54,301 bases of DNA, taken from contig PKTH01000036.1 of the NCBI GenBank assembly GCA_002869265.1, positions 114,224 to 168,524 on the forward strand, read 5' to 3'. Both the position numbers and the translations under genes were made by a program. This DNA comes from Candidatus Parcubacteria bacterium. GTDB taxonomy: Bacteria > Patescibacteriota > Patescibacteriia > Patescibacteriales > BM507. Under the pieces are notes generated by a model. The model made no database searches and was not told the origin of the DNA. It saw only the letters and a program-made list of their open reading frames with translations. Below are positions 1 to 54,301 of this stretch, in pieces; positions within the stretch are counted from its first letter, which is position 1; every line of letters begins with the position of its first letter.

Positions 1-342
1 ACTATTATGAGTGTTTCTGAGGACTTAGCTTCTGTTGAAGGGATTAATACAAAAAAGTATAATTTCTTCTTTCTTTTGAGCATTTCGATTATGGTTGCGC
101 TCGGAGTAAAGCTCGTTGGCGCTCTTTTGACCGCGGCTCTAGTTTCTATTCCGGCCGCTACAGCCAAGAATATTTCAGGATCAATGAAATCATATATTAT
201 GTTTTCAGTTTTGGCAGGTATTTTATCTTCGATAATTGGTATATTTATATATAAAACAACATATCTTCCAGCTGGGATTTTGATTATTCTAACTAGCGCT
301 TCGTTCTTTTTGGTTTCTCTATTTTTTGTAAAGAAAAAATAA
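1..342 (+). CDS. ABC-3 family metal (Zn/Mn) transporter permease, C-terminal part
   Basis: The gene enters from outside the window: the frame is open from base 1 and the ATG at 7 is internal. The visible 113 residues contain about three hydrophobic helices and the conserved ABC-3 core around VGALLTAALVSIPAATAK, which in ZnuB/MntB-type permeases forms the membrane channel of a zinc or manganese uptake transporter. It ends in a basic KKK tail. The substrate-binding protein and ATPase expected of such a system must lie upstream. The CoA-binding gene follows after one base. Family assignment is firm; the metal cannot be told from this fragment. Confidence 0.8.
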   Translation, partial: TIMSVSEDLASVEGINTKKYNFFFLLSISIMVALGVKLVGALLTAALVSIPAATAKNISGSMKSYIMFSVLAGILSSIIGIFIYKTTYLPAGILIILTSASFFLVSLFFVKKK

Positions 343-343
343 T

Positions 344-715
344 ATGATAGATAAAAAATACACCTACGCTATAGTAGGTGCTTCCAATAATGAAGAGAAA
401 TATGGCTACAAAGTTCTTCGTGATCTTAAAGATGCTGGTTATAAGGTTGTACCAATAAATCCACGTGAAAAGGAGATCTTAGGGCTTAGAGCATATTTGA
501 AATTGAGCGACTATAAAGAAGGGATTGACGTTGTGGTTTTTGTGGTCCCCCCGCAAGTAACTGAAGCAGTCCTTAAAGAAGTGAGAGAACTTGAAATAAA
601 GAATGTTTGGATGCAGCCAGGTAGCGAGAGCTGGGAAGCGATAGAATACTGTGAAAAGAACAATATAAACTATATACACAACGCCTGTATAATGATAGAC
701 AGAAAACAAGTATAG
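344..715 (+). CDS. CoA-binding domain protein (YccU-like)
   Basis: This 123-residue protein is a single Rossmann fold of the CoA_binding_2 family (YccU type). Visible marks are the N-terminal nucleotide loop IVGASNNEEKYGYKV, the strand-loop VVPINPRE, VVFVVPP and the C-terminal NACIMI segment. Family members bind CoA in the cytoplasm, but their physiological role is not settled. It starts one base after the metal permease gene and is probably co-transcribed with it. Its stop codon lies inside a long palindrome at 703-736 that may terminate the transcript. Confidence 0.85.
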   Translation: MIDKKYTYAIVGASNNEEKYGYKVLRDLKDAGYKVVPINPREKEILGLRAYLKLSDYKEGIDVVVFVVPPQVTEAVLKEVRELEIKNVWMQPGSESWEAIEYCEKNNINYIHNACIMIDRKQV

Positions 716-736
716 AATTAATTCTATACTTGTTTT
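703..736 (+). terminator. 17-bp perfect palindrome at the end of the CoA-binding gene
   Basis: Bases 703-719 are exactly complementary to 720-736, centred on GAATT/AATTC, and the right arm ends in TTTT. The palindrome overlaps the stop codon. It fits an intrinsic terminator for the upstream genes, though the stem is AT-rich and has no loop, so it could also be a protein-binding site. Confidence 0.5.
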
Positions 737-740
737 AAAT

Positions 741-773
741 AAAAAAAGACCAGCACTCGGGGCGCTGGTCTTT
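741..773 (-). terminator. Intrinsic terminator of the minus-strand gene at 787-1122
   Basis: The stem AAAGACCAGC (745-754) pairs with GCTGGTCTTT (764-773) across a 9-base loop. Read on the minus strand the hairpin is followed by a run of seven T residues (741-747), the classic intrinsic terminator form. Confidence 0.8.
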
Positions 774-786
774 GAGATTTTGGTTC

Positions 787-1122
787 CTAGGCGGAAATCT
801 CAGGGAGCTTGAATGCTTGATAGTGAGTCTCTTTGAGAACACTTTTTTCGAGGAAACCCCCGATCGAATACTCGATATCGAAGAAAAGGCCTCGGAGCAT
901 AAAGTTCCGAATGATTTTCTCGATTTCGACCGGATTTGTGCCGAAGATATGAAGATAAGGCATTTTCTCCCTTGCTCCATCACAGGACTCAGGCAGGGCG
1001 TTAGGGTGGAAGGTGGTGATAACTTCATGTTCAGCGCCCATGCTTTCGATAATCCTGTCTATTTCTTTTTTCAGGGGGGAGAACTCTTCTTCAGTGAAGC
1101 CAATAAGGTGGATGTTAGGCAT
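787..1122 (-). CDS. Short conserved-looking hypothetical protein
   Basis: This gene encodes 111 residues starting MPNIHLIGFTEEE. I chose the ATG at 1122 over the upstream in-frame ATGs because an AAGGAG sequence lies 6 bases before it. The protein is soluble with no signal peptide. The N-terminal Met-Pro followed by a beta-strand and a helix is reminiscent of tautomerase-fold families such as DUF1904, but that is a weak inference and I do not assign a function. It is a single-gene unit with its own promoter (1179-1207) and terminator (741-773). Codon use is visibly richer in C and G at third positions than in neighbours. Confidence 0.75.
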   Translation of the reverse strand: MPNIHLIGFTEEEFSPLKKEIDRIIESMGAEHEVITTFHPNALPESCDGAREKMPYLHIFGTNPVEIEKIIRNFMLRGLFFDIEYSIGGFLEKSVLKETHYQAFKLPEISA

Positions 1123-1178
1123 AACAACTCCTTTTGATTGGGTTATGTTTCTAAAGATAAAATGTTCAATAACTTTAA

Positions 1179-1207
1179 AATATAGCATATTATTCAAATT
1201 TTGTCAA
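1179..1207 (-). promoter_or_regulatory. Consensus sigma-70 promoter for the 787-1122 gene
   Basis: On the minus strand TTGACA (1207-1202) is followed after exactly 17 bases by TATATT (1184-1179). The predicted transcript would have a leader of about 50 bases with a Shine-Dalgarno sequence, unlike many genes here. Confidence 0.75.
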
Positions 1208-1218
1208 TGTTTTTGTAT

Positions 1219-1244
1219 AAAAAAAGAGGCGTTTTATTCGCCTC
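1219..1244 (-). terminator. Intrinsic terminator of the minus-strand gene at 1254-1499
   Basis: GAGGCG (1226-1231) pairs with CGCCTC (1239-1244). On the minus strand the hairpin is followed by seven T residues (1225-1219). It lies just past the stop codon of the 81-residue gene. Confidence 0.8.
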
Positions 1245-1253
1245 CGGGATTGT

Positions 1254-1499
1254 TTAGCCAATCAGGTAGCTTCTGCAGTTGTTATTTCTTACGGCATAGA
1301 GTCCTTTTTCAAAATATTCAAGGCGAAGAGCTCTCACTTCTTCTTCGCTTACTTCTGTGAAAGAGCTGAATTCGTAAAGTCCAAAACTTTTGCCGTCCTT
1401 GGTGTCGTTCATAATAGATTGTAGGCTGTCACCAGCAAAGTAAATATCCTTATCTCCATAGTTCTTAGCAACAAACCTAACAAAAACAACCTTTTTCAT
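1254..1499 (-). CDS. Hypothetical 81-residue protein with strong expression signals
   Basis: I do not recognise this protein. It begins MKKVVFVRFVAKNYG and has no membrane segment or signal peptide. The predicted pattern is strand, acidic helix (EVSEEEVRALRLEYFEKG) and a short tail. The start is supported by GGGAGGAT directly upstream of the ATG. It has a consensus promoter at 1550-1578 and a terminator at 1219-1244, so it is a stand-alone transcription unit built like the neighbouring 787-1122 gene. A 16-base inverted repeat covers its -10 box, suggesting repression by an unknown regulator. Confidence 0.7.
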   Translation of the reverse strand: MKKVVFVRFVAKNYGDKDIYFAGDSLQSIMNDTKDGKSFGLYEFSSFTEVSEEEVRALRLEYFEKGLYAVRNNNCRSYLIG

Positions 1500-1543
1500 A
1501 TCATCCTCCCTGGTAAATGGTTTTTAGTGAAAGTGAAGAACAG

Positions 1544-1578
1544 GTGATATTTATATCACGTTTTTTAGTGTTTGTCAA
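1544..1578 (-). promoter_or_regulatory. Promoter with inverted-repeat operator for the 1254-1499 gene
   Basis: On the minus strand TTGACA (1578-1573) is followed after 17 bases by TATAAA (1555-1550). A perfect inverted repeat, GTGATAT-TT-ATATCAC (1544-1559), sits exactly over the -10 box. That position is typical of a repressor operator; the regulator is unknown. Confidence 0.7.
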
Positions 1579-1593
1579 TGTTTTTATAGATAA

Positions 1594-1974
1594 CTAGAAT
1601 AGATCCAAATATAATGCGTATATTAGTGCAATGAAAGATATCGAGAATATTGAAATGTAGTTCCATTTAGCGAGGCTTGTCTTGAGGCCTCCTAAAATAT
1701 ATGTAAGGGCATCTCGATCTTCTTCAGAGAGATCCTCTTTATTTTGGATTTTTTTAGCTAGATGAAGGTCTTCAATTAATTTGTCTCTTTTGTTCTCAAC
1801 ACGATATCTATGAGCAAAATACCAAACAAAGCCGATAGTTCCTGTATACCAGGCAATATTAACCCAAAGATCTGAATAGTGGTTAAGAATCACTATTATT
1901 CTGTAGGAGATTGTTGCTATTAGGGCAACAACAAACATCCAGACTCTATAAATTTTATGATTAAGTTTTAACAT
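1594..1974 (-). CDS. Hypothetical three-helix membrane protein
   Basis: This 126-residue protein has three predicted membrane helices (about residues 10-32, 36-56 and 105-125). A charged cytoplasmic segment of about 45 residues rich in Lys, Glu and Asp lies between helices two and three. I do not recognise a characterised family. The ATG at 1974 lies six bases after an extended -10 box (TGATATAAT, minus strand 1989-1981), so the mRNA is probably leaderless. It is divergent from the permease gene at 2008 with only 33 bases between them. Confidence 0.7.
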   Translation of the reverse strand: MLKLNHKIYRVWMFVVALIATISYRIIVILNHYSDLWVNIAWYTGTIGFVWYFAHRYRVENKRDKLIEDLHLAKKIQNKEDLSEEDRDALTYILGGLKTSLAKWNYISIFSISFIALIYALYLDLF

Positions 1975-1980
1975 GCTATG

Positions 1981-1989
1981 ATTATATCA
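1981..1989 (-). promoter_or_regulatory. Extended -10 promoter, probably giving leaderless mRNA
   Basis: TGATATAAT on the minus strand ends six bases before the ATG at 1974. A start site at the usual distance from a -10 box would fall on or next to the A of the ATG. Confidence 0.6.
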
Positions 1990-2007
1990 TAAATAGACAA
2001 TCTAGCT

Positions 2008-2433
2008 ATGACATTTAAAGAATCTGCCATAAAAAGCATAGACAATTTAAAGGGGTCAATTCCAATTATGTTTGGGATAATTTTTTTAGTTTCGATGATA
2101 AGCGTATATACTGACGGTAATTACGATTCATTTTTTATTGGGAACCCTCTTTTAGATCCGCTTATTGGGGCAATATCTGGCTCTATTTCTTTTGGCATCC
2201 CTATTACCAGCTATATAGTTGGTGGCGAACTGCTCTCGGAGGGGGTTAGTCTTTTGGCAGTGACTGCTTTTATTCTTTCTTGGAGTACTGTGGGGGTCGC
2301 CATACTGCCACTTGAGGCAAAATATTTCGGATTTAAATTTTCAGCATATAGAAATACACTAAATTTTATTTTTTCGATACTGGTTGCAATCTTCACGGTA
2401 TATACTGTTGATTTATTAAAAATATGGTTTTAA
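2008..2433 (+). CDS. Permease, ArsP/YraQ (DUF318, COG0701)-like, first half
   Basis: This 141-residue membrane protein has about four hydrophobic helices. The segment DPLIGAISGSISFGIPITSY followed by a helix and a KYFGFKFSAYRN turn resembles one repeat of the ArsP_1/COG0701 permease family, whose full-length members are about 300 residues with two such repeats. The following gene at 2487-2930 looks like the other repeat, so the permease appears to be made as two proteins. The substrate is unknown; family members move organoarsenicals or other solutes, but nothing here points to arsenic. Confidence 0.65.
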   Translation: MTFKESAIKSIDNLKGSIPIMFGIIFLVSMISVYTDGNYDSFFIGNPLLDPLIGAISGSISFGIPITSYIVGGELLSEGVSLLAVTAFILSWSTVGVAILPLEAKYFGFKFSAYRNTLNFIFSILVAIFTVYTVDLLKIWF

Positions 2434-2486
2434 AATAAAAACAAAGAGTACCATCGAGATATGTTTTTATATCATTAATTATCTTT

Positions 2487-2930
2487 TTGTATTTGTTGAT
2501 GATTCTTTTTAATCCAGAAAATGCTCTTTTGGTTTGGATTAATTTTTTAGGTTTTTTAAAGAAGATAATTCCCATCCTGGTTTTAGTTTTGTTTTTTATG
2601 ACAATCGTTAATAAGTTTTTGACAGAGGAAGTAATAAAAAAACACCTAGGAGAGAGCAGGGGGTTGAAAGGATTTTTTTATACCAGTATTGCCGGCATTT
2701 TGATTTCAGGGCCTCCCTATATTTTGTATCCGATGTTGAGTGATTTTAAAAAGAAAGGTGTGACAAATTTTCACTTAGCGGTTTTTCTTTATAATAGAAA
2801 TATAAAAATACCTTTTATCCCTGTGATGATATTTTACTTTGGTCTTCCATATACAATAGTCGTTTCTATTTATATAATAGTTTTTTCTTACTTCAATGGT
2901 TACGCTCTGGAAAAGCTTGTTAAAGAATAG
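2487..2930 (+). CDS. Permease, ArsP/YraQ-like, second half (start uncertain)
   Basis: The 147-residue product has about four membrane helices and the COG0701-type motif GILISGPPYILYPML followed by SDFKKKGV. The only canonical start in the open frame is TTG at 2487, which falls inside what looks like the first membrane helix. The frame is open back to 2439, and an ATG at 2424, overlapping the end of the first permease gene, is in the same frame but separated by one TAA at 2436-2438. Without that TAA the protein would start MVLK and run into a basic segment and a complete helix. A nonsense change or sequence error is therefore likely. Confidence 0.65.
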   Translation: MYLLMILFNPENALLVWINFLGFLKKIIPILVLVLFFMTIVNKFLTEEVIKKHLGESRGLKGFFYTSIAGILISGPPYILYPMLSDFKKKGVTNFHLAVFLYNRNIKIPFIPVMIFYFGLPYTIVVSIYIIVFSYFNGYALEKLVKE

Positions 2931-2955
2931 CTATCTTATTAGGAATAATTACTAG

Positions 2956-2964
2956 TTATCCACA
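2956..2964 (+). promoter_or_regulatory. DnaA-box-like sequence upstream of nrdAB
   Basis: TTATCCACA matches the high-affinity E. coli DnaA box exactly. It lies about 85 bases upstream of the nrdA promoter. DnaA is known to act on nrdAB in E. coli, so a regulatory role is plausible; a single 9-base match can also arise by chance in AT-rich DNA. Confidence 0.4.
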
Positions 2965-2999
2965 GTTTATCACATTAAATTTCTTTAATGTTTCAAATT

Positions 3000-3021
3000 A
3001 CCAGCCTGGCTGGTCTTTTTT
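3000..3021 (+). terminator. Intrinsic terminator after the two-part permease
   Basis: ACCAGC (3000-3005) pairs with GCTGGT (3009-3014) over a three-base loop and is followed by CTTTTTTT. It separates the permease genes from the nrdAB promoter. Confidence 0.7.
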
Positions 3022-3039
3022 TGTCTAATAATAGACAGA

Positions 3040-3068
3040 TTAACAGACACTATATATTGTGGTATAAT
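3040..3068 (+). promoter_or_regulatory. nrdAB promoter
   Basis: TTAACA (3040-3045) is followed after exactly 17 bases by TATAAT (3063-3068). The spacer is filled by the first NrdR box. The position rules out the upstream in-frame ATG at 2988 as the nrdA start, since it lies before the promoter. Confidence 0.75.
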
Positions 3069-3094
3069 AAAGGTAGAACTACAATCTGTAGTAA
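3047..3094 (+). promoter_or_regulatory. nrdR box: Tandem NrdR boxes controlling nrdAB
   Basis: Box 1, ACACTATATATTGTGG (3047-3062), is a near-perfect NrdR palindrome. Box 2 (3079-3094) has the core CAATCTGTAG, 8 of 10 matches to CWATATATWG. The boxes are 16 bases apart, so their centres are 32 bases (three helical turns) apart, the known arrangement for NrdR. The pair brackets the -10 box, so NrdR bound with ATP or dATP should block transcription. No nrdR gene is in the window. Confidence 0.8.
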
Positions 3095-3143
3095 AATAAA
3101 AATAATAGCTCCAAAAAAAATTGAGCTAAATAAACAAAAACAT

Positions 3144-5840
3144 ATGAATAATTTAAAAATTCAAAAAAGAAATGGTGATTTAGTTACTTTTGATAAAACT
3201 AAAATTAACAATGCTATAACAAAAGCATTTAATGCCTCGAAATTGATTCCAAAAAACTCTGAAGACCTTATGGAGAAAGTAATGATTGATTTGAACGAAA
3301 AGTTTATAAATCAAGACAAGCTTTTAACCATTGAAAATGTTCAGGACGTTGTTGAAGATGTTCTGATAAAACTAGATTACCATGATGTAGCTAAAAGTTA
3401 TATTAGGTATAGAGAGGCTAGAAAAGTTCTTAGAGGAATTCAAAAAGACAAAGCCTTAGAAGATGTTGAAAACATAAAGATTATAACCGAAAGTGGCAAA
3501 GAAGAAGATTTCCGTGAGGATAAAATTAGTGTAAAGCTTTTGCGGTTGGCTAACGGACTTTCTCATATAGATATAGAAAAAATTATTAAAGAAACAAAAA
3601 GAAATCTATATAACGGAATTCAAGAACAAGAACTAAAAAAAGCCATCTTAAACTCAACTAGGATGTTTACAGAGAGTCATTATGATTATTCATCTCTGGC
3701 CGCCAGGCTTTTATTTGATGAACTTTATTCAGATATTCTAGACAAACACGCAGAAGATGATTTGGAAAAACTATATAAAGAAAATTTTAGAAAATATATT
3801 GAAAATGGGGTTTCTTATGGAATTCTCAATAAAGAATTAGCTGACTTTAATCTTGACTCTTTAGCGGATAGCTTGATTCCAAAAAGAGATAATTCATTTT
3901 TCTATCTTGGGGCTCAAACCATAAAAGATCGGTATTTACTTCGAACACCTGATAAAAAACCAAAAATATTTGAATTGCCACAATGGTTTTGGATGAGGGT
4001 TGCTATGGGTCTTTCCCTGAAAGAAGAAAAAAAGAATGAAAAAGCAGTTGAATTTTACAACGTTCTTTCGCAGTTTTATTTTGTTTCATCCACTCCGACT
4101 CTATTTAACTCTGGGACAACACACAGTCAGCTTAGCTCATGCTATCTAAACACTGTTGAAGATTCACTGACTGGTATATTCAAGGGTTATTCAGACGTTG
4201 CTCAAGTTTCTAAGTGGGCTGGGGGCGTTGGCACTGACTGGACTCCAGTTAGATCGATGGGATCAAAAATCGTTGGAACCAATGGAGACTCTCAGGGTGT
4301 TATTCCTTTTTTAAAAATATATAACGATGTCGCTGTAGCTGTGAATCAGGGTGGGAAACGAAGAGGTGCTTTGGCTGCTTATTTAGAAGTATGGCATTCT
4401 GATATAGAAGAATTTGTTGAATTGAAAAAAAACACTGGTGATGAGAGAAGAAGAACCCATGATATTCACCCAGTAACTTGGATACCAGATCTTTTTATGA
4501 AAAGAGTGGAGGCTAATGAGGATTGGACATTGTTTTCTCCCAATACAGTTCCGGAACTTCATGAAATATATGGCAGAGAATTCGAAAAAAAATACCTTGA
4601 ATATGAAAAAGATGAGAAATTAGTTGTTAGAAGGATTAAAGCCCGAGTATTGTGGCAGAAAATGCTTACAATGCTTTATGAAACTGGGCACCCTTGGATT
4701 ACCTTTAAAGACGCCTGCAATGTTCGCTCCCCCCAAGACCATGTAGGCGTCGTTCACGGATCAAATCTTTGCACTGAGATAACTCTAAATAGTTCAAAAG
4801 ACGAGATAGCTGTATGTAATCTTGGTAGTATAAATATGGCTTTGATGATTAAAAACGGCGATATCGACAAAGAACTTCTGAGAAAAACAGTTCGGACTGG
4901 TATGAGAATGCTTGATAATGTTGTCGATGTAAATTTTTATCCCACCCCAGAAACCAAAAATTCAAACCTAGCGCACAGACCAGTTGGCCTCGGGATGATG
5001 GGTTATCAAGATGCTTTATATAAAATGGGAATAAATTTTGATTCTTTGGAAAATGTTGAGTTTTCAGACAGAAGCATGGAAATGATCTCATATTATGCTC
5101 TGGAAGCAAGCGCTGATTTAGCGTCCGAGAAGGGTACATATCAGTCTTATAAAGGCAGTAAGTGGGATAGGGGTATTTTGCCTATTGATTCCTTGGATCT
5201 ATTGGAAAAGGAAAGAGGAGAAAAGATAGAGGTCGACAAATCTTCAAATATGGACTGGGATTCACTTCGTGCTACAATAAAAGAGAAGGGAATGCGAAAT
5301 TCGAATTGTATGGCTATTGCGCCAACGGCGACAATTTCGAACATTGCTGGTTCTGTTCCTTCTATTGAGCCAATATTCAAAAATATCTACATGAAAGAGA
5401 ACCTCAGTGGAAATTTCCTTGTGATTAATAGGAATCTGATAGATGATCTAATGAGCAAGGATTTATGGAATGAGAGTATTTTGAATGAAATAAAGATGAG
5501 AGATGGCTCCCTGCAAGGGATTGCCCAAATTCCTGAGTATATCAGAGCTAAATACAAAGAAGCCTTTGAGATACCAGCAGATTGGGTCCTAGAAACATCA
5601 GCCAGAAGAGGTAAATGGATTGACCAGAGTGCTTCAACCAACATATTTATTTCAACCACCAGCGGAAAAGTTCTAAGCGAGCTTTATACGAAGGCTTGGA
5701 AATATGGTCTGAAAACAACATATTATCTCAGAACTCTAGCAGCTTCACAGGTTAGTAGGGGCGGGGAAGTAAAGGCTACAGAAAAAAAAGAATTTAAAGC
5801 ATGTTCAATAGCTGACCCTGATTGTGAAGCATGTCAATAA
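3144..5840 (+). CDS. nrdA: Ribonucleoside-diphosphate reductase alpha subunit, class Ia
   Basis: This enzyme reduces ribonucleoside diphosphates to deoxyribonucleotides together with NrdB. From the ATG at 3144 (starting MNNLKIQKRNGD) it is 898 residues. An ATP-cone allosteric domain covers about residues 1-95 and a second cone-like region follows at about 110-200. Catalytic marks are the redox Cys in SSCYLN (C333), NLCTE with the radical Cys C543 and E545, its partner C558 in CNLGSIN, and a C-terminal CEAC pair (C894, C897) that passes electrons from thioredoxin or glutaredoxin. The start is set by the promoter at 3040-3068; an earlier in-frame ATG at 2988 is upstream of that promoter. nrdB follows after 51 bases. 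Confidence 0.95.
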   Translation: MNNLKIQKRNGDLVTFDKTKINNAITKAFNASKLIPKNSEDLMEKVMIDLNEKFINQDKLLTIENVQDVVEDVLIKLDYHDVAKSYIRYREARKVLRGIQKDKALEDVENIKIITESGKEEDFREDKISVKLLRLANGLSHIDIEKIIKETKRNLYNGIQEQELKKAILNSTRMFTESHYDYSSLAARLLFDELYSDILDKHAEDDLEKLYKENFRKYIENGVSYGILNKELADFNLDSLADSLIPKRDNSFFYLGAQTIKDRYLLRTPDKKPKIFELPQWFWMRVAMGLSLKEEKKNEKAVEFYNVLSQFYFVSSTPTLFNSGTTHSQLSSCYLNTVEDSLTGIFKGYSDVAQVSKWAGGVGTDWTPVRSMGSKIVGTNGDSQGVIPFLKIYNDVAVAVNQGGKRRGALAAYLEVWHSDIEEFVELKKNTGDERRRTHDIHPVTWIPDLFMKRVEANEDWTLFSPNTVPELHEIYGREFEKKYLEYEKDEKLVVRRIKARVLWQKMLTMLYETGHPWITFKDACNVRSPQDHVGVVHGSNLCTEITLNSSKDEIAVCNLGSINMALMIKNGDIDKELLRKTVRTGMRMLDNVVDVNFYPTPETKNSNLAHRPVGLGMMGYQDALYKMGINFDSLENVEFSDRSMEMISYYALEASADLASEKGTYQSYKGSKWDRGILPIDSLDLLEKERGEKIEVDKSSNMDWDSLRATIKEKGMRNSNCMAIAPTATISNIAGSVPSIEPIFKNIYMKENLSGNFLVINRNLIDDLMSKDLWNESILNEIKMRDGSLQGIAQIPEYIRAKYKEAFEIPADWVLETSARRGKWIDQSASTNIFISTTSGKVLSELYTKAWKYGLKTTYYLRTLAASQVSRGGEVKATEKKEFKACSIADPDCEACQ

Positions 5841-5891
5841 TTAAAAATAAATAATTTTAAATTAGCGTGCTATGTACGTGAATATAAAAGA

Positions 5892-6938
5892 ATGAAGAAA
5901 CAAATTCAAATGAATGACCTTAAAAATGCTGAGGTTATCAACAAAAGAAGAGTAATAAACGGGGTAGACGATGGTTTGATGCAAGTAGCTCCCTTAAAGC
6001 ATGATTTTGCCGACAAGATTTTTAAAGTAATGCTAAAGAACAATTGGGTTCCGCAAGAGGTGCCACTTCAAGAGGATATAGAGCAGTGGAATAGGCCTGG
6101 GTTTATGACCGAGCAAGAAAAGAGGGTTTATAAAAGAAGTTTGGCTTTTGTTTCAAACTTGGACGGTATTCAGACAGGTAACCTAACTACTAATATAGTT
6201 AGACATATTACATCACCGGAGGTTTCCCTGGCTATAGTGAGGCAGGCCTATGAAGAGGCTTTGCACGTTCATAGTTACGCCACTATGATAGAAGCACTCG
6301 GATTTGATCCAGACGAGATCTATGGCATGTATAAAGTAGACAAGGAGTTATACAAAAAAAACAAATATGTTTTAGAGGCAGTAAATAAGATATCTGATTC
6401 GAACTTCAAGACTGGAGACACCAAAAGTGATAAGATGTTTTTGGAAGCGGCTATTGGTAATATTATCTTGGAAGGAATATATTTTTATTCAGCTTTTCTT
6501 AATTTTTATGTATTAAGAAGAAACCATAAAATGCCTGGCAGCGCTCAGATGATTCAATTTATAAATCGTGATGAAGATATGCATTTGAGATTATTTATTG
6601 AAATTGTTAATGCGATTAAAAATGAAAATCCAGAAATTTGGGATGATGAAATGAAAGAAATAGCCAAGAAAAACATTATTGGTGCTGTTGAACATGAATT
6701 GGCCTGGGGTATATCTTCTATTGGAGAGGGTATTCTTGGTCTGAACCATGAAAATCTTAAGGATTATCTAGAATATGTTGGTGATCTTCGTCTGATGGCC
6801 ATTGGACTGCCAAAACATTGGAATAAAGAGAACCCTTTCCCTTGGATAGATGAAATAACTCAAGGTAATATGATAGAGAGTAACTTTTTTGAGTCTACTG
6901 TAAGAGAATACTCAACTGGTAGTCTTGAATGGGAATAA
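5892..6938 (+). CDS. nrdB: Ribonucleoside-diphosphate reductase beta subunit, class Ia
   Basis: This 348-residue subunit carries the di-iron centre and tyrosyl radical for NrdA. The expected ligands are present: D91 (NLDGIQ), E122 and H125 (EALHVH), E194 (ILEGIYF), E228 and H231 (DEDMH). Y129, seven residues after E122, sits where E. coli Y122 forms the stable radical, so this is a standard Tyr-radical, oxygen-dependent enzyme rather than a Phe or Val variant. It is in the same transcription unit as nrdA and the superoxide reductase gene starts 20 bases later, which fits an enzyme that needs oxygen for assembly but is sensitive to oxidative damage. Confidence 0.95.
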   Translation: MKKQIQMNDLKNAEVINKRRVINGVDDGLMQVAPLKHDFADKIFKVMLKNNWVPQEVPLQEDIEQWNRPGFMTEQEKRVYKRSLAFVSNLDGIQTGNLTTNIVRHITSPEVSLAIVRQAYEEALHVHSYATMIEALGFDPDEIYGMYKVDKELYKKNKYVLEAVNKISDSNFKTGDTKSDKMFLEAAIGNIILEGIYFYSAFLNFYVLRRNHKMPGSAQMIQFINRDEDMHLRLFIEIVNAIKNENPEIWDDEMKEIAKKNIIGAVEHELAWGISSIGEGILGLNHENLKDYLEYVGDLRLMAIGLPKHWNKENPFPWIDEITQGNMIESNFFESTVREYSTGSLEWE

Positions 6939-6958
6939 TAAATTAAAATACTAAAATT

Positions 6959-7336
6959 ATGACAAAAAAATACGACGTTTATAAGTGTAATGAATGTGGC
7001 GCCATGCACCAGGCTGTTCGTGATGGAGCGGGTGACCCAGTTTGCTGCGGCAAAACAATGGTTCGAATGAAAGATAATTTTGTTGATGCTGCTACAGAGA
7101 AGCATGTACCAGTAGTTAATAAAATCGATGATAAAAAAATTGAAGTCACTGTTGGTGAAGTTGAACACCCAATGGAAGATGTTCACTATATTGAGTGGAT
7201 TGAAGTTAGAACTGAAACAGTTTCAATTAGAAAATTTTTAAAACCAGGTGAAAGACCTCATAGAATATTCAACGTGCCAAATGCTGAGTATGAAGTAAGA
7301 GCATATTGCAATATTCATGGTCTCTGGAAAGCATAA
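6959..7336 (+). CDS. dfx: Desulfoferrodoxin / superoxide reductase (two-iron type)
   Basis: This 125-residue cytoplasmic enzyme reduces superoxide to hydrogen peroxide without making oxygen. The N-terminal desulforedoxin domain has its four iron ligands C10, C13, C29 and C30. The catalytic domain has the square-pyramidal iron ligands H49, H70, H76, H120 and C117 (motifs EKHVP, EHPM, VHYIEW, CNIHGLW). It therefore belongs to the two-centre class. The gene lies between nrdB and a Fur-family regulator whose ATG follows its stop codon directly, indicating one operon. Confidence 0.93.
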   Translation: MTKKYDVYKCNECGAMHQAVRDGAGDPVCCGKTMVRMKDNFVDAATEKHVPVVNKIDDKKIEVTVGEVEHPMEDVHYIEWIEVRTETVSIRKFLKPGERPHRIFNVPNAEYEVRAYCNIHGLWKA

Positions 7337-7702
7337 ATGCAAAGAAACACATCGCAAAAACAAGCAGTACGGGAATACTTAATGAGTGTGGACACACACC
7401 CTACAGCGGAAACGGTTCATAAATCTGTTAAGAAGAAAATACCCAATATTAGCCTAGGGACAGTCTATAGAATCCTTAAGTCTTTTGTTGATGAAAAGGA
7501 AATTTTAGAAATTCCTTCGGACGTTAGCCACTTTGACGGAGAAATAAAGGAGCACGCTCACTTTATTTGTAGAAAATGTGGCTCTGTTTCAGATCTTTTT
7601 GATAATAAGACAAAAGTTAGATATAATAAGAATATAAGTGCAGGTGAGATTGATTCTTATCAGCTAAATTTCTACGGTAAATGTAACAAATGTTTAAAAT
7701 AG
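7337..7702 (+). CDS. Fur/PerR-family transcriptional regulator
   Basis: This 121-residue protein has an N-terminal winged helix (HPTAETVHKSV, then the recognition helix SLGTVYRILKSF) and a C-terminal metal-binding dimer domain. Two CxxC pairs (C78/C81 and C116/C119) form the structural zinc site, and H65, D67, H73 and H75 are candidates for the regulatory metal site. Its place directly after superoxide reductase and before bacteriohemerythrin suggests a PerR-like peroxide sensor rather than an iron regulator, but the sequence alone does not decide this. It starts on the base after the previous stop codon. Confidence 0.88.
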   Translation: MQRNTSQKQAVREYLMSVDTHPTAETVHKSVKKKIPNISLGTVYRILKSFVDEKEILEIPSDVSHFDGEIKEHAHFICRKCGSVSDLFDNKTKVRYNKNISAGEIDSYQLNFYGKCNKCLK

Positions 7703-7706
7703 TTCA

Positions 7707-8117
7707 ATGGATAAGTATGTTTGGAAAAAAGAACTCGAAACTGGTATAGCAGAGATTGATGAGCAACATGTTCATATGACTGAGATGGTTAATAATTTTC
7801 AGGAGCTCGATGCCGCCAAGATGAACAGAGATAATGTCTTGGATGTTTTTAATGATCTTATTTCTTATGCTCATAGCCATTTTACAGTAGAGGAAGAATA
7901 TTTAAGAAAGTCACAATACCCCGAGGCTAAAGAGCATATTGAAGAACACCAGAAATTGTTAGCCCGAGTAAATGAATTGTTTTTTGACTTTTCAGAGGAT
8001 AATATTCCAAAATCAGTTAAAGATATTTCTGTTTTTCTTCAAGAATGGATGGATGAACATTTGTTGAAAATAGATAAAAAATTTGCAGATTATTATTTAA
8101 ATAAAGACACTAAATAG
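7707..8117 (+). CDS. Bacteriohemerythrin
   Basis: This 136-residue four-helix-bundle protein binds oxygen (or nitric oxide) at a non-haem di-iron site. All seven canonical ligands can be counted: H21, H58, E62, H77, H81, H118 and D123, within motifs DEQH, HSHFTVEE, HIEEH and HLLKID. It is a single-domain cytoplasmic form with no sensor domain attached. It lies four bases after the Fur-family gene. Together with superoxide reductase it gives this operon an oxygen-handling theme around the oxygen-dependent ribonucleotide reductase. Confidence 0.92.
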   Translation: MDKYVWKKELETGIAEIDEQHVHMTEMVNNFQELDAAKMNRDNVLDVFNDLISYAHSHFTVEEEYLRKSQYPEAKEHIEEHQKLLARVNELFFDFSEDNIPKSVKDISVFLQEWMDEHLLKIDKKFADYYLNKDTK

Positions 8118-8118
8118 T

Positions 8119-8832
8119 ATCCCTAAGGAAAAAGAGGTTTATAAAGACCTCTCTACAATTTATAATATTTTTTCGTGGCAAGAATTTTCTCAAGATTTAT
8201 TTACTAGACTTGAGATTTTTCTATATGAGTGGAAAATAAACACTCATCTTGATATTGCCTGTGGGACTGGAGAGTTTGTGGACCTATTGCGAAAAATTGG
8301 AATCGAATCTAGTGGTCTAGATATTTCGAAGGAGATGATCAAAAAAGCTCGGAGAAATTTTCCGAATTTAACTTATAGGGTCTGTGATATGAGAGATTTT
8401 ACTCTGAGGAAAAAAGTTGATTTGATAACTTGTAATTTTGATTCAATTAATCATTTATTGAAATATTCTGACTGGAAACTGGTTTTTAAAAACTCGTACG
8501 AAAGTTTAGCACCTGGAGGACGATTTTTATTTGATATGAATACATTATTTTCAGTAAATAATTATTCATATAAGACAAAGGTTGTGAGCGAAGAAGGGGA
8601 GATGCAATTTAGCGTTGAGCCAAAGGGCGGAAATATTTTAGAATTCAATATAAAATCGCAGCTGGGTAATTCTGGGGATGGGATATCAGCCAAAGTTATA
8701 GAGAAAGCTTTTGAGTATTCTAGAGTAAAAAAAAGTTTAAAAGATATAGGATTTTCTAGGGTAGTTATATTCAATAAAGACTTAGGAGTAAAGACAAATA
8801 AAAGAAGACTTTACATACTTGCCCAAAAATAA
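8119..8832 (+). CDS. Class I SAM-dependent methyltransferase (no canonical start codon)
   Basis: The reading frame is open from 8101 to 8832. SAM motif I reads HLDIACGTGEFVDLL and is followed by GLDISKEMI and later LAPGGRFLFDMN, typical of small-molecule methyltransferases. The only canonical start (GTG at 8278) lies inside the conserved region, after the glycine loop, so it cannot give a working enzyme. Upstream there is no ATG, GTG or TTG; ATC at 8119 (giving PKEKEVYKDLSTIY) or ATA at 8101 are the possible rare starts, or an ATG has been lost. The substrate is unknown. recQ follows after three bases. Confidence 0.7.
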   Translation: MPKEKEVYKDLSTIYNIFSWQEFSQDLFTRLEIFLYEWKINTHLDIACGTGEFVDLLRKIGIESSGLDISKEMIKKARRNFPNLTYRVCDMRDFTLRKKVDLITCNFDSINHLLKYSDWKLVFKNSYESLAPGGRFLFDMNTLFSVNNYSYKTKVVSEEGEMQFSVEPKGGNILEFNIKSQLGNSGDGISAKVIEKAFEYSRVKKSLKDIGFSRVVIFNKDLGVKTNKRRLYILAQK

Positions 8833-8835
8833 ATC

Positions 8836-10977
8836 ATGAAAAAGACTTTAAAAAAATATTTTGGATATGATAATTTTAGACCTCTTCAGGAAGAGGTGAT
8901 TAAGCATGTTTTGTCAAAGAAAGATTGCTTGGTTTTAATGCCAACTGGTGGTGGAAAGTCTTTGTGTTTTCAGTTGCCAGCTTTGAAATTTGAAGGCCTA
9001 ACATTGGTAATATCTCCTCTTATTGCTTTAATGAAAGATCAAGTTGATTCCCTGAAAGCTTGTGATGTAAGAGCAGAATACATAAATTCTAGTTTAAGCG
9101 CAGTTCAGATCGAGGAAATAATGAAAAGGGTGAAACAAAAAAAGGTAAAACTGTTATATATTGCCCCTGAGCGCTTGGCTTTAAAAGATTTTCAGGACTT
9201 TTTAAAAAATATTGATATTAGCTTATTAGCAGTTGATGAAGCACATTGTATTTCTGAGTGGGGACATGATTTTCGTCCAGATTATAGAGATTTGAGTAAT
9301 TTGAAAAAAATGTTTCTAGGAGTGCCTATTGTTGCTCTCACCGCAACAGCAACCAAAAAAGTTAGGAATGATATCCTGGACCAGTTAAAAATAAAAAAAG
9401 CCTCTGTTTTTGCTTCAAGCTTTAACAGAGAGAACTTAAAAATAAAAGTTCTGGAAAAGAAACACGCTTTCCCTAAACTGCTTAATACTCTAGATAATTA
9501 CAAGAACGAATCAGTGATAATCTATTGTTTTTCGAGAAATGAAACAGAAGAAATAGCTGAGAATTTGAGCTTGAACGGCTTTACTGCTAGGGCGTATCAC
9601 GCCGGTCTTAGCTCCGATAATAGAAAAAATGTTCAAGAACTCTTTATTAACGATAAGGTGAATATTATAGTTGCTACTATCGCCTTTGGGATGGGAATTG
9701 ATAAACCCGATGTGCGACTGGTTGTTCACTATACCTTTCCCAAAACACTAGAAGGCTACTATCAGGAAATTGGTAGGGCTGGGCGTGATGGTCTGCCTAG
9801 CGAGTGTGTGCTGTTTTATACCTATGCCGACACCAGAAAACACCAATTCTTTATAAATCAAATTTTAGGTGATAGATTGCGAACACAGGCTGAAGAAAAA
9901 TTAAGTGAAGTTTTAAATTATTCAGACTTGGCAAGTTGTAGAAAAGAGTATCTTTTAAAATATTTTGGAGAGAAGTTAAATAAAAAAAATTGCGGTGCTT
10001 GCGATAATTGTTTGGAAAAGAAACAAAAAGTTGATGTCAGTGAAGTTTCGAGAAAAATTATATCGGCCGTGGTTAGAACAGGAAATAGATATGGTAAAAA
10101 CTATATAATTGATGTTCTTTTGGGAAAGAAAAATCAAAAGATAATAAGAAATGGGCATGATGAACTTTCGGTATTTGGAATAGTTAATGATTTCTCAGAA
10201 AATAATTTAGGGCAAATTGTTACTCAGTTGGTAGCTGGCTCATATTTAGTTAAAGACAGCGGCATGTACCCAACTCTCTCAATTTCCAAGAAGGGGGCAG
10301 CCTTTTTACAGTCCCAGGAGAAGTTTTCAATCAACCAGGCAGAAAAAGAGCTATTTGTATTAACCGAAAAACACAACCCGCAGCAGGCTTACAATAAGGA
10401 GCTATTTTCAGAATTAAGAAAACTCAGGAAAAAATTATCAGAAAAACATCAAATTCCCCCTTTTATGATTTTTGGCGACAATAGTCTTCAGGAGATGGCA
10501 TATTATCTTCCAACTACAAAAGATGATTTTTCTAAAATATCTGGAGTTGGAGCTAAAAAACTAAGTGAATATGGTCCCTTGTTTATTAGAAAAATTAGCA
10601 ATTTTGTTAACAAAAATAAGCTAGAAGTACCGGAAAGGGAGGATAGATCAGAAAGAAAAGAAATAAAAATGAGAGCACCTAAAGAGAAGTTTTACAGCAA
10701 AACCAGAGAGTTGATTACAAAAAAAATACCTGTCAAAAGAATTGCAAAAAACCAAAATATAGGGATTGATACAGTAATTAATCATATAGAAAAAATGATA
10801 GACGCTGGGTTAAAGCTGGATCTGGAATATTTAAAGTTACCGGCTGACAGATATAGAAAGATAAAAAAAGCCTTTGGGGACTGTGGCGAGGACCGTCTTC
10901 GTCCGGTTTATGAATATTTGGATGGAGATTTTTCTTATGATGAAATAAAGCTAGTGAGAGCGCTTATAAGATATTGA
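8836..10977 (+). CDS. recQ: ATP-dependent DNA helicase RecQ
   Basis: This 713-residue superfamily 2 helicase unwinds DNA 3'-to-5' during recombination and repair. Visible marks are the FRPLQ Q-motif, Walker A PTGGGKS (K41), the DEAH box in AVDEAHC, motif III LTATAT, motif V/VI with IGRAGRDG, a zinc-binding RQC segment ([12 protein letters not shown], then CGACDNC) and an HRDC domain (about 520-600) with [12 protein letters not shown]. The C-terminal 90 residues form an extra helix-turn-helix-like region seen in some RecQ proteins. It ends in TGA, which shows TGA is a stop here. It closes the nrdAB-led gene string. Confidence 0.94.
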
Positions 10978-11031
10978 TTTTTTTGTAGTTTATCTATATA
11001 ATAAGCACTGATTTAAAAAATAAAAATATAT

Positions 11032-12483
11032 ATGGCAGAAGAAGTTGTTTTAAGATTCGATAATGTTAGTTTCGAATATCTTCACAAAAAACCAATTCTT
11101 AAGAACGCTAATTTTAGCGTTAGAAAAGGATCAAAAATTACCTTGATGGGTCAAAATGGTGCTGGGAAAAGTACAATTTTTGACTTGATTGAAGGTAAAA
11201 TAAAACCTAAAAGTGGAAAAGTTTCTGTTCAAAGTGAGGCGACTATCGGGACAGCCAAACAGACTGTTGATAGAGCGGATCTTGATTTGACGGTTGAAAA
11301 ATATTTTGAAAATGCCTTTGAGGTTATTCCTCCCGGGATAAAAAGCGAAATAAGCAAGGTGATGGATGCAGTCAACCTAGATGTTCCAGTAGATAGAAGA
11401 GTTGGAGATCTTTCGGGCGGGCAACAAGCCAGGCTCCTTTTGGCTTTTGCCTTAATTCAAAATCCCGACATTTTACTTTTGGATGAGCCTACAAACAATT
11501 TAGATGACGTAGGTATAGGTCATTTGATTGAGTTTCTAATAATGTATGATAAAACGGTTATTGTTATTTCTCATGATGCCGATTTTCTAAACTGTTTTAC
11601 AGAAGGCGTTGTCTATCTGGACATTTACAAACAGGTCACAGAAGTTTACGTGGGAGACTATTATTCCGTGGTTGAAGAGATTGCAAATAGAATTGAGAGA
11701 GAGAGGATGAACAACGCCAGAATGGAAAAAATGATAAAGGATAGAAAAGAAAAGGTAAACTTTTTTGCACTCAAAGGAGGAAAAATGAGAAAACTGGCTA
11801 AAAAAATGAAAGAGGAGACTAAAGAATTGGAAGAAAATATGGTTGATATCAGAAAAGACGACAAAACAATTAGAGATTTTACAATTCCGATGCAGGAGAT
11901 TAAGGGTGAGATTGTCCAGATAAATTCTGTAAAATTAATTAAAAATCACGAGCCAGTTGTAGTTAAGACAGAAAGAATCTTAAGGAAGGGAACTCACATG
12001 ATAGTATCTGGCCCAAATGGAATAGGTAAAAGCACTTTTTTAAGATCTTTGGTATCCGATAAAAACGAAGGAGTGAAAATACAGGATGGAGTTTTGATTG
12101 GTTATTATAGTCAAGATTTTGCAAACCTAGATTATAATCAAAAGGTTTTTGATTCTCTGAAAAGCGCTATGATAAATGAAGATGATGATCAGAAATTGCG
12201 GGCAGTGGCAGCTAGCTTTTTGTTAACTGGCTCTTTTATGGAACACAAGGTCAGCGACCTCTCTGAGGGTCAAAAAGGACTGCTGTCCTTTGCTCGCTTG
12301 GTTTTAATGAAACCTGGTCTACTTATTCTAGATGAACCAACAAATCATATAAATTTCAGACACCTCCCTATTATAGCGAAAGCAATAAATGAATTCGAAG
12401 GAGCGGTGATATTTGTAAGCCACATGGAAGATTTTGTAAAAGACATAAGAATCGATGAGTATCTAGAGTTAGGAAAAATGTAG
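11032..12483 (+). CDS. ABC-F family ATPase
   Basis: This 483-residue soluble protein has two ABC ATPase domains and no membrane domain. Domain one has Walker A GQNGAGKST and signature LSGGQQARL with DEPTNN; domain two has GPNGIGKST and LSEGQKGLL with DEPTNH. A charged linker (about residues 220-290) joins them, as in ribosome-binding ABC-F translation factors such as EttA, Uup and the antibiotic-protection proteins. The exact subfamily cannot be told. A TATAAT box lies about 33 bases upstream. Confidence 0.9.
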   Translation: MAEEVVLRFDNVSFEYLHKKPILKNANFSVRKGSKITLMGQNGAGKSTIFDLIEGKIKPKSGKVSVQSEATIGTAKQTVDRADLDLTVEKYFENAFEVIPPGIKSEISKVMDAVNLDVPVDRRVGDLSGGQQARLLLAFALIQNPDILLLDEPTNNLDDVGIGHLIEFLIMYDKTVIVISHDADFLNCFTEGVVYLDIYKQVTEVYVGDYYSVVEEIANRIERERMNNARMEKMIKDRKEKVNFFALKGGKMRKLAKKMKEETKELEENMVDIRKDDKTIRDFTIPMQEIKGEIVQINSVKLIKNHEPVVVKTERILRKGTHMIVSGPNGIGKSTFLRSLVSDKNEGVKIQDGVLIGYYSQDFANLDYNQKVFDSLKSAMINEDDDQKLRAVAASFLLTGSFMEHKVSDLSEGQKGLLSFARLVLMKPGLLILDEPTNHINFRHLPIIAKAINEFEGAVIFVSHMEDFVKDIRIDEYLELGKM

Positions 12484-12504
12484 CTCTTCTTAAAAGATCA
12501 AAAA

Positions 12505-12513
12505 TGTTATAAA
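12505..12513 (+). promoter_or_regulatory. Extended -10 promoter, near-leaderless
   Basis: TGTTATAAA ends eight bases before the ATG at 12522, so transcription should start at or within a base or two of the start codon. Confidence 0.5.
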
Positions 12514-12521
12514 ATAGATTT

Positions 12522-13757
12522 ATGAAGTATGATCTTGTAGTAATCGGTGGCGGCCCAGCTGGAATGATGGCTGCCGGGAGAGCGGGCGAATTAGGTGCCC
12601 GTGTTCTTTTATTAGAAAAAAATTGGCGCCTTGGTAATAAATTACTAATTACTGGCAAGGGACGTTGCAATATTACAAACGACATTGAAAATGTCAGACA
12701 AATGACAGAGCATTTTGGAGTAAATGGTCGTTTTTTGTTTTCGGCGTTGAATAACTTTGGACCGGAAGATATAATTGAGTTTTTTAATAATAAGGGTGTA
12801 AAAACAAAGACCGAAAGAGGTCTAAGGGTTTTTCCTGAAAGTGATAAGTCGGAAGATGTTCTAAATGCTTTAATTTCATATCTTGAAAATTCTTCAGTAG
12901 AGGTTAGGACAAATATGGAGGTAGAAACGATCCTAAAAGAGGGAAAAAAAATAGAAAAAATCATTATGGTTAATGGGGAGGAGATTGAAGCAGAAAATTT
13001 TCTAATCGCTACTGGTGGTAAATCATACTCTGAAACTGGATCAACCGGGGATGCTTATAAATGGTTAGAGGATTTGGGTCACAAGATAGTCAAACCGATT
13101 CCTTCCTTAACACCAATAAGAGTAAGGGAAAAAATTGTTAGAGATCTAGAGGGTTTGAGTTTGAAAAATGTTGAGATTTCTCTCTATAAGGACAACAAGA
13201 AAATTGATTCTCGCTTTGGAGAAGCGCTTTTTACTAGAAGCGGTATGAGCGGACCTATTATTTTAGATATGAGTAAAAAAATTGTTGAAGAAGGTATCGA
13301 GGACATAGTGATGAAGATTGATTATAAACCGAGCTTAGATTTTGCGACGCTGGACAAAAGAATTCAAGAGGATTTTTCTGAGTCTAATAATAAAATGTTT
13401 AAAAATTCTCTAGCTAATCTCCTGCCCCAAAAACTAGTTCCAGTAATTATAGATCTCTCAGAAATTGATCCTGATAAAAAGGTTAATTCAGTCTCAAAGG
13501 CTGAGAGGAGTGTTCTATTGCACTTATTGAAAGAATTTAAGCTCCATATCTCGGATGTTGTTGGCTTCCCTAAGTCTATTGTTACCGCTGGTGGAGTTGA
13601 ATTAAGTGAGGTAAACTCAAAAACCATGAAATCAAGAATTATTGATAATCTATATTTTGCAGGTGAAGTTCTTGATCTTGATGGTCCAACTGGTGGTTTT
13701 AATTTACAAATTTGCTGGAGTACGGGATTTGCCGCTGGGAGTTATCTAATTAATTAA
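12522..13757 (+). CDS. BaiN/RdsA-type FAD-dependent oxidoreductase (HI0933-like)
   Basis: This 411-residue flavoprotein begins with the dinucleotide loop VVIGGGPAGMMAAGRAGE and the family motif GKGRCNITND, and ends with the second FAD motif around LYFAGEVLDLDGPTGGFN. These mark the HI0933-like (YhiN/BaiN, aminoacetone-oxidase-like) family. Family members are cytoplasmic FAD enzymes whose natural substrates are mostly unknown. The start is preceded by an extended -10 box only eight bases away, so it probably begins a new, near-leaderless transcript including the next two genes. Confidence 0.88.
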   Translation: MKYDLVVIGGGPAGMMAAGRAGELGARVLLLEKNWRLGNKLLITGKGRCNITNDIENVRQMTEHFGVNGRFLFSALNNFGPEDIIEFFNNKGVKTKTERGLRVFPESDKSEDVLNALISYLENSSVEVRTNMEVETILKEGKKIEKIIMVNGEEIEAENFLIATGGKSYSETGSTGDAYKWLEDLGHKIVKPIPSLTPIRVREKIVRDLEGLSLKNVEISLYKDNKKIDSRFGEALFTRSGMSGPIILDMSKKIVEEGIEDIVMKIDYKPSLDFATLDKRIQEDFSESNNKMFKNSLANLLPQKLVPVIIDLSEIDPDKKVNSVSKAERSVLLHLLKEFKLHISDVVGFPKSIVTAGGVELSEVNSKTMKSRIIDNLYFAGEVLDLDGPTGGFNLQICWSTGFAAGSYLIN

Positions 13758-13761
13758 TATT

Positions 13762-14370
13762 ATGAGAAAGTATTTTATTATATTTTTATTTCTTTTAACA
13801 CCTCTTTTTGTTTTTGCTCAATCTGGAGAAAAGAAAAACAGGGGATTTAGAGTAACTCCCCGGAACACCGAAGAATTGCGGCAGGTAATGAACCTTAGGG
13901 AAGAGGGTTTTCAAAAAGAGCTCGCAGGGATGGAGGGAGAGCGTTTATTTGCCTATAGTAATCAAAATAAAATGAGAGCTGCCGCTCAAAACATGACAAT
14001 AATGGAAAATATGATTGGGGACGGAGGAATTGATGTTTCTGATTTGGCACTTGAGATAAATAAATCAGTTGAAAAAACACTGGACCTAGAAGAGCGGTTC
14101 TTAAAAAGAGGTGGAATAAAAAAATTCTTCTTTGGTCAAAAAAAAGATGAAATTAACGATTTTTCAACCGAGATTTCTAATCGTGAAGAAAAGATTTCGA
14201 AAATTAGGAGTATTTATGAAAAATGTGAATGTAGTGAAGACGTTAGAGATATTTTTGGAGAGGAACTAGCAAACATGGAGAATGAACAGAACAGGTTGAA
14301 AGATTTTTTCGAAAAAGAGACAAAGCACAAAGGGGTCTTGTCTTGGTTTGCTAGTATATTTGATAAATAA
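13762..14370 (+). CDS. Secreted hypothetical protein with coiled-coil character
   Basis: The 202-residue product has a clear signal peptide (KKYF-like basic start, hydrophobic IIFLFLLTPLFVFA, cut likely at FAQ-S). The rest is charged, helical and rich in Glu, Lys and Arg, with likely coiled coil at about 85-175. One CxC pair (CECS) is present. No known domain is recognised. It starts four bases after the flavoprotein gene and its TAA stop overlaps the ATG of the SpoIIM-like gene, so the two are translationally coupled and may act together at the membrane. Confidence 0.7.
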   Translation: MRKYFIIFLFLLTPLFVFAQSGEKKNRGFRVTPRNTEELRQVMNLREEGFQKELAGMEGERLFAYSNQNKMRAAAQNMTIMENMIGDGGIDVSDLALEINKSVEKTLDLEERFLKRGGIKKFFFGQKKDEINDFSTEISNREEKISKIRSIYEKCECSEDVRDIFGEELANMENEQNRLKDFFEKETKHKGVLSWFASIFDK

Positions 14371-14960
14371 TGACTTTTAAAAAAATAACAAATCAATATA
14401 AGGGAATATTGGAGAACGAGGGGTTGAGAAGATATTTTAATTTTTCAGCTTTTATTTTTTTTGTGTTTTTTGTTTTGGGGATGATTTTTGCAAAAATGAA
14501 CTTTGCAGAGGCAAAAGAGCTGTTTCTAGAAATATCAAAAAAATATGAATTTGCAATTGATTACAACTTTTGGCAATTGTTTGTATTTATATTTAATAAT
14601 AATGTCATGATTGCTTTTTCAGCCTTTCTTTCGGGGATAATCTTTGGGATACCGACAATGATAATATTGATTACTAATTCATTTGTTATTGGGACAGTTG
14701 TAATGATAGCAACAGAGGATATGGATATATTTAGTATTATTTTTTCTTTGCTCCCTCATGGAATTTTTGAAATTCCGGCAATTTTATTGGCCTTGTCTCT
14801 TGGATTCTTGCTTGGGCGGCTTATGTACGGATATCTTTTTAAAAAGAAAAGAATAGATGAGAAATTTTCATTTTTAGTTAAGGTGTTCTTTTATGTGGTT
14901 TTCCCTCTGCTTTTTATTGCCGCCTTTGTTGAGGCAGCACTTATCTCTTTTTTTAAATAA
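14370..14960 (+). CDS. SpoIIM / DUF95-family membrane protein
   Basis: This 196-residue protein has about five membrane helices. The central FSAFLSGIIFGIPTMIILI region and the LLPHGIFEIPAILLALSLG motif are hallmarks of the SpoIIM (stage II sporulation protein M, DUF95) family, found widely in non-sporulating bacteria and archaea. In spore-formers SpoIIM acts in a peptidoglycan-remodelling complex; the role elsewhere is unknown. The start ATG overlaps the stop codon of the secreted coiled-coil protein gene, suggesting a functional pair. Confidence 0.85.
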   Translation: MTFKKITNQYKGILENEGLRRYFNFSAFIFFVFFVLGMIFAKMNFAEAKELFLEISKKYEFAIDYNFWQLFVFIFNNNVMIAFSAFLSGIIFGIPTMIILITNSFVIGTVVMIATEDMDIFSIIFSLLPHGIFEIPAILLALSLGFLLGRLMYGYLFKKKRIDEKFSFLVKVFFYVVFPLLFIAAFVEAALISFFK

Positions 14961-15007
14961 ATTCCTTTAGTGACTCATTTTGTTTATTAATGTAATATTA
15001 AATATAT

Positions 15008-15244
15008 ATGTGGTATGTATATATATTGCTTTGCGCAGACAAAACTTATTACACCGGTGTTACAAAAGATCTAGATAGAAGGTTGGATGAGCACAATAAT
15101 CAAAAGAGTGGTTCAAAATACACAAAAGCCAGGCGACCAGTTGAACTAGTTTATAAAAAACGCTTCAAAACAAGGTCAAATGCTCAAAAAGAAGAGAGCC
15201 GCATAAAAAAACTTAAAAGAGAAGAAAAAATAAAACTTTTATGA
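15008..15244 (+). CDS. GIY-YIG domain protein
   Basis: This 78-residue protein is one GIY-YIG nuclease domain of the small YhbQ/COG2827 type: WYVYILLC...YYTGVT, then the catalytic-region Arg in DLDRRLDEHN and a KYTKARRPVELVY strand. The canonical GIY is replaced by VYIL and YIG by YTG, as is common in this subfamily. Members are structure-specific or uncharacterised nucleases. Its last codon overlaps the start of the next gene (ATGA). Confidence 0.88.
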   Translation: MWYVYILLCADKTYYTGVTKDLDRRLDEHNNQKSGSKYTKARRPVELVYKKRFKTRSNAQKEESRIKKLKREEKIKLL

Positions 15245-16041
15245 AAACAGTCGATTTTTTTGCCCAAGAAAAAAAATCAATGAGCTTATTAGGATCGCTA
15301 GTGAGAAAACTAGGTGGTTTTATGGAGATTGTCTTTATTTTGTTAATTTGGTTCGCTATTTTCTTTTATTCTGATCTTCTTGGAGGTTTTGGACTTAGTG
15401 ACATGGTGGCTTATCTGTTAATAGGAAACTTGATCGGCCTTTTCACCTCTTTTCTTCTTTCGAAAACCATAAAATTTAATATTGGTCATGGCGATTTCAA
15501 AATGTTTCACTATAGGCCAATATTTTATATTTTGAGAGTCTTTTCAAGAACACTTAAAAAAATTATTCTTCCATTTTTCTTGTCTATTTCTCTTAATATT
15601 ACATTGCTATACTTTTTTGTTGACAGTCTTTATTTTAACCATGATATAAGGTATTTAGCGCTAATTGCGACCATTATAATCCTAGCTTTCGTAACTGAGC
15701 TTCTCTTAGCTCTTTTGATAGACTTGCATGTATTTTGGTCTTTTGAGTCTAGAGATTTTTTTAAGCTAATAATGAGGTTAAAAAAAATATTAGCAGGAGC
15801 ATATTTCCCACTAAATCTTTTTGGTGCAGGGCTTCTTACGGTTAGTCTGCTATTTCCTTTTGCGTACTCATTTTATGTGCCTACTCAGCTTTATTTGAAG
15901 AATATGAGTTACGAGCAAGGCTTAATGGGCTTATCGGTGCAACTTATTTGGATTGCTATTTTATATTTTATTATTAAAATTTCTTGGCGAAAAAAAATAG
16001 AGAATAATAAAGAAACCCTAAAAAGGGAAGCAGTTTTATAG
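15241..16041 (+). CDS. ABC-2-type transporter permease (PF06182-like)
   Basis: The 266-residue protein has six predicted membrane helices. The arrangement fits the ABC-2 family PF06182: an early GLSDMVAYLLIGNL helix, the loop NIGHGDFKMFHYRPIFYILR, and the C-terminal FPFAYSFYVPTQLYL followed by a long helix and a basic tail. Such permeases normally work with an ATPase and a second permease subunit to export lipids or other compounds, but neither is next to it. The gene overlaps the GIY-YIG gene by four bases and runs into the convergent phospholipase-D gene by six bases. Family assignment is by pattern only. Confidence 0.65.
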   Translation: MKTVDFFAQEKKSMSLLGSLVRKLGGFMEIVFILLIWFAIFFYSDLLGGFGLSDMVAYLLIGNLIGLFTSFLLSKTIKFNIGHGDFKMFHYRPIFYILRVFSRTLKKIILPFFLSISLNITLLYFFVDSLYFNHDIRYLALIATIIILAFVTELLLALLIDLHVFWSFESRDFFKLIMRLKKILAGAYFPLNLFGAGLLTVSLLFPFAYSFYVPTQLYLKNMSYEQGLMGLSVQLIWIAILYFIIKISWRKKIENNKETLKREAVL

Positions 16042-17097
16042 CAGTTTGATTGCACGGTCTAGGAGATATTCAAAAAAACGGTGGACTCTTGGTCTTTTTG
16101 ACCATTGAGAAAAATTAAAATCTTCAGCATAAAAAATAGTGTGTTTAAAATGCTCATCTAGTTGATGAGCCATTTTTTTATTTTCGCCAACCAGATTAAT
16201 TTCAAACTGAAGAATAGAGCTTCTAGGGTCTATATTGGCAGAGCCAAAGATAAAATACTGGCTATCAATAATCATTGCCTTCGAGTGGAGGACATTAGGT
16301 TTATAGCATTTAATATCCACCCCAATTTTATGCAAAATTCCGAGGTATTTTTTACTAGCGATATCGATTATTTTTACATCAGACTTTTTTGGGACCAATA
16401 GGGTTACTTTTACACCCCTCTTTACTGCCGCCTTTAGTTTTCTAACCAAGAGGGGTTCCGGTATGAAATAGGGAGTTTCGATGATTATGCTGTTTTGAGC
16501 TTTTTTAATAAGTTCTATCTTCTTTTTTCTGAAACGACGAATGCGAATTGAGGGGACATCACGTATTATTTCAATATCTTTGTATTTTATATTCTCAACA
16601 TGCTTTTTCTTTCGAAAGACTATTTTGTTGTATATTCTAAAGTTTTGAAGAAAGATCTTTTTAAAAATAGGAGCAATTCGACCCTTCATTCTAATATTGA
16701 GTTCCCACCAATTAATAGTTCTATGACTAATGTTTGATGAGCCAAGGTAGGATATTTTGTCGTCTATTACCAATAATTTTCTATGATTTCTGTGATTGTT
16801 CCTTTGAATTAATTTTAAAGATAATTTTAATTTTCTAAAGAATCTAACTTTTCCACCGTAGCTAATAAGATTTTTAAAATACTTTTTATTTAGACTTGTT
16901 CCATAGTCGTCTAATAATATTCTTACATCTAGTCCTTCTTGGGCCTTTTTTTCTAATTCCTGTCTAAATTTGTCGCCAATCTTGTCTCCATCAAAAATAT
17001 ATGTCTCAAGATAGACGTATTTGCTTGCTTTTCTGATATCGTGAAGCATTTCTTTGTATAATTCACGATTTTTGTAGATAAATTTGAAATTATCCAT
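16036..17097 (-). CDS. Cardiolipin-synthase-like phospholipase D family protein
   Basis: This 353-residue protein carries two HKD catalytic motifs, HRKLLVIDD with a following GSSNIS and HSKAMIIDS with GSANIDPRS, the two half-sites of the phospholipase D fold. Bacterial members of this form make cardiolipin from phosphatidylglycerol. It lacks the N-terminal membrane helices of E. coli ClsA and resembles the shorter soluble ClsB-like form. A very basic stretch lies near residues 175-200. The gene is convergent with the ABC-2-like permease gene and shares six bases with it. Confidence 0.85.
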   Translation of the reverse strand: MDNFKFIYKNRELYKEMLHDIRKASKYVYLETYIFDGDKIGDKFRQELEKKAQEGLDVRILLDDYGTSLNKKYFKNLISYGGKVRFFRKLKLSLKLIQRNNHRNHRKLLVIDDKISYLGSSNISHRTINWWELNIRMKGRIAPIFKKIFLQNFRIYNKIVFRKKKHVENIKYKDIEIIRDVPSIRIRRFRKKKIELIKKAQNSIIIETPYFIPEPLLVRKLKAAVKRGVKVTLLVPKKSDVKIIDIASKKYLGILHKIGVDIKCYKPNVLHSKAMIIDSQYFIFGSANIDPRSSILQFEINLVGENKKMAHQLDEHFKHTIFYAEDFNFSQWSKRPRVHRFFEYLLDRAIKLL

Positions 17098-17144
17098 ATA
17101 TATGAAATATATTATATCGTATCACTTTTTTTTGCTTTTTGCTA

Positions 17145-17173
17145 TTGACCTAAAGCGGTTTTTTATATAAAAT
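17145..17173 (+). promoter_or_regulatory. Promoter of tRNA-Thr (and possibly mtaB)
   Basis: TTGACC (17145-17150) is followed after 17 bases by TAAAAT (17168-17173), about 70 bases upstream of the mature tRNA. Confidence 0.6.
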
Positions 17174-17244
17174 ATAAAAAGATTCAAGCACCAGTGTTTG
17201 GGTCGTTTATTTTACTGAAGGAGGCTGTTTAAAAAATACCTTGT

Positions 17245-17320
17245 GCCAACATAGCTCAGCTGGTAGAGCAATGGTTTTGTAAACCATCGGTCGTGGGTTC
17301 GAGTCCCTCTGTTGGCTCCA
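17245..17320 (+). tRNA. trnT: tRNA-Thr (anticodon TGT)
   Basis: A complete 76-base cloverleaf: acceptor GCCAACA pairs with TGTTGGC, D-arm AGCTCAGCTGGTAGAGC, anticodon stem ATGGT/ACCAT with loop TTTGTAA (anticodon TGT, reads ACA), T-arm with GTTCGAG. Discriminator T is followed by an encoded CCA. A terminator hairpin follows seven bases later. Confidence 0.97.
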
Positions 17321-17326
17321 AAAATT

Positions 17327-17349
17327 CCCCTAATTATAGGGGTTTTTTT
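17327..17349 (+). terminator. Terminator between tRNA-Thr and mtaB
   Basis: CCCCTA (17327-17332) pairs with TAGGGG (17337-17342) over ATTA, followed by seven T residues. It ends only seven bases before the mtaB start codon, so mtaB must be read through it or use another promoter. Confidence 0.8.
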
Positions 17350-17355
17350 ATAGAT

Positions 17356-18579
17356 ATGAAATATAATATTATAACTCTTGGCTGTAAGGTCAATCAATAT
17401 GAATCATCTATTTTAAAAAGTGCTCTTGATAGCATTGGTTTTGTCTATAGTGAGAAAAAACCGGATATTATTATAGTAAACACCTGTTCGGTGACAGAAA
17501 GTGCTATTAGGAAGGATAGAAGGATTGTAAATAAAATAAAAAAAGATAACCCTAAAGCTAAGCTTTATGTAATGGGTTGTTTGGTTAGAGTTGATGAGAA
17601 TGCCAGTGAGTATTTAAAAGCTGATAAAGCATCAAGAAGTGTAGAAGCGTTAGAGATTCTCAATGATTTTGGCTTGGGCGATCTTGTTAGTGATAACAAT
17701 CTGGAGCAATATGGAACTTTTGATAGAAGTAGATATTTTATAAAAATCCAGGATGGCTGTGAACAATTCTGCTCATATTGTATCATCCCTTTTGTAAGAG
17801 GGAAGATGCAAAGTAGAAAAGAAATGGATATAATCTCCGAAATTGAAAAGGCCGTAAATAGGGGGTATGGAGAAATAGTATTAAGTGGTATTCATATTGG
17901 TCTTTATGGCAAAGAGCATGGGAATGAGGAGAAAACTAGTTTGGCCAAACTTCTAAAAAAGATTATCGAAATAAAAAAAGACTTCAGAATTAGGATAAGT
18001 TCTATTGAAATAACTGAAGTGAACAACGAATTGATTGCCATGATGGCTGAGTCTGATAAGATTTGTAAGCATTTACACATATCCCTGCAGTCAGGTTCTG
18101 ACAATATCTTGAGGGCAATGAACAGGCCATACGACAGGGCTTATTTTAAGAAAAGAATTGAAAAAATAAGAAAGGAAATTCCAAATATTGCAATTAGTAC
18201 TGATATAATAGTTGGTTTTCCAGGTGAAACCGAAAAAGAATTTGAAAACACATGTCAGTTTGCAAAAGAAATTGAATTTTCAAAAATTCATGTTTTTAGT
18301 TTCTCCGCGCATAAAAAAACCAAAGCATATAATTTGGCTGGCCATCTTGAAAAAAGTGAAAAACAGAAGCGCTCTTCTGTTCTAAGAGGAATAAGTTCTG
18401 AGCTCGAAAAAAAATATAAGAAAAAATTTCATGGCCAAGAATTGGGTATCGTTGTGGAAAAGTTTGACGACAAATATATCTACGGAAAATCAGAATTTCA
18501 TTTTGATGTCAAGATAAATAAAAATACCATAAATAAAGGGGATTTAAAATCTGGAAAACTATTAAATATTCAAAATTGA
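17356..18579 (+). CDS. mtaB: tRNA t6A37 methylthiotransferase MtaB
   Basis: This radical-SAM enzyme adds a methylthio group to t6A at position 37 of tRNAs that read A-starting codons. The product is 407 residues from the ATG at 17356 (MKYNIITLGCKVNQYES). Upstream in-frame starts fall inside the tRNA gene and are rejected. The N-terminal domain has cluster ligands C10, C44 and C75; the radical-SAM motif is C135, C139, C142 in GCEQFCSYC. The C-terminal TRAM region is short. Starting GCKVNQYES and lacking the MiaB signature, it fits MtaB. The gene is 35 bases after tRNA-Thr, a t6A-containing tRNA and hence a possible relative of its substrates. Confidence 0.9.
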   Translation: MKYNIITLGCKVNQYESSILKSALDSIGFVYSEKKPDIIIVNTCSVTESAIRKDRRIVNKIKKDNPKAKLYVMGCLVRVDENASEYLKADKASRSVEALEILNDFGLGDLVSDNNLEQYGTFDRSRYFIKIQDGCEQFCSYCIIPFVRGKMQSRKEMDIISEIEKAVNRGYGEIVLSGIHIGLYGKEHGNEEKTSLAKLLKKIIEIKKDFRIRISSIEITEVNNELIAMMAESDKICKHLHISLQSGSDNILRAMNRPYDRAYFKKRIEKIRKEIPNIAISTDIIVGFPGETEKEFENTCQFAKEIEFSKIHVFSFSAHKKTKAYNLAGHLEKSEKQKRSSVLRGISSELEKKYKKKFHGQELGIVVEKFDDKYIYGKSEFHFDVKINKNTINKGDLKSGKLLNIQN

Positions 18580-18672
18580 CTTAACTCAAATAATCAGATA
18601 ACCTAGTGACAACGAAATAGAAAAGTTCTTTTAACTGACCGCCTGGTCACAACAAGCAGAATAGGAGAAGTC

Positions 18673-19041
18673 ATGACAACGAAAAAATTGAATGCAAAAA
18701 GTCGTGTTCCTCTGGACGGTATCGCTATGTGCGTCTATATTAATGGAGCAGAGGAGAGAGGGGTTCTTTTGGATGTTGAGCAGGTCTTTCCTTGCTCAAA
18801 GGCAAAAAACATGACAAGTGACACTTGCCCAGAAAATCATGGCCTTATCGTGGTTGCCAAGCCGGTTGACGGAAATATTTCTGTTAGCGACCGTGTTAGA
18901 ATAAATACCGCTAGTGGTAAGATTGTTTCAGATACGATCTTCAGAATGGAGAATTATAAAGCCCCCGTTGAAACATCTCCAAAGGGGAAGCGTGTGGCGA
19001 TAAATCTGCCTACTATCACTCCTAGTATACTAAGGAGTTGA
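18673..19041 (+). CDS. Hypothetical 122-residue protein
   Basis: I do not recognise this protein. It is soluble and predicted mostly beta-strand (LDGIAMCVYING, HGLIVVAKPVDG, SVSDRVRINTASGKI), with three Cys residues and a basic, Pro-rich tail. The ATG is preceded by AGGAG at good spacing, unlike most genes nearby. An inverted repeat TGACC-GCCT-GGTCA (18636-18649) lies in its leader and might be an operator. A strong terminator at 19050-19077 follows. It ends in TGA. It seems to be a single-gene unit of the same style as the small genes at 787-1499. Confidence 0.7.
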   Translation: MTTKKLNAKSRVPLDGIAMCVYINGAEERGVLLDVEQVFPCSKAKNMTSDTCPENHGLIVVAKPVDGNISVSDRVRINTASGKIVSDTIFRMENYKAPVETSPKGKRVAINLPTITPSILRS

Positions 19042-19049
19042 TAAGCTCA

Positions 19050-19077
19050 AAACAGTCAGTTATCTGACTGTTTTTTT
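19050..19077 (+). terminator. Intrinsic terminator of the 18673-19041 gene
   Basis: AAACAGTCAG (19050-19059) pairs with CTGACTGTTT (19064-19073) over TTAT, followed by further T residues. It runs up to the stop codon of the convergent DUF378 gene. Confidence 0.85.
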
Positions 19078-19294
19078 ATTGACTGCTTTTTGAAGAACAG
19101 ACTTTGCAGTTTGCTTTATGGGTAGCTAATTCGTAGATAGCTGAAAGACCCACTAAAATATAGATAATTTTAGATATAATTGCGCTTTGTCCGCCAAATA
19201 ACTCACCCACCTCCCAGTTAAAAATACCTAATAAAAGCCAATTAAGACCACCAATAACCAATAATATAAAAGTAACCATGTGCATATTTTTCAT
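19076..19294 (-). CDS. DUF378 domain-containing membrane protein
   Basis: This 72-residue protein has two membrane helices. The LVIGGLNWLLLGIFNWEVGELFGG and IISKIIYILVGLSAIYEL segments are the two conserved parts of the DUF378 family of small bacterial membrane proteins of unknown function. A Cys pair (CKVC) lies in the short C-terminal tail. The ATG at 19294 is preceded by a strong GGAGGTGA ribosome binding site. Confidence 0.85.
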   Translation of the reverse strand: MKNMHMVTFILLVIGGLNWLLLGIFNWEVGELFGGQSAIISKIIYILVGLSAIYELATHKANCKVCSSKSSQ

Positions 19295-19393
19295 AAAATC
19301 ACCTCCATTCTAGATTAAGTTATATTTTAAATTTTATAATTATATTATTGTAAGTACATTAAAAAAGGGTAATAGTAATAAAGTAACAGATAA

Positions 19394-19739
19394 GAGGCTC
19401 TTTCGGCTGCGTATAAAAATAAAACAACTTACTGTTGTGAGCTGTTCCATTTCTAGCCCGTTGGGGAGCCCCGCCCCAGTTTATGCAAACTAAAGCGGGA
19501 CAAGTCGAGCTAAGGGGTTCTAGCAACTACAAACAACAAAATAAAACGACCCACTATCGTGAGTCGCTTTATTTTGTAGCCCGTAGGGGAGTCGAAGCTA
19601 TCAGGGCCTAGGCGAGAGTTCATTTGTTTTTATCACCTCATAGATGGGACGGTTGATTTTGTGGATTGGATTATCAATAAGGGGTTCTCGACACTACAAT
19701 CAACAATAAAAAAAGCCCAGCATAGCTGAACTTTTCTTA
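19394..19739 (-). repeat. Two decayed tRNA-Glu copies with minus-strand terminators, downstream of tRNA-Glu
   Basis: The 445 bases between the DUF378 gene and tRNA-Glu hold no gene. Bases 19576-19596 repeat exactly the 21 bases 19742-19762 at the 3' end of tRNA-Glu, and 19454-19468 repeat part of it with one mismatch. TAAGGGGTTCT occurs at 19511 and 19678, giving a unit of about 166 bases. Weak matches to the rest of tRNA-Glu (for example ATAGATGGGACGG near 19640) suggest decayed tRNA copies. Each copy, including the real tRNA, is followed on the minus strand by a U-tailed hairpin (stems near 19711-19735, 19542-19573 and 19423-19450). Confidence 0.6.
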
Positions 19740-19815
19740 TGGTAGCCCGTAGGGGAGTCGAACCCCTCTCTCCAGGATGAGAACCTGATATCCTAAACCG
19801 ATAGACGAACGGGCC
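19740..19815 (-). tRNA. trnE: tRNA-Glu (anticodon CTC)
   Basis: On the minus strand a full 76-base cloverleaf: acceptor GGCCCGT pairs with ACGGGCT (one G-U pair), D-arm TCGTCTATCGGTTTAGGA, anticodon loop TTCTCAT within TCAGG/CCTGG giving anticodon CTC, T-arm GGGGTTCGACTCCCC, discriminator A and encoded CCA. A possible promoter (GTGACA, 17 bases, TAATAT on the minus strand) lies about 50 bases upstream. Confidence 0.95.
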
Positions 19816-19989
19816 ATAAAAAAAATGATGGTTTTCATCAATTCAAAAATATATTATCACATAAAATCCAAGTTGTCACTATAAAAATATTTATCTAATT
19901 TTAGCAAAAAAATATTAAAAAGAGGCTTTAATCTTTATTTAATATTTGCTAGGTATACTAGAATCATGAGAATATGCTAAAAAACAGGC

Positions 19990-20016
19990 TTGACAAGATT
20001 TGAAAAATAGTATAGG
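19990..20016 (+). promoter_or_regulatory. Possible promoter of the small RNA at 20017-20120
   Basis: A perfect TTGACA (19990-19995) is followed by TATAGG (20011-20016) at a short 15-base spacing. TAGGTT at 17-base spacing is the alternative. Confidence 0.4.
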
Positions 20017-20120
20017 TTGATACGATAAGGAAGCAATTTCTTATTAGGATCAATTAATTGATCCGAAGCATGGGGATTAAAAGAGTCTGCGTATAGCAAT
20101 ATATGCGGGCTCTTTTTTTT
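20017..20120 (+). ncRNA. Candidate structured small RNA
   Basis: The 315 bases between tRNA-Glu and fmt have no gene but contain three consecutive hairpins. Hairpin one is ATAAGGAA-GCAA-TTTCTTAT (20025-20044), hairpin two an 18-base perfect palindrome (20047-20064), hairpin three a 16-bp stem with a GCAA loop (20080-20115) followed by a run of T residues to 20120, a very strong terminator. Hairpins one and three both carry GNRA-type GCAA tetraloops. A TTGACA box lies upstream. A stand-alone RNA of about 100 bases is likely. It does not match SRP RNA, tmRNA or RNase P RNA as far as I can judge. Confidence 0.6.
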
Positions 20121-20130
20121 GTGAAAAACA

Positions 20131-21090
20131 CTATTTTAGCGAGGTCCCTAAAAGATTTTTATTTCCGTTTATAAAATCAACTCCTTTTATTGCTTTTTTA
20201 CCTTCTATTTGAATAAGCTTTAGTAATAAGGTGCCTTTCCCACATTTTACATAAAGATTTTTATTTTCGGTAAAAAGTTCAGCAATATTTTTTTTAGGAA
20301 ATTCTTCGGAGGCAATATCTGCTTCTAGGATTTTTAATATTTTAGCGTCTAGCTTGGTCCAAGCACCAGGCCAAGTCGTCATAGCTCTTATTTGTTTTTC
20401 TATATGATTAGCTGACATTGACCAGTCGATGCGACCATTTTCTTTTATAGTTTTTTTGACTATACTTTTTTTAGAATTATCTTGAGGTTCTGGTTTTATA
20501 TTGCCTGAAACAAAATCAAAAACTGTACTGGGAAGGATATCTGCTCCTATTTGAGATATTTTGTTAAAAAGGCTGGCTGTTGTTTCTTTAGGTGAAAGAT
20601 CGGTCTTCGCCTGCCTGAGAACATCCCCAGTGTCCATTTTTTCATCCATTAGCATTATAGTGGCTCCCGATTCGTTGTCTCCGTTTAAGATACTGGCCTG
20701 GATACAAGAAGATCCTCGGTATTTGGGCAAAAGTGAGCCGTGGACGTTAATGCAAGCGTATTTTGGGATATCTAGAATGGTTTTCGGGATGATTTGAGCA
20801 TATGAAACAACTATAATTACATCAACATCTAAGATGGGGAATTTATTATTTGAAGAATATGAAGAAAAGTCTGAAATATTTTCGGGCTGATAAACAGGAA
20901 TGCCATTTTTTATGGCCAACTTTTTTATAGGAGTTTCTTGTAGTTTTGAGCTCCTACCAATTGGCTTATCGGGCTGAGTAAATACTGCGACCACATCAAA
21001 ACGAGAATCATTTAGAATAGATTTTAAAGAAGGGATAGCAAAATCTGCAGTTCCCATGAATATAGTTTTTATGGTTTGTTTATTTTTCAT
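20131..21090 (-). CDS. fmt: Methionyl-tRNA formyltransferase
   Basis: This 319-residue enzyme formylates initiator Met-tRNA with 10-formyl-tetrahydrofolate. The N-terminal catalytic domain shows the start FMGTADFAIPSL, the folate-site NVHGSLLPKYRGSSCIQ with the catalytic Asn-His, and MDTGDVL. The C-terminal tRNA-binding domain starts at about 205 with IKENGRIDW and includes the RAMTTWPGAWT motif. Peptide deformylase, which removes the formyl group after translation, is encoded at 21731-22198, on the same strand but separated by a DedA gene on the other strand. Confidence 0.95.
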   Translation of the reverse strand: MKNKQTIKTIFMGTADFAIPSLKSILNDSRFDVVAVFTQPDKPIGRSSKLQETPIKKLAIKNGIPVYQPENISDFSSYSSNNKFPILDVDVIIVVSYAQIIPKTILDIPKYACINVHGSLLPKYRGSSCIQASILNGDNESGATIMLMDEKMDTGDVLRQAKTDLSPKETTASLFNKISQIGADILPSTVFDFVSGNIKPEPQDNSKKSIVKKTIKENGRIDWSMSANHIEKQIRAMTTWPGAWTKLDAKILKILEADIASEEFPKKNIAELFTENKNLYVKCGKGTLLLKLIQIEGKKAIKGVDFINGNKNLLGTSLK

Positions 21091-21109
21091 TTTCTTTTGG
21101 TGATATTAT

Positions 21110-21118
21110 TGATATAAT
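21110..21118 (+). promoter_or_regulatory. Extended -10 promoter, probably leaderless
   Basis: TGATATAAT ends six bases before the ATG at 21125, the same arrangement as at 1981-1989. Confidence 0.6.
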
Positions 21119-21124
21119 ACTAGC

Positions 21125-21730
21125 ATGGAAATAATATTTACAACAATATTGAATTTATTCTCCGGGCTTGGATACTGGGGTGTTTTTTTGTTAATGACAA
21201 TTGAAAGCTCATTTATTCCTTTCCCCTCAGAAATTGTTATACCTCCAGCAGCTTACTTGGCAGCTCAAGGTCAATATAATTTATATCTAGTTGTTATTTT
21301 TGGAGTTTTGGGGACATTACTCGGAGCTTTAATTAACTATTTTCTAGCCTTAAAACTTGGTCGAAGCATTGTTTATGCTTTAATCGATAAAAAAATAGCC
21401 AAGATTTTTTTATTGGACAAAGATAAAATAAAAAAATCTGAAGACTATTTTTTGAAATATGGTGATATATCAACTTTCATTGGGCGCCTAGTCCCAGTAA
21501 TTAGGCAATTAATTTCTATTCCGGCTGGTTTTTCTAAAATGAAGTTAAGAAACTTCATCTTCTATACTGTCCTGGGTTCTGGTATTTGGGTAGTGATTTT
21601 GGCAATTCTCGGATATCAATTGGGGGCAAACGCTGAACTTCTTTCAATGTATTACTCACAGATAAAATTAGTTATCTGGGGATTAGCGATTGTATTTGTT
21701 TTATATCTTGGCTATAAGATAAAAAAATAA
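21125..21730 (+). CDS. DedA-family membrane protein
   Basis: This 201-residue inner-membrane protein has the DedA (VTT domain) layout: N-terminal re-entrant region with ESSFIPFPSEIV, then a conserved amphipathic segment FIGRLVPVIRQLISIPAGFS with the functional Arg residues, and C-terminal helices. DedA proteins act in membrane lipid flipping or proton-dependent homeostasis (several export undecaprenyl phosphate or phospholipids). The gene is divergent from fmt with 34 bases between them and ends exactly where the convergent def gene ends. Confidence 0.92.
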   Translation: MEIIFTTILNLFSGLGYWGVFLLMTIESSFIPFPSEIVIPPAAYLAAQGQYNLYLVVIFGVLGTLLGALINYFLALKLGRSIVYALIDKKIAKIFLLDKDKIKKSEDYFLKYGDISTFIGRLVPVIRQLISIPAGFSKMKLRNFIFYTVLGSGIWVVILAILGYQLGANAELLSMYYSQIKLVIWGLAIVFVLYLGYKIKK

Positions 21731-22198
21731 CTATTTTTTCTTTTGCATTCTTTCTCTGTCAATTGTAAGAATGCCATCTAGATGATCTATCTCGTGTTGG
21801 ATAACTCTGGCCATAAAACCTTTGGCATCTATTAAAACTTCATCTCCATTGGGATCGACGTATTTACAGACCACATTTTTTGGTCTTTTTATTTTACAGA
21901 ATATCCCCGGTAAGGAAAGGCAGCCCTCTTCATCCACGTCGGTTCTCCAGGACTTCTTTTTGATAACTGGGTTAATCATTGTGATTTTCCCATCCTTGGT
22001 GTTAATTACGATCATGCGGATATTTTTGCCAATTTGAGGAGCAGCAAGACCAACACCATCTTTTTTTGTCATTGTAAGCGCCATGTCAGAAACCAGCTCT
22101 TGAAAATCTTTGTCTTTTAGAATAGATAAATCAACCTCTTTAGATTTTTCATTTAAAGAGGGCGTTGGATGAGTTACAATGTCTAGTATTTTTGCCAT
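21731..22198 (-). CDS. def: Peptide deformylase
   Basis: This 155-residue metalloenzyme removes the N-terminal formyl group from new proteins. The three family motifs are present: GVGLAAPQIG (48-57), EEGCLSLPG with metal ligand C93, and QHEIDHLDG with H135, catalytic E136 and H139. It works in one pathway with Fmt, encoded nearby. The stop codon abuts the stop of the convergent DedA gene, with no terminator visible between them. Confidence 0.96.
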   Translation of the reverse strand: MAKILDIVTHPTPSLNEKSKEVDLSILKDKDFQELVSDMALTMTKKDGVGLAAPQIGKNIRMIVINTKDGKITMINPVIKKKSWRTDVDEEGCLSLPGIFCKIKRPKNVVCKYVDPNGDEVLIDAKGFMARVIQHEIDHLDGILTIDRERMQKKK

Positions 22199-22303
22199 AA
22201 TATTAAAATTATAGTCTAATATTATACTAAGATTTATTATATTGCAAGTTTTAGCAATTTTTTAAGTGTTTTATTATATCAAAAAAAGCTTTATAATAGA
22301 TAT

Positions 22304-23335
22304 ATGACACAAAATATAAAAAACAAAGAATATGAGCTAAATAAACTTTGGGCGAAGATTGAGAATGAACCAACTGATGGTGATTCTCTTTGCTACATTA
22401 TTAAAAATGCTCCTCATTTACGAGACAAGGCTTGGAAAAAGCTAATTGAAGGTGAGTATACAAATAATGATCTACGTTATGTGGTGGAGAATATTAATGA
22501 GCTAAGAGAGGAAGCTTGGGAAATTTTAAGACAAGAAGACTTGAGTAATTATGAGTTAAAAAACATAATTGAATATTGTCCAGAAATTGCTGATGAGGCT
22601 TGGAAAATTTTACTTAAACAAAAACCAACAAATTACGAACTTCGTGAAATTGCTAGATATTCTAGTGATCATAAAAAAGATGCTTGGAAAAAGCTTCGAA
22701 AAAATAAACCGAGTACAGCAGATTTGGTGTATATTATGAGATTTGTCCCTGAACTAGTGGAAGATGCTTGGAAAATATTTTTAAAGAATCATCCAGACAG
22801 TGATGACTATTTGGATGTTATGAAATTTGTCGATGACAAAAGTATTGATGCTTGGAAGAAATTTATTGAGCTAGAGCCAGATAACAAAAAAATTATTGAA
22901 CTTATTGTTGATTCAGAGAAATTTAGACACGATGCCTGGGTAAAATTGCTTTCGCATAAACCAGAAAACAATGAAATAGCAATGGTTATGAGAGATGTTC
23001 CTAGTCTCAGAAAAGAGGCTTGGTCTAGACTACTTGATAATAATGTTAGAAATGATGATTTAAGGTTTATAATATCTCAAGTTAAAGATTACTCTTATGA
23101 AGCTTGGAAAGTTCTTGCTGCAAGGCAGCCAACCAACTATGATTTGTGCCATGTAATAAAAGATTCTGAAGAGTATAGGAAGAATGCCTGGGATATGTTA
23201 AAAAACAATAAACCAACTAAAGACGACATTCATTTTGTTATGAAATTTGTCCCAGAATTTCGTGATAGAGCAGAAAAGTTATTGGCGGAAACGGATTTCG
23301 ACACAATGAATAAAATAATTAATATTATCAAATAA
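22304..23335 (+). CDS. Alpha-solenoid protein made of 28-residue AW repeats
   Basis: The 343-residue protein is almost entirely a tandem array: 11 consecutive units of exactly 28 residues (from about residue 15 to 322) and a partial twelfth. Each unit starts (A/L)W, then a short helix, often NKPTN, then a second helix with DLxxII and a VPELRxE end. The period never slips. This looks like a two-helix solenoid for protein or nucleic-acid binding. I do not recognise it as TPR, HEAT, Sel1 or LRV. No signal peptide or membrane segment is present. A TATAAT box ends six bases before the ATG, so the mRNA is probably leaderless. The next gene overlaps its stop codon. Confidence 0.8.
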   Translation: MTQNIKNKEYELNKLWAKIENEPTDGDSLCYIIKNAPHLRDKAWKKLIEGEYTNNDLRYVVENINELREEAWEILRQEDLSNYELKNIIEYCPEIADEAWKILLKQKPTNYELREIARYSSDHKKDAWKKLRKNKPSTADLVYIMRFVPELVEDAWKIFLKNHPDSDDYLDVMKFVDDKSIDAWKKFIELEPDNKKIIELIVDSEKFRHDAWVKLLSHKPENNEIAMVMRDVPSLRKEAWSRLLDNNVRNDDLRFIISQVKDYSYEAWKVLAARQPTNYDLCHVIKDSEEYRKNAWDMLKNNKPTKDDIHFVMKFVPEFRDRAEKLLAETDFDTMNKIINIIK

Positions 23336-23613
23336 TGGAACAAGCAGATTTTCAGTCTATTGGTGATCTTTTTTCAAAAAAGAAAGATCAAAAAAAACCA
23401 CCTGCTCATGAGTGGCAGGATTTAGCTTTGAGGATTATTCAGGAATTAAAAGTTCCTAATTTCAAGAGAAACTCGGTATTTAAAGTCTGTAAAGAAAATT
23501 CTAAACAGTTTATCGAGACTTGTCTCTCTGACACAAAAGAGCTCTGCAAGACAGGCTCTAAATGGAGTTATTTTTTTAAGCTAGTTAGTCTAGGGGGTAA
23601 ACCTAAAGAATAA
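23335..23613 (+). CDS. Small hypothetical protein coupled to the AW-repeat protein
   Basis: This 92-residue soluble, basic protein begins MEQADFQSIGDLFSKKKD and has a conserved-looking core around EWQDLALRIIQEL and NSVFKVCKEN, with the end KWSYFFKLVSLGGK. It is predicted mostly helical with three Cys residues. I cannot assign a family. Its ATG overlaps the TAA of the repeat-protein gene, so the two are translationally coupled and may bind each other. Its 3' end overlaps the convergent LigB-like gene by 11 bases. Confidence 0.65.
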   Translation: MEQADFQSIGDLFSKKKDQKKPPAHEWQDLALRIIQELKVPNFKRNSVFKVCKENSKQFIETCLSDTKELCKTGSKWSYFFKLVSLGGKPKE

Positions 23614-24391
23614 AATTCATTACTAAATAACCGACACCAAAAGGATGTTCATAAGAAAGCATCTTGGGGTCGTGTTTTATTTTGGATAATATTCCTTGAA
23701 GAATTAAAATAGATTTTAAACCACACTCATTAGCTTCTTTTATAAGGGTTTCTTTCATCTTTAGGATGCTGTCAATGTCGTTTTTCTTTAAGTATTCTAT
23801 TAGTTTAGCATCGAATTTTTTACCTTTTGAGGAGTAGGGGGCTGGAGAGTCTTTTGAGAGACTGTGAGAAAGATCTCCAGAAGCTACGACTGCTATTCTT
23901 TCGTTGTTGTAAATAAGCTCTCTTTGCAGGAGAACCCCAAAGTCAAAATGTTCTTGGTGGCTAAGACCAGAATAATATATAGGGATAATTTTTAGGTTAG
24001 GTAGTTTTTGAGTAAGAAGGCTTATTGGGACTAAAGACCCATAGTCAAGTTTTTCATTGCTCATTAACTGGAGAGGGGCTTTGGTCTCGAGTCTTTCTCT
24101 TATCTTATAGGCAAGGCCAAAATCGCCTTTGTATTTTAGGGTTGTCGAGTGATCTCCAAATTCTTCAAAAGTCCCTGTAAACTTTGGGCTTAGATTCATT
24201 GTAAAAGAGTTGTTCTGGACTGAACCGTGGGGTGAAATAATAAAAATAGTATCAGGTTTAGATTCTATCAAACTTGATTCTAGTTTTTTAATTGAATTTA
24301 GGGTAGCACTAAGTCTGTTGGTATTTTCTTTCCCGATTGACTGGACGAGAATAGGCGAATGGGGAGAAATGGCAGAAAATACGATTGACAT
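23603..24391 (-). CDS. LigB-family (class III extradiol dioxygenase / AmmeMemoRadiSam B-like) protein
   Basis: This 262-residue protein has the LigB fold marks: an early His in SAISPHSPIL, the SPHGS motif after FIIS, and VVASGDLSHSL with a late GVGYLVMNF. Family members include extradiol ring-cleaving dioxygenases and the AMMECR1-linked MEMO-type proteins; the latter have lost dioxygenase activity. Several candidate metal-site His residues are kept, but the substrate is unknown and no aromatic-degradation genes are near. It follows the secreted lysozyme-like gene on the minus strand by four bases. Confidence 0.8.
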   Translation of the reverse strand: MSIVFSAISPHSPILVQSIGKENTNRLSATLNSIKKLESSLIESKPDTIFIISPHGSVQNNSFTMNLSPKFTGTFEEFGDHSTTLKYKGDFGLAYKIRERLETKAPLQLMSNEKLDYGSLVPISLLTQKLPNLKIIPIYYSGLSHQEHFDFGVLLQRELIYNNERIAVVASGDLSHSLSKDSPAPYSSKGKKFDAKLIEYLKKNDIDSILKMKETLIKEANECGLKSILILQGILSKIKHDPKMLSYEHPFGVGYLVMNFIL

Positions 24392-24395
24392 ATTA

Positions 24396-25874
24396 TTAAT
24401 TTATTTCTTCGCTTGTCTCAGTTGTAGCCAGGTCAACCTCTTCGACTTCTTCTTCTGTTGAGAGTGTGGCCATAATTGGGTCACCCACTTCATAGAGATC
24501 AACTATTCTTTGAGGAACAGTTAGAATATTTTCCCATTTATAACCGAGGCCTTCAAAAACGTCAGCCGAAGCAATGCTGTGGAGCGTACCGTCAGCAATA
24601 ACATAAACCGCAGGATGTTTGTCAGAAGTTATTAATTCACCATCTCCAAACTTATATGGGGCAATTTTTGTGTATCTATCTAATTCTTCTTGGCTAACTG
24701 GAGTTATTGTTCTATTTTTAAACTTTGTTTTTAAGAATATTGAATCAAGAAGGGGAGCCTTGGTGCTGCCTTCTACATAGTAAACACCTCCTGTAATGCT
24801 GTCTTGAAGCAGGGCTCCTGTTGCATGACTAGAGAGGGCAGTAATGTTTTCACCGTCTTCATAGTGTTTTATGTCTTCCCAGCTAGCATCGATCACTTCC
24901 TCTGGGTTGAAGCCAATTGCTCGAAATGCTTCTTGATTTTCAATCAGTCTCTTTTTATTATCTACTAGCAAGAATATCTTACCCATTGGCGATCTAACTA
25001 AAGAATATTGAGGGAAGCGAATTGCTGGACCTTTGGTGTATTTATCTAGTTCAGTTTTACTGACTTGAATGATTTTGTTTACATCAAATCTGGTTGTTAG
25101 AGCTCCTTTTGTTAGGAAGGGACGTCTTTCTCCTTTTTGGATTAGCCAAACACCAGGTTCGCCAATTGCTTGTAATAGGGTTCCATTTGGGTATGATCTT
25201 GTGAAATATCTTTGCCAAATTTTGTGGAAGTTGTAATTTCCATTGTAGACATGAGGGGTGTATATATATAGTCCAGCAGTTGCCTTGTTTTCAATAGTCA
25301 CCACGTCTTCTCCTTGCTTTAGGGTGGAATATGGGTTTGAGAAAGTGTAGGTCTCTCCTGGCTTGAATGAACAGAAGTTAGCACCCGGAATATAGCCTGG
25401 TTCATCAATATCCTGACAACCGTTCATATAGTACATAAATTGAAGTGAAGCACTATTGATTTGTTTATAAAAACCTTTCCATCTCGTGTTGCAAGAAGCG
25501 CCATCGGGGCAGCCATAGCCAGTAGCCCAGTCTAGCTGTGTTTGCTTGGGGCTATCGTCTTCTATTAAGCTTTGCTCTTTTTGTAATAGTACTAATAAAA
25601 ACTGAGGATTTATTTTGTTTTCCTGAGAGACATTGTAGATGGCTTCGGCGGCAGTTTCTTTCTCACCGTCTAGGTTGGTAGCTAAGTAGTTGCTTAAATA
25701 TCCGTTTTTAGAGATTAAAAAATCTTTAATCTCAGAATATCCCATTGAATTATAATTTAGTATTTCATAGTCGCTTATAATATTGTTTGGGTTAAATTCA
25801 GCTTTTGCCGATTGGACCAATAAAAAAGAACAAAAGACCATGATTGAAACAATAGAAATTTTTTTCGGATTCAT
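24396..25874 (-). CDS. Secreted protein with lysozyme-like N-terminal domain and beta repeats
   Basis: This 492-residue protein has a signal peptide (cut likely after QSAKA). Residues about 60-230 resemble a glucosaminidase/lysozyme-like domain (AAEAIYNVSQENKINPQFL, LLQKEQSLI, with several Cys residues). Residues about 230-460 hold repeats of the form GxWLIQxGERRPF / VYYVEGSTKAPLLD / VYVIADGTLHSI, predicted beta-strand surface repeats. The C-terminus is acidic and Thr-rich. A cell-wall-binding or wall-cleaving surface role is likely but not proven, and I see no certain catalytic Glu beyond the one in QKEQS. Confidence 0.7.
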   Translation of the reverse strand: MNPKKISIVSIMVFCSFLLVQSAKAEFNPNNIISDYEILNYNSMGYSEIKDFLISKNGYLSNYLATNLDGEKETAAEAIYNVSQENKINPQFLLVLLQKEQSLIEDDSPKQTQLDWATGYGCPDGASCNTRWKGFYKQINSASLQFMYYMNGCQDIDEPGYIPGANFCSFKPGETYTFSNPYSTLKQGEDVVTIENKATAGLYIYTPHVYNGNYNFHKIWQRYFTRSYPNGTLLQAIGEPGVWLIQKGERRPFLTKGALTTRFDVNKIIQVSKTELDKYTKGPAIRFPQYSLVRSPMGKIFLLVDNKKRLIENQEAFRAIGFNPEEVIDASWEDIKHYEDGENITALSSHATGALLQDSITGGVYYVEGSTKAPLLDSIFLKTKFKNRTITPVSQEELDRYTKIAPYKFGDGELITSDKHPAVYVIADGTLHSIASADVFEGLGYKWENILTVPQRIVDLYEVGDPIMATLSTEEEVEEVDLATTETSEEIN

Positions 25875-25936
25875 ATTTATTTAAGTTATATGGATTTAAT
25901 TTATAGCTTAAATTATAACACAATTTCCCTGAAAAC

Positions 25937-25970
25937 AAAAAAAGACATTTTGATTTAAATGTCTTTTTTT
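25937..25970 (-). terminator. Terminator of the lipoprotein gene
   Basis: A 14-bp stem (25937-25950 with 25957-25970, core AAAGACATTT) with a six-base loop and T-runs on both strands. It follows the minus-strand gene at 25981-26439. Confidence 0.8.
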
Positions 25971-25980
25971 AAAGGAATTT

Positions 25981-26439
25981 TTAGTTTGTTTGATATTGCA
26001 CTGGGATCTCTACTAGATTTTTCTCTTGACCGTTTTCGTCTAATTCGTAAGCAGCTACAAAACCATCTTTAGTTGAGTTGAATAAGAAATTTAGAGTAAT
26101 TTTAAAAGTATTAACAGCGTCATCGTTTTCAGAAACAACAGCGTAGCCTCTCACCTTTGAATTGTGCTCTGAGTCTCTAAGCTCAATAAATAGTTCATTT
26201 TTTGATGCTTGAGTAGTCCCGTTTATGGTAATCGGGCTAGAAATAGTAGAATTTTCTTCAATGTTGTCGATGGTGTTCGATGAATTTGTTTGTTTGATCT
26301 CTTCTTGTTTTGGTTCTTCTTTTTGTTCTTCCATTGCCTGATCATTTGGCTCTGGTGTTTCTTCTGGCACTTTAGTAGCACAAGCTGATAAAGAAAAAGT
26401 AAAAACAAATAAAAACGAGAATAAAAATAGTTTTTTCAT
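25981..26439 (-). CDS. Lipoprotein with Gmad2-like domain
   Basis: This 152-residue protein has a lipoprotein signal (hydrophobic FLFSFLFVFTFSLSAC, lipobox LSAC with Cys at about 19). A linker rich in Glu, Pro, Gln and Asn (25-65) follows. The C-terminal beta domain, starting near STISSPITINGTTQ and containing LFIELRDSEHN and GYAVVSE, resembles the Gmad2 immunoglobulin-like domain found in bacterial surface proteins. The Gmad2 link is a pattern-based inference. It is a stand-alone minus-strand gene with its own terminator. Confidence 0.7.
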   Translation of the reverse strand: MKKLFLFSFLFVFTFSLSACATKVPEETPEPNDQAMEEQKEEPKQEEIKQTNSSNTIDNIEENSTISSPITINGTTQASKNELFIELRDSEHNSKVRGYAVVSENDDAVNTFKITLNFLFNSTKDGFVAAYELDENGQEKNLVEIPVQYQTN

Positions 26440-26594
26440 AAATCCAATTTTATTTATATATAAACAATATTATCATAAAAGGTTTAAATTGCAAGAAAAA
26501 TCGTCTTTTGTAGTGGCCATATAATGCAGTGGAGCTATTAGAAAAATATTTATAAGCTTCATGGATTTAAGACTTTTTGTTCTGCATAAAAATG

Positions 26595-26603
26595 TGTTAT
26601 AAT
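26595..26603 (+). promoter_or_regulatory. Extended -10 promoter of the 26627-28390 gene
   Basis: TGTTATAAT with the same flanking bases (AAAATG before it) as the box at 40725-40733 upstream of the subtilisin gene. The leader would be about 17 bases. Confidence 0.55.
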
Positions 26604-26626
26604 ATATTAAATATAAAAACTATATT

Positions 26627-28390
26627 ATGGATAAAAAAGTTAAGGTAAAGTATCTGATATTTTTCTCTTTACTATTATTAGTTTTTGTTTATTCATTCTT
26701 TTCCCCCACCTCTTTCTTAAAGGTTGTTTTCGCTGCAGACCTGCCTCCGGTTGTGAATATTCAATCTCCTGCAGACACGGGATATTTTGTAACAACTGAT
26801 GTGGCTTTAACGGTTTCGGGCACCTCATCAGACGATGGAGTTATCCAGGCTACTAGATGGACAGATTCAGGGTCTGATTGGGCAGGGTCAACTGTTGTTG
26901 CACCTAGTGATGACTGGACTTTTACAACCAATTTACTCGATGTTGGTGTAAATGAATTAGTAGTAAGAACTAGAGACACAATAGGAAACATTGGTTCAAG
27001 TTCAATGACAATTATTCGTTTACCAGCAGATGGTGGTCTATTGGGGTATGCGTGGGCAGAAACCATAGGTTGGGTTAGCTTTTCTTCGCTAAATTGTGAT
27101 CCGGATGGAAATCTCACATCAAATGATGGACTGCCAGGGTGCCCAGTTTACCCTAGCGATGTAACTGTGCCATATTTTTATCAAACAAAAATAGATCCAA
27201 CAACAGGACACCTTTCTGGCTACGCTTGGTCTGAAAATGTTGGTTGGATAAGTTTTAATTATACAAACACAGGATATGCAAGTCTAAACCCTCCAGCAAT
27301 TGGAGTTCAACCTGATGGCTATACTTTTAATAGTAATTGTAATATTTCAGGAACTTGCACGAGTGCTGCAAACTGCTTAGCTTGCTATAATAGTAGTGAA
27401 GAGTTAGGATCTACTGGCGATGGACGAAGAGCGGTTTATGGTTGGGCAAGAGTGTTATCTCTAGGTAATGATGGTTGGATAAAGCTACAAAGCCAAATAA
27501 GCGATGGGGGAGTTGATTATGGAGTAGAATATAATTTAAATACTTATGAATTTTCTGGATTTGGCTGGAGTGGTGGACCTCTTCCACCAGAGACGACTGG
27601 TATTGGTTGGTTGAGTTTTAATTGTATAAATGATAGCTCGTGTGTAGGCTCTGGCTATAAGACGCTAGCTTTTTTAAATCTTCCTCCAAGTACTTCCTTT
27701 GTAGCTGGTTCGCCCTCAGCCCCACCTCTTTCCGAACTTCCTTGCGGGCCTGGGAATGGTTTTGAGGGAGCATGTGCATCTGATTGTGAAAAATATCCAT
27801 TGATAGATTGGGAATTTAATGACCCCGAGGGACTGCCCCAGAGTAAATATCATCTAATTATTGATGAATTAAGTGGATCAGGCTCATATGACAGCGGAGA
27901 AGTTCCTAGCTCTGTAACTCAGTTGAAACTAAATTCAAGTCACTTGACTATGAAATACAACACAACTTATGAGATTACACTAAATACCTGGGATAGTATA
28001 GGCCAAGAATCTGGAGAGATTGTTTATGCCTTCACGACAGATAAGCATAAATATCCAGATGCAAATTTTGAATGGTTTATTGACGAGGGGTCTGAAGATG
28101 AAGAAGTTAAATTCTGGAATAATAGTGTTTATTTCATAAATAGCTCAGATGATCCGAGTGCCTCAGGTATTTGCCATCCTGGTTATCCGGGGCCCTGCAG
28201 CTTTAATTGGGTTTCTTCTGATGCTGACTTAGTTGATGAGTCTTTAGCTACCACTACTGCGAAATTTAGGGACAGTGGTTCAAGTAGAGAAATAATTTTA
28301 GAAGCCACAGACGGAGATACGTATATGTGCGCTAGTTCTACTAGTCTAGATATTAATTTACGACTTCCTACGTGGACCGAAACTAGATAA
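26627..28390 (+). CDS. Large secreted repeat protein (GYAW repeats), paralogue of 29165-33571
   Basis: The 587-residue product has an N-terminal signal or anchor helix, an Ig-like domain (about 40-140, PPVVNIQSPADTGYF), then GYAW-type beta repeats: GYAWAETIGWVSFSSLNC, GYAWSENVGWISFN, YGWARVLSLGNDGWIKL, FSGFGWSG. A fibronectin-like region with EYEITLNTWDS-type strands and an acidic WFIDEGSEDEE segment follow. It ends MCASSTSLDINLRLP-W-ETR. The whole protein is similar to the last 570 residues of the 1468-residue protein at 29165, and the last 47 coding bases before the tail differ at only three positions. It is likely a cell-surface protein. Confidence 0.75.
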   Translation: MDKKVKVKYLIFFSLLLLVFVYSFFSPTSFLKVVFAADLPPVVNIQSPADTGYFVTTDVALTVSGTSSDDGVIQATRWTDSGSDWAGSTVVAPSDDWTFTTNLLDVGVNELVVRTRDTIGNIGSSSMTIIRLPADGGLLGYAWAETIGWVSFSSLNCDPDGNLTSNDGLPGCPVYPSDVTVPYFYQTKIDPTTGHLSGYAWSENVGWISFNYTNTGYASLNPPAIGVQPDGYTFNSNCNISGTCTSAANCLACYNSSEELGSTGDGRRAVYGWARVLSLGNDGWIKLQSQISDGGVDYGVEYNLNTYEFSGFGWSGGPLPPETTGIGWLSFNCINDSSCVGSGYKTLAFLNLPPSTSFVAGSPSAPPLSELPCGPGNGFEGACASDCEKYPLIDWEFNDPEGLPQSKYHLIIDELSGSGSYDSGEVPSSVTQLKLNSSHLTMKYNTTYEITLNTWDSIGQESGEIVYAFTTDKHKYPDANFEWFIDEGSEDEEVKFWNNSVYFINSSDDPSASGICHPGYPGPCSFNWVSSDADLVDESLATTTAKFRDSGSSREIILEATDGDTYMCASSTSLDINLRLPTWTETR

Positions 28391-28400
28391 TATATAATTT

Positions 28401-29156
28401 ATGCATAAAAAAATACCCCATGGACATTTGATTTTCTTCTCAATTGTTTTAGTTGTCTTTACATTTTTAGTTATCTTTAATCCTTTTTTAAGTCCATTAA
28501 AAAAGAAGTTCTTTGTTAATGTTGAGAGGGATAGTGCTAATCAAGAAAGTATCAGTAATAAAGAAAAAAGTCTCCAAAATAAGGACATAGAAAAAGAGCT
28601 TGCGCTTCAGGATCAGGTAGACAAAATTATTTTTGATGGGGAGCTAGAAGCTTGTGATAAAGTTGATGATGATTATTATAAAAGAGTTTGTGTTAATAAT
28701 GTCGCCTATGAAATGGCAAAAAAAACTGGTGATGTGTCGTATTGTAAAAAACTAGATGATATTCTTGTCTCAGTTGAAGATTGTGAATGGAATGTTGTAT
28801 TAAATAAATCTCTTCTAGGTAATGACGTGACTATATGTGAAGAAGCAGAAAATCAAGACTTAAGAGCTCAGTGTCTTGAGAACTTTTATTCTAACAAAGC
28901 CCTTAAAGAAGGGGAGGTTGAAAATTGTGAGCAAATAAATGAAATAATCAGAAGAAACAACTGTATTGATTCTTTTGTTTTTGAAAATGAGTTTTTATCT
29001 GATATCTCAAATTTTGAATGTGAAAAGTTTAGTGATAAGCAAGCAAGAAATGATTGCGCTCTTCTAAATGAGGAAGAAAATATTTTTACCAAAGAAGTTT
29101 GCATGTTTTTCAGTTCAAACCTGTTTGTTGATTATTGTTTAGTTAATAATTTTTAA
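28401..29156 (+). CDS. Membrane-anchored protein with six paired-cysteine repeats
   Basis: This 251-residue protein has one N-terminal membrane helix (about 11-30) and a charged linker, then a helical domain outside the membrane. The domain carries six Cys pairs spaced C-x11-C (once x12), separated by mostly 17 residues, so the repeat is about 30 residues: for example CDKVDDDYYKRVC, CEEAENQDLRAQC, CEQINEIIRRNNC and CEKFSDKQARNDC. Each unit looks like a helical hairpin closed by a disulphide. I do not recognise a named family. It lies between two paralogous secreted proteins (10 and 8 bases away) and is surely in one operon with them. Confidence 0.75.
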   Translation: MHKKIPHGHLIFFSIVLVVFTFLVIFNPFLSPLKKKFFVNVERDSANQESISNKEKSLQNKDIEKELALQDQVDKIIFDGELEACDKVDDDYYKRVCVNNVAYEMAKKTGDVSYCKKLDDILVSVEDCEWNVVLNKSLLGNDVTICEEAENQDLRAQCLENFYSNKALKEGEVENCEQINEIIRRNNCIDSFVFENEFLSDISNFECEKFSDKQARNDCALLNEEENIFTKEVCMFFSSNLFVDYCLVNNF

Positions 29157-29164
29157 ATATAAAA

Positions 29165-32100
29165 ATGATTTTAGATTCTTTTAAAAAGAATAATTTAATT
29201 TTATTATTTTTTACTCTACTAATATTTATTTCTTTTCATCTTGACGTTCAGGCGGCTGGGGGTGATCCAGTATGGGTCAAGACTTCTAATATTCCTGCTG
29301 TGAGAGAGGTTATGGAAAAGGTTGAATCTGACGCAACTGGTGTATACATCGTTGGCTCAGACCTTGTTCCGGGGAATTATCAGTGGGTAATAGAAAAAAG
29401 AACCCATAGTTCAGGTGCTCTCATATGGAGAAAAACATCTAATCCTAGCTCTGGAGCAGAATATCCTGAATCAATAGCAATTGACAGTACCGGAATTTAC
29501 GTTGGAGGATATGATGCTGCTCCTGGGGACAATCAGTGGCGCATAGAAAAGAGGAATCTTAGCACAGGAGACCCCATCTGGGTGAAAACTTTTAATCTTA
29601 GTACCGATCCTGCCTATATAAAGGGCTTAGCGGTGGATGCAACCGGTCTTTATGTTATTGGTTATGATTCTGGTTTTGGGGACTATCAGTGGCGCATAGA
29701 AAAGAGAAATCTTAATACCGGTGATCCAATTTGGTCAAAGATAAGTAATCCTAGTGCCTCGGCTGACATGGCACAAGATGTTGCGGTTGATGGAACGGGA
29801 GTTTATATTGTTGGTTATGACTATGTCCCAAATGCTGGACGATGGCGTATGGAAAAGAGAAATCTTTCTACTGGGAATCCAATTTGGACAAAAACAGTTG
29901 ATCCAGCTCCTTTGTTTGGGGATTATGCTCTGGCGGTTACGGTTGATTCTTCTGGTTTTTATGTTGGTGGAAGAGATTCCTCAACTGGCTCGGCTAATCC
30001 TCAGTGGCGTATAGAAAAAAGAAATATTTCTACCGGAGATCCTATTTGGACAAAAACTAGCAACCCAAGTTCTTCGTTTGATGAAATCTATGATATGGAT
30101 GTTGATCCCACTGGACTTGTTGTTGTGGGTTACGACAGAGGTCCAGGCGATGATCAATGGCGTATTGAAAAAAGAGACCTTTCTACCGGAGACCCTCTTT
30201 GGACAAAAACAAGCAATATGAGTATAAGTAGTGATATAGCACGGGGGGTGGTAATTGACTCTCCTTATATTTATGTTACTGGTAGAGATTGGACTCCTGG
30301 AACAACAGATTGTCAAATTAGACTAGAAAAACGTTATCTTAATGATTGTTCGTCTCAAGGGGTTGTCTGTACTCAGGATGCAGATTGTTGTACCGGCTTC
30401 TGTCGATCTGATTATGACGGTTCTCCAAAGCGTTGTGTCGACAGTGCTACTGAGTGTGTATATAATACTGGGAGAGTTAGCTCGGGGACTGTAAAATGTG
30501 ATAGTGGTAATAGTAATCTCCTTGTTTGTAATAATGGATCATGGTTTACCCAGGAGGATTGTGGTGTTGATTCATGTTTTGCTTATGGTGGTGGCTATTC
30601 ATATTATAACGATTCAAGTTATGGTTATTGTAACGATGCCTTAGCTGTTCATAGCTGTGATGGAGATCCGAGGATTGCTTGTGCCACAGCTTACGCTTGT
30701 AATGGAACTGCCTCGAAAGAAGATGGTAATAATTGTGCCACATCTTGTACTGTTGATAACCAATGTAATACAGGCTATATTTGTTCAGCAGGTTCTTGTG
30801 TATTACCCGTATCTTGTACTTGGCAACCTTTTTTATATACTGATTATAATGTTTGGTGTAGCTCAGATTATCCCAGACCAGCATGCACACTTGCAATAGA
30901 GGGACAAACCTGGGGAGAAGAAGATGATCAAATGTATACATGTCTAGATAGCGATTTAACAAATTATTTCGGTGGTTCTGGGCATAGTTGGGGGGATTAT
31001 GATTCGCAGTTTATATGTTCCTGTGGTTCCAATCTAGCTCCAACTGCCACAATATCAAATCCCACAGCTCCGCAGTCAGTTTTATTTACTGACTCTGTAA
31101 GCTTTACTGGAAGTGGAAATGATTTTGATGGAACTATTTCTAATTATGAATGGCGTGAAGGAAATTGTAATACTGGGGCGCTTCTTAGTTCTACAGCTAG
31201 TTTTTCAGATACTTTCACTGTGGCTGGGTCACCACATCAGGTTTTTTTAAGAGTTCAGGATAATAATGGTGATTGGTCGACAAATTGTCCATCAATTTCT
31301 ATTACTGTTAGTGCTTTACCCCTATTATCTGCTTGTACTCAAAATAGTGATTGTGATTCGGGATTTTGTAAAACAGATCTTGATGGAATTGGTAGTTTTT
31401 GTTCAAGTGCTGACACTTCTTGTGTTTATGATGCTATCACTGGAGGAAATGCAGAATATATAAGAACCACTGGATACAATCAATGTATTACAGTTGATGA
31501 TGGTTATTATACTTGTAGTGAAGGCTCGGCAGGTTATTGGGGCGCGCTTAATTCTTGCTCCAATCAGGATTGTAAATCAGATGGTGATAATACATACAGC
31601 GCTAGAGTAGATAGCCTTTGTAGTGGAGGCGCTTGTTCGGCAAATCCTTATGTTGATTGTGGTGCAGAGTATGCTTGTAGTGGGATAACATCTAAAGCTG
31701 ATGGAGATGTTTGTGCTGTCAATTGTTTTCCAGATAGTGACAATCTTTGTGCAGATAATTTCCATTGTTATTCAGGTGATAATCTTTGTTATGATGGAAA
31801 CAATGGTAGTTCTTGTGATTCAAACTCAGAATGTATTAGTAATTACTGTGATCCTACAAATGTTTGTGCTGATCTGGACGCAACTGCCCCCCTGGTTCAA
31901 ATTATTACTCCAACCACTGAACCAATGCACGTAGTTACAACAGACAAAATTGATATTTCAGGAACCTCTTGGGATGCTAACGGTATAAGTTCGACTGATT
32001 TGGAAAATACGACAACTGGTGATAGCTGGAGTTGGGGGGCTTCGAATTCATGGTCTAGAACAAACGTAGATCTTGATTTTGGTCCAAACCAAATAATAGC

Positions 32101-33571
32101 GACGGCCGAAGATGGGATGGGTTTAACAAATACTGATTCTTTGGTTGTTTATAGACTTCCACCAAATGGAATTCTTATGGGCTATGCTTGGTCAGATTCA
32201 GTGGGCTGGATAAGTTTTTCATCTCTAAATTGTGATCCAGATGGTAATTTAATTTCAGATAGTGGTATTGTTGGTTGTCCCACCATAGTTGATGCACCTA
32301 ATAATATTGTCAGGCAATACCAAGTAGTCGTTGATGGAGGAACTGGACATCTTTCTGGTTATGCTTGGTCAGAAAATGTAGGTTGGATTAGTTTTCAACA
32401 AGATAGTGCTGGCGACCCTCCGACGGTAGCTCCTCATCCAGATGGATACTCTTTTAACACGCAGTGTCGGACATATAATGATGGAGATTCAACTAATGAT
32501 TGCGTTGCAGCAAATAACTGTATCTCTTGTTATAATATGACAGATGAATTAGGACTCCCTGGCGAAGGGGTTAGAGGCGTACATGGTTGGGCTAGGATTT
32601 TGTCTTTAGATAGTGACGGATGGATTAAATTGAGTTACGAAGTAGGGGACACAGGTGGTGTTGGGTATGGGATGAAATATACAATTCCAAACTTTGAGTT
32701 TAGTGGATTTTCTTGGAATGGTGATTCTCTAGGAAGTGCAGGTCTGGGTTGGTTTAGTCTGAGTTCAAAGAATTGTGATGCTGATGTTGATGGGTTTTCA
32801 GATGGTTTAGGTTCTTGTCCTCCGGCTTCTGTTCCTGTGGCACAGTACAGCGTAGTTGCTATGATAAATATAGCGCCAAGTGTTGCTTTTTCTCCAGGGA
32901 GTGGAGGAGCTATAACTGAATTACCATGTACTTCAGGGAATGGTTTTGAGGGAGCTTGTGTTAGTGATTGTGAAATAGAGCCAAGGATTACATGGCTTTA
33001 TGATGATCCAGAAGGATTTGATCAGGAAGAATATCAAATAATCATTGACGCAGCGACGGGGCCTGAACAATATGACAGTGGAAGGGTTACTGGTAGCACA
33101 TCTGAAATATTCCCTCATAATTTTATGAATATGGAATATGACCAAACATATGATGTATCTCTAAACACCTGGGATAATTTTGGTCTGGATTCTGGCTGGG
33201 TCTATATGACTTTCACTACAGATGAACATAAATACCCAGATGCAGCTTTTGATTGGTTTATAGACAGTGGATCAGAAGATGAGCAGATTAAATTTTGGGA
33301 TAAAAGTATCTACTATATAAATGACACAGATGATCCAAGCGCGGAAGGTGTTTGTCATCCAGGGTATTCAAGTTCTTGTACATATAGCTGGTCTTCTGCA
33401 GATGCTGATATATATACCCCTACAACAGCAAGCACAACGGCTATTTTTAGAGATGCCGGCACAAATAAGCAGATAAAGCTAGAAGTTGCTGATGGTGATG
33501 GTTATATGTGTGCTAGTTCTACAAGTCTAGATATTAATTTACGTCTTCCAAATTGGATAGAGACAAGATAG
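29165..33571 (+). CDS. Giant secreted protein: beta-propeller, Cys-rich, PKD-like and GYAW regions
   Basis: The 1468-residue protein has a signal peptide (likely cut after VQAA). Residues about 30-390 are seven repeats of about 51 residues, each with WxKTSNP, VDxTGxYVVGYD and QWRIEKRNLSTGDP, so a seven-bladed beta-propeller is likely. Two Cys-rich regions (about 395-620 and 720-895, with CTQDADCCTGFC-like motifs) flank a PKD-like domain (about 620-715). The last 570 residues match the protein at 26627: an Ig-like domain, GYAWSDSVGWISF and GYAWSENVGWISF repeats and the same LRLPNWIETR end. It is probably a surface adhesin or binding protein; no enzyme motif is seen. Confidence 0.8.
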   Translation: MILDSFKKNNLILLFFTLLIFISFHLDVQAAGGDPVWVKTSNIPAVREVMEKVESDATGVYIVGSDLVPGNYQWVIEKRTHSSGALIWRKTSNPSSGAEYPESIAIDSTGIYVGGYDAAPGDNQWRIEKRNLSTGDPIWVKTFNLSTDPAYIKGLAVDATGLYVIGYDSGFGDYQWRIEKRNLNTGDPIWSKISNPSASADMAQDVAVDGTGVYIVGYDYVPNAGRWRMEKRNLSTGNPIWTKTVDPAPLFGDYALAVTVDSSGFYVGGRDSSTGSANPQWRIEKRNISTGDPIWTKTSNPSSSFDEIYDMDVDPTGLVVVGYDRGPGDDQWRIEKRDLSTGDPLWTKTSNMSISSDIARGVVIDSPYIYVTGRDWTPGTTDCQIRLEKRYLNDCSSQGVVCTQDADCCTGFCRSDYDGSPKRCVDSATECVYNTGRVSSGTVKCDSGNSNLLVCNNGSWFTQEDCGVDSCFAYGGGYSYYNDSSYGYCNDALAVHSCDGDPRIACATAYACNGTASKEDGNNCATSCTVDNQCNTGYICSAGSCVLPVSCTWQPFLYTDYNVWCSSDYPRPACTLAIEGQTWGEEDDQMYTCLDSDLTNYFGGSGHSWGDYDSQFICSCGSNLAPTATISNPTAPQSVLFTDSVSFTGSGNDFDGTISNYEWREGNCNTGALLSSTASFSDTFTVAGSPHQVFLRVQDNNGDWSTNCPSISITVSALPLLSACTQNSDCDSGFCKTDLDGIGSFCSSADTSCVYDAITGGNAEYIRTTGYNQCITVDDGYYTCSEGSAGYWGALNSCSNQDCKSDGDNTYSARVDSLCSGGACSANPYVDCGAEYACSGITSKADGDVCAVNCFPDSDNLCADNFHCYSGDNLCYDGNNGSSCDSNSECISNYCDPTNVCADLDATAPLVQIITPTTEPMHVVTTDKIDISGTSWDANGISSTDLENTTTGDSWSWGASNSWSRTNVDLDFGPNQIIATAEDGMGLTNTDSLVVYRLPPNGILMGYAWSDSVGWISFSSLNCDPDGNLISDSGIVGCPTIVDAPNNIVRQYQVVVDGGTGHLSGYAWSENVGWISFQQDSAGDPPTVAPHPDGYSFNTQCRTYNDGDSTNDCVAANNCISCYNMTDELGLPGEGVRGVHGWARILSLDSDGWIKLSYEVGDTGGVGYGMKYTIPNFEFSGFSWNGDSLGSAGLGWFSLSSKNCDADVDGFSDGLGSCPPASVPVAQYSVVAMINIAPSVAFSPGSGGAITELPCTSGNGFEGACVSDCEIEPRITWLYDDPEGFDQEEYQIIIDAATGPEQYDSGRVTGSTSEIFPHNFMNMEYDQTYDVSLNTWDNFGLDSGWVYMTFTTDEHKYPDAAFDWFIDSGSEDEQIKFWDKSIYYINDTDDPSAEGVCHPGYSSSCTYSWSSADADIYTPTTASTTAIFRDAGTNKQIKLEVADGDGYMCASSTSLDINLRLPNWIETR

Positions 33572-33582
33572 ATAATTTAAAC

Positions 33583-33615
33583 AACAAAAAAACAGCTTAG
33601 AGCTGTTTTTTTGTT
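33583..33615. terminator. Bidirectional terminator between the giant surface gene and clpB
   Basis: A 15-bp perfect stem (33583-33597 with 33601-33615, core ACAGCT/AGCTGT) with a TAG loop and seven T residues on either strand. It serves both convergent genes. Confidence 0.85.
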
Positions 33616-33624
33616 GACGATATA

Positions 33625-33996
33625 TTATTTTACTTTTATTAGTATATTGTCTTTTACTCCTAGGTCTATGGTTATTTTGTCACCATCTTTAATTTTACCT
33701 TCGATTATTTCTAGAGCGATTTCATCTAGGATGACATTTTGGATAACTCTTTTTAGTGGTCTTGCTCCAAATGTAGGGTCATAGCCTTTGTCAGTTAGCA
33801 TGTTTTTTACTTTGTTTAGGATCTTTAGACTAATGTTCTTGTTTTGAAGTCTTTTTTCAACTTTGGCAATTTCTACCTCTACAATTTTAGCCAAGGTTTC
33901 TTTGCTGAGGCTCTTAAATATAATTGTTTCATCGATTCTGTTTAAGAATTCAAGTTTGAAGTGGTCTTTTAAGATGGCATCAATTTTTTCACGCAT
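33625..33996 (-). CDS. clpB: ClpB C-terminal fragment after an in-frame TAA
   Basis: These 123 residues continue the ClpB sequence directly after a TAA at 33999-33997. They start at an ATG immediately after that stop (TAAATG) and contain FKLEFLNRIDE, which carries the arginine finger of the second ATPase domain, and the small D2 domain with GYDPTFGARPLKRVIQ, needed for hexamer assembly. Reinitiation at the adjoining ATG could make this as a separate polypeptide. It is homologous to residues about 750-870 of full-length ClpB and has no known stand-alone function. Confidence 0.75.
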   Translation of the reverse strand: MREKIDAILKDHFKLEFLNRIDETIIFKSLSKETLAKIVEVEIAKVEKRLQNKNISLKILNKVKNMLTDKGYDPTFGARPLKRVIQNVILDEIALEIIEGKIKDGDKITIDLGVKDNILIKVK

Positions 33997-36252
33997 TTAT
34001 TCTTTTCTTATTTTTTCTTCTGTTTCTTTAGTCGAATTATCAGAAAAACCTATGCCGTATTGTTTAATAACCTCATTCCCTAGATTTGATGTCATTATAA
34101 TAATAGTATTCTTGAAATTTACAACTCTTCCTTTTGAATCTGTGAGTCTGCCGTCATCTAGGATTTGGAGTAAAATATTAAAGACCTCGGGATGGGCTTT
34201 TTCGATTTCGTCGAACAACAGAACACTGTAAGGTCTTCTTCTTATTTTGTCTGTTAACTGACCTCCTTCATCATGGCCCACATAACCAGGAGGAGAGCCT
34301 ATAATCTTCGCCACAGCGTGTTTTTCCATGAATTCTGACATATCTAGTCTAATTAGTGCTGCTTCGTCATTAAACATGAATTCAGCTAATCCTTTTGCTA
34401 ACTCTGTTTTACCAACACCTGTAGGACCGACGAAAAGGAATGAACCAATAGGCTTTTTCTCTTCGTTTAAGCCGGCTCTAGACCTTCTTAGAGCATTGGC
34501 GACAGATTTTATGCCTTCATCTTGGCCTAAGACTCTTTTTCTTAGTTCATCCTCAGCTCTGGCTAATTTCTTTATTTCCGATTCAAGCATTTTATTTACA
34601 GGAATTCCTGTCCACTTAGAAACTATTTTAGCAATATCTTCTTCTGAGACATCTTCTTTTAGTATCTTTTGGCCACCTTTTTGGATCTTTGTTAGGTCTT
34701 GTTCTTGCTTTTTGACTAGCTTCTTGAGATTTGGAATTAAAGAATATCTGATTTCAGCCACCCTAGTTAAGTCATCACCTTTTCTTTCTGTGATTTCTGC
34801 CTCAGCCTTTAGTTCATCAATCTCTCTTTTGGACTCTCTAATTTTTGAAATAATTTCCTTTTCATTTTTCCAATGCAGTTCAAGTTGGTTGGCTATTTCT
34901 TTTTTTTCAGAGAGTTCTTTATTTAAGGTTTTTAATTTATTTACAGAATTTTTCTCTCTCTTTAGAGCCTCTTTATTTATTTCCAATCTTTTAATATCTC
35001 TTTTGAGTTGATCAAGTTCAGTAGGGGAGGAGTCAATTTCCATCCTAAGAGCTGAGGCTGCTTCATCAATCAAATCAACAGCCTTATCAGGGAGGAATCT
35101 GTCTGTTATGTATCTATCTGATAGTTTAGCAGCAGCAATAGCAGCATCATCAGTTATAATAACACCGTGGTGCACTTCGTATTTTTCTTTTATCCCTCTA
35201 ATAATAGAAACCGCATCTTCAATACTTGGCTCAGCTACTTGAATTGGCTGAAATCTTCTTTCTAGAGCTGCATCTTTTTCAATGTATTTTTGATATTCTT
35301 TAGTAGTAGTAGCTCCAATAGTTCTTAGTTCTCCTCTAGCTAGAGCTGGTTTTAGCATGTTAGAAGCATCCATAGAGCCTTCTGAAGCTCCTGCTCCGAC
35401 AATAGTGTGTAATTCATCGATAAATAAGATGATTTTTCCGGCTTGAGACTTAATTTCTTTTAATACAGCTTTCAGCCTGTCCTCAAATTCTCCTCTGAAT
35501 TTAGCTCCTGCAATTAAGGATCCAAGGTCTAGGGAGATAAGTTCTTTATTTTTCAGATTTTCTGGAACATCACCGTCTACTATTCTTTGGGCTAGTCCTT
35601 CGACAATAGCAGTTTTTCCTGTTCCGGCTTCACCAATTAACACTGGATTGTTCTTTGTTCTTCTGGAAAGAACTTGCATCAATCGTCTTATTTCTTCATC
35701 ACGCCCTATAACAGGATCTAGCTTTTTACTTCTAGCCATTTCTGTTAGATTGTTGGCGTATTTTTCTAGGACCTTGTATTTTGACTCAGGTTCTAGGTCA
35801 ACTACATTTTGTGAACCTCTGATTTCTGAAAGAATCTTTAGGACTTCATCGTATTCTAATTTTTCAGAAAGAAGTATATCTTGAGCTTTAGATTTGATGC
35901 CGATTAGAGCAAGTAATAAATGCTCGGTTGAAATATATTCATCGCTTAGTTTATCAGCTTCTTTTTTGGCCCTCTCGAGTATCATCGCAACCTCGGCGGT
36001 CCCTTCTACTGCCCCTCCGTTTTGTTTGGATTTAGATTTTGGTAGTTTGTCGATTTCATCGTAAGCTCGATCTTCAAGTGATTCGGGAGTAATATTTATT
36101 TTCTCCAAAATTGGTTTTATGATACTTTCACTTTGCTCGAGTAGGGCAACTAAAATATGCAGAGAATCTATTTGTGCCTGCCCGTTGTCTTGAGCAATCA
36201 TTTGAGCATTGATAATTGCTTCTTGGGACTTGTTTGTGAATTTGTTAAACAT
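33997..36252 (-). CDS. clpB: ATP-dependent chaperone ClpB, cut by an in-frame TAA
   Basis: ClpB is the AAA+ disaggregase that rescues aggregated proteins with DnaK. This 751-residue part has the N-terminal Clp_N repeat domain (1-145), NBD1 with Walker [14 protein letters not shown] and Walker B FIDELH, the coiled-coil middle domain (about 400-530) and most of NBD2 (Walker [24 protein letters not shown], sensor MTSNLG). A single TAA at 33999-33997 stops it before the arginine finger; the same frame continues to 33625. Joined, the two parts give about 875 residues, normal for ClpB. A CIRCE operator and a consensus promoter lie upstream. Mutation, readthrough or assembly error are all possible. 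Confidence 0.88.
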
Positions 36253-36278
36253 TTTATTTTAAAAATTAATTTTATTAT

Positions 36279-36305
36279 TTAGCAGTCCTGTCTTGTGAGT
36301 GCTAA
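36279..36305 (-). promoter_or_regulatory. CIRCE operator (HrcA binding site) for clpB
   Basis: TTAGCAGTC (36279-36287), nine bases, then GAGTGCTAA (36297-36305). This equals the CIRCE consensus TTAGCACTC-N9-GAGTGCTAA with one mismatch. It lies just downstream of the clpB -10 box, where HrcA would block transcription until heat shock. Confidence 0.9.
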
Positions 36306-36309
36306 TTAA

Positions 36310-36338
36310 AATATAATAAAGATTTAAATATCTGTCAA
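36310..36338 (-). promoter_or_regulatory. clpB sigma-70 promoter
   Basis: On the minus strand TTGACA (36338-36333), 17 bases, TATATT (36315-36310). The CIRCE element begins five bases further on and covers the start site. Confidence 0.8.
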
Positions 36339-36396
36339 TACTAATTATACTATCAATTTAAGATTAAAACTACTTTAAGAATAGTTAAAAAAATGC

Positions 36397-36425
36397 TTGA
36401 TTTTTGGGATTTTTTTTGCTATATT
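36397..36425 (+). promoter_or_regulatory. Promoter of the DUF4012-mreB-glycosyltransferase operon
   Basis: TTGATT (36397-36402), 17 bases, TATATT (36420-36425). A second -10-like TATAAT (36430-36435) lies just downstream. Confidence 0.5.
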
Positions 36426-36449
36426 AAGGTATAATTCTATTTTAAAATA

Positions 36450-38351
36450 ATGCTAAATAAAATCCTAAAAGTAATAATTATTAGCACATCTATAATGTTG
36501 CTATTTTTTATTGTTTTACTCTTAGCATACTCTATCCATTTTAAAAATATATACTCACATACCCTAGAAGCAAAAGCTAGTTTAGAAGATTCTGTGGAAC
36601 TAATTAAAATAAGAAACTTTTCAGCAGCGAAAGAAAAATCAAGTCTAGCGTATGATGATTTTAATGAATCACTCGAAGCCTTAGCGAGCGTTCAGGAGAG
36701 TTTTATATTCTCGAATATTCAAACTTCCAGAAATGTCCTTTCTGATTTTTCTTCAGTTTTGACTGCGGGCCGGAATTTATCTAGAGCGGCGCAAGCAATT
36801 TCAGAGATTGGAGTAAAAACAGAAATGCTTCTAGAGGGAAATACTGAGAGAAGTTTTGAATCACTTGATAGTGAAAGTAAAAAAGATCTTCTTAAAGTCA
36901 TTTATGAAAGTTCCCCAGAGTTCTATGGGATAAAAGCAAATATTGATTTATCTGTTGACAGTCTTGGCATGATAAACCCAAATGGTGTTTTTTATCCTAT
37001 TCGAGATCAATTTATTGATTTAAGACTTAAGCTAATAGACTTCAGTGAGCTAATGGATAAAATTTTGCCTATTCTAGATATGTTGCCTCAACTGGCTGGA
37101 TATCCAGAGGAAGCAAATTATTTATTGATTCTCCAGAACCAAGATGAATTAAGGCCATCTGGCGGTTTTATCGGGACATATGGAATACTTCAAATGAGGG
37201 CTGGGGAGATTGAAAGATTAGATACACACGATATATATCATCTTGACATGCCAGTCAAAGACAGGGTTAGTATTGTACCCCCCGATCCATTAAAGAAGTA
37301 TCTAGGGGTTGATAAATGGTATATGCGGGATTCAAACTGGTATCCAGATTGGAGTGAGTCAGCGCAAAAAATTGAATCGTTTTATAAACTTGAAAATTCT
37401 AAGCTAGACAAACCCGATGAAGTAGAAGATTTTGTAGGTGTTATTGGTATTACCCCTAGCTTTGTTACGGATTTACTTGCCTTTACAGGACCACTTGAAG
37501 TTAATGGCGAAATATACAATAAGGACAATTTTGTAGATTTGCTGCAATATAAAGTAGAAAAAGGCTATGTTCTTTTAGGCGTTCCTTCCTGGCATAGAAA
37601 AGAGGAGGTTGGAGACATACTTTCAAAGTTGAAAAAAGAAATATTGGGTATGTCTGTGGATAGTTTTCCAGAGATTGTAAATATTATTGATAAAAATCTA
37701 GCTAAAAAAGACATTCAATTTTATTTTAAAGACTTGGCTATACAAGAGATCGCCAAGAATGGGAACTATAGTGGAGAGATTTACGAAAATACAGGAGATT
37801 ATCTAATGGTGGTTGATGCAAATATGGCTGCTTATAAAACAGACGCTGTTATGGGAAAAAGTATTGAATATTCTCTAAATCATGGCGTAAATGGTCTGTT
37901 CTCTAAGCTACAAATAAATTATATACATAGAGGGTCTTTTGATTGGAAGACCACTAGATATCGCTCATATACCAGAGTATATGTACCTAAGGGTTCAGAA
38001 CTTATAAGGACAGAAGGGGTAAGTGACGGAGAGGTGCTTGTTAGAGAAGAAGGTGACAAAACTGTTTTCGAAGCTTTTATTTCAGTTGAACCCGGGAAGA
38101 TAGGAAATCTAATCTTTGAATACAAACTTCCTGAAAAAATTGCTAAAGACATTATAACCAAAAAAGAATACAGGCTTTATACTCAGAAGCAAGCAGGTTC
38201 AGAAATAGAGGGTTTGAATATAAAATTAAACTTTGATAGTATAATAAAGTCGTATACACCGACAGGATTCTTTGTTGACAATAAGGCAGGTAATGGGATT
38301 AGCTGGGAGGCTGACTTAAATTCAGACAGAGAATTTACAATAAATTTTTAA
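36450..38351 (+). CDS. DUF4012 domain-containing membrane-anchored protein
   Basis: This 633-residue protein has one N-terminal membrane helix (about 5-30), a helical linker of about 150 residues, and a large DUF4012 domain marked by YLLILQNQDELRPSGGFIGTYG and a following YHLDMPVKD region. DUF4012 proteins are widespread in Patescibacteria and actinobacteria; their function is unknown but they often occur with cell-envelope polysaccharide genes. Here mreB and a glycosyltransferase follow within two bases each, which supports an envelope or cell-shape role. Confidence 0.85.
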   Translation: MLNKILKVIIISTSIMLLFFIVLLLAYSIHFKNIYSHTLEAKASLEDSVELIKIRNFSAAKEKSSLAYDDFNESLEALASVQESFIFSNIQTSRNVLSDFSSVLTAGRNLSRAAQAISEIGVKTEMLLEGNTERSFESLDSESKKDLLKVIYESSPEFYGIKANIDLSVDSLGMINPNGVFYPIRDQFIDLRLKLIDFSELMDKILPILDMLPQLAGYPEEANYLLILQNQDELRPSGGFIGTYGILQMRAGEIERLDTHDIYHLDMPVKDRVSIVPPDPLKKYLGVDKWYMRDSNWYPDWSESAQKIESFYKLENSKLDKPDEVEDFVGVIGITPSFVTDLLAFTGPLEVNGEIYNKDNFVDLLQYKVEKGYVLLGVPSWHRKEEVGDILSKLKKEILGMSVDSFPEIVNIIDKNLAKKDIQFYFKDLAIQEIAKNGNYSGEIYENTGDYLMVVDANMAAYKTDAVMGKSIEYSLNHGVNGLFSKLQINYIHRGSFDWKTTRYRSYTRVYVPKGSELIRTEGVSDGEVLVREEGDKTVFEAFISVEPGKIGNLIFEYKLPEKIAKDIITKKEYRLYTQKQAGSEIEGLNIKLNFDSIIKSYTPTGFFVDNKAGNGISWEADLNSDREFTINF

Positions 38352-38353
38352 TT

Positions 38354-39361
38354 ATGTTTATAAAAAGAATAGGAATTGATCTTGGAACCACATATACATT
38401 GGTTCATCTTCCAAAAAGAGGTATCGTTATTAACGAGCCTAGTGTTGTGGCAGTTTCCATGACAGATAAAAAGATTTTAGCAGTAGGAAATGAGGCGAAA
38501 GACATGCTTGGTAGAACTCCAGATACAATTATTGCCGTAAAACCACTTAAGGATGGGGTAATTGCTGATTATAGAACTACTGAGGCTATGATTAGATATT
38601 TTATCAATAAAGCAATCGGCGGAGTCCGTTTGCTTCGTCCAGAGGTAATGGTGGCCGTTCCTGCTGGTATTTCTTCAACGGAGAGAAGAGCTGTTATTGA
38701 TGCTACAATTGCCGCTGGAGCTAAAGCAGCCTATATTATAAAAGAACCTGTTGCAGCAGCTATAGGGGCCGATATCCCTATCGGTTCTCCTTCGGGGCAT
38801 ATGATTGTTGATATTGGAGGAGGAACTTCTGAAATGGCCGTGATTTCCCTTGGCGGGATAGTCTCTTCTGTATCAGTCAAGGTTGGAGGTAATAAATTAG
38901 ATTTAGCAATTCTTGAATACATTAGAAAGAAGTACAATCTTTCAATTGGAGAACGCACGGCAGAGGAAGTAAAAATAAATATAGGGTCAGCTTTGTACCT
39001 AGAAAGCAAACTTACTATGGAGATAAAAGGAAGGGACGTAATCACTGGTCTTCCTCGCAGTATTACAGCAACAAGCAATGATGTTACCGAGGCAATTCAA
39101 AATGAGCTTGAAGGAATAATAAATGCTGCAAAAAAAGTTTTACACGAAACCCCACCAGAGCTATCAGCCGATATTATGGATAAAGGAATGGTCTTATCTG
39201 GTGGCAGTTCACAGCTTAGAAATCTGGATCAGCTATTATCAAGAACAACTGGGGTCCCTGCATATTTGGCAGACGATGCTCTACTTTGTGTTGCCAAGGG
39301 GACAGGAATAGCTCTAGACAACCTAGATAGCTATAAAAGGTCAATACTAGCAACTAAATAA
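38354..39361 (+). CDS. mreB: Rod shape-determining protein MreB/Mbl
   Basis: This 335-residue actin-like ATPase has the phosphate-1 loop GIDLGTTYTLVHL, the phosphate-2 loop IVDIGGGTSEMAVIS and the adenosine motif VLSGGSSQLRNLDQLL. MreB filaments guide sidewall peptidoglycan synthesis in rod-shaped cells. The usual partners mreC, mreD and rodA are not next to it; a DUF4012 protein precedes it by two bases and a glycosyltransferase follows by one base. That neighbourhood differs from the classic mreBCD operon. Confidence 0.93.
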   Translation: MFIKRIGIDLGTTYTLVHLPKRGIVINEPSVVAVSMTDKKILAVGNEAKDMLGRTPDTIIAVKPLKDGVIADYRTTEAMIRYFINKAIGGVRLLRPEVMVAVPAGISSTERRAVIDATIAAGAKAAYIIKEPVAAAIGADIPIGSPSGHMIVDIGGGTSEMAVISLGGIVSSVSVKVGGNKLDLAILEYIRKKYNLSIGERTAEEVKINIGSALYLESKLTMEIKGRDVITGLPRSITATSNDVTEAIQNELEGIINAAKKVLHETPPELSADIMDKGMVLSGGSSQLRNLDQLLSRTTGVPAYLADDALLCVAKGTGIALDNLDSYKRSILATK

Positions 39362-39362
39362 T

Positions 39363-40646
39363 ATGATTATTGGAATAGACGCCAGCCGAGCTAACAGAAA
39401 ACACAAGAGTGGTGTGGAGTGGTATTCGTACCACATAATTCGTGAGTTAGCCAAGATAGATTCTGAAAATGAGTATGTTTTATATACAGACACTCCTTTG
39501 ACAGAGGGCTTGGCAGATTTAACATGTGCTTGCGATGTTGGAGAAAAATGTTCAGAGGAGGCAGAGGGGGTTTATGATAAAGATGGTTATCAGACCTTAA
39601 AAAGCCCTCATGGAAACTTTCGAGGGAAAGTTCTTGGGTGGCATTTTACATTTTTTTGGACTCAAGGAAGATTATCGCTTGAGATGCTTTTAAAGAAACC
39701 AGATATTCTTTTTGTACCATCTCACACCTTGCCAGTAATTCACCCAAAAAATTCTTTTGTTACTATTCATGATATTGGCTTTGTGCGTAACAAGGGATTT
39801 TATTCGACCGACAAAATGGGGCCAAAAGGAAGTAAATTTAGAAAGGTTATTGATGTATTAGTTAGACTGTTTACTTTAGGTAAGCATGGAGCAAATACTA
39901 CGGATTATTTATTCTGGTCAACAAAATATGCTCTAGCTAATGCAAAAACAGTTTTGACTGTTTCAGAGTTTACAAAAAAAGAAATAGAAGATGTTTATGG
40001 GACTGGTAGAGACAATATAGAAGTTGTTTATAATGGATACAATAATAGGATTTATAAAAAAATTGAGGATCAAGAAAAGGTTAATAAAGTTTTAGAAAAA
40101 TACGACATAGATAGACCATATTTATTCTATGTTGGTAGAATTGAAAAGAAAAAGAATATCCCAGAGTTGGTTGAGGCATTTGCAATTGTCCGTGAAAAAA
40201 ATCCTGATATAAAACATAGGTTGGTTTTAGTTGGAAATGCAAGCTATGGTTTTGACGAAGTGATGCAGATAGCAGAGGATTATAGGCTTGAATCTGAGTT
40301 AATCATCCCGGGATGGGTTGAAGAGGAAGATATGCCATATCTCTTTAGCGGAGCTGATGCATTTGTCTTTCCTTCAAAATATGAAGGCTTCGGCATTCCA
40401 CTTTTACAGTCAATGGCTTGTGAGACTCCAGTTGCTGCTTCTTGGGCAGCCTCTATTCCTGAAATCACAAAAAAATCGGCCTTACTTTTTAACCCGAATA
40501 ATGTAAATGATATTTGTGAGGCTCTTGAGAAAATAATAAAAGATGAAAATCTTAGAAAAGAACTGGTTGTTCTTGGAAGAGAGAGAGTGAAAAATTTTTC
40601 TTGGGCCAAAACAGCGAAAGAAATATTGGAAATCTTAAAAAAGTAG
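39363..40646 (+). CDS. Glycosyltransferase family 4 protein
   Basis: This 427-residue enzyme has the GT-B fold of family GT4: an N-terminal domain starting IGIDASRANRKHKSGVEWYS and containing VTIHDIGF, and the C-terminal nucleotide-sugar domain with YVGRIEKKKNIPELVEAF, IPGWVEEEDMPYLFS and the EX7E-type motif around PSKYEGFGIPLLQSMACETPV. It likely transfers a sugar to a lipid-linked or polysaccharide acceptor on the cytoplasmic face. About 45 residues after residue 50 (with CACDVGEKC) look like an insertion. It is the last gene of the DUF4012-mreB operon. Confidence 0.9.
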   Translation: MIIGIDASRANRKHKSGVEWYSYHIIRELAKIDSENEYVLYTDTPLTEGLADLTCACDVGEKCSEEAEGVYDKDGYQTLKSPHGNFRGKVLGWHFTFFWTQGRLSLEMLLKKPDILFVPSHTLPVIHPKNSFVTIHDIGFVRNKGFYSTDKMGPKGSKFRKVIDVLVRLFTLGKHGANTTDYLFWSTKYALANAKTVLTVSEFTKKEIEDVYGTGRDNIEVVYNGYNNRIYKKIEDQEKVNKVLEKYDIDRPYLFYVGRIEKKKNIPELVEAFAIVREKNPDIKHRLVLVGNASYGFDEVMQIAEDYRLESELIIPGWVEEEDMPYLFSGADAFVFPSKYEGFGIPLLQSMACETPVAASWAASIPEITKKSALLFNPNNVNDICEALEKIIKDENLRKELVVLGRERVKNFSWAKTAKEILEILKK

Positions 40647-40724
40647 TCAAAAGGAAAAATAACTATTCAAAGAATTGAGTAGTTTTTATTTTGTTTATAA
40701 AACTTTTAATAAATGGATAAAATG

Positions 40725-40733
40725 TGTTATAAT
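40725..40733 (+). promoter_or_regulatory. Extended -10 promoter of the subtilisin gene, near-leaderless
   Basis: TGTTATAAT ends nine bases before the ATG at 40743. The flanking sequence AAAATG is shared with the box at 26595-26603. Confidence 0.6.
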
Positions 40734-40742
40734 TAATTCAAT

Positions 40743-42827
40743 ATGAAAAAATTAATGAACAAATATTCTCTAAATATTTTTGTTTTTCTTTTTTTAATTC
40801 TAGCACCGCTAAATGGTGTTCTTAAGGCTGAAGAAAAGGTAAATTCCTCAATGATCCCAAGTGATTCGTACTTTAGTAATGCCTGGTATTTAAATAAAAT
40901 AAAAGCAAGAGATGCTTGGAATATTGTTAGAGAGAGCCCTTCTATAACCATTGCCATAATAGATAGTGGTGTTCAGATCAGCCATCCAGATTTACGAGAA
41001 AACATTTGGACCAATAGAAATGAGAAAGCGGGTGATAATATTGATAACGATAATAATGGATATATTGATGATATAAATGGATGGGATTTTGTTGATGATG
41101 TTCCAGACCCTTCACCTAAGTTTGACGCTGGCTTTACAGAAGACGGGGTGGTTCATGGTACCGTTGTTGCTGGGATCGCCGCAGCTTCAGGAAATAACGC
41201 AGCGGGGGTTACAGGGGTTACTTGGAGGACAAATATCATGTCTCTTAGAGTGCTAGACGGTAAAGGAGAAGGGGATACAAGAAAAGTAGTTCAGGCAATT
41301 GATTATGCAATAAGAAATGGCGCAGATATTATTAATTTTTCTTTTGTGGGATTCGGTTTTTCAAATGATCTTAATTCTGCTATTAAAAGAGCCTATGATG
41401 CAGGAGTAATAGTTGTTGCGGCTGCAGGAAATGAGGGAGAGGATGGACGTGGCCATTCCCTGGATGAAGAAAAGATGTATCCAGTTTGTAATGACGGCGG
41501 GACAGAAAATTGGGTGGTAGGGGTTGCTGCTACAGACCCGCTGGATCAAAAATCAAATTTTTCAAGCTATGGGTACGATTGTATTGATATTTCAGCGCCT
41601 GGAGTGAGTATGTTTTCAACTTCTGTTTATTCTCCGGAAAATTCAACAGCAAAAGTTTCTTTTGATAGGTATTATGATGGATATTGGTCTGGGACCTCAA
41701 TGGCAGCTCCTATAGTAAGTGGAGTTGTTTCTTTGATAAAACAGGTGAACCCAAGTCTAGATAGAGATGAGATCGTTAAGATCTTGCTCGAGACAAGTGA
41801 CAATATAAACAAATTGAACCCTGATTATTTTGGAAAACTTGGTTTTGGGAGAGTTAATGCCTACAAAGCAGTTTCAAAGGCAAAGGAGACTTTTGTCGAT
41901 TTTGATTATAAAATTGTAACCAGCCCAGCTTCTAAAATGAAGAGTGACATAAGCATTGTAGATAATCAAGGTAATCAAAGCGAATCGTTCTTGGCATATC
42001 CTCAAAATTTTCAAGGAGGAGCAAATATTGGAACTGGTGATGTGGATGGGGACGGAGAGGATGAAATAGTTACAGGGGCTGGTTTTGGTGGTGGGCCTCA
42101 TGTCCTAGTTTATGATAAAGAAGGTAATTTAGAAAATAATTTTTTTGCATATAATCCATTTTTTAGGGGTGGTGTAAATATTGCCGTAGCAGACATCAAT
42201 AATGATGGTGTAGACGAAATAATTGCTGGGGCCGGTCCTGGTGGTGGTCCTCATGTGAGAATTTTCAATCAAAAAGGAGAGGTGCTAGGGCAGTTTTTCG
42301 CTTATAATCAAAGCTTTAGGGGTGGAGTATATGTCTCAGCTGGAGATGTAGATGGTGATGGTGAAGTCGAGATTGTTGCAGGGGCAGGCAATGGTGGTGG
42401 CCCTCAGGTAAGAATATTTAAAAAAGACGGAAGAGTTTTAGGGCAGTTTTTTGCCTATGATGAGAATTTTAGAGGAGGAGTAAAGGTTTTTGTTGGAGAT
42501 ATAGATGCTGGCTCAAGTAGAAACAAAAGAGAGATAATAACAAGTCCTGGCGTTGGCGGAGGACCTCACGTAAGGATATTTAATAATCAGGGGATTGTTC
42601 TTAAACAGTTTTTTGTGTTTGATAAGAAATTTAGAGGAGGAGTAAATATATCATTGGGCGATGTTAACAACGACAAGAAAATGGAAATAGTTGCTGGAGC
42701 GGGTCCAGGGGGGACGCCTCACTTAAGAGTTTATAGCCCAGATGGAATTCTTTTGAGCTCTTTTTACGCCTATGACAAATCTTTCGATGGAGGTGTGAAT
42801 GTTTCAGTCATAAAAATAAAAAACTAA
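40743..42827 (+). CDS. Secreted S8 (subtilisin-like) protease with C-terminal beta-propeller
   Basis: The 694-residue protein has a signal peptide (cut near residue 29) and a subtilisin domain (about 45-380) with the catalytic triad D74 (AIIDSGV), H139 ([10 protein letters not shown]) and S319 (GTSMAAP), and oxyanion N230. Residues about 390-694 are five full and two half repeats of about 51 residues (FFAYxxxFRGGVNI, DVDGDGxDEIVAGAG, GGGPHVRIF). The array begins with a C-terminal half and ends with an N-terminal half, so it probably closes as a six-bladed FG-GAP-type propeller with shared calcium-binding DxDxDG loops. It is likely a surface-bound or released protease. Confidence 0.9.
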
Positions 42828-42831
42828 AAAA

Positions 42832-43857
42832 ATGAAAAAAGCAATTTTTGAAAAGAAAAATATCTTAATTGCCGGCGGGGCAGGATTCGTGGGCTCTCAT
42901 TTATGTGATGAATTGGTAAAAGAGTCTAAAGTAATATGTATAGATAACTTCTAAACGGGGGAAGAAAGAAATATTGACCACTTGTTAGCAAATCCGAATT
43001 TTGAATTTGTGAGACACGACATAAATGAGCCAATTGATCTAGAAAATTTGCCTGAATTACAGAAGTTTAAAATTCAATTTCAGGGGATTCAAGAAATATA
43101 CAACTTAGCTTGCCCTAACTCTCCTATAAGGTTCGAGGACAATGTTATTAATACGCTTTTGGCAAATTCTCAAGCTGTAAAAAATCTATTAGAAATGGCA
43201 AAGAAGTTTGAGTCTAAAATTCTTCATTTTTCTTCATCTGTAGTCTATGGTCCAAGAAATGAAGATATTAGAAGGATAGAAGAGTCAAACCCAGGCATTG
43301 TTGATCCGTTATCTAAAAGAAGCTCTTATGACGAGGGTAAACGCTTTGCAGAGACTATGGTCGTTAATTATAGAGATTTTTATAATATTGACGCAAAAAT
43401 TATCAGGCTTTTTAGAACTTACGGACCAAGGATGAAACTGGACGACGGTAATATGATTCCAGACTTTATTAGGGATGCCCTAGACAATAAAGATCTGGAA
43501 GTTCCTGGGGACGAAAACTTTTTTTCTTCTTTTTGTTATGTGACCGACGTTGTTGATGCGGCAGTGAAAATGATGGATTCAAATTCTAAGGGACCGATTA
43601 ATATAGGCTCAGATGTTGATATTAATGTCTTTACGGTTGCAAAGAAAATTGTACAAGCTATTGGCTCAGAATCGAAAGTAAAAGAAGCAGACAAGCATTA
43701 CTTTATTACCCCTCAAGCTATTCCTGATATAACCAAATCAAGAACAGAGCTTGGTTGGCTACCTATTCAGACCCTGGACAAAGGATTGGAACTAACTATT
43801 CAGGACTTGAGGGCAAACAAGGGTATAAAAAGTGTTAAAGACACACTAGATAATTAA
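42832..43857 (+). pseudogene. NAD-dependent sugar-nucleotide epimerase/dehydratase, cut by an in-frame TAA
   Basis: Read through one stop, this is a 341-residue extended SDR enzyme similar to UDP-glucuronate decarboxylases. The 40 residues before the stop hold the NAD-binding loop [16 protein letters not shown] and VICIDNF; then comes TAA (42952-42954) exactly where homologues have Ser, Phe or Leu in DNFxTG; then TGEERNIDHL and the rest. The Tyr-Lys pair is in SSYDEGKR, and RTYGPRM and GSDVDINV motifs are intact. The downstream part alone (TTG at 42982) lacks the cofactor loop and could not work. It sits four bases after the protease gene. Confidence 0.85.
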
Positions 43858-43865
43858 AAAATAAT

Positions 43866-44165
43866 ATGAAGCCGAAAATAGCAATTATTATTCTTTTATT
43901 AATAACAGCCCTTTCTTCGCTTACTACATTGATGATTGTTGTGAATAGCGAAAGAAGTGTTTCTGAGGTGGTTATGAATACAACAGACATTAGAGAGTCT
44001 AGTGAGATGGTTTACGATTCTTCTATTTCAACAAATATTCACCCAGAAAAAGACTATTCAAGTTACGATTTTCCAGAACTTGAAAAAAGAAAAGATGAGG
44101 CAAAAGCCAGGCTAAAAAAACTCGAAGAGTTTAGAGAACAAAAGGCTATTAATCCTAGTAATTGA
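43866..44165 (+). CDS. Small single-helix membrane protein
   Basis: This 99-residue protein has an N-terminal membrane helix (about 5-27) and an external Ser-rich segment, then a highly charged helical end (PELEKRKDEAKARLKKLEE) likely to form a coiled coil. No known family is recognised. It is placed between the epimerase and the VirD4-like ATPase genes with gaps of 8 and 4 bases, so it may be a small membrane partner of the ATPase. Confidence 0.6.
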   Translation: MKPKIAIIILLLITALSSLTTLMIVVNSERSVSEVVMNTTDIRESSEMVYDSSISTNIHPEKDYSSYDFPELEKRKDEAKARLKKLEEFREQKAINPSN

Positions 44166-44169
44166 GTAA

Positions 44170-46695
44170 ATGAATTTTCAAGAAAACATAAATTCAGATC
44201 AAATTAACTATGACACCATGTTAAATGTTGACATGAGTTTTTTTGTTATTTTATCTATTATTTTAATAGTTATTTTTTTTATATTCAAAATATCTCGATA
44301 TTTTATTAAATATTTTCATCAAAAAAATAAATATCATGGCCATAAAATGTTTTTAGTAAAACTTCCTAAAGAGAGGCCGGGAGATAAAGATAGAGAAGAA
44401 ACTCTGCAAGAATTACAGGAAGACATTGCAGTAGCAGAAACTATTTTTGCTTCAATTGGAGGCTTGAGGGCGGAACGAGGTTTTAAGGCTTGGCTATATG
44501 GCCGAGAGGATCATTTTTCTTTTGAGATTGTGGCTTCAGAAAAACTTATTTCTTTCTATGTTCTCGCAACAGAGGGACAATCAAGATATTTGCAACAACA
44601 AATTCAAGCGCACTACCCAGATGCTTCCATGGAAGAAGTGGAAGACTATAATATTTTCCATCCAAACACACAAACAGTGGCTGGGGTCATGATAACAAAA
44701 AAGCACTATATATTCCCGATAAAAACTTACAAAACCATGGAGGATGATCCTCTAAACTCAATTCTGAATGTCATGTCAAAACTTGAGATGAATGAAGGTA
44801 TGACGATCCAGTTTGTTGTCAGGAGCGCTAAGGGTGTGTGGCACAAGAAAGCCGGTGAAGTTGTGCGCAAGGCTCACCATGCAGGCACAACTCAAGAAGC
44901 ATTTTCCGGACTCAATAGAGGGCGTGTTTTAAACTCATTTTTGGAGTTACTTAGCATTTCAAAACCCAAGAAGAAAGATGAGCTAAATCAAAACCAGATG
45001 GATCAAAAAAGACTAACTTCGATGGAAGAAGAGATGTTAAAAGAAATTGAAACTAAAAATTCTAAAGCCGGGCTAGAAATAAATATAAGAGTGGTTGTCA
45101 GCGCTAGCGATAAGGCCAAGGCTCAGATTTATCTTGATAACATTTCAAATGTTATGAGTCAGTACAATCATTATGAATATGGAAATAATTTTAATTCAAA
45201 ATTCATTAAAAGAAATCAGAAAAAAATTGTCCATGATTTTATATATAGAAGATTTGATGAATCCATTGCTAGAATTTTTAATACTGAAGAGCTGGCTAGT
45301 ATGTTTCACTTTCCTCTCAAGGGGGCTGAAACACCAAATATTGTTTGGTTAACAGCTAGACACTCGGCGGCTCCTTCTGATGTCCCAAGCGAAGGTATTA
45401 TTTTAGGTAAAAATGTTTTTAGGGGTGTTAATAAAGACATTCATTTTAAAAAGGAAGACAGGAGAAGACACCATTATATTATAGGTAAATCTGGTGTAGG
45501 TAAGTCCGTTATGCTTACTAATATGGCAATTCAAGATATAGAGAACGGAGATGGGATATGTCTACTTGATCCTCATGGCGATTTAATAGATGATGTTTTG
45601 AAAAGAATACCGCCAGAGAGAGCAGAGGATGTGGTTTTATTTGCTCCAGCAGACACAGAAAGACCCCTGGCACTTAACTTATTAGAGTATGACCCCAAAT
45701 ACCCCGAACAGAAAACTTTTGTTATTAATGAGATGATAAAGATCTTTGATAAACTTTATGATCTGAAATCAACTGGAGGTCCAATTTTTGAGCAATACAT
45801 AAGAAATGCAATGCTTTTGATAATGGATGATCCTAGTACCGGATCAACCTTAATGGAAATTCCTAAAGTTTTAGCTGATGCAGAATTTAGAAAGATGAAA
45901 TTGGCTGCTTGTCGAGATCATACTGTGGTTGAGTTTTGGGAGAAAGAAGCCGAAAAGGCAGGCGGAGACGCTGCGTTGGCAAATGTTGTCCCATACATTA
46001 CTTCTAAATTAACGACATTTATATCAAATGACACAATGAGACCGATAATTGGTCAACAAAAAAGCTCTTTCAATTTCCGGGAGATAATGGATGGTCAGAA
46101 GATTCTATTGGTTGACTTATCTAAGGGGCAGATTGGAGAACTAAATGCTTATCTATTGGGGCTTGTTTTAATCGGTAAAATTTTAATGGCTTCTCTTTCC
46201 AGGACTGATATCTCAGCGGAAAAAAGAAAGGACTTTTATTTATACATAGATGAGTTCCAAAATTTTACCACTGACTCAATTTCTTCTATTTTATCAGAGG
46301 CTAGAAAATATGGTTTAAACCTTATTATTGCTCATCAGTATATAGGTCAACTTGTGAACAAAGGGGACTCTACTATAAAAGATGCTGTTTTTGGAAATGT
46401 TGGCACCTGGACTTCATTTAAAATAGGATCAGAAGACGCTGAGGTTTTAGAAAAAGAATTCTCACCTACATTTAACCAGTACGATTTAATAAATATTGAA
46501 AAGGGGACAGCCTATATGAAATTGTTGGTCGATAATACAGCCACAAGACCATTTTCTATGAGAACAACTTGGCCAGTATTAGGAACTGTTCGGGATGGGG
46601 TCGACCAAAAAATCAAAACGCTTAGTAGATTTAAATACGGACGAGATCGTAGCATAATTGAAGCAGAAATAAAAAGAAGATCAAATATTAATTAA
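44170..46695 (+). CDS. Membrane-anchored VirD4/TraG-like (type IV coupling) ATPase
   Basis: The 841-residue protein has one membrane helix near the N-terminus (about 20-40), an unusual N-terminal region of about 350 residues (LQELQEDIAVAETIFASIGG, YVLATEGQSRYLQQQIQ), and a C-terminal hexameric-ATPase domain. Walker A is IGKSGVGKSVMLTN, Walker B YLYIDEFQNF, with ICLLDPHGDLIDDVL and LIIAHQYIGQL as in TraG/VirD4 and HerA-like DNA pumps. Other type IV secretion parts (VirB4, VirB6, relaxase) are not in the window. It is followed after six bases by a tail-fibre-like secreted protein. DNA transfer or protein export at the cell surface is possible. Confidence 0.85.
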   Translation: MNFQENINSDQINYDTMLNVDMSFFVILSIILIVIFFIFKISRYFIKYFHQKNKYHGHKMFLVKLPKERPGDKDREETLQELQEDIAVAETIFASIGGLRAERGFKAWLYGREDHFSFEIVASEKLISFYVLATEGQSRYLQQQIQAHYPDASMEEVEDYNIFHPNTQTVAGVMITKKHYIFPIKTYKTMEDDPLNSILNVMSKLEMNEGMTIQFVVRSAKGVWHKKAGEVVRKAHHAGTTQEAFSGLNRGRVLNSFLELLSISKPKKKDELNQNQMDQKRLTSMEEEMLKEIETKNSKAGLEINIRVVVSASDKAKAQIYLDNISNVMSQYNHYEYGNNFNSKFIKRNQKKIVHDFIYRRFDESIARIFNTEELASMFHFPLKGAETPNIVWLTARHSAAPSDVPSEGIILGKNVFRGVNKDIHFKKEDRRRHHYIIGKSGVGKSVMLTNMAIQDIENGDGICLLDPHGDLIDDVLKRIPPERAEDVVLFAPADTERPLALNLLEYDPKYPEQKTFVINEMIKIFDKLYDLKSTGGPIFEQYIRNAMLLIMDDPSTGSTLMEIPKVLADAEFRKMKLAACRDHTVVEFWEKEAEKAGGDAALANVVPYITSKLTTFISNDTMRPIIGQQKSSFNFREIMDGQKILLVDLSKGQIGELNAYLLGLVLIGKILMASLSRTDISAEKRKDFYLYIDEFQNFTTDSISSILSEARKYGLNLIIAHQYIGQLVNKGDSTIKDAVFGNVGTWTSFKIGSEDAEVLEKEFSPTFNQYDLINIEKGTAYMKLLVDNTATRPFSMRTTWPVLGTVRDGVDQKIKTLSRFKYGRDRSIIEAEIKRRSNIN

Positions 46696-46701
46696 AAAAA
46701 T

Positions 46702-49197
46702 ATGTTTAAAACCCAATTCAAGTTTTATTTAACTGTGCTTGTAGTGCTTGGGGCATCTATTTCACTCCAATCATTTGCAGCAACCTGGACTCCTCCAGCG
46801 AGTTCTCCCCCCTTTGGCTATCCACAGTCATTATTGAGCACTGGAGACCTGGCACAAACTAAGTCCGGGCCAATCACTCTCAACAATAGTATAACCATTG
46901 CTTCCAGCACGATGGACGACTCACCGCAACTTATTATAAGATCGGGTCCCTCTAAATACGCATATATCGACAACTACTACGGCGACATGAGGTTTGTAAA
47001 TAATTATGGCGGAACTGGTGCTGTAAGAATGTCTTTAACTGAGGAAGGAATTCTTTCTGTTAATGGCACTCAGACGAAATTTTCAAATCTATTTCCTGAA
47101 TACAGATGGAAATGGGGCGGCAGTAACGCAGCTAACGGGGCTCTTAATTGGAAAAAAATTGCAGCCATTACAATGGATGACCTTGCTTGGAGAGCGGTAA
47201 GTTTAAAAGTCGATATAATGAATGCCGGTACAAATTTTGGTTCATCGGTTGAGGCAGAAAATATGACATTTTATGTAAGTTGCAGAAGATCAACCAATGT
47301 AATCGATTCCCTGGATGATGCTTTGGTCTCTGGTCCAGTTAAAGATGTTGTAAGAGTTGTAAAATTGGGAACAGGAAATTATGAATTGCAGGCAAGACAA
47401 CCAAGTGATTGGAGACATATGACTATTAATGCTCGTGTAATCTCTTCTGGTGGAGGGACCACGGTAGCATACGAAGAGAATCCAGTTGACGGATCAACGG
47501 TCGGTACTATTTATGAGGCTGAATTAACGCATCATGACTTTGCGACAAATCTAGATGTTCTAGGCGATGTTGATGTAAGTGGGAAGATTGGTGTGAATAC
47601 TCCAAGCCCGGGTGCAGATTTGCAAATCAACAAGGAAGGTGAAATATCTCAAAATGAATGGTATCAGGAGCACCCTTTTAAGATTTGGGGAACTGATCAA
47701 GTATTATTAATGGGTGTAGATACAGACGCTCGGGCAGCTTATCTTCAATCAGTTGATGTTGGTACAGCTTTTTCAAACATTATTTTAAACCGTAACGGCG
47801 GAAATGTTGGTATAGGTGGTTCTGGTATTGATAATAAGCTTGAAATTCAAAATGGAAATATCGAAATACAAAATAATGATATAGATTCCAAAATACGTTT
47901 TCATGATCCTGGAAACTACTGGTACTCCATGGGAATTGACCAAAGTGATTTAGGAAGATTTAAAATTGGCTATGGTGGGGATGTCTCTAGTAATAATTTC
48001 GTAATAGACCGCACTACCGCAAGAATTGGTATTAACACTAACGCTCCAACATATACTCTAGATGTTAATGGCTCACTTAGGTCAAGCACTTTGTATTATG
48101 GTGCTGGAAACTCAAGGACAGAAACTAGAGCGGATGCTGGTCTCCAGGGGGATGCTGGGGCGCAGAGTGGTTTCTTTCAGACAAGTGCTCCAGCCCCCGC
48201 CGCAAATTGGTACCCAGGCGCAACAAGTTGGCAACACCTTTTAGATGTAAGACATAGTAATCCTGCGAATAATTATGCTATGCAATTTGCTGGTGGTTTT
48301 TGGACTCAGGATTTATATTTTAGAAAAACAGCTAATAATCCAGCCACTCCTTGGAGTAGGGTTGTAATGGAAAATTCTACCGGCCTGGCTGAAATTGGAA
48401 AAACTAATGGAATAAATGGAGGAGAATTATTGATGTCCAGAAAAGATGATATCACTTTTGCTGGGGATACATTGGGAAGAATTTTATTTGATACTAGCGA
48501 TTCTCCTTCGACACTTGATGCATCGGCTATGATTTTAGGGAGGGCTTACGGTAGTCCCACTTCTGTACAAAAAGGAGGATCTTTAGCATTCTATACAAAG
48601 GAATTCGGCACTCCTGCTAGTGGTTCAGCAACTGAAAGAATGACAATAGATGCATTTGGGAACGTTGGTATAAATGATACAAGTCCAGATGCGAACTTGG
48701 ATGTAGAAGGAACTATTAGGGCAACCAGGGTTTGTGATCAAACTGGGACAGTATGTAAAACTCTTTCAACCGGTTGGGACGGTACTCCTTGGGAGAAAAA
48801 AACAACCCGTTTTACGGTCCAAACTTATATATCTGGTGGAGGTTATGGTACTTGGGTTTCTCAGTATGTTACCCTTCCTAAATATACAACCAAACTCACA
48901 CTTTCAACTCCTGGCACTCTTATGACATATGTACATGCAGTGAATTTCATTGCTGGTGTTGAAACTAGGATTGGCCACTATGGTTATAAGTGTAGACCAG
49001 TTAATCCACTCAGTACTTCGTGTAGTAATTTTTATACCCCAGTAGTAGATGAAAGCCAACCCCCAATACCAAGTGACAATGTTATTAGGTTCGCAGTTAA
49101 TGGTGCAGGTTTGGGAACACACACCGGTTATCTTGATGTTGAATACTGGGCACCAGTTACAGAGACTTTCTCGACCACTGATTTGTATCCTTATTAA
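46702..49197 (+). CDS. Secreted tail-fibre-like protein
   Basis: This 831-residue protein has a signal peptide (cut likely after SFAA) and the repeating style of phage tail or receptor-binding fibres: GNVGIGGSGIDNKLEIQNG, ARIGINTNAPTYTLDVNGS, GNVGINDTSPDANLDVEGT. A pyocin-knob-like segment lies at about 480-555 (GATSWQHLLDVRH, WTQDLYFRK). No C-terminal self-cleaving chaperone domain is visible. Residues 120-280 form a separate beta domain, and the last 130 residues a Cys-containing tip. With a signal peptide and no phage genes around, it is likely a host-encoded surface fibre. The gene follows the ATPase gene by six bases. Confidence 0.75.
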   Translation: MFKTQFKFYLTVLVVLGASISLQSFAATWTPPASSPPFGYPQSLLSTGDLAQTKSGPITLNNSITIASSTMDDSPQLIIRSGPSKYAYIDNYYGDMRFVNNYGGTGAVRMSLTEEGILSVNGTQTKFSNLFPEYRWKWGGSNAANGALNWKKIAAITMDDLAWRAVSLKVDIMNAGTNFGSSVEAENMTFYVSCRRSTNVIDSLDDALVSGPVKDVVRVVKLGTGNYELQARQPSDWRHMTINARVISSGGGTTVAYEENPVDGSTVGTIYEAELTHHDFATNLDVLGDVDVSGKIGVNTPSPGADLQINKEGEISQNEWYQEHPFKIWGTDQVLLMGVDTDARAAYLQSVDVGTAFSNIILNRNGGNVGIGGSGIDNKLEIQNGNIEIQNNDIDSKIRFHDPGNYWYSMGIDQSDLGRFKIGYGGDVSSNNFVIDRTTARIGINTNAPTYTLDVNGSLRSSTLYYGAGNSRTETRADAGLQGDAGAQSGFFQTSAPAPAANWYPGATSWQHLLDVRHSNPANNYAMQFAGGFWTQDLYFRKTANNPATPWSRVVMENSTGLAEIGKTNGINGGELLMSRKDDITFAGDTLGRILFDTSDSPSTLDASAMILGRAYGSPTSVQKGGSLAFYTKEFGTPASGSATERMTIDAFGNVGINDTSPDANLDVEGTIRATRVCDQTGTVCKTLSTGWDGTPWEKKTTRFTVQTYISGGGYGTWVSQYVTLPKYTTKLTLSTPGTLMTYVHAVNFIAGVETRIGHYGYKCRPVNPLSTSCSNFYTPVVDESQPPIPSDNVIRFAVNGAGLGTHTGYLDVEYWAPVTETFSTTDLYPY

Positions 49198-49212
49198 TAA
49201 TAAATTTATTTT

Positions 49213-49743
49213 ATGAAAATACAAAAAATAATACTTTCGGTAATTATTCCAATTGTTTTAATTTTGTTTTCACCCTTGGTCTATGCTCAAGAGGCTGGTT
49301 CAGAGGGCCAAGCACCATCTGATTCAACAAATCTAGAAGATTGGCCAGCAGTTACAACTAGACCAGAAGAGGACAACCAAGCTGACTTAAAAAATATTGA
49401 GCAATTTGAACCTGCAATGATAGAAGAGGAGGAACAAGAACAAGATCAAAATACCGCAAGTCAGGAAACTAAAACTCTTTATTCTCCTGAAGAGTTTGAG
49501 GAGTTAAAGAATCTTGGAGTATTAAGTGACGAGGCCACACCCTTGCCCACTGCAGAAAATATTTTAAGTAACCCTGGGGTTGAGGCAAAAACTTATGTTT
49601 CAAATAATAATCTAGATAGTTTGGAAAAAAAATATTATGTATTGGTTTATATTTCTTTGGTAGCTTGGTTTTTGGCCTTATTGTCTTTAATATTGTCTCT
49701 TTTGGTTATAAACAAGGTGAATAAGAAAACTAAAATAAAATAG
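49213..49743 (+). CDS. Secreted acidic protein with C-terminal membrane anchor
   Basis: The 176-residue protein has a signal peptide (cut near VYAQ), an acidic low-complexity middle rich in Glu, Gln and Asp (about 30-135) and one membrane helix at about 143-168 followed by a basic tail NKVNKKTKIK. It would therefore be an externally exposed, C-terminally anchored protein. No family is recognised. It is 15 bases after the tail-fibre-like gene and may anchor or space that protein. Confidence 0.65.
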   Translation: MKIQKIILSVIIPIVLILFSPLVYAQEAGSEGQAPSDSTNLEDWPAVTTRPEEDNQADLKNIEQFEPAMIEEEEQEQDQNTASQETKTLYSPEEFEELKNLGVLSDEATPLPTAENILSNPGVEAKTYVSNNNLDSLEKKYYVLVYISLVAWFLALLSLILSLLVINKVNKKTKIK

Positions 49744-49889
49744 GCCCATTATTAAATCTGTATTTCTTTGAAAACTTGAAGATGAATGATTTTGCTAACT
49801 TCTTTACAAGAAAATCAAAATAAAGTAAGATGTAAAAACAAAAAGACTTCAAATAATTATAAAATAAACACCAATATTAAATAAATTAT

Positions 49890-50639
49890 ATGACAAACAC
49901 AAACACTTTTTTCTCTTCAGATGAAGAAGAAAAAGACCTAGGAGATGTCGAGCTTGATTTTAATGATTCAGAAGAAGATGTTTCTTTTGAATCTGAAAAT
50001 AAGATAGACGATCAACTAGAAGATAAAAAGGAGGAAAATAATGATGAAGAAAAATCAAAAGAGGATAAAGATACAGTTTGTTTATCAAAAACAAAAATAG
50101 CTCTAATCAAGAAGCTTTTACAAAACGCCAAGGAAAACAATGAAAAGGTTGTTGAGCTTTTATCCGTTTTTTCTACAGACGAATCTGATCGGGCAATGAT
50201 TTCACAGATGAGTGATGATGCTTTTTCCAAAGAGAAAGAATCCCAGGAGGGGAATGAAGAGGGGAATATCGTTGAGGGAGTTTTTGATGGAGAAAATATG
50301 ATTGGACCAGATGGAAAGCAATATTCCATACCCGCGAATTATGCGTCTAAGTCTAAATTAGTAGAAGGTGATATTCTAAAATTGACAATATTAAATAACG
50401 GTACATTTATTTATAAACAAATTGGACCTATCGACAGAAATAGGGTAGTTGGCGAACTCGAGAAAGGAGCAAGTGGTCAGTTTATAGTTAGCTCCGATGG
50501 CAAAAGTTGGAAGGTCTTAACTGCTAGTGTTACTTACTTCAAGGGTAATGTTGGGGATGAAGTTGTAATCTTGGTCCCTAAGAATGCTGACAGTCAATGG
50601 GCGGCTGTCGATAATATTGTAAGAAAGGAGACTTACTAA
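49890..50639 (+). CDS. Acidic hypothetical protein upstream of dnaX
   Basis: The 249-residue protein has a very acidic, disordered N-terminal third (residues 5-60, runs of Glu, Asp and Lys), a short helix with a conserved-looking LIKKLLQNAKENNEKVVELL, then a beta-rich C-terminal half (about 125-249) with GPDGKQYSIPANYASKSKLV, EGDILKLTI and GDEVVILVPK, suggesting a small barrel. No signal or membrane segment. I cannot name a family. It lies nine bases before dnaX, suggesting a nucleic-acid-related role. The 146 bases before it show no clear gene. Confidence 0.65.
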   Translation: MTNTNTFFSSDEEEKDLGDVELDFNDSEEDVSFESENKIDDQLEDKKEENNDEEKSKEDKDTVCLSKTKIALIKKLLQNAKENNEKVVELLSVFSTDESDRAMISQMSDDAFSKEKESQEGNEEGNIVEGVFDGENMIGPDGKQYSIPANYASKSKLVEGDILKLTILNNGTFIYKQIGPIDRNRVVGELEKGASGQFIVSSDGKSWKVLTASVTYFKGNVGDEVVILVPKNADSQWAAVDNIVRKETY

Positions 50640-50648
50640 AAGAAATTG

Positions 50649-52271
50649 ATGTCAACTTTATATAGAAAATATAGGCCACAAAATTTTGATGAAGTTGTTG
50701 GCCAAAATCACATAAAAATTACATTAAGCCATGAAATAGAAGCAGCCAAAATTGCGCATGCCTATCTTTTTTGTGGCCCTAGAGCTGTGGGTAAAACTAC
50801 TCTGGCTAGAGTTTTTGCTAAATCTATTAATTGTACAGATTTAAAAAAAGGCAAACACGAAGCTTGTGGGAAATGCGCTAACTGTGTTGATATTGCAGAG
50901 GGGAGAAGTATAGATATAGTAGAAATAGACGCAGCTTCTCACACAGGAGTTGATAATGTTAGGGAAAATATCATCAACGCGTCTCGAATAACTCCCAGTA
51001 AATCAAAATATAAAGTTTTTATTATAGATGAGGTTCACATGCTTTCCATTAGTGCTTTTAATGCCCTACTAAAAGTTTTGGAAGAGCCACCAGCTCACGT
51101 GATATTTATTCTTTGCACGACTGAAATTCATAAAGTCCCTTCTACTATTATATCTAGGTGTCAAAGATTTGATTTTAAAAAAATTGGGATAGAGGATGTT
51201 GTTAAAAAACTTTCATATATTGCAAACAAAGAAGGTCTGAACGTAGACAAGGAGGTATTAGAAGCCGTGGCTAAGAGGTCTGATGGGTATATGAGGGATG
51301 CTGAGAGTTTGTTTGGTCAAATAGTATCCATTTCATCAACTAAAAAAATAACAAAGGAAGACGCAGAATTAATTGTGCCTAAAAATACATTTGAAGAAGC
51401 TGTAAAATTCGTTGAGCTTTTAACTACAAAGGACATTGCAAAATCCATTACCTTTGTTAATAAATTGATGAACGATGGTGTTAACCTTATTATTTTTTTA
51501 GACGATTTAAATGAAGTTCTGAGAAAATTAATGTTTATTTCAGTAGACCCAAGTCTTGATGGGAAGGTTGGAATAAATTTAGGTGAGAACCTAGAAACCA
51601 AAATAATTGATTTGTCTAAAAAACTAGATCTAAATAAAATTATAGATTTTATTGAGAATTTCTCTAATGCAAAGCAAAAAATAAAAAACTCGTTTATTAT
51701 TCAGTTACCTCTAGAAATTGCAATCATTAAAACCTTAAGTACATTTTCTGATAATAGGCCAAAAACAGTGGTGAGTAATAATGTTGTAGACAACAAAGCT
51801 AGCGTAAGCGCAAAAGATACTCCAAATGAAACTCCGGAAGCTACAAACGATGAGGCTGTGGTTAAAAGTAATTCAAATATTAGTTTGAGTGATATAAATT
51901 CTAGATGGTCAGAGGTTATTGCAAAAATAAAGAGAATAAACCACTCTTTAGTTTTGGTAATCCAAGCTTCAAGGCCGAAAGATCTTATAGGCTCAAAGTT
52001 AAGACTTGCTACAAAATATAAATTTCACAAAGATAGGATAGAGGATGTTTCTATTAGAGCTACTCTCGAAAAAGTTCTTCACGGAGTTTTCGGTGAAAAA
52101 ATAGAGGTTGAAGCCGTTGTAGAGGCTGGCTTAGAAACTAATCCTGTAAACGATTTTGTAGAAAAAGAGCCTAGTTTTGAAGATGTGCAAACAAAAGAGA
52201 AGAATGACGAAAAAGGTAATATGATGGACAATCTTTTAAAAACTTTTGGGGGGAAGGTTGTAAACAATTAA
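50649..52271 (+). CDS. dnaX: DNA polymerase III subunit gamma/tau
   Basis: This 540-residue clamp-loader ATPase starts MSTLYRKYRPQNFDEVVGQ; the ATG at 50649 is preferred over a TTG one codon earlier. Walker A is FCGPRAVGKTTLARV, the zinc-binding Cys cluster CTDLKKGKHEACGKCANC lies at about 60-80, the Walker B/sensor region is FIIDEVHMLS and SRC box STIISRCQRFDF follows. Domain III extends to about 360, then a Ser/Thr/Asn-rich linker and a C-terminal domain of about 110 residues (LSDINSRWSEVIAKIK), similar to tau domain V. No programmed frameshift is evident. tRNA-Gln follows 13 bases later. Confidence 0.94.
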   Translation: MSTLYRKYRPQNFDEVVGQNHIKITLSHEIEAAKIAHAYLFCGPRAVGKTTLARVFAKSINCTDLKKGKHEACGKCANCVDIAEGRSIDIVEIDAASHTGVDNVRENIINASRITPSKSKYKVFIIDEVHMLSISAFNALLKVLEEPPAHVIFILCTTEIHKVPSTIISRCQRFDFKKIGIEDVVKKLSYIANKEGLNVDKEVLEAVAKRSDGYMRDAESLFGQIVSISSTKKITKEDAELIVPKNTFEEAVKFVELLTTKDIAKSITFVNKLMNDGVNLIIFLDDLNEVLRKLMFISVDPSLDGKVGINLGENLETKIIDLSKKLDLNKIIDFIENFSNAKQKIKNSFIIQLPLEIAIIKTLSTFSDNRPKTVVSNNVVDNKASVSAKDTPNETPEATNDEAVVKSNSNISLSDINSRWSEVIAKIKRINHSLVLVIQASRPKDLIGSKLRLATKYKFHKDRIEDVSIRATLEKVLHGVFGEKIEVEAVVEAGLETNPVNDFVEKEPSFEDVQTKEKNDEKGNMMDNLLKTFGGKVVNN

Positions 52272-52284
52272 TTCTATTCAGTGT

Positions 52285-52355
52285 TCTGGGATCGTCTAAT
52301 GGTAGGACTGCGGGTTCTGGTCCCGTCAATTGGGGTTCGAATCCCTATCCCAGAG
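52285..52355 (+). tRNA. trnQ: tRNA-Gln (anticodon CTG)
   Basis: Acceptor TCTGGGA pairs perfectly with TCCCAGA; anticodon stem GCGGG/CCCGT with loop TTCTGGT gives anticodon CTG; T-arm TGGGGTTCGAATCCCTA. Discriminator G is followed by CCT, so CCA is not encoded, unlike the other two tRNAs in the window. It lies 13 bases after dnaX. Confidence 0.93.
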
Positions 52356-52371
52356 CCTTGGGTAGAATTTT

Positions 52372-53451
52372 ATGTTTAAAGCTATAAAAAATTTTGTTTA
52401 TAAGAATGAAAAATATTTGTCTCCCGGGGCAATTACTTTTGGTTTTATCTTCGACAACCTTACCTTAAGAAGAATCGATCTCTGGGTTGAAAATTTTGTT
52501 ATAGCTTTTTATCTTGCTTTGTCTCTTTTTTCGATTTTTGTTTTGAATTTTTTTCATGCTGGCTATTTAAAGCACAGATATTTTAGAAAAACCGATGCTT
52601 TCTTATCAATTGTTCTACAATTTTCTTTTGGTGCTCTTTTTAGCGCTTTTTTTATTTTTTATTTCAGAAGCTCAAGCATTATTGCAAGCTGGTCTTTTCT
52701 TGTGCTTTTGATCGGTTTATTGATTGGTAATGAATTCTTTAGGGATAAATATAAACAACTTAGTTTTCAATTATCTATTTATTTTATATTGTTTTTTTCT
52801 TATTCAGTTTTTTTAGTCCCTCTAGTAACAAAGAAAATTGATGATTTCTCGTTTATTTATAGTAATGTTTTTTCGATATCTTTTATATTATCCATCCTCT
52901 TAATTTTATATAAATTATTCCCAAAAAGATTATTGTTAAATATACGCTCAATTACAGTTAGTATATTTTTTATAATTTTTACTTTCAATTTTTTTTATTA
53001 TTTTAATATAATCCCTCCCATTCCCTTATCGCTGAAAAGCGCAGAACTAGTTCACTCAGTTAAACATAATGGGGGTATTTATGAAATTGAATATGAAAAA
53101 TCAATTTTCCCTCTTGGAAGTAAATCAAAAAAAAGATATTCCTGGGTAGAAGGGGAGCCTGTTTATCTGTTTGCATCCATTTTTGCACCAACAAAAATTT
53201 CAGTTGAAATATTTCATAAGTGGTATTTTTTCGACGAAACCAATAGTGAGTGGACGCTCCGAAGCTCTATTCCTTACCAGGTAATTGGAGGCAGAGACGG
53301 TGGCTATCGTGGTTATTCATATAAATATTCTCTACAAGAAGGTCTCTGGATGGTTGATATAACAAATACAAGAGGTCAGTCTCTTGGAAGTAGAAAATTT
53401 AGAATAGTAGCCGTTGAAGACACTCCCGACCTTACAAAAGAGGAGTGGTAA
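52372..53451 (+). CDS. DUF2914 domain-containing membrane protein
   Basis: The 359-residue protein has about seven membrane helices (residues 15-225) and a C-terminal soluble beta domain of about 120 residues. The end has the DUF2914 pattern: EIFHKWYFFDETNSEWTL, IGGRDGGYRGYSYKYSL and GLWMVDITNTRGQSLGSRKF. The function of DUF2914 is unknown; the domain probably faces the outside. The ATG is 16 bases after tRNA-Gln, so it may share the dnaX/tRNA transcript. A terminator follows at 53480. Confidence 0.85.
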   Translation: MFKAIKNFVYKNEKYLSPGAITFGFIFDNLTLRRIDLWVENFVIAFYLALSLFSIFVLNFFHAGYLKHRYFRKTDAFLSIVLQFSFGALFSAFFIFYFRSSSIIASWSFLVLLIGLLIGNEFFRDKYKQLSFQLSIYFILFFSYSVFLVPLVTKKIDDFSFIYSNVFSISFILSILLILYKLFPKRLLLNIRSITVSIFFIIFTFNFFYYFNIIPPIPLSLKSAELVHSVKHNGGIYEIEYEKSIFPLGSKSKKRYSWVEGEPVYLFASIFAPTKISVEIFHKWYFFDETNSEWTLRSSIPYQVIGGRDGGYRGYSYKYSLQEGLWMVDITNTRGQSLGSRKFRIVAVEDTPDLTKEEW

Positions 53452-53479
53452 TTGCATTATTGAATATTGATTTCTTGAG

Positions 53480-53502
53480 ACCGCTGAGGAGGCGGTTTTT
53501 TT
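53480..53502 (+). terminator. Intrinsic terminator after the DUF2914 gene
   Basis: ACCGC (53480-53484) pairs with GCGGT (53492-53496) over a seven-base loop and is followed by a run of T residues. Confidence 0.75.
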
Positions 53503-53504
53503 GA

Positions 53505-53533
53505 TTGAGCGCAGTAGGGTTTTGTTGTATAAT
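53505..53533 (+). promoter_or_regulatory. Promoter of the last gene
   Basis: TTGAGC (53505-53510), 17 bases, TATAAT (53528-53533), 20 bases before the ATG at 53554. Confidence 0.65.
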
Positions 53534-53553
53534 ATATAAATAAGAATATAGCG

Positions 53554-54301
53554 ATGCAACTAAAACAAAAGCTAGATAAAAGCTTCTTTTTTGTGATTGT
53601 CTTAATGGTTTTAATAATTATTTTGAGTTTTTTTGGTATTTATTTAACTAAAGAATATCAAGGAAAGCTTAATAGAATAACAGAGCTTTCAGATAATTTA
53701 GTTTTGGAGAGATTAATGTTGAGGGACTATTCGGAAATTATTAGTAATGATGTTGAGTTGCTTGCAGAAGAAGAGAAAAACTTTGAAGAAAATCTAGTTA
53801 AATTTAATTCAAGAATAATAACCTTATTGGATGGTATAAATAATGACTGTGGAGATGAGAAATGTTTTGAATTAGTAGAGAATATTAGGACTAATCAGAT
53901 TTTAGTTTTTGATTTTATTACTGCAGCAAAAGAAGGGTTTTTGAAGAACAGCACAGCAGAGGAGAGGGTGACTATGGCGAGAGAATTAATAATTGGAAGA
54001 AGGGAGTCTTTTGAAAAATCTATTTTTAATTCAGAAACCAACGCTAGCTCCTCAAAAGAATTTTTATATGAATCTTTAGTGCTTTACAATAAAATAAAAA
54101 GACAGGAAAATGATTTTCTGTCTAACAGCCAGGACCAGCAATTATTAGATGATTTAATGCTATCTGTTAATGAGTTAAAAATAGTTGTAAACAAAAGCGA
54201 TCTTTTCAGCCCTCAATCTAGGGTTTTTTCATTCTTTGAGGAATATTCGGATTCTTTAAATTCTTTCGCCATAGAAGATGCTGGATATACTGGAGGATTT
54301 T
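53554..54301 (+). CDS. Membrane-anchored helical protein, 3' end outside the window
   Basis: An open frame runs from ATG at 53554 to the window edge (249 codons). It starts MQLKQKLDKSFFFVIV with one membrane helix (about 11-31), followed by a long, mostly helical, charged region (EYQGKLNRITELSDNLVLE and onwards) with one C-x6-C pair at about 100-107. This layout resembles the extracytoplasmic helical sensor part of a histidine kinase or chemoreceptor, but only one membrane helix is visible so far and no signalling domain is reached. It has its own promoter and follows a terminator. Confidence 0.7.
   Translation, partial: MQLKQKLDKSFFFVIVLMVLIIILSFFGIYLTKEYQGKLNRITELSDNLVLERLMLRDYSEIISNDVELLAEEEKNFEENLVKFNSRIITLLDGINNDCGDEKCFELVENIRTNQILVFDFITAAKEGFLKNSTAEERVTMARELIIGRRESFEKSIFNSETNASSSKEFLYESLVLYNKIKRQENDFLSNSQDQQLLDDLMLSVNELKIVVNKSDLFSPQSRVFSFFEEYSDSLNSFAIEDAGYTGGF

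Follow-up and report, generated by a model that had tools for sequence, protein, structure and literature searches.

What is the role of a protein that is built almost entirely from one repeated unit of constant length, and why is its gene joined to that of a small neighbour? The question is raised by two genes in a stretch of 54,301 nucleotides, here called the window, from contig PKTH01000036.1 of a Candidatus Parcubacteria bacterium (Table 1). The larger gene encodes an alpha-solenoid protein, hereafter the solenoid, and the smaller one its partner.

Table 1. Features of the solenoid locus (positions in the window)
Feature	Position	Strand	Description
Peptide deformylase-like gene (def; presumed identity)	21731..22198	-	Divergent neighbour of the solenoid gene; synteny anchor
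Solenoid gene, alpha-solenoid protein	22304..23335	+	343 aa; eleven 28-residue units between an N-terminal cap helix and a long C-terminal cap helix
Eleven 84-base units	22346..23269	+	Residues 15-322 of the solenoid protein
Partner gene, 92-aa basic protein	23335..23613	+	Belongs to a local branch within a CPR-wide helical family that has no name
AmmeMemoRadiSam-B/MEMO-like gene (presumed identity)	23603..24391	-	Convergent neighbour; synteny anchor

Repeat architecture and predicted fold

The regularity of the repeat is strict. All eleven tryptophans of the protein (residues 16, 44, 72 and so on to 296) mark units, the first of which starts with LW and the ten others with AW, and each of the ten gaps between them is exactly 28 residues. 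The BLOSUM autocorrelation of the sequence reaches 1.35 at lag 28, 1.17 at lag 56 and 1.16 at lag 84, while the maximum among 1000 shuffles of the same protein was -0.25 at any lag. The units themselves have diverged, with a mean pairwise identity of 28% (range 11-43%). In each of them, helix A with (A/L)W..L is followed by a loop of the type ..PTN.. and by helix B, with the pattern D-L-x-x-I-I-x-x-V.

An AlphaFold2 model computed with eight relatives is all-helical (pLDDT 92.7, pTM 0.77). It contains 23 helices: an N-terminal helix (residues 2-19), two for each 28-residue unit and a long C-terminal helix (317-342), arranged as tandem helical hairpins in one elongated domain, as is typical of the alpha-solenoid fold class. 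The protein is confidently predicted to be an all-helical solenoid, in which eleven two-helix units stack into one rigid, capped superhelix. Its core consists of the residues at the AW, L, I and V positions of each unit.

Relation to known repeat families

The alpha-solenoid subfolds listed in a 2024 review comprise ANK, ARM, HEAT, TPR, PPR, PUF, TAL and Sel1 (PMC11514114). The window solenoid falls below every Pfam and NCBIfam cut-off, and comparison with NCBIfam, PHROG and PADLOC gave just weak partial matches, far from a family assignment; a defence-system reading found no credible match in PADLOC. In sequence searches of the PDB, designed repeat proteins were the only ones with credible scores. 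Foldseek comparison of the model with the PDB and with viral models returned no match at E<0.001. The weak best matches are PPR, pumilio, TPR/HAT and ankyrin-type solenoids, among them designed PPRs, mitoribosomal PPR proteins and pumilio, those of the PPR/PUF type having E values of 0.012-0.35 and TMq of 0.16-0.32. Relatives were not found in phage, plasmid and viral collections, and a text search of the literature found no 28-residue alpha-solenoid.

A few scores come close to known models. TPR_TmcB gave 19.7 bits with the window protein, below the cut-off of 27, and 29.6 and 31.3 bits with two relatives, marginally above it and covering part of the model. CP12 barely exceeded its cut-off in one relative, at locus L008. 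TPR_17 was considered as an identity for the unit and set aside: the consensus of the units matches it across 16 residues only.

Comparison with the classical families leads to the same picture. With PPR and PUF proteins the solenoid shares the alpha-solenoid form and a per-unit row of surface residues that is conserved unit by unit; however, their units count 35-36 residues instead of 28, sequence similarity to them was not detected, and the near-invariant AW anchor is a feature of the window solenoid. It has neither the 35-residue unit nor the Pfam match that define a PPR protein. TPRs are likewise two-helix repeats, and a short ...LNP-like motif of the solenoid matches part of TPR_17, but the TPR unit has 34 residues and that of all solenoid relatives 28. 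HEAT/ARM and HAT proteins are alpha-solenoids too, and the concave surface that HEAT repeats use for binding is lined with their B helices (PMC11514114). They differ in unit length (about 40 residues for HEAT/ARM, 34 for HAT), and the solenoid has no sequence match to them in Pfam or the PDB; neither the unit nor the family match of HEAT/ARM is present. The designed dTor, DHR and CTPR proteins have a regular short two-helix unit and score at a low level with the profile of the solenoid unit; they are artificial, with units of 31-34 residues. A preliminary description of the locus had recognized no named solenoid class in the protein, and none of the resources searched provided a family that explains it. 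The solenoid is an undescribed 28-residue repeat class, absent from the public libraries searched.

Distribution and conservation

The solenoid is rare. The source genome encodes it once. Within the order, 8 of the 111 genomes are carriers; they belong to the sampled families f1, f5 and f13, and MAGs of Candidatus Falkowbacteria and Candidatus Parcubacteria are among the named ones. All relatives in the order have eleven units with a spacing of 28 residues, apart from three close relatives that have one additional residue at the junction of units 2 and 3; at L008, one W is replaced by F. Beyond the order, about 380 genomes of the phylum were sampled, and two of them encode distant proteins bearing the 28-residue unit. 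These two proteins, from other classes (L092:4738-5094, 118 aa, which may be truncated, and L093:5134-5919, 261 aa), lie in unrelated contexts without a partner gene.

On a rough concatenated tree, with several low support values and one gene missing for L008, the carriers are scattered. This distribution is compatible both with ancestral presence followed by losses and with transfer at a single locus. The solenoid is under purifying selection, with a dN/dS of about 0.1 in close pairs. The preliminary description regarded the repeat as exactly periodic, modest in identity between units, old and constrained in length. The W spacing and the divergence of the units bear out the first points, and the retention of unit number and length at 37-75% identity between relatives, under purifying selection, supports the last two.

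A conserved face on helix B

When solenoids of different species are compared, the same unit is 53% identical as against 34-37% between different units. Among the eight sequences compared, which represent about five lineages, this unit-specific retention peaks at helix-B positions 16, 17, 20 and 21 (z = 12.4, 8.8, 9.2 and 11.6). At the exposed positions of helix A and the inter-unit turn (3, 4, 7, 8, 23, 24, 27 and 28), z ranges from -0.2 to 5.0 although the phylogeny is shared, and intermediate retention is found at position 14, where helix B starts, and at position 1, where unit 1 is different. The helix-B positions, judged to be exposed from the sequence pattern and the predicted helices, are more conserved than exposed positions 3, 4, 7, 8, 27 and 28 of helix A and the loops (p about 4e-6).

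For units 1 to 11 of the window protein, the residues at the four positions read CYKN, RYEN, KNEY, RERY, VYRF, LDKF, IEVD, AMRD, RFSQ, CHKD and HFKF. Those at L008, a solenoid with 37% overall identity to it, read CEKT, RFEH, KNEY, RERY, LYRF, MNKF, RRIE, CFKD, RFKN, CFKD and EFKY. All eight solenoids have KNEY in unit 3 and, in unit 4, R(E/D)RY. K/R and aromatic residues are abundant on the face. A fixed ligand-binding face, which we infer helix B to form, would be expected to show such unit-specific conservation.

The partner protein and its coupling to the solenoid

The partner has a pI of 9.3-9.9, and its AlphaFold2 model has a disordered N-terminus followed by four predicted helices. The gene is present as a single copy in 80 of the 98 genomes sampled as relatives. 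The family is near-universal in one CPR order, with divergent members elsewhere in the class and in additional classes of the phylum; it was located in the window (23335-23613) and in L011-L038, L057-L061, L090, L091 and L100-L104. Neither the partner nor its family matched a Pfam or NCBIfam model, and Foldseek gave no fold match for the partner model. A C-terminal motif had suggested a DnaD/DnaB_2-like replication protein; this candidate was rejected, as PF07261 was not found in the genome and the partner has no Pfam match. A 299-aa ORF with a partner-like domain at its N-terminus lies beside a lysyl-tRNA synthetase-like gene (L106:1501-2400).

The A of the partner's ATG is also the final base of the TAA stop codon of the solenoid gene, a one-base overlap, as previously described. 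The solenoid gene is directly upstream of the partner gene in all eight carrier genomes, and the distance from solenoid end to partner start is 0 in the window, 3 in L002, 13 in L003, -10 in L005, 5 in L006, -13 in L007, 89 in L008 and 3 in L052, so that an overlap or a gap of at most 13 bases is found in seven of the eight loci measured. In L004 the two genes likewise adjoin, on the minus strand. These overlaps and short gaps suggest that the two genes are translationally coupled, and a physical complex of their products is plausible. The coupling proposed in the preliminary description holds for adjacency and tightness, but the pair is not obligate, because the partner is a core gene that usually occurs without a solenoid (72 of the 80 genomes). 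A promoter scan upstream of the solenoid gene gave nothing convincing.

The flanking genes, which presumably encode a peptide deformylase-like and an AmmeMemoRadiSam-B/MEMO-like protein, adjoin the partner gene in most inspected loci, and within this class the partner family is usually found beside def/fmt. In L012:757-1413, L013:807-1406 and L014:273-1400, unrelated genes with no Pfam match lie between def and the partner, and the slot is therefore variable. Elsewhere in the window, 26627-28390 and 29165-33571 encode large secreted-looking paralogues with similar GYAWSENVGWISF-type repeats and C-terminal regions.

Possible functions

There is, in our estimate, an even chance that the solenoid serves as a recognition scaffold of fixed length for a single conserved, extended ligand, and is an optional add-on to a core protein. 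With four helix-B residues per unit that vary between units and are constant for a given unit across lineages, it would present a fixed row of contacts to such a ligand, and the fixed number and exact length of the units would suit a ligand whose length is fixed as well. Encoded in a tight operon together with the small basic core protein, it would most likely be an optional recognition arm or scaffold for the task of the partner. Nucleic acid and protein carry about equal weight as candidate ligands.

It could be imagined that the solenoid binds single-stranded RNA (or DNA) in a PPR- or pumilio-like manner, at about one nucleotide per unit through the helix-B residues, and guides the partner to a specific transcript or site. 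The conserved unit-specific string of basic, aromatic and N/D/E residues would suit this role, the weak best structural matches include PPR proteins, designed and mitoribosomal, and pumilio, and the def/fmt neighbours act in translation. We nevertheless consider it somewhat unlikely, given the lack of PPR/PUF sequence homology, the unit of 28 instead of 35-36 residues and the pI of 5.7 of the window solenoid. A protein-protein scaffold, whose helix-B face would clasp either the partner or some other conserved protein segment, is possible but less likely than not. Solenoids often bind extended peptides (PMC11514114), the gene pairing is tight and invariant and the partner N-terminus is disordered; however, the N-terminal motif of the partner is kept in solenoid-free genomes too, and no partner residue clearly tracks the presence of the solenoid, position 62 alone being suggestive and confounded by phylogeny. 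It is improbable that the solenoid is an adaptor unrelated to the partner, placed by chance in a variable slot upstream of it. Unrelated genes do occupy the def/partner slot in L012, L013 and L014, but 8 of 8 solenoids are found in the partner slot and none elsewhere in the order, and the overlaps and short gaps point to translational coupling.

Implications

The solenoid adds to the known repertoire a natural alpha-solenoid unit that, at 28 residues, is shorter than those of the classic two-helix repeats. Its unit number is strictly controlled, and it has a clear candidate for a recognition face. A more speculative idea, to which we assign a low probability, is that it is a modular nucleic-acid reader, with a four-residue helix-B code and eleven units for one target, recruiting a CPR core protein. 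If true, this reader would be bacterial, with a new 28-residue unit and eleven units per fixed target sequence. As for the partner family, absent from Pfam and NCBIfam, its function could be approached through the solenoid.
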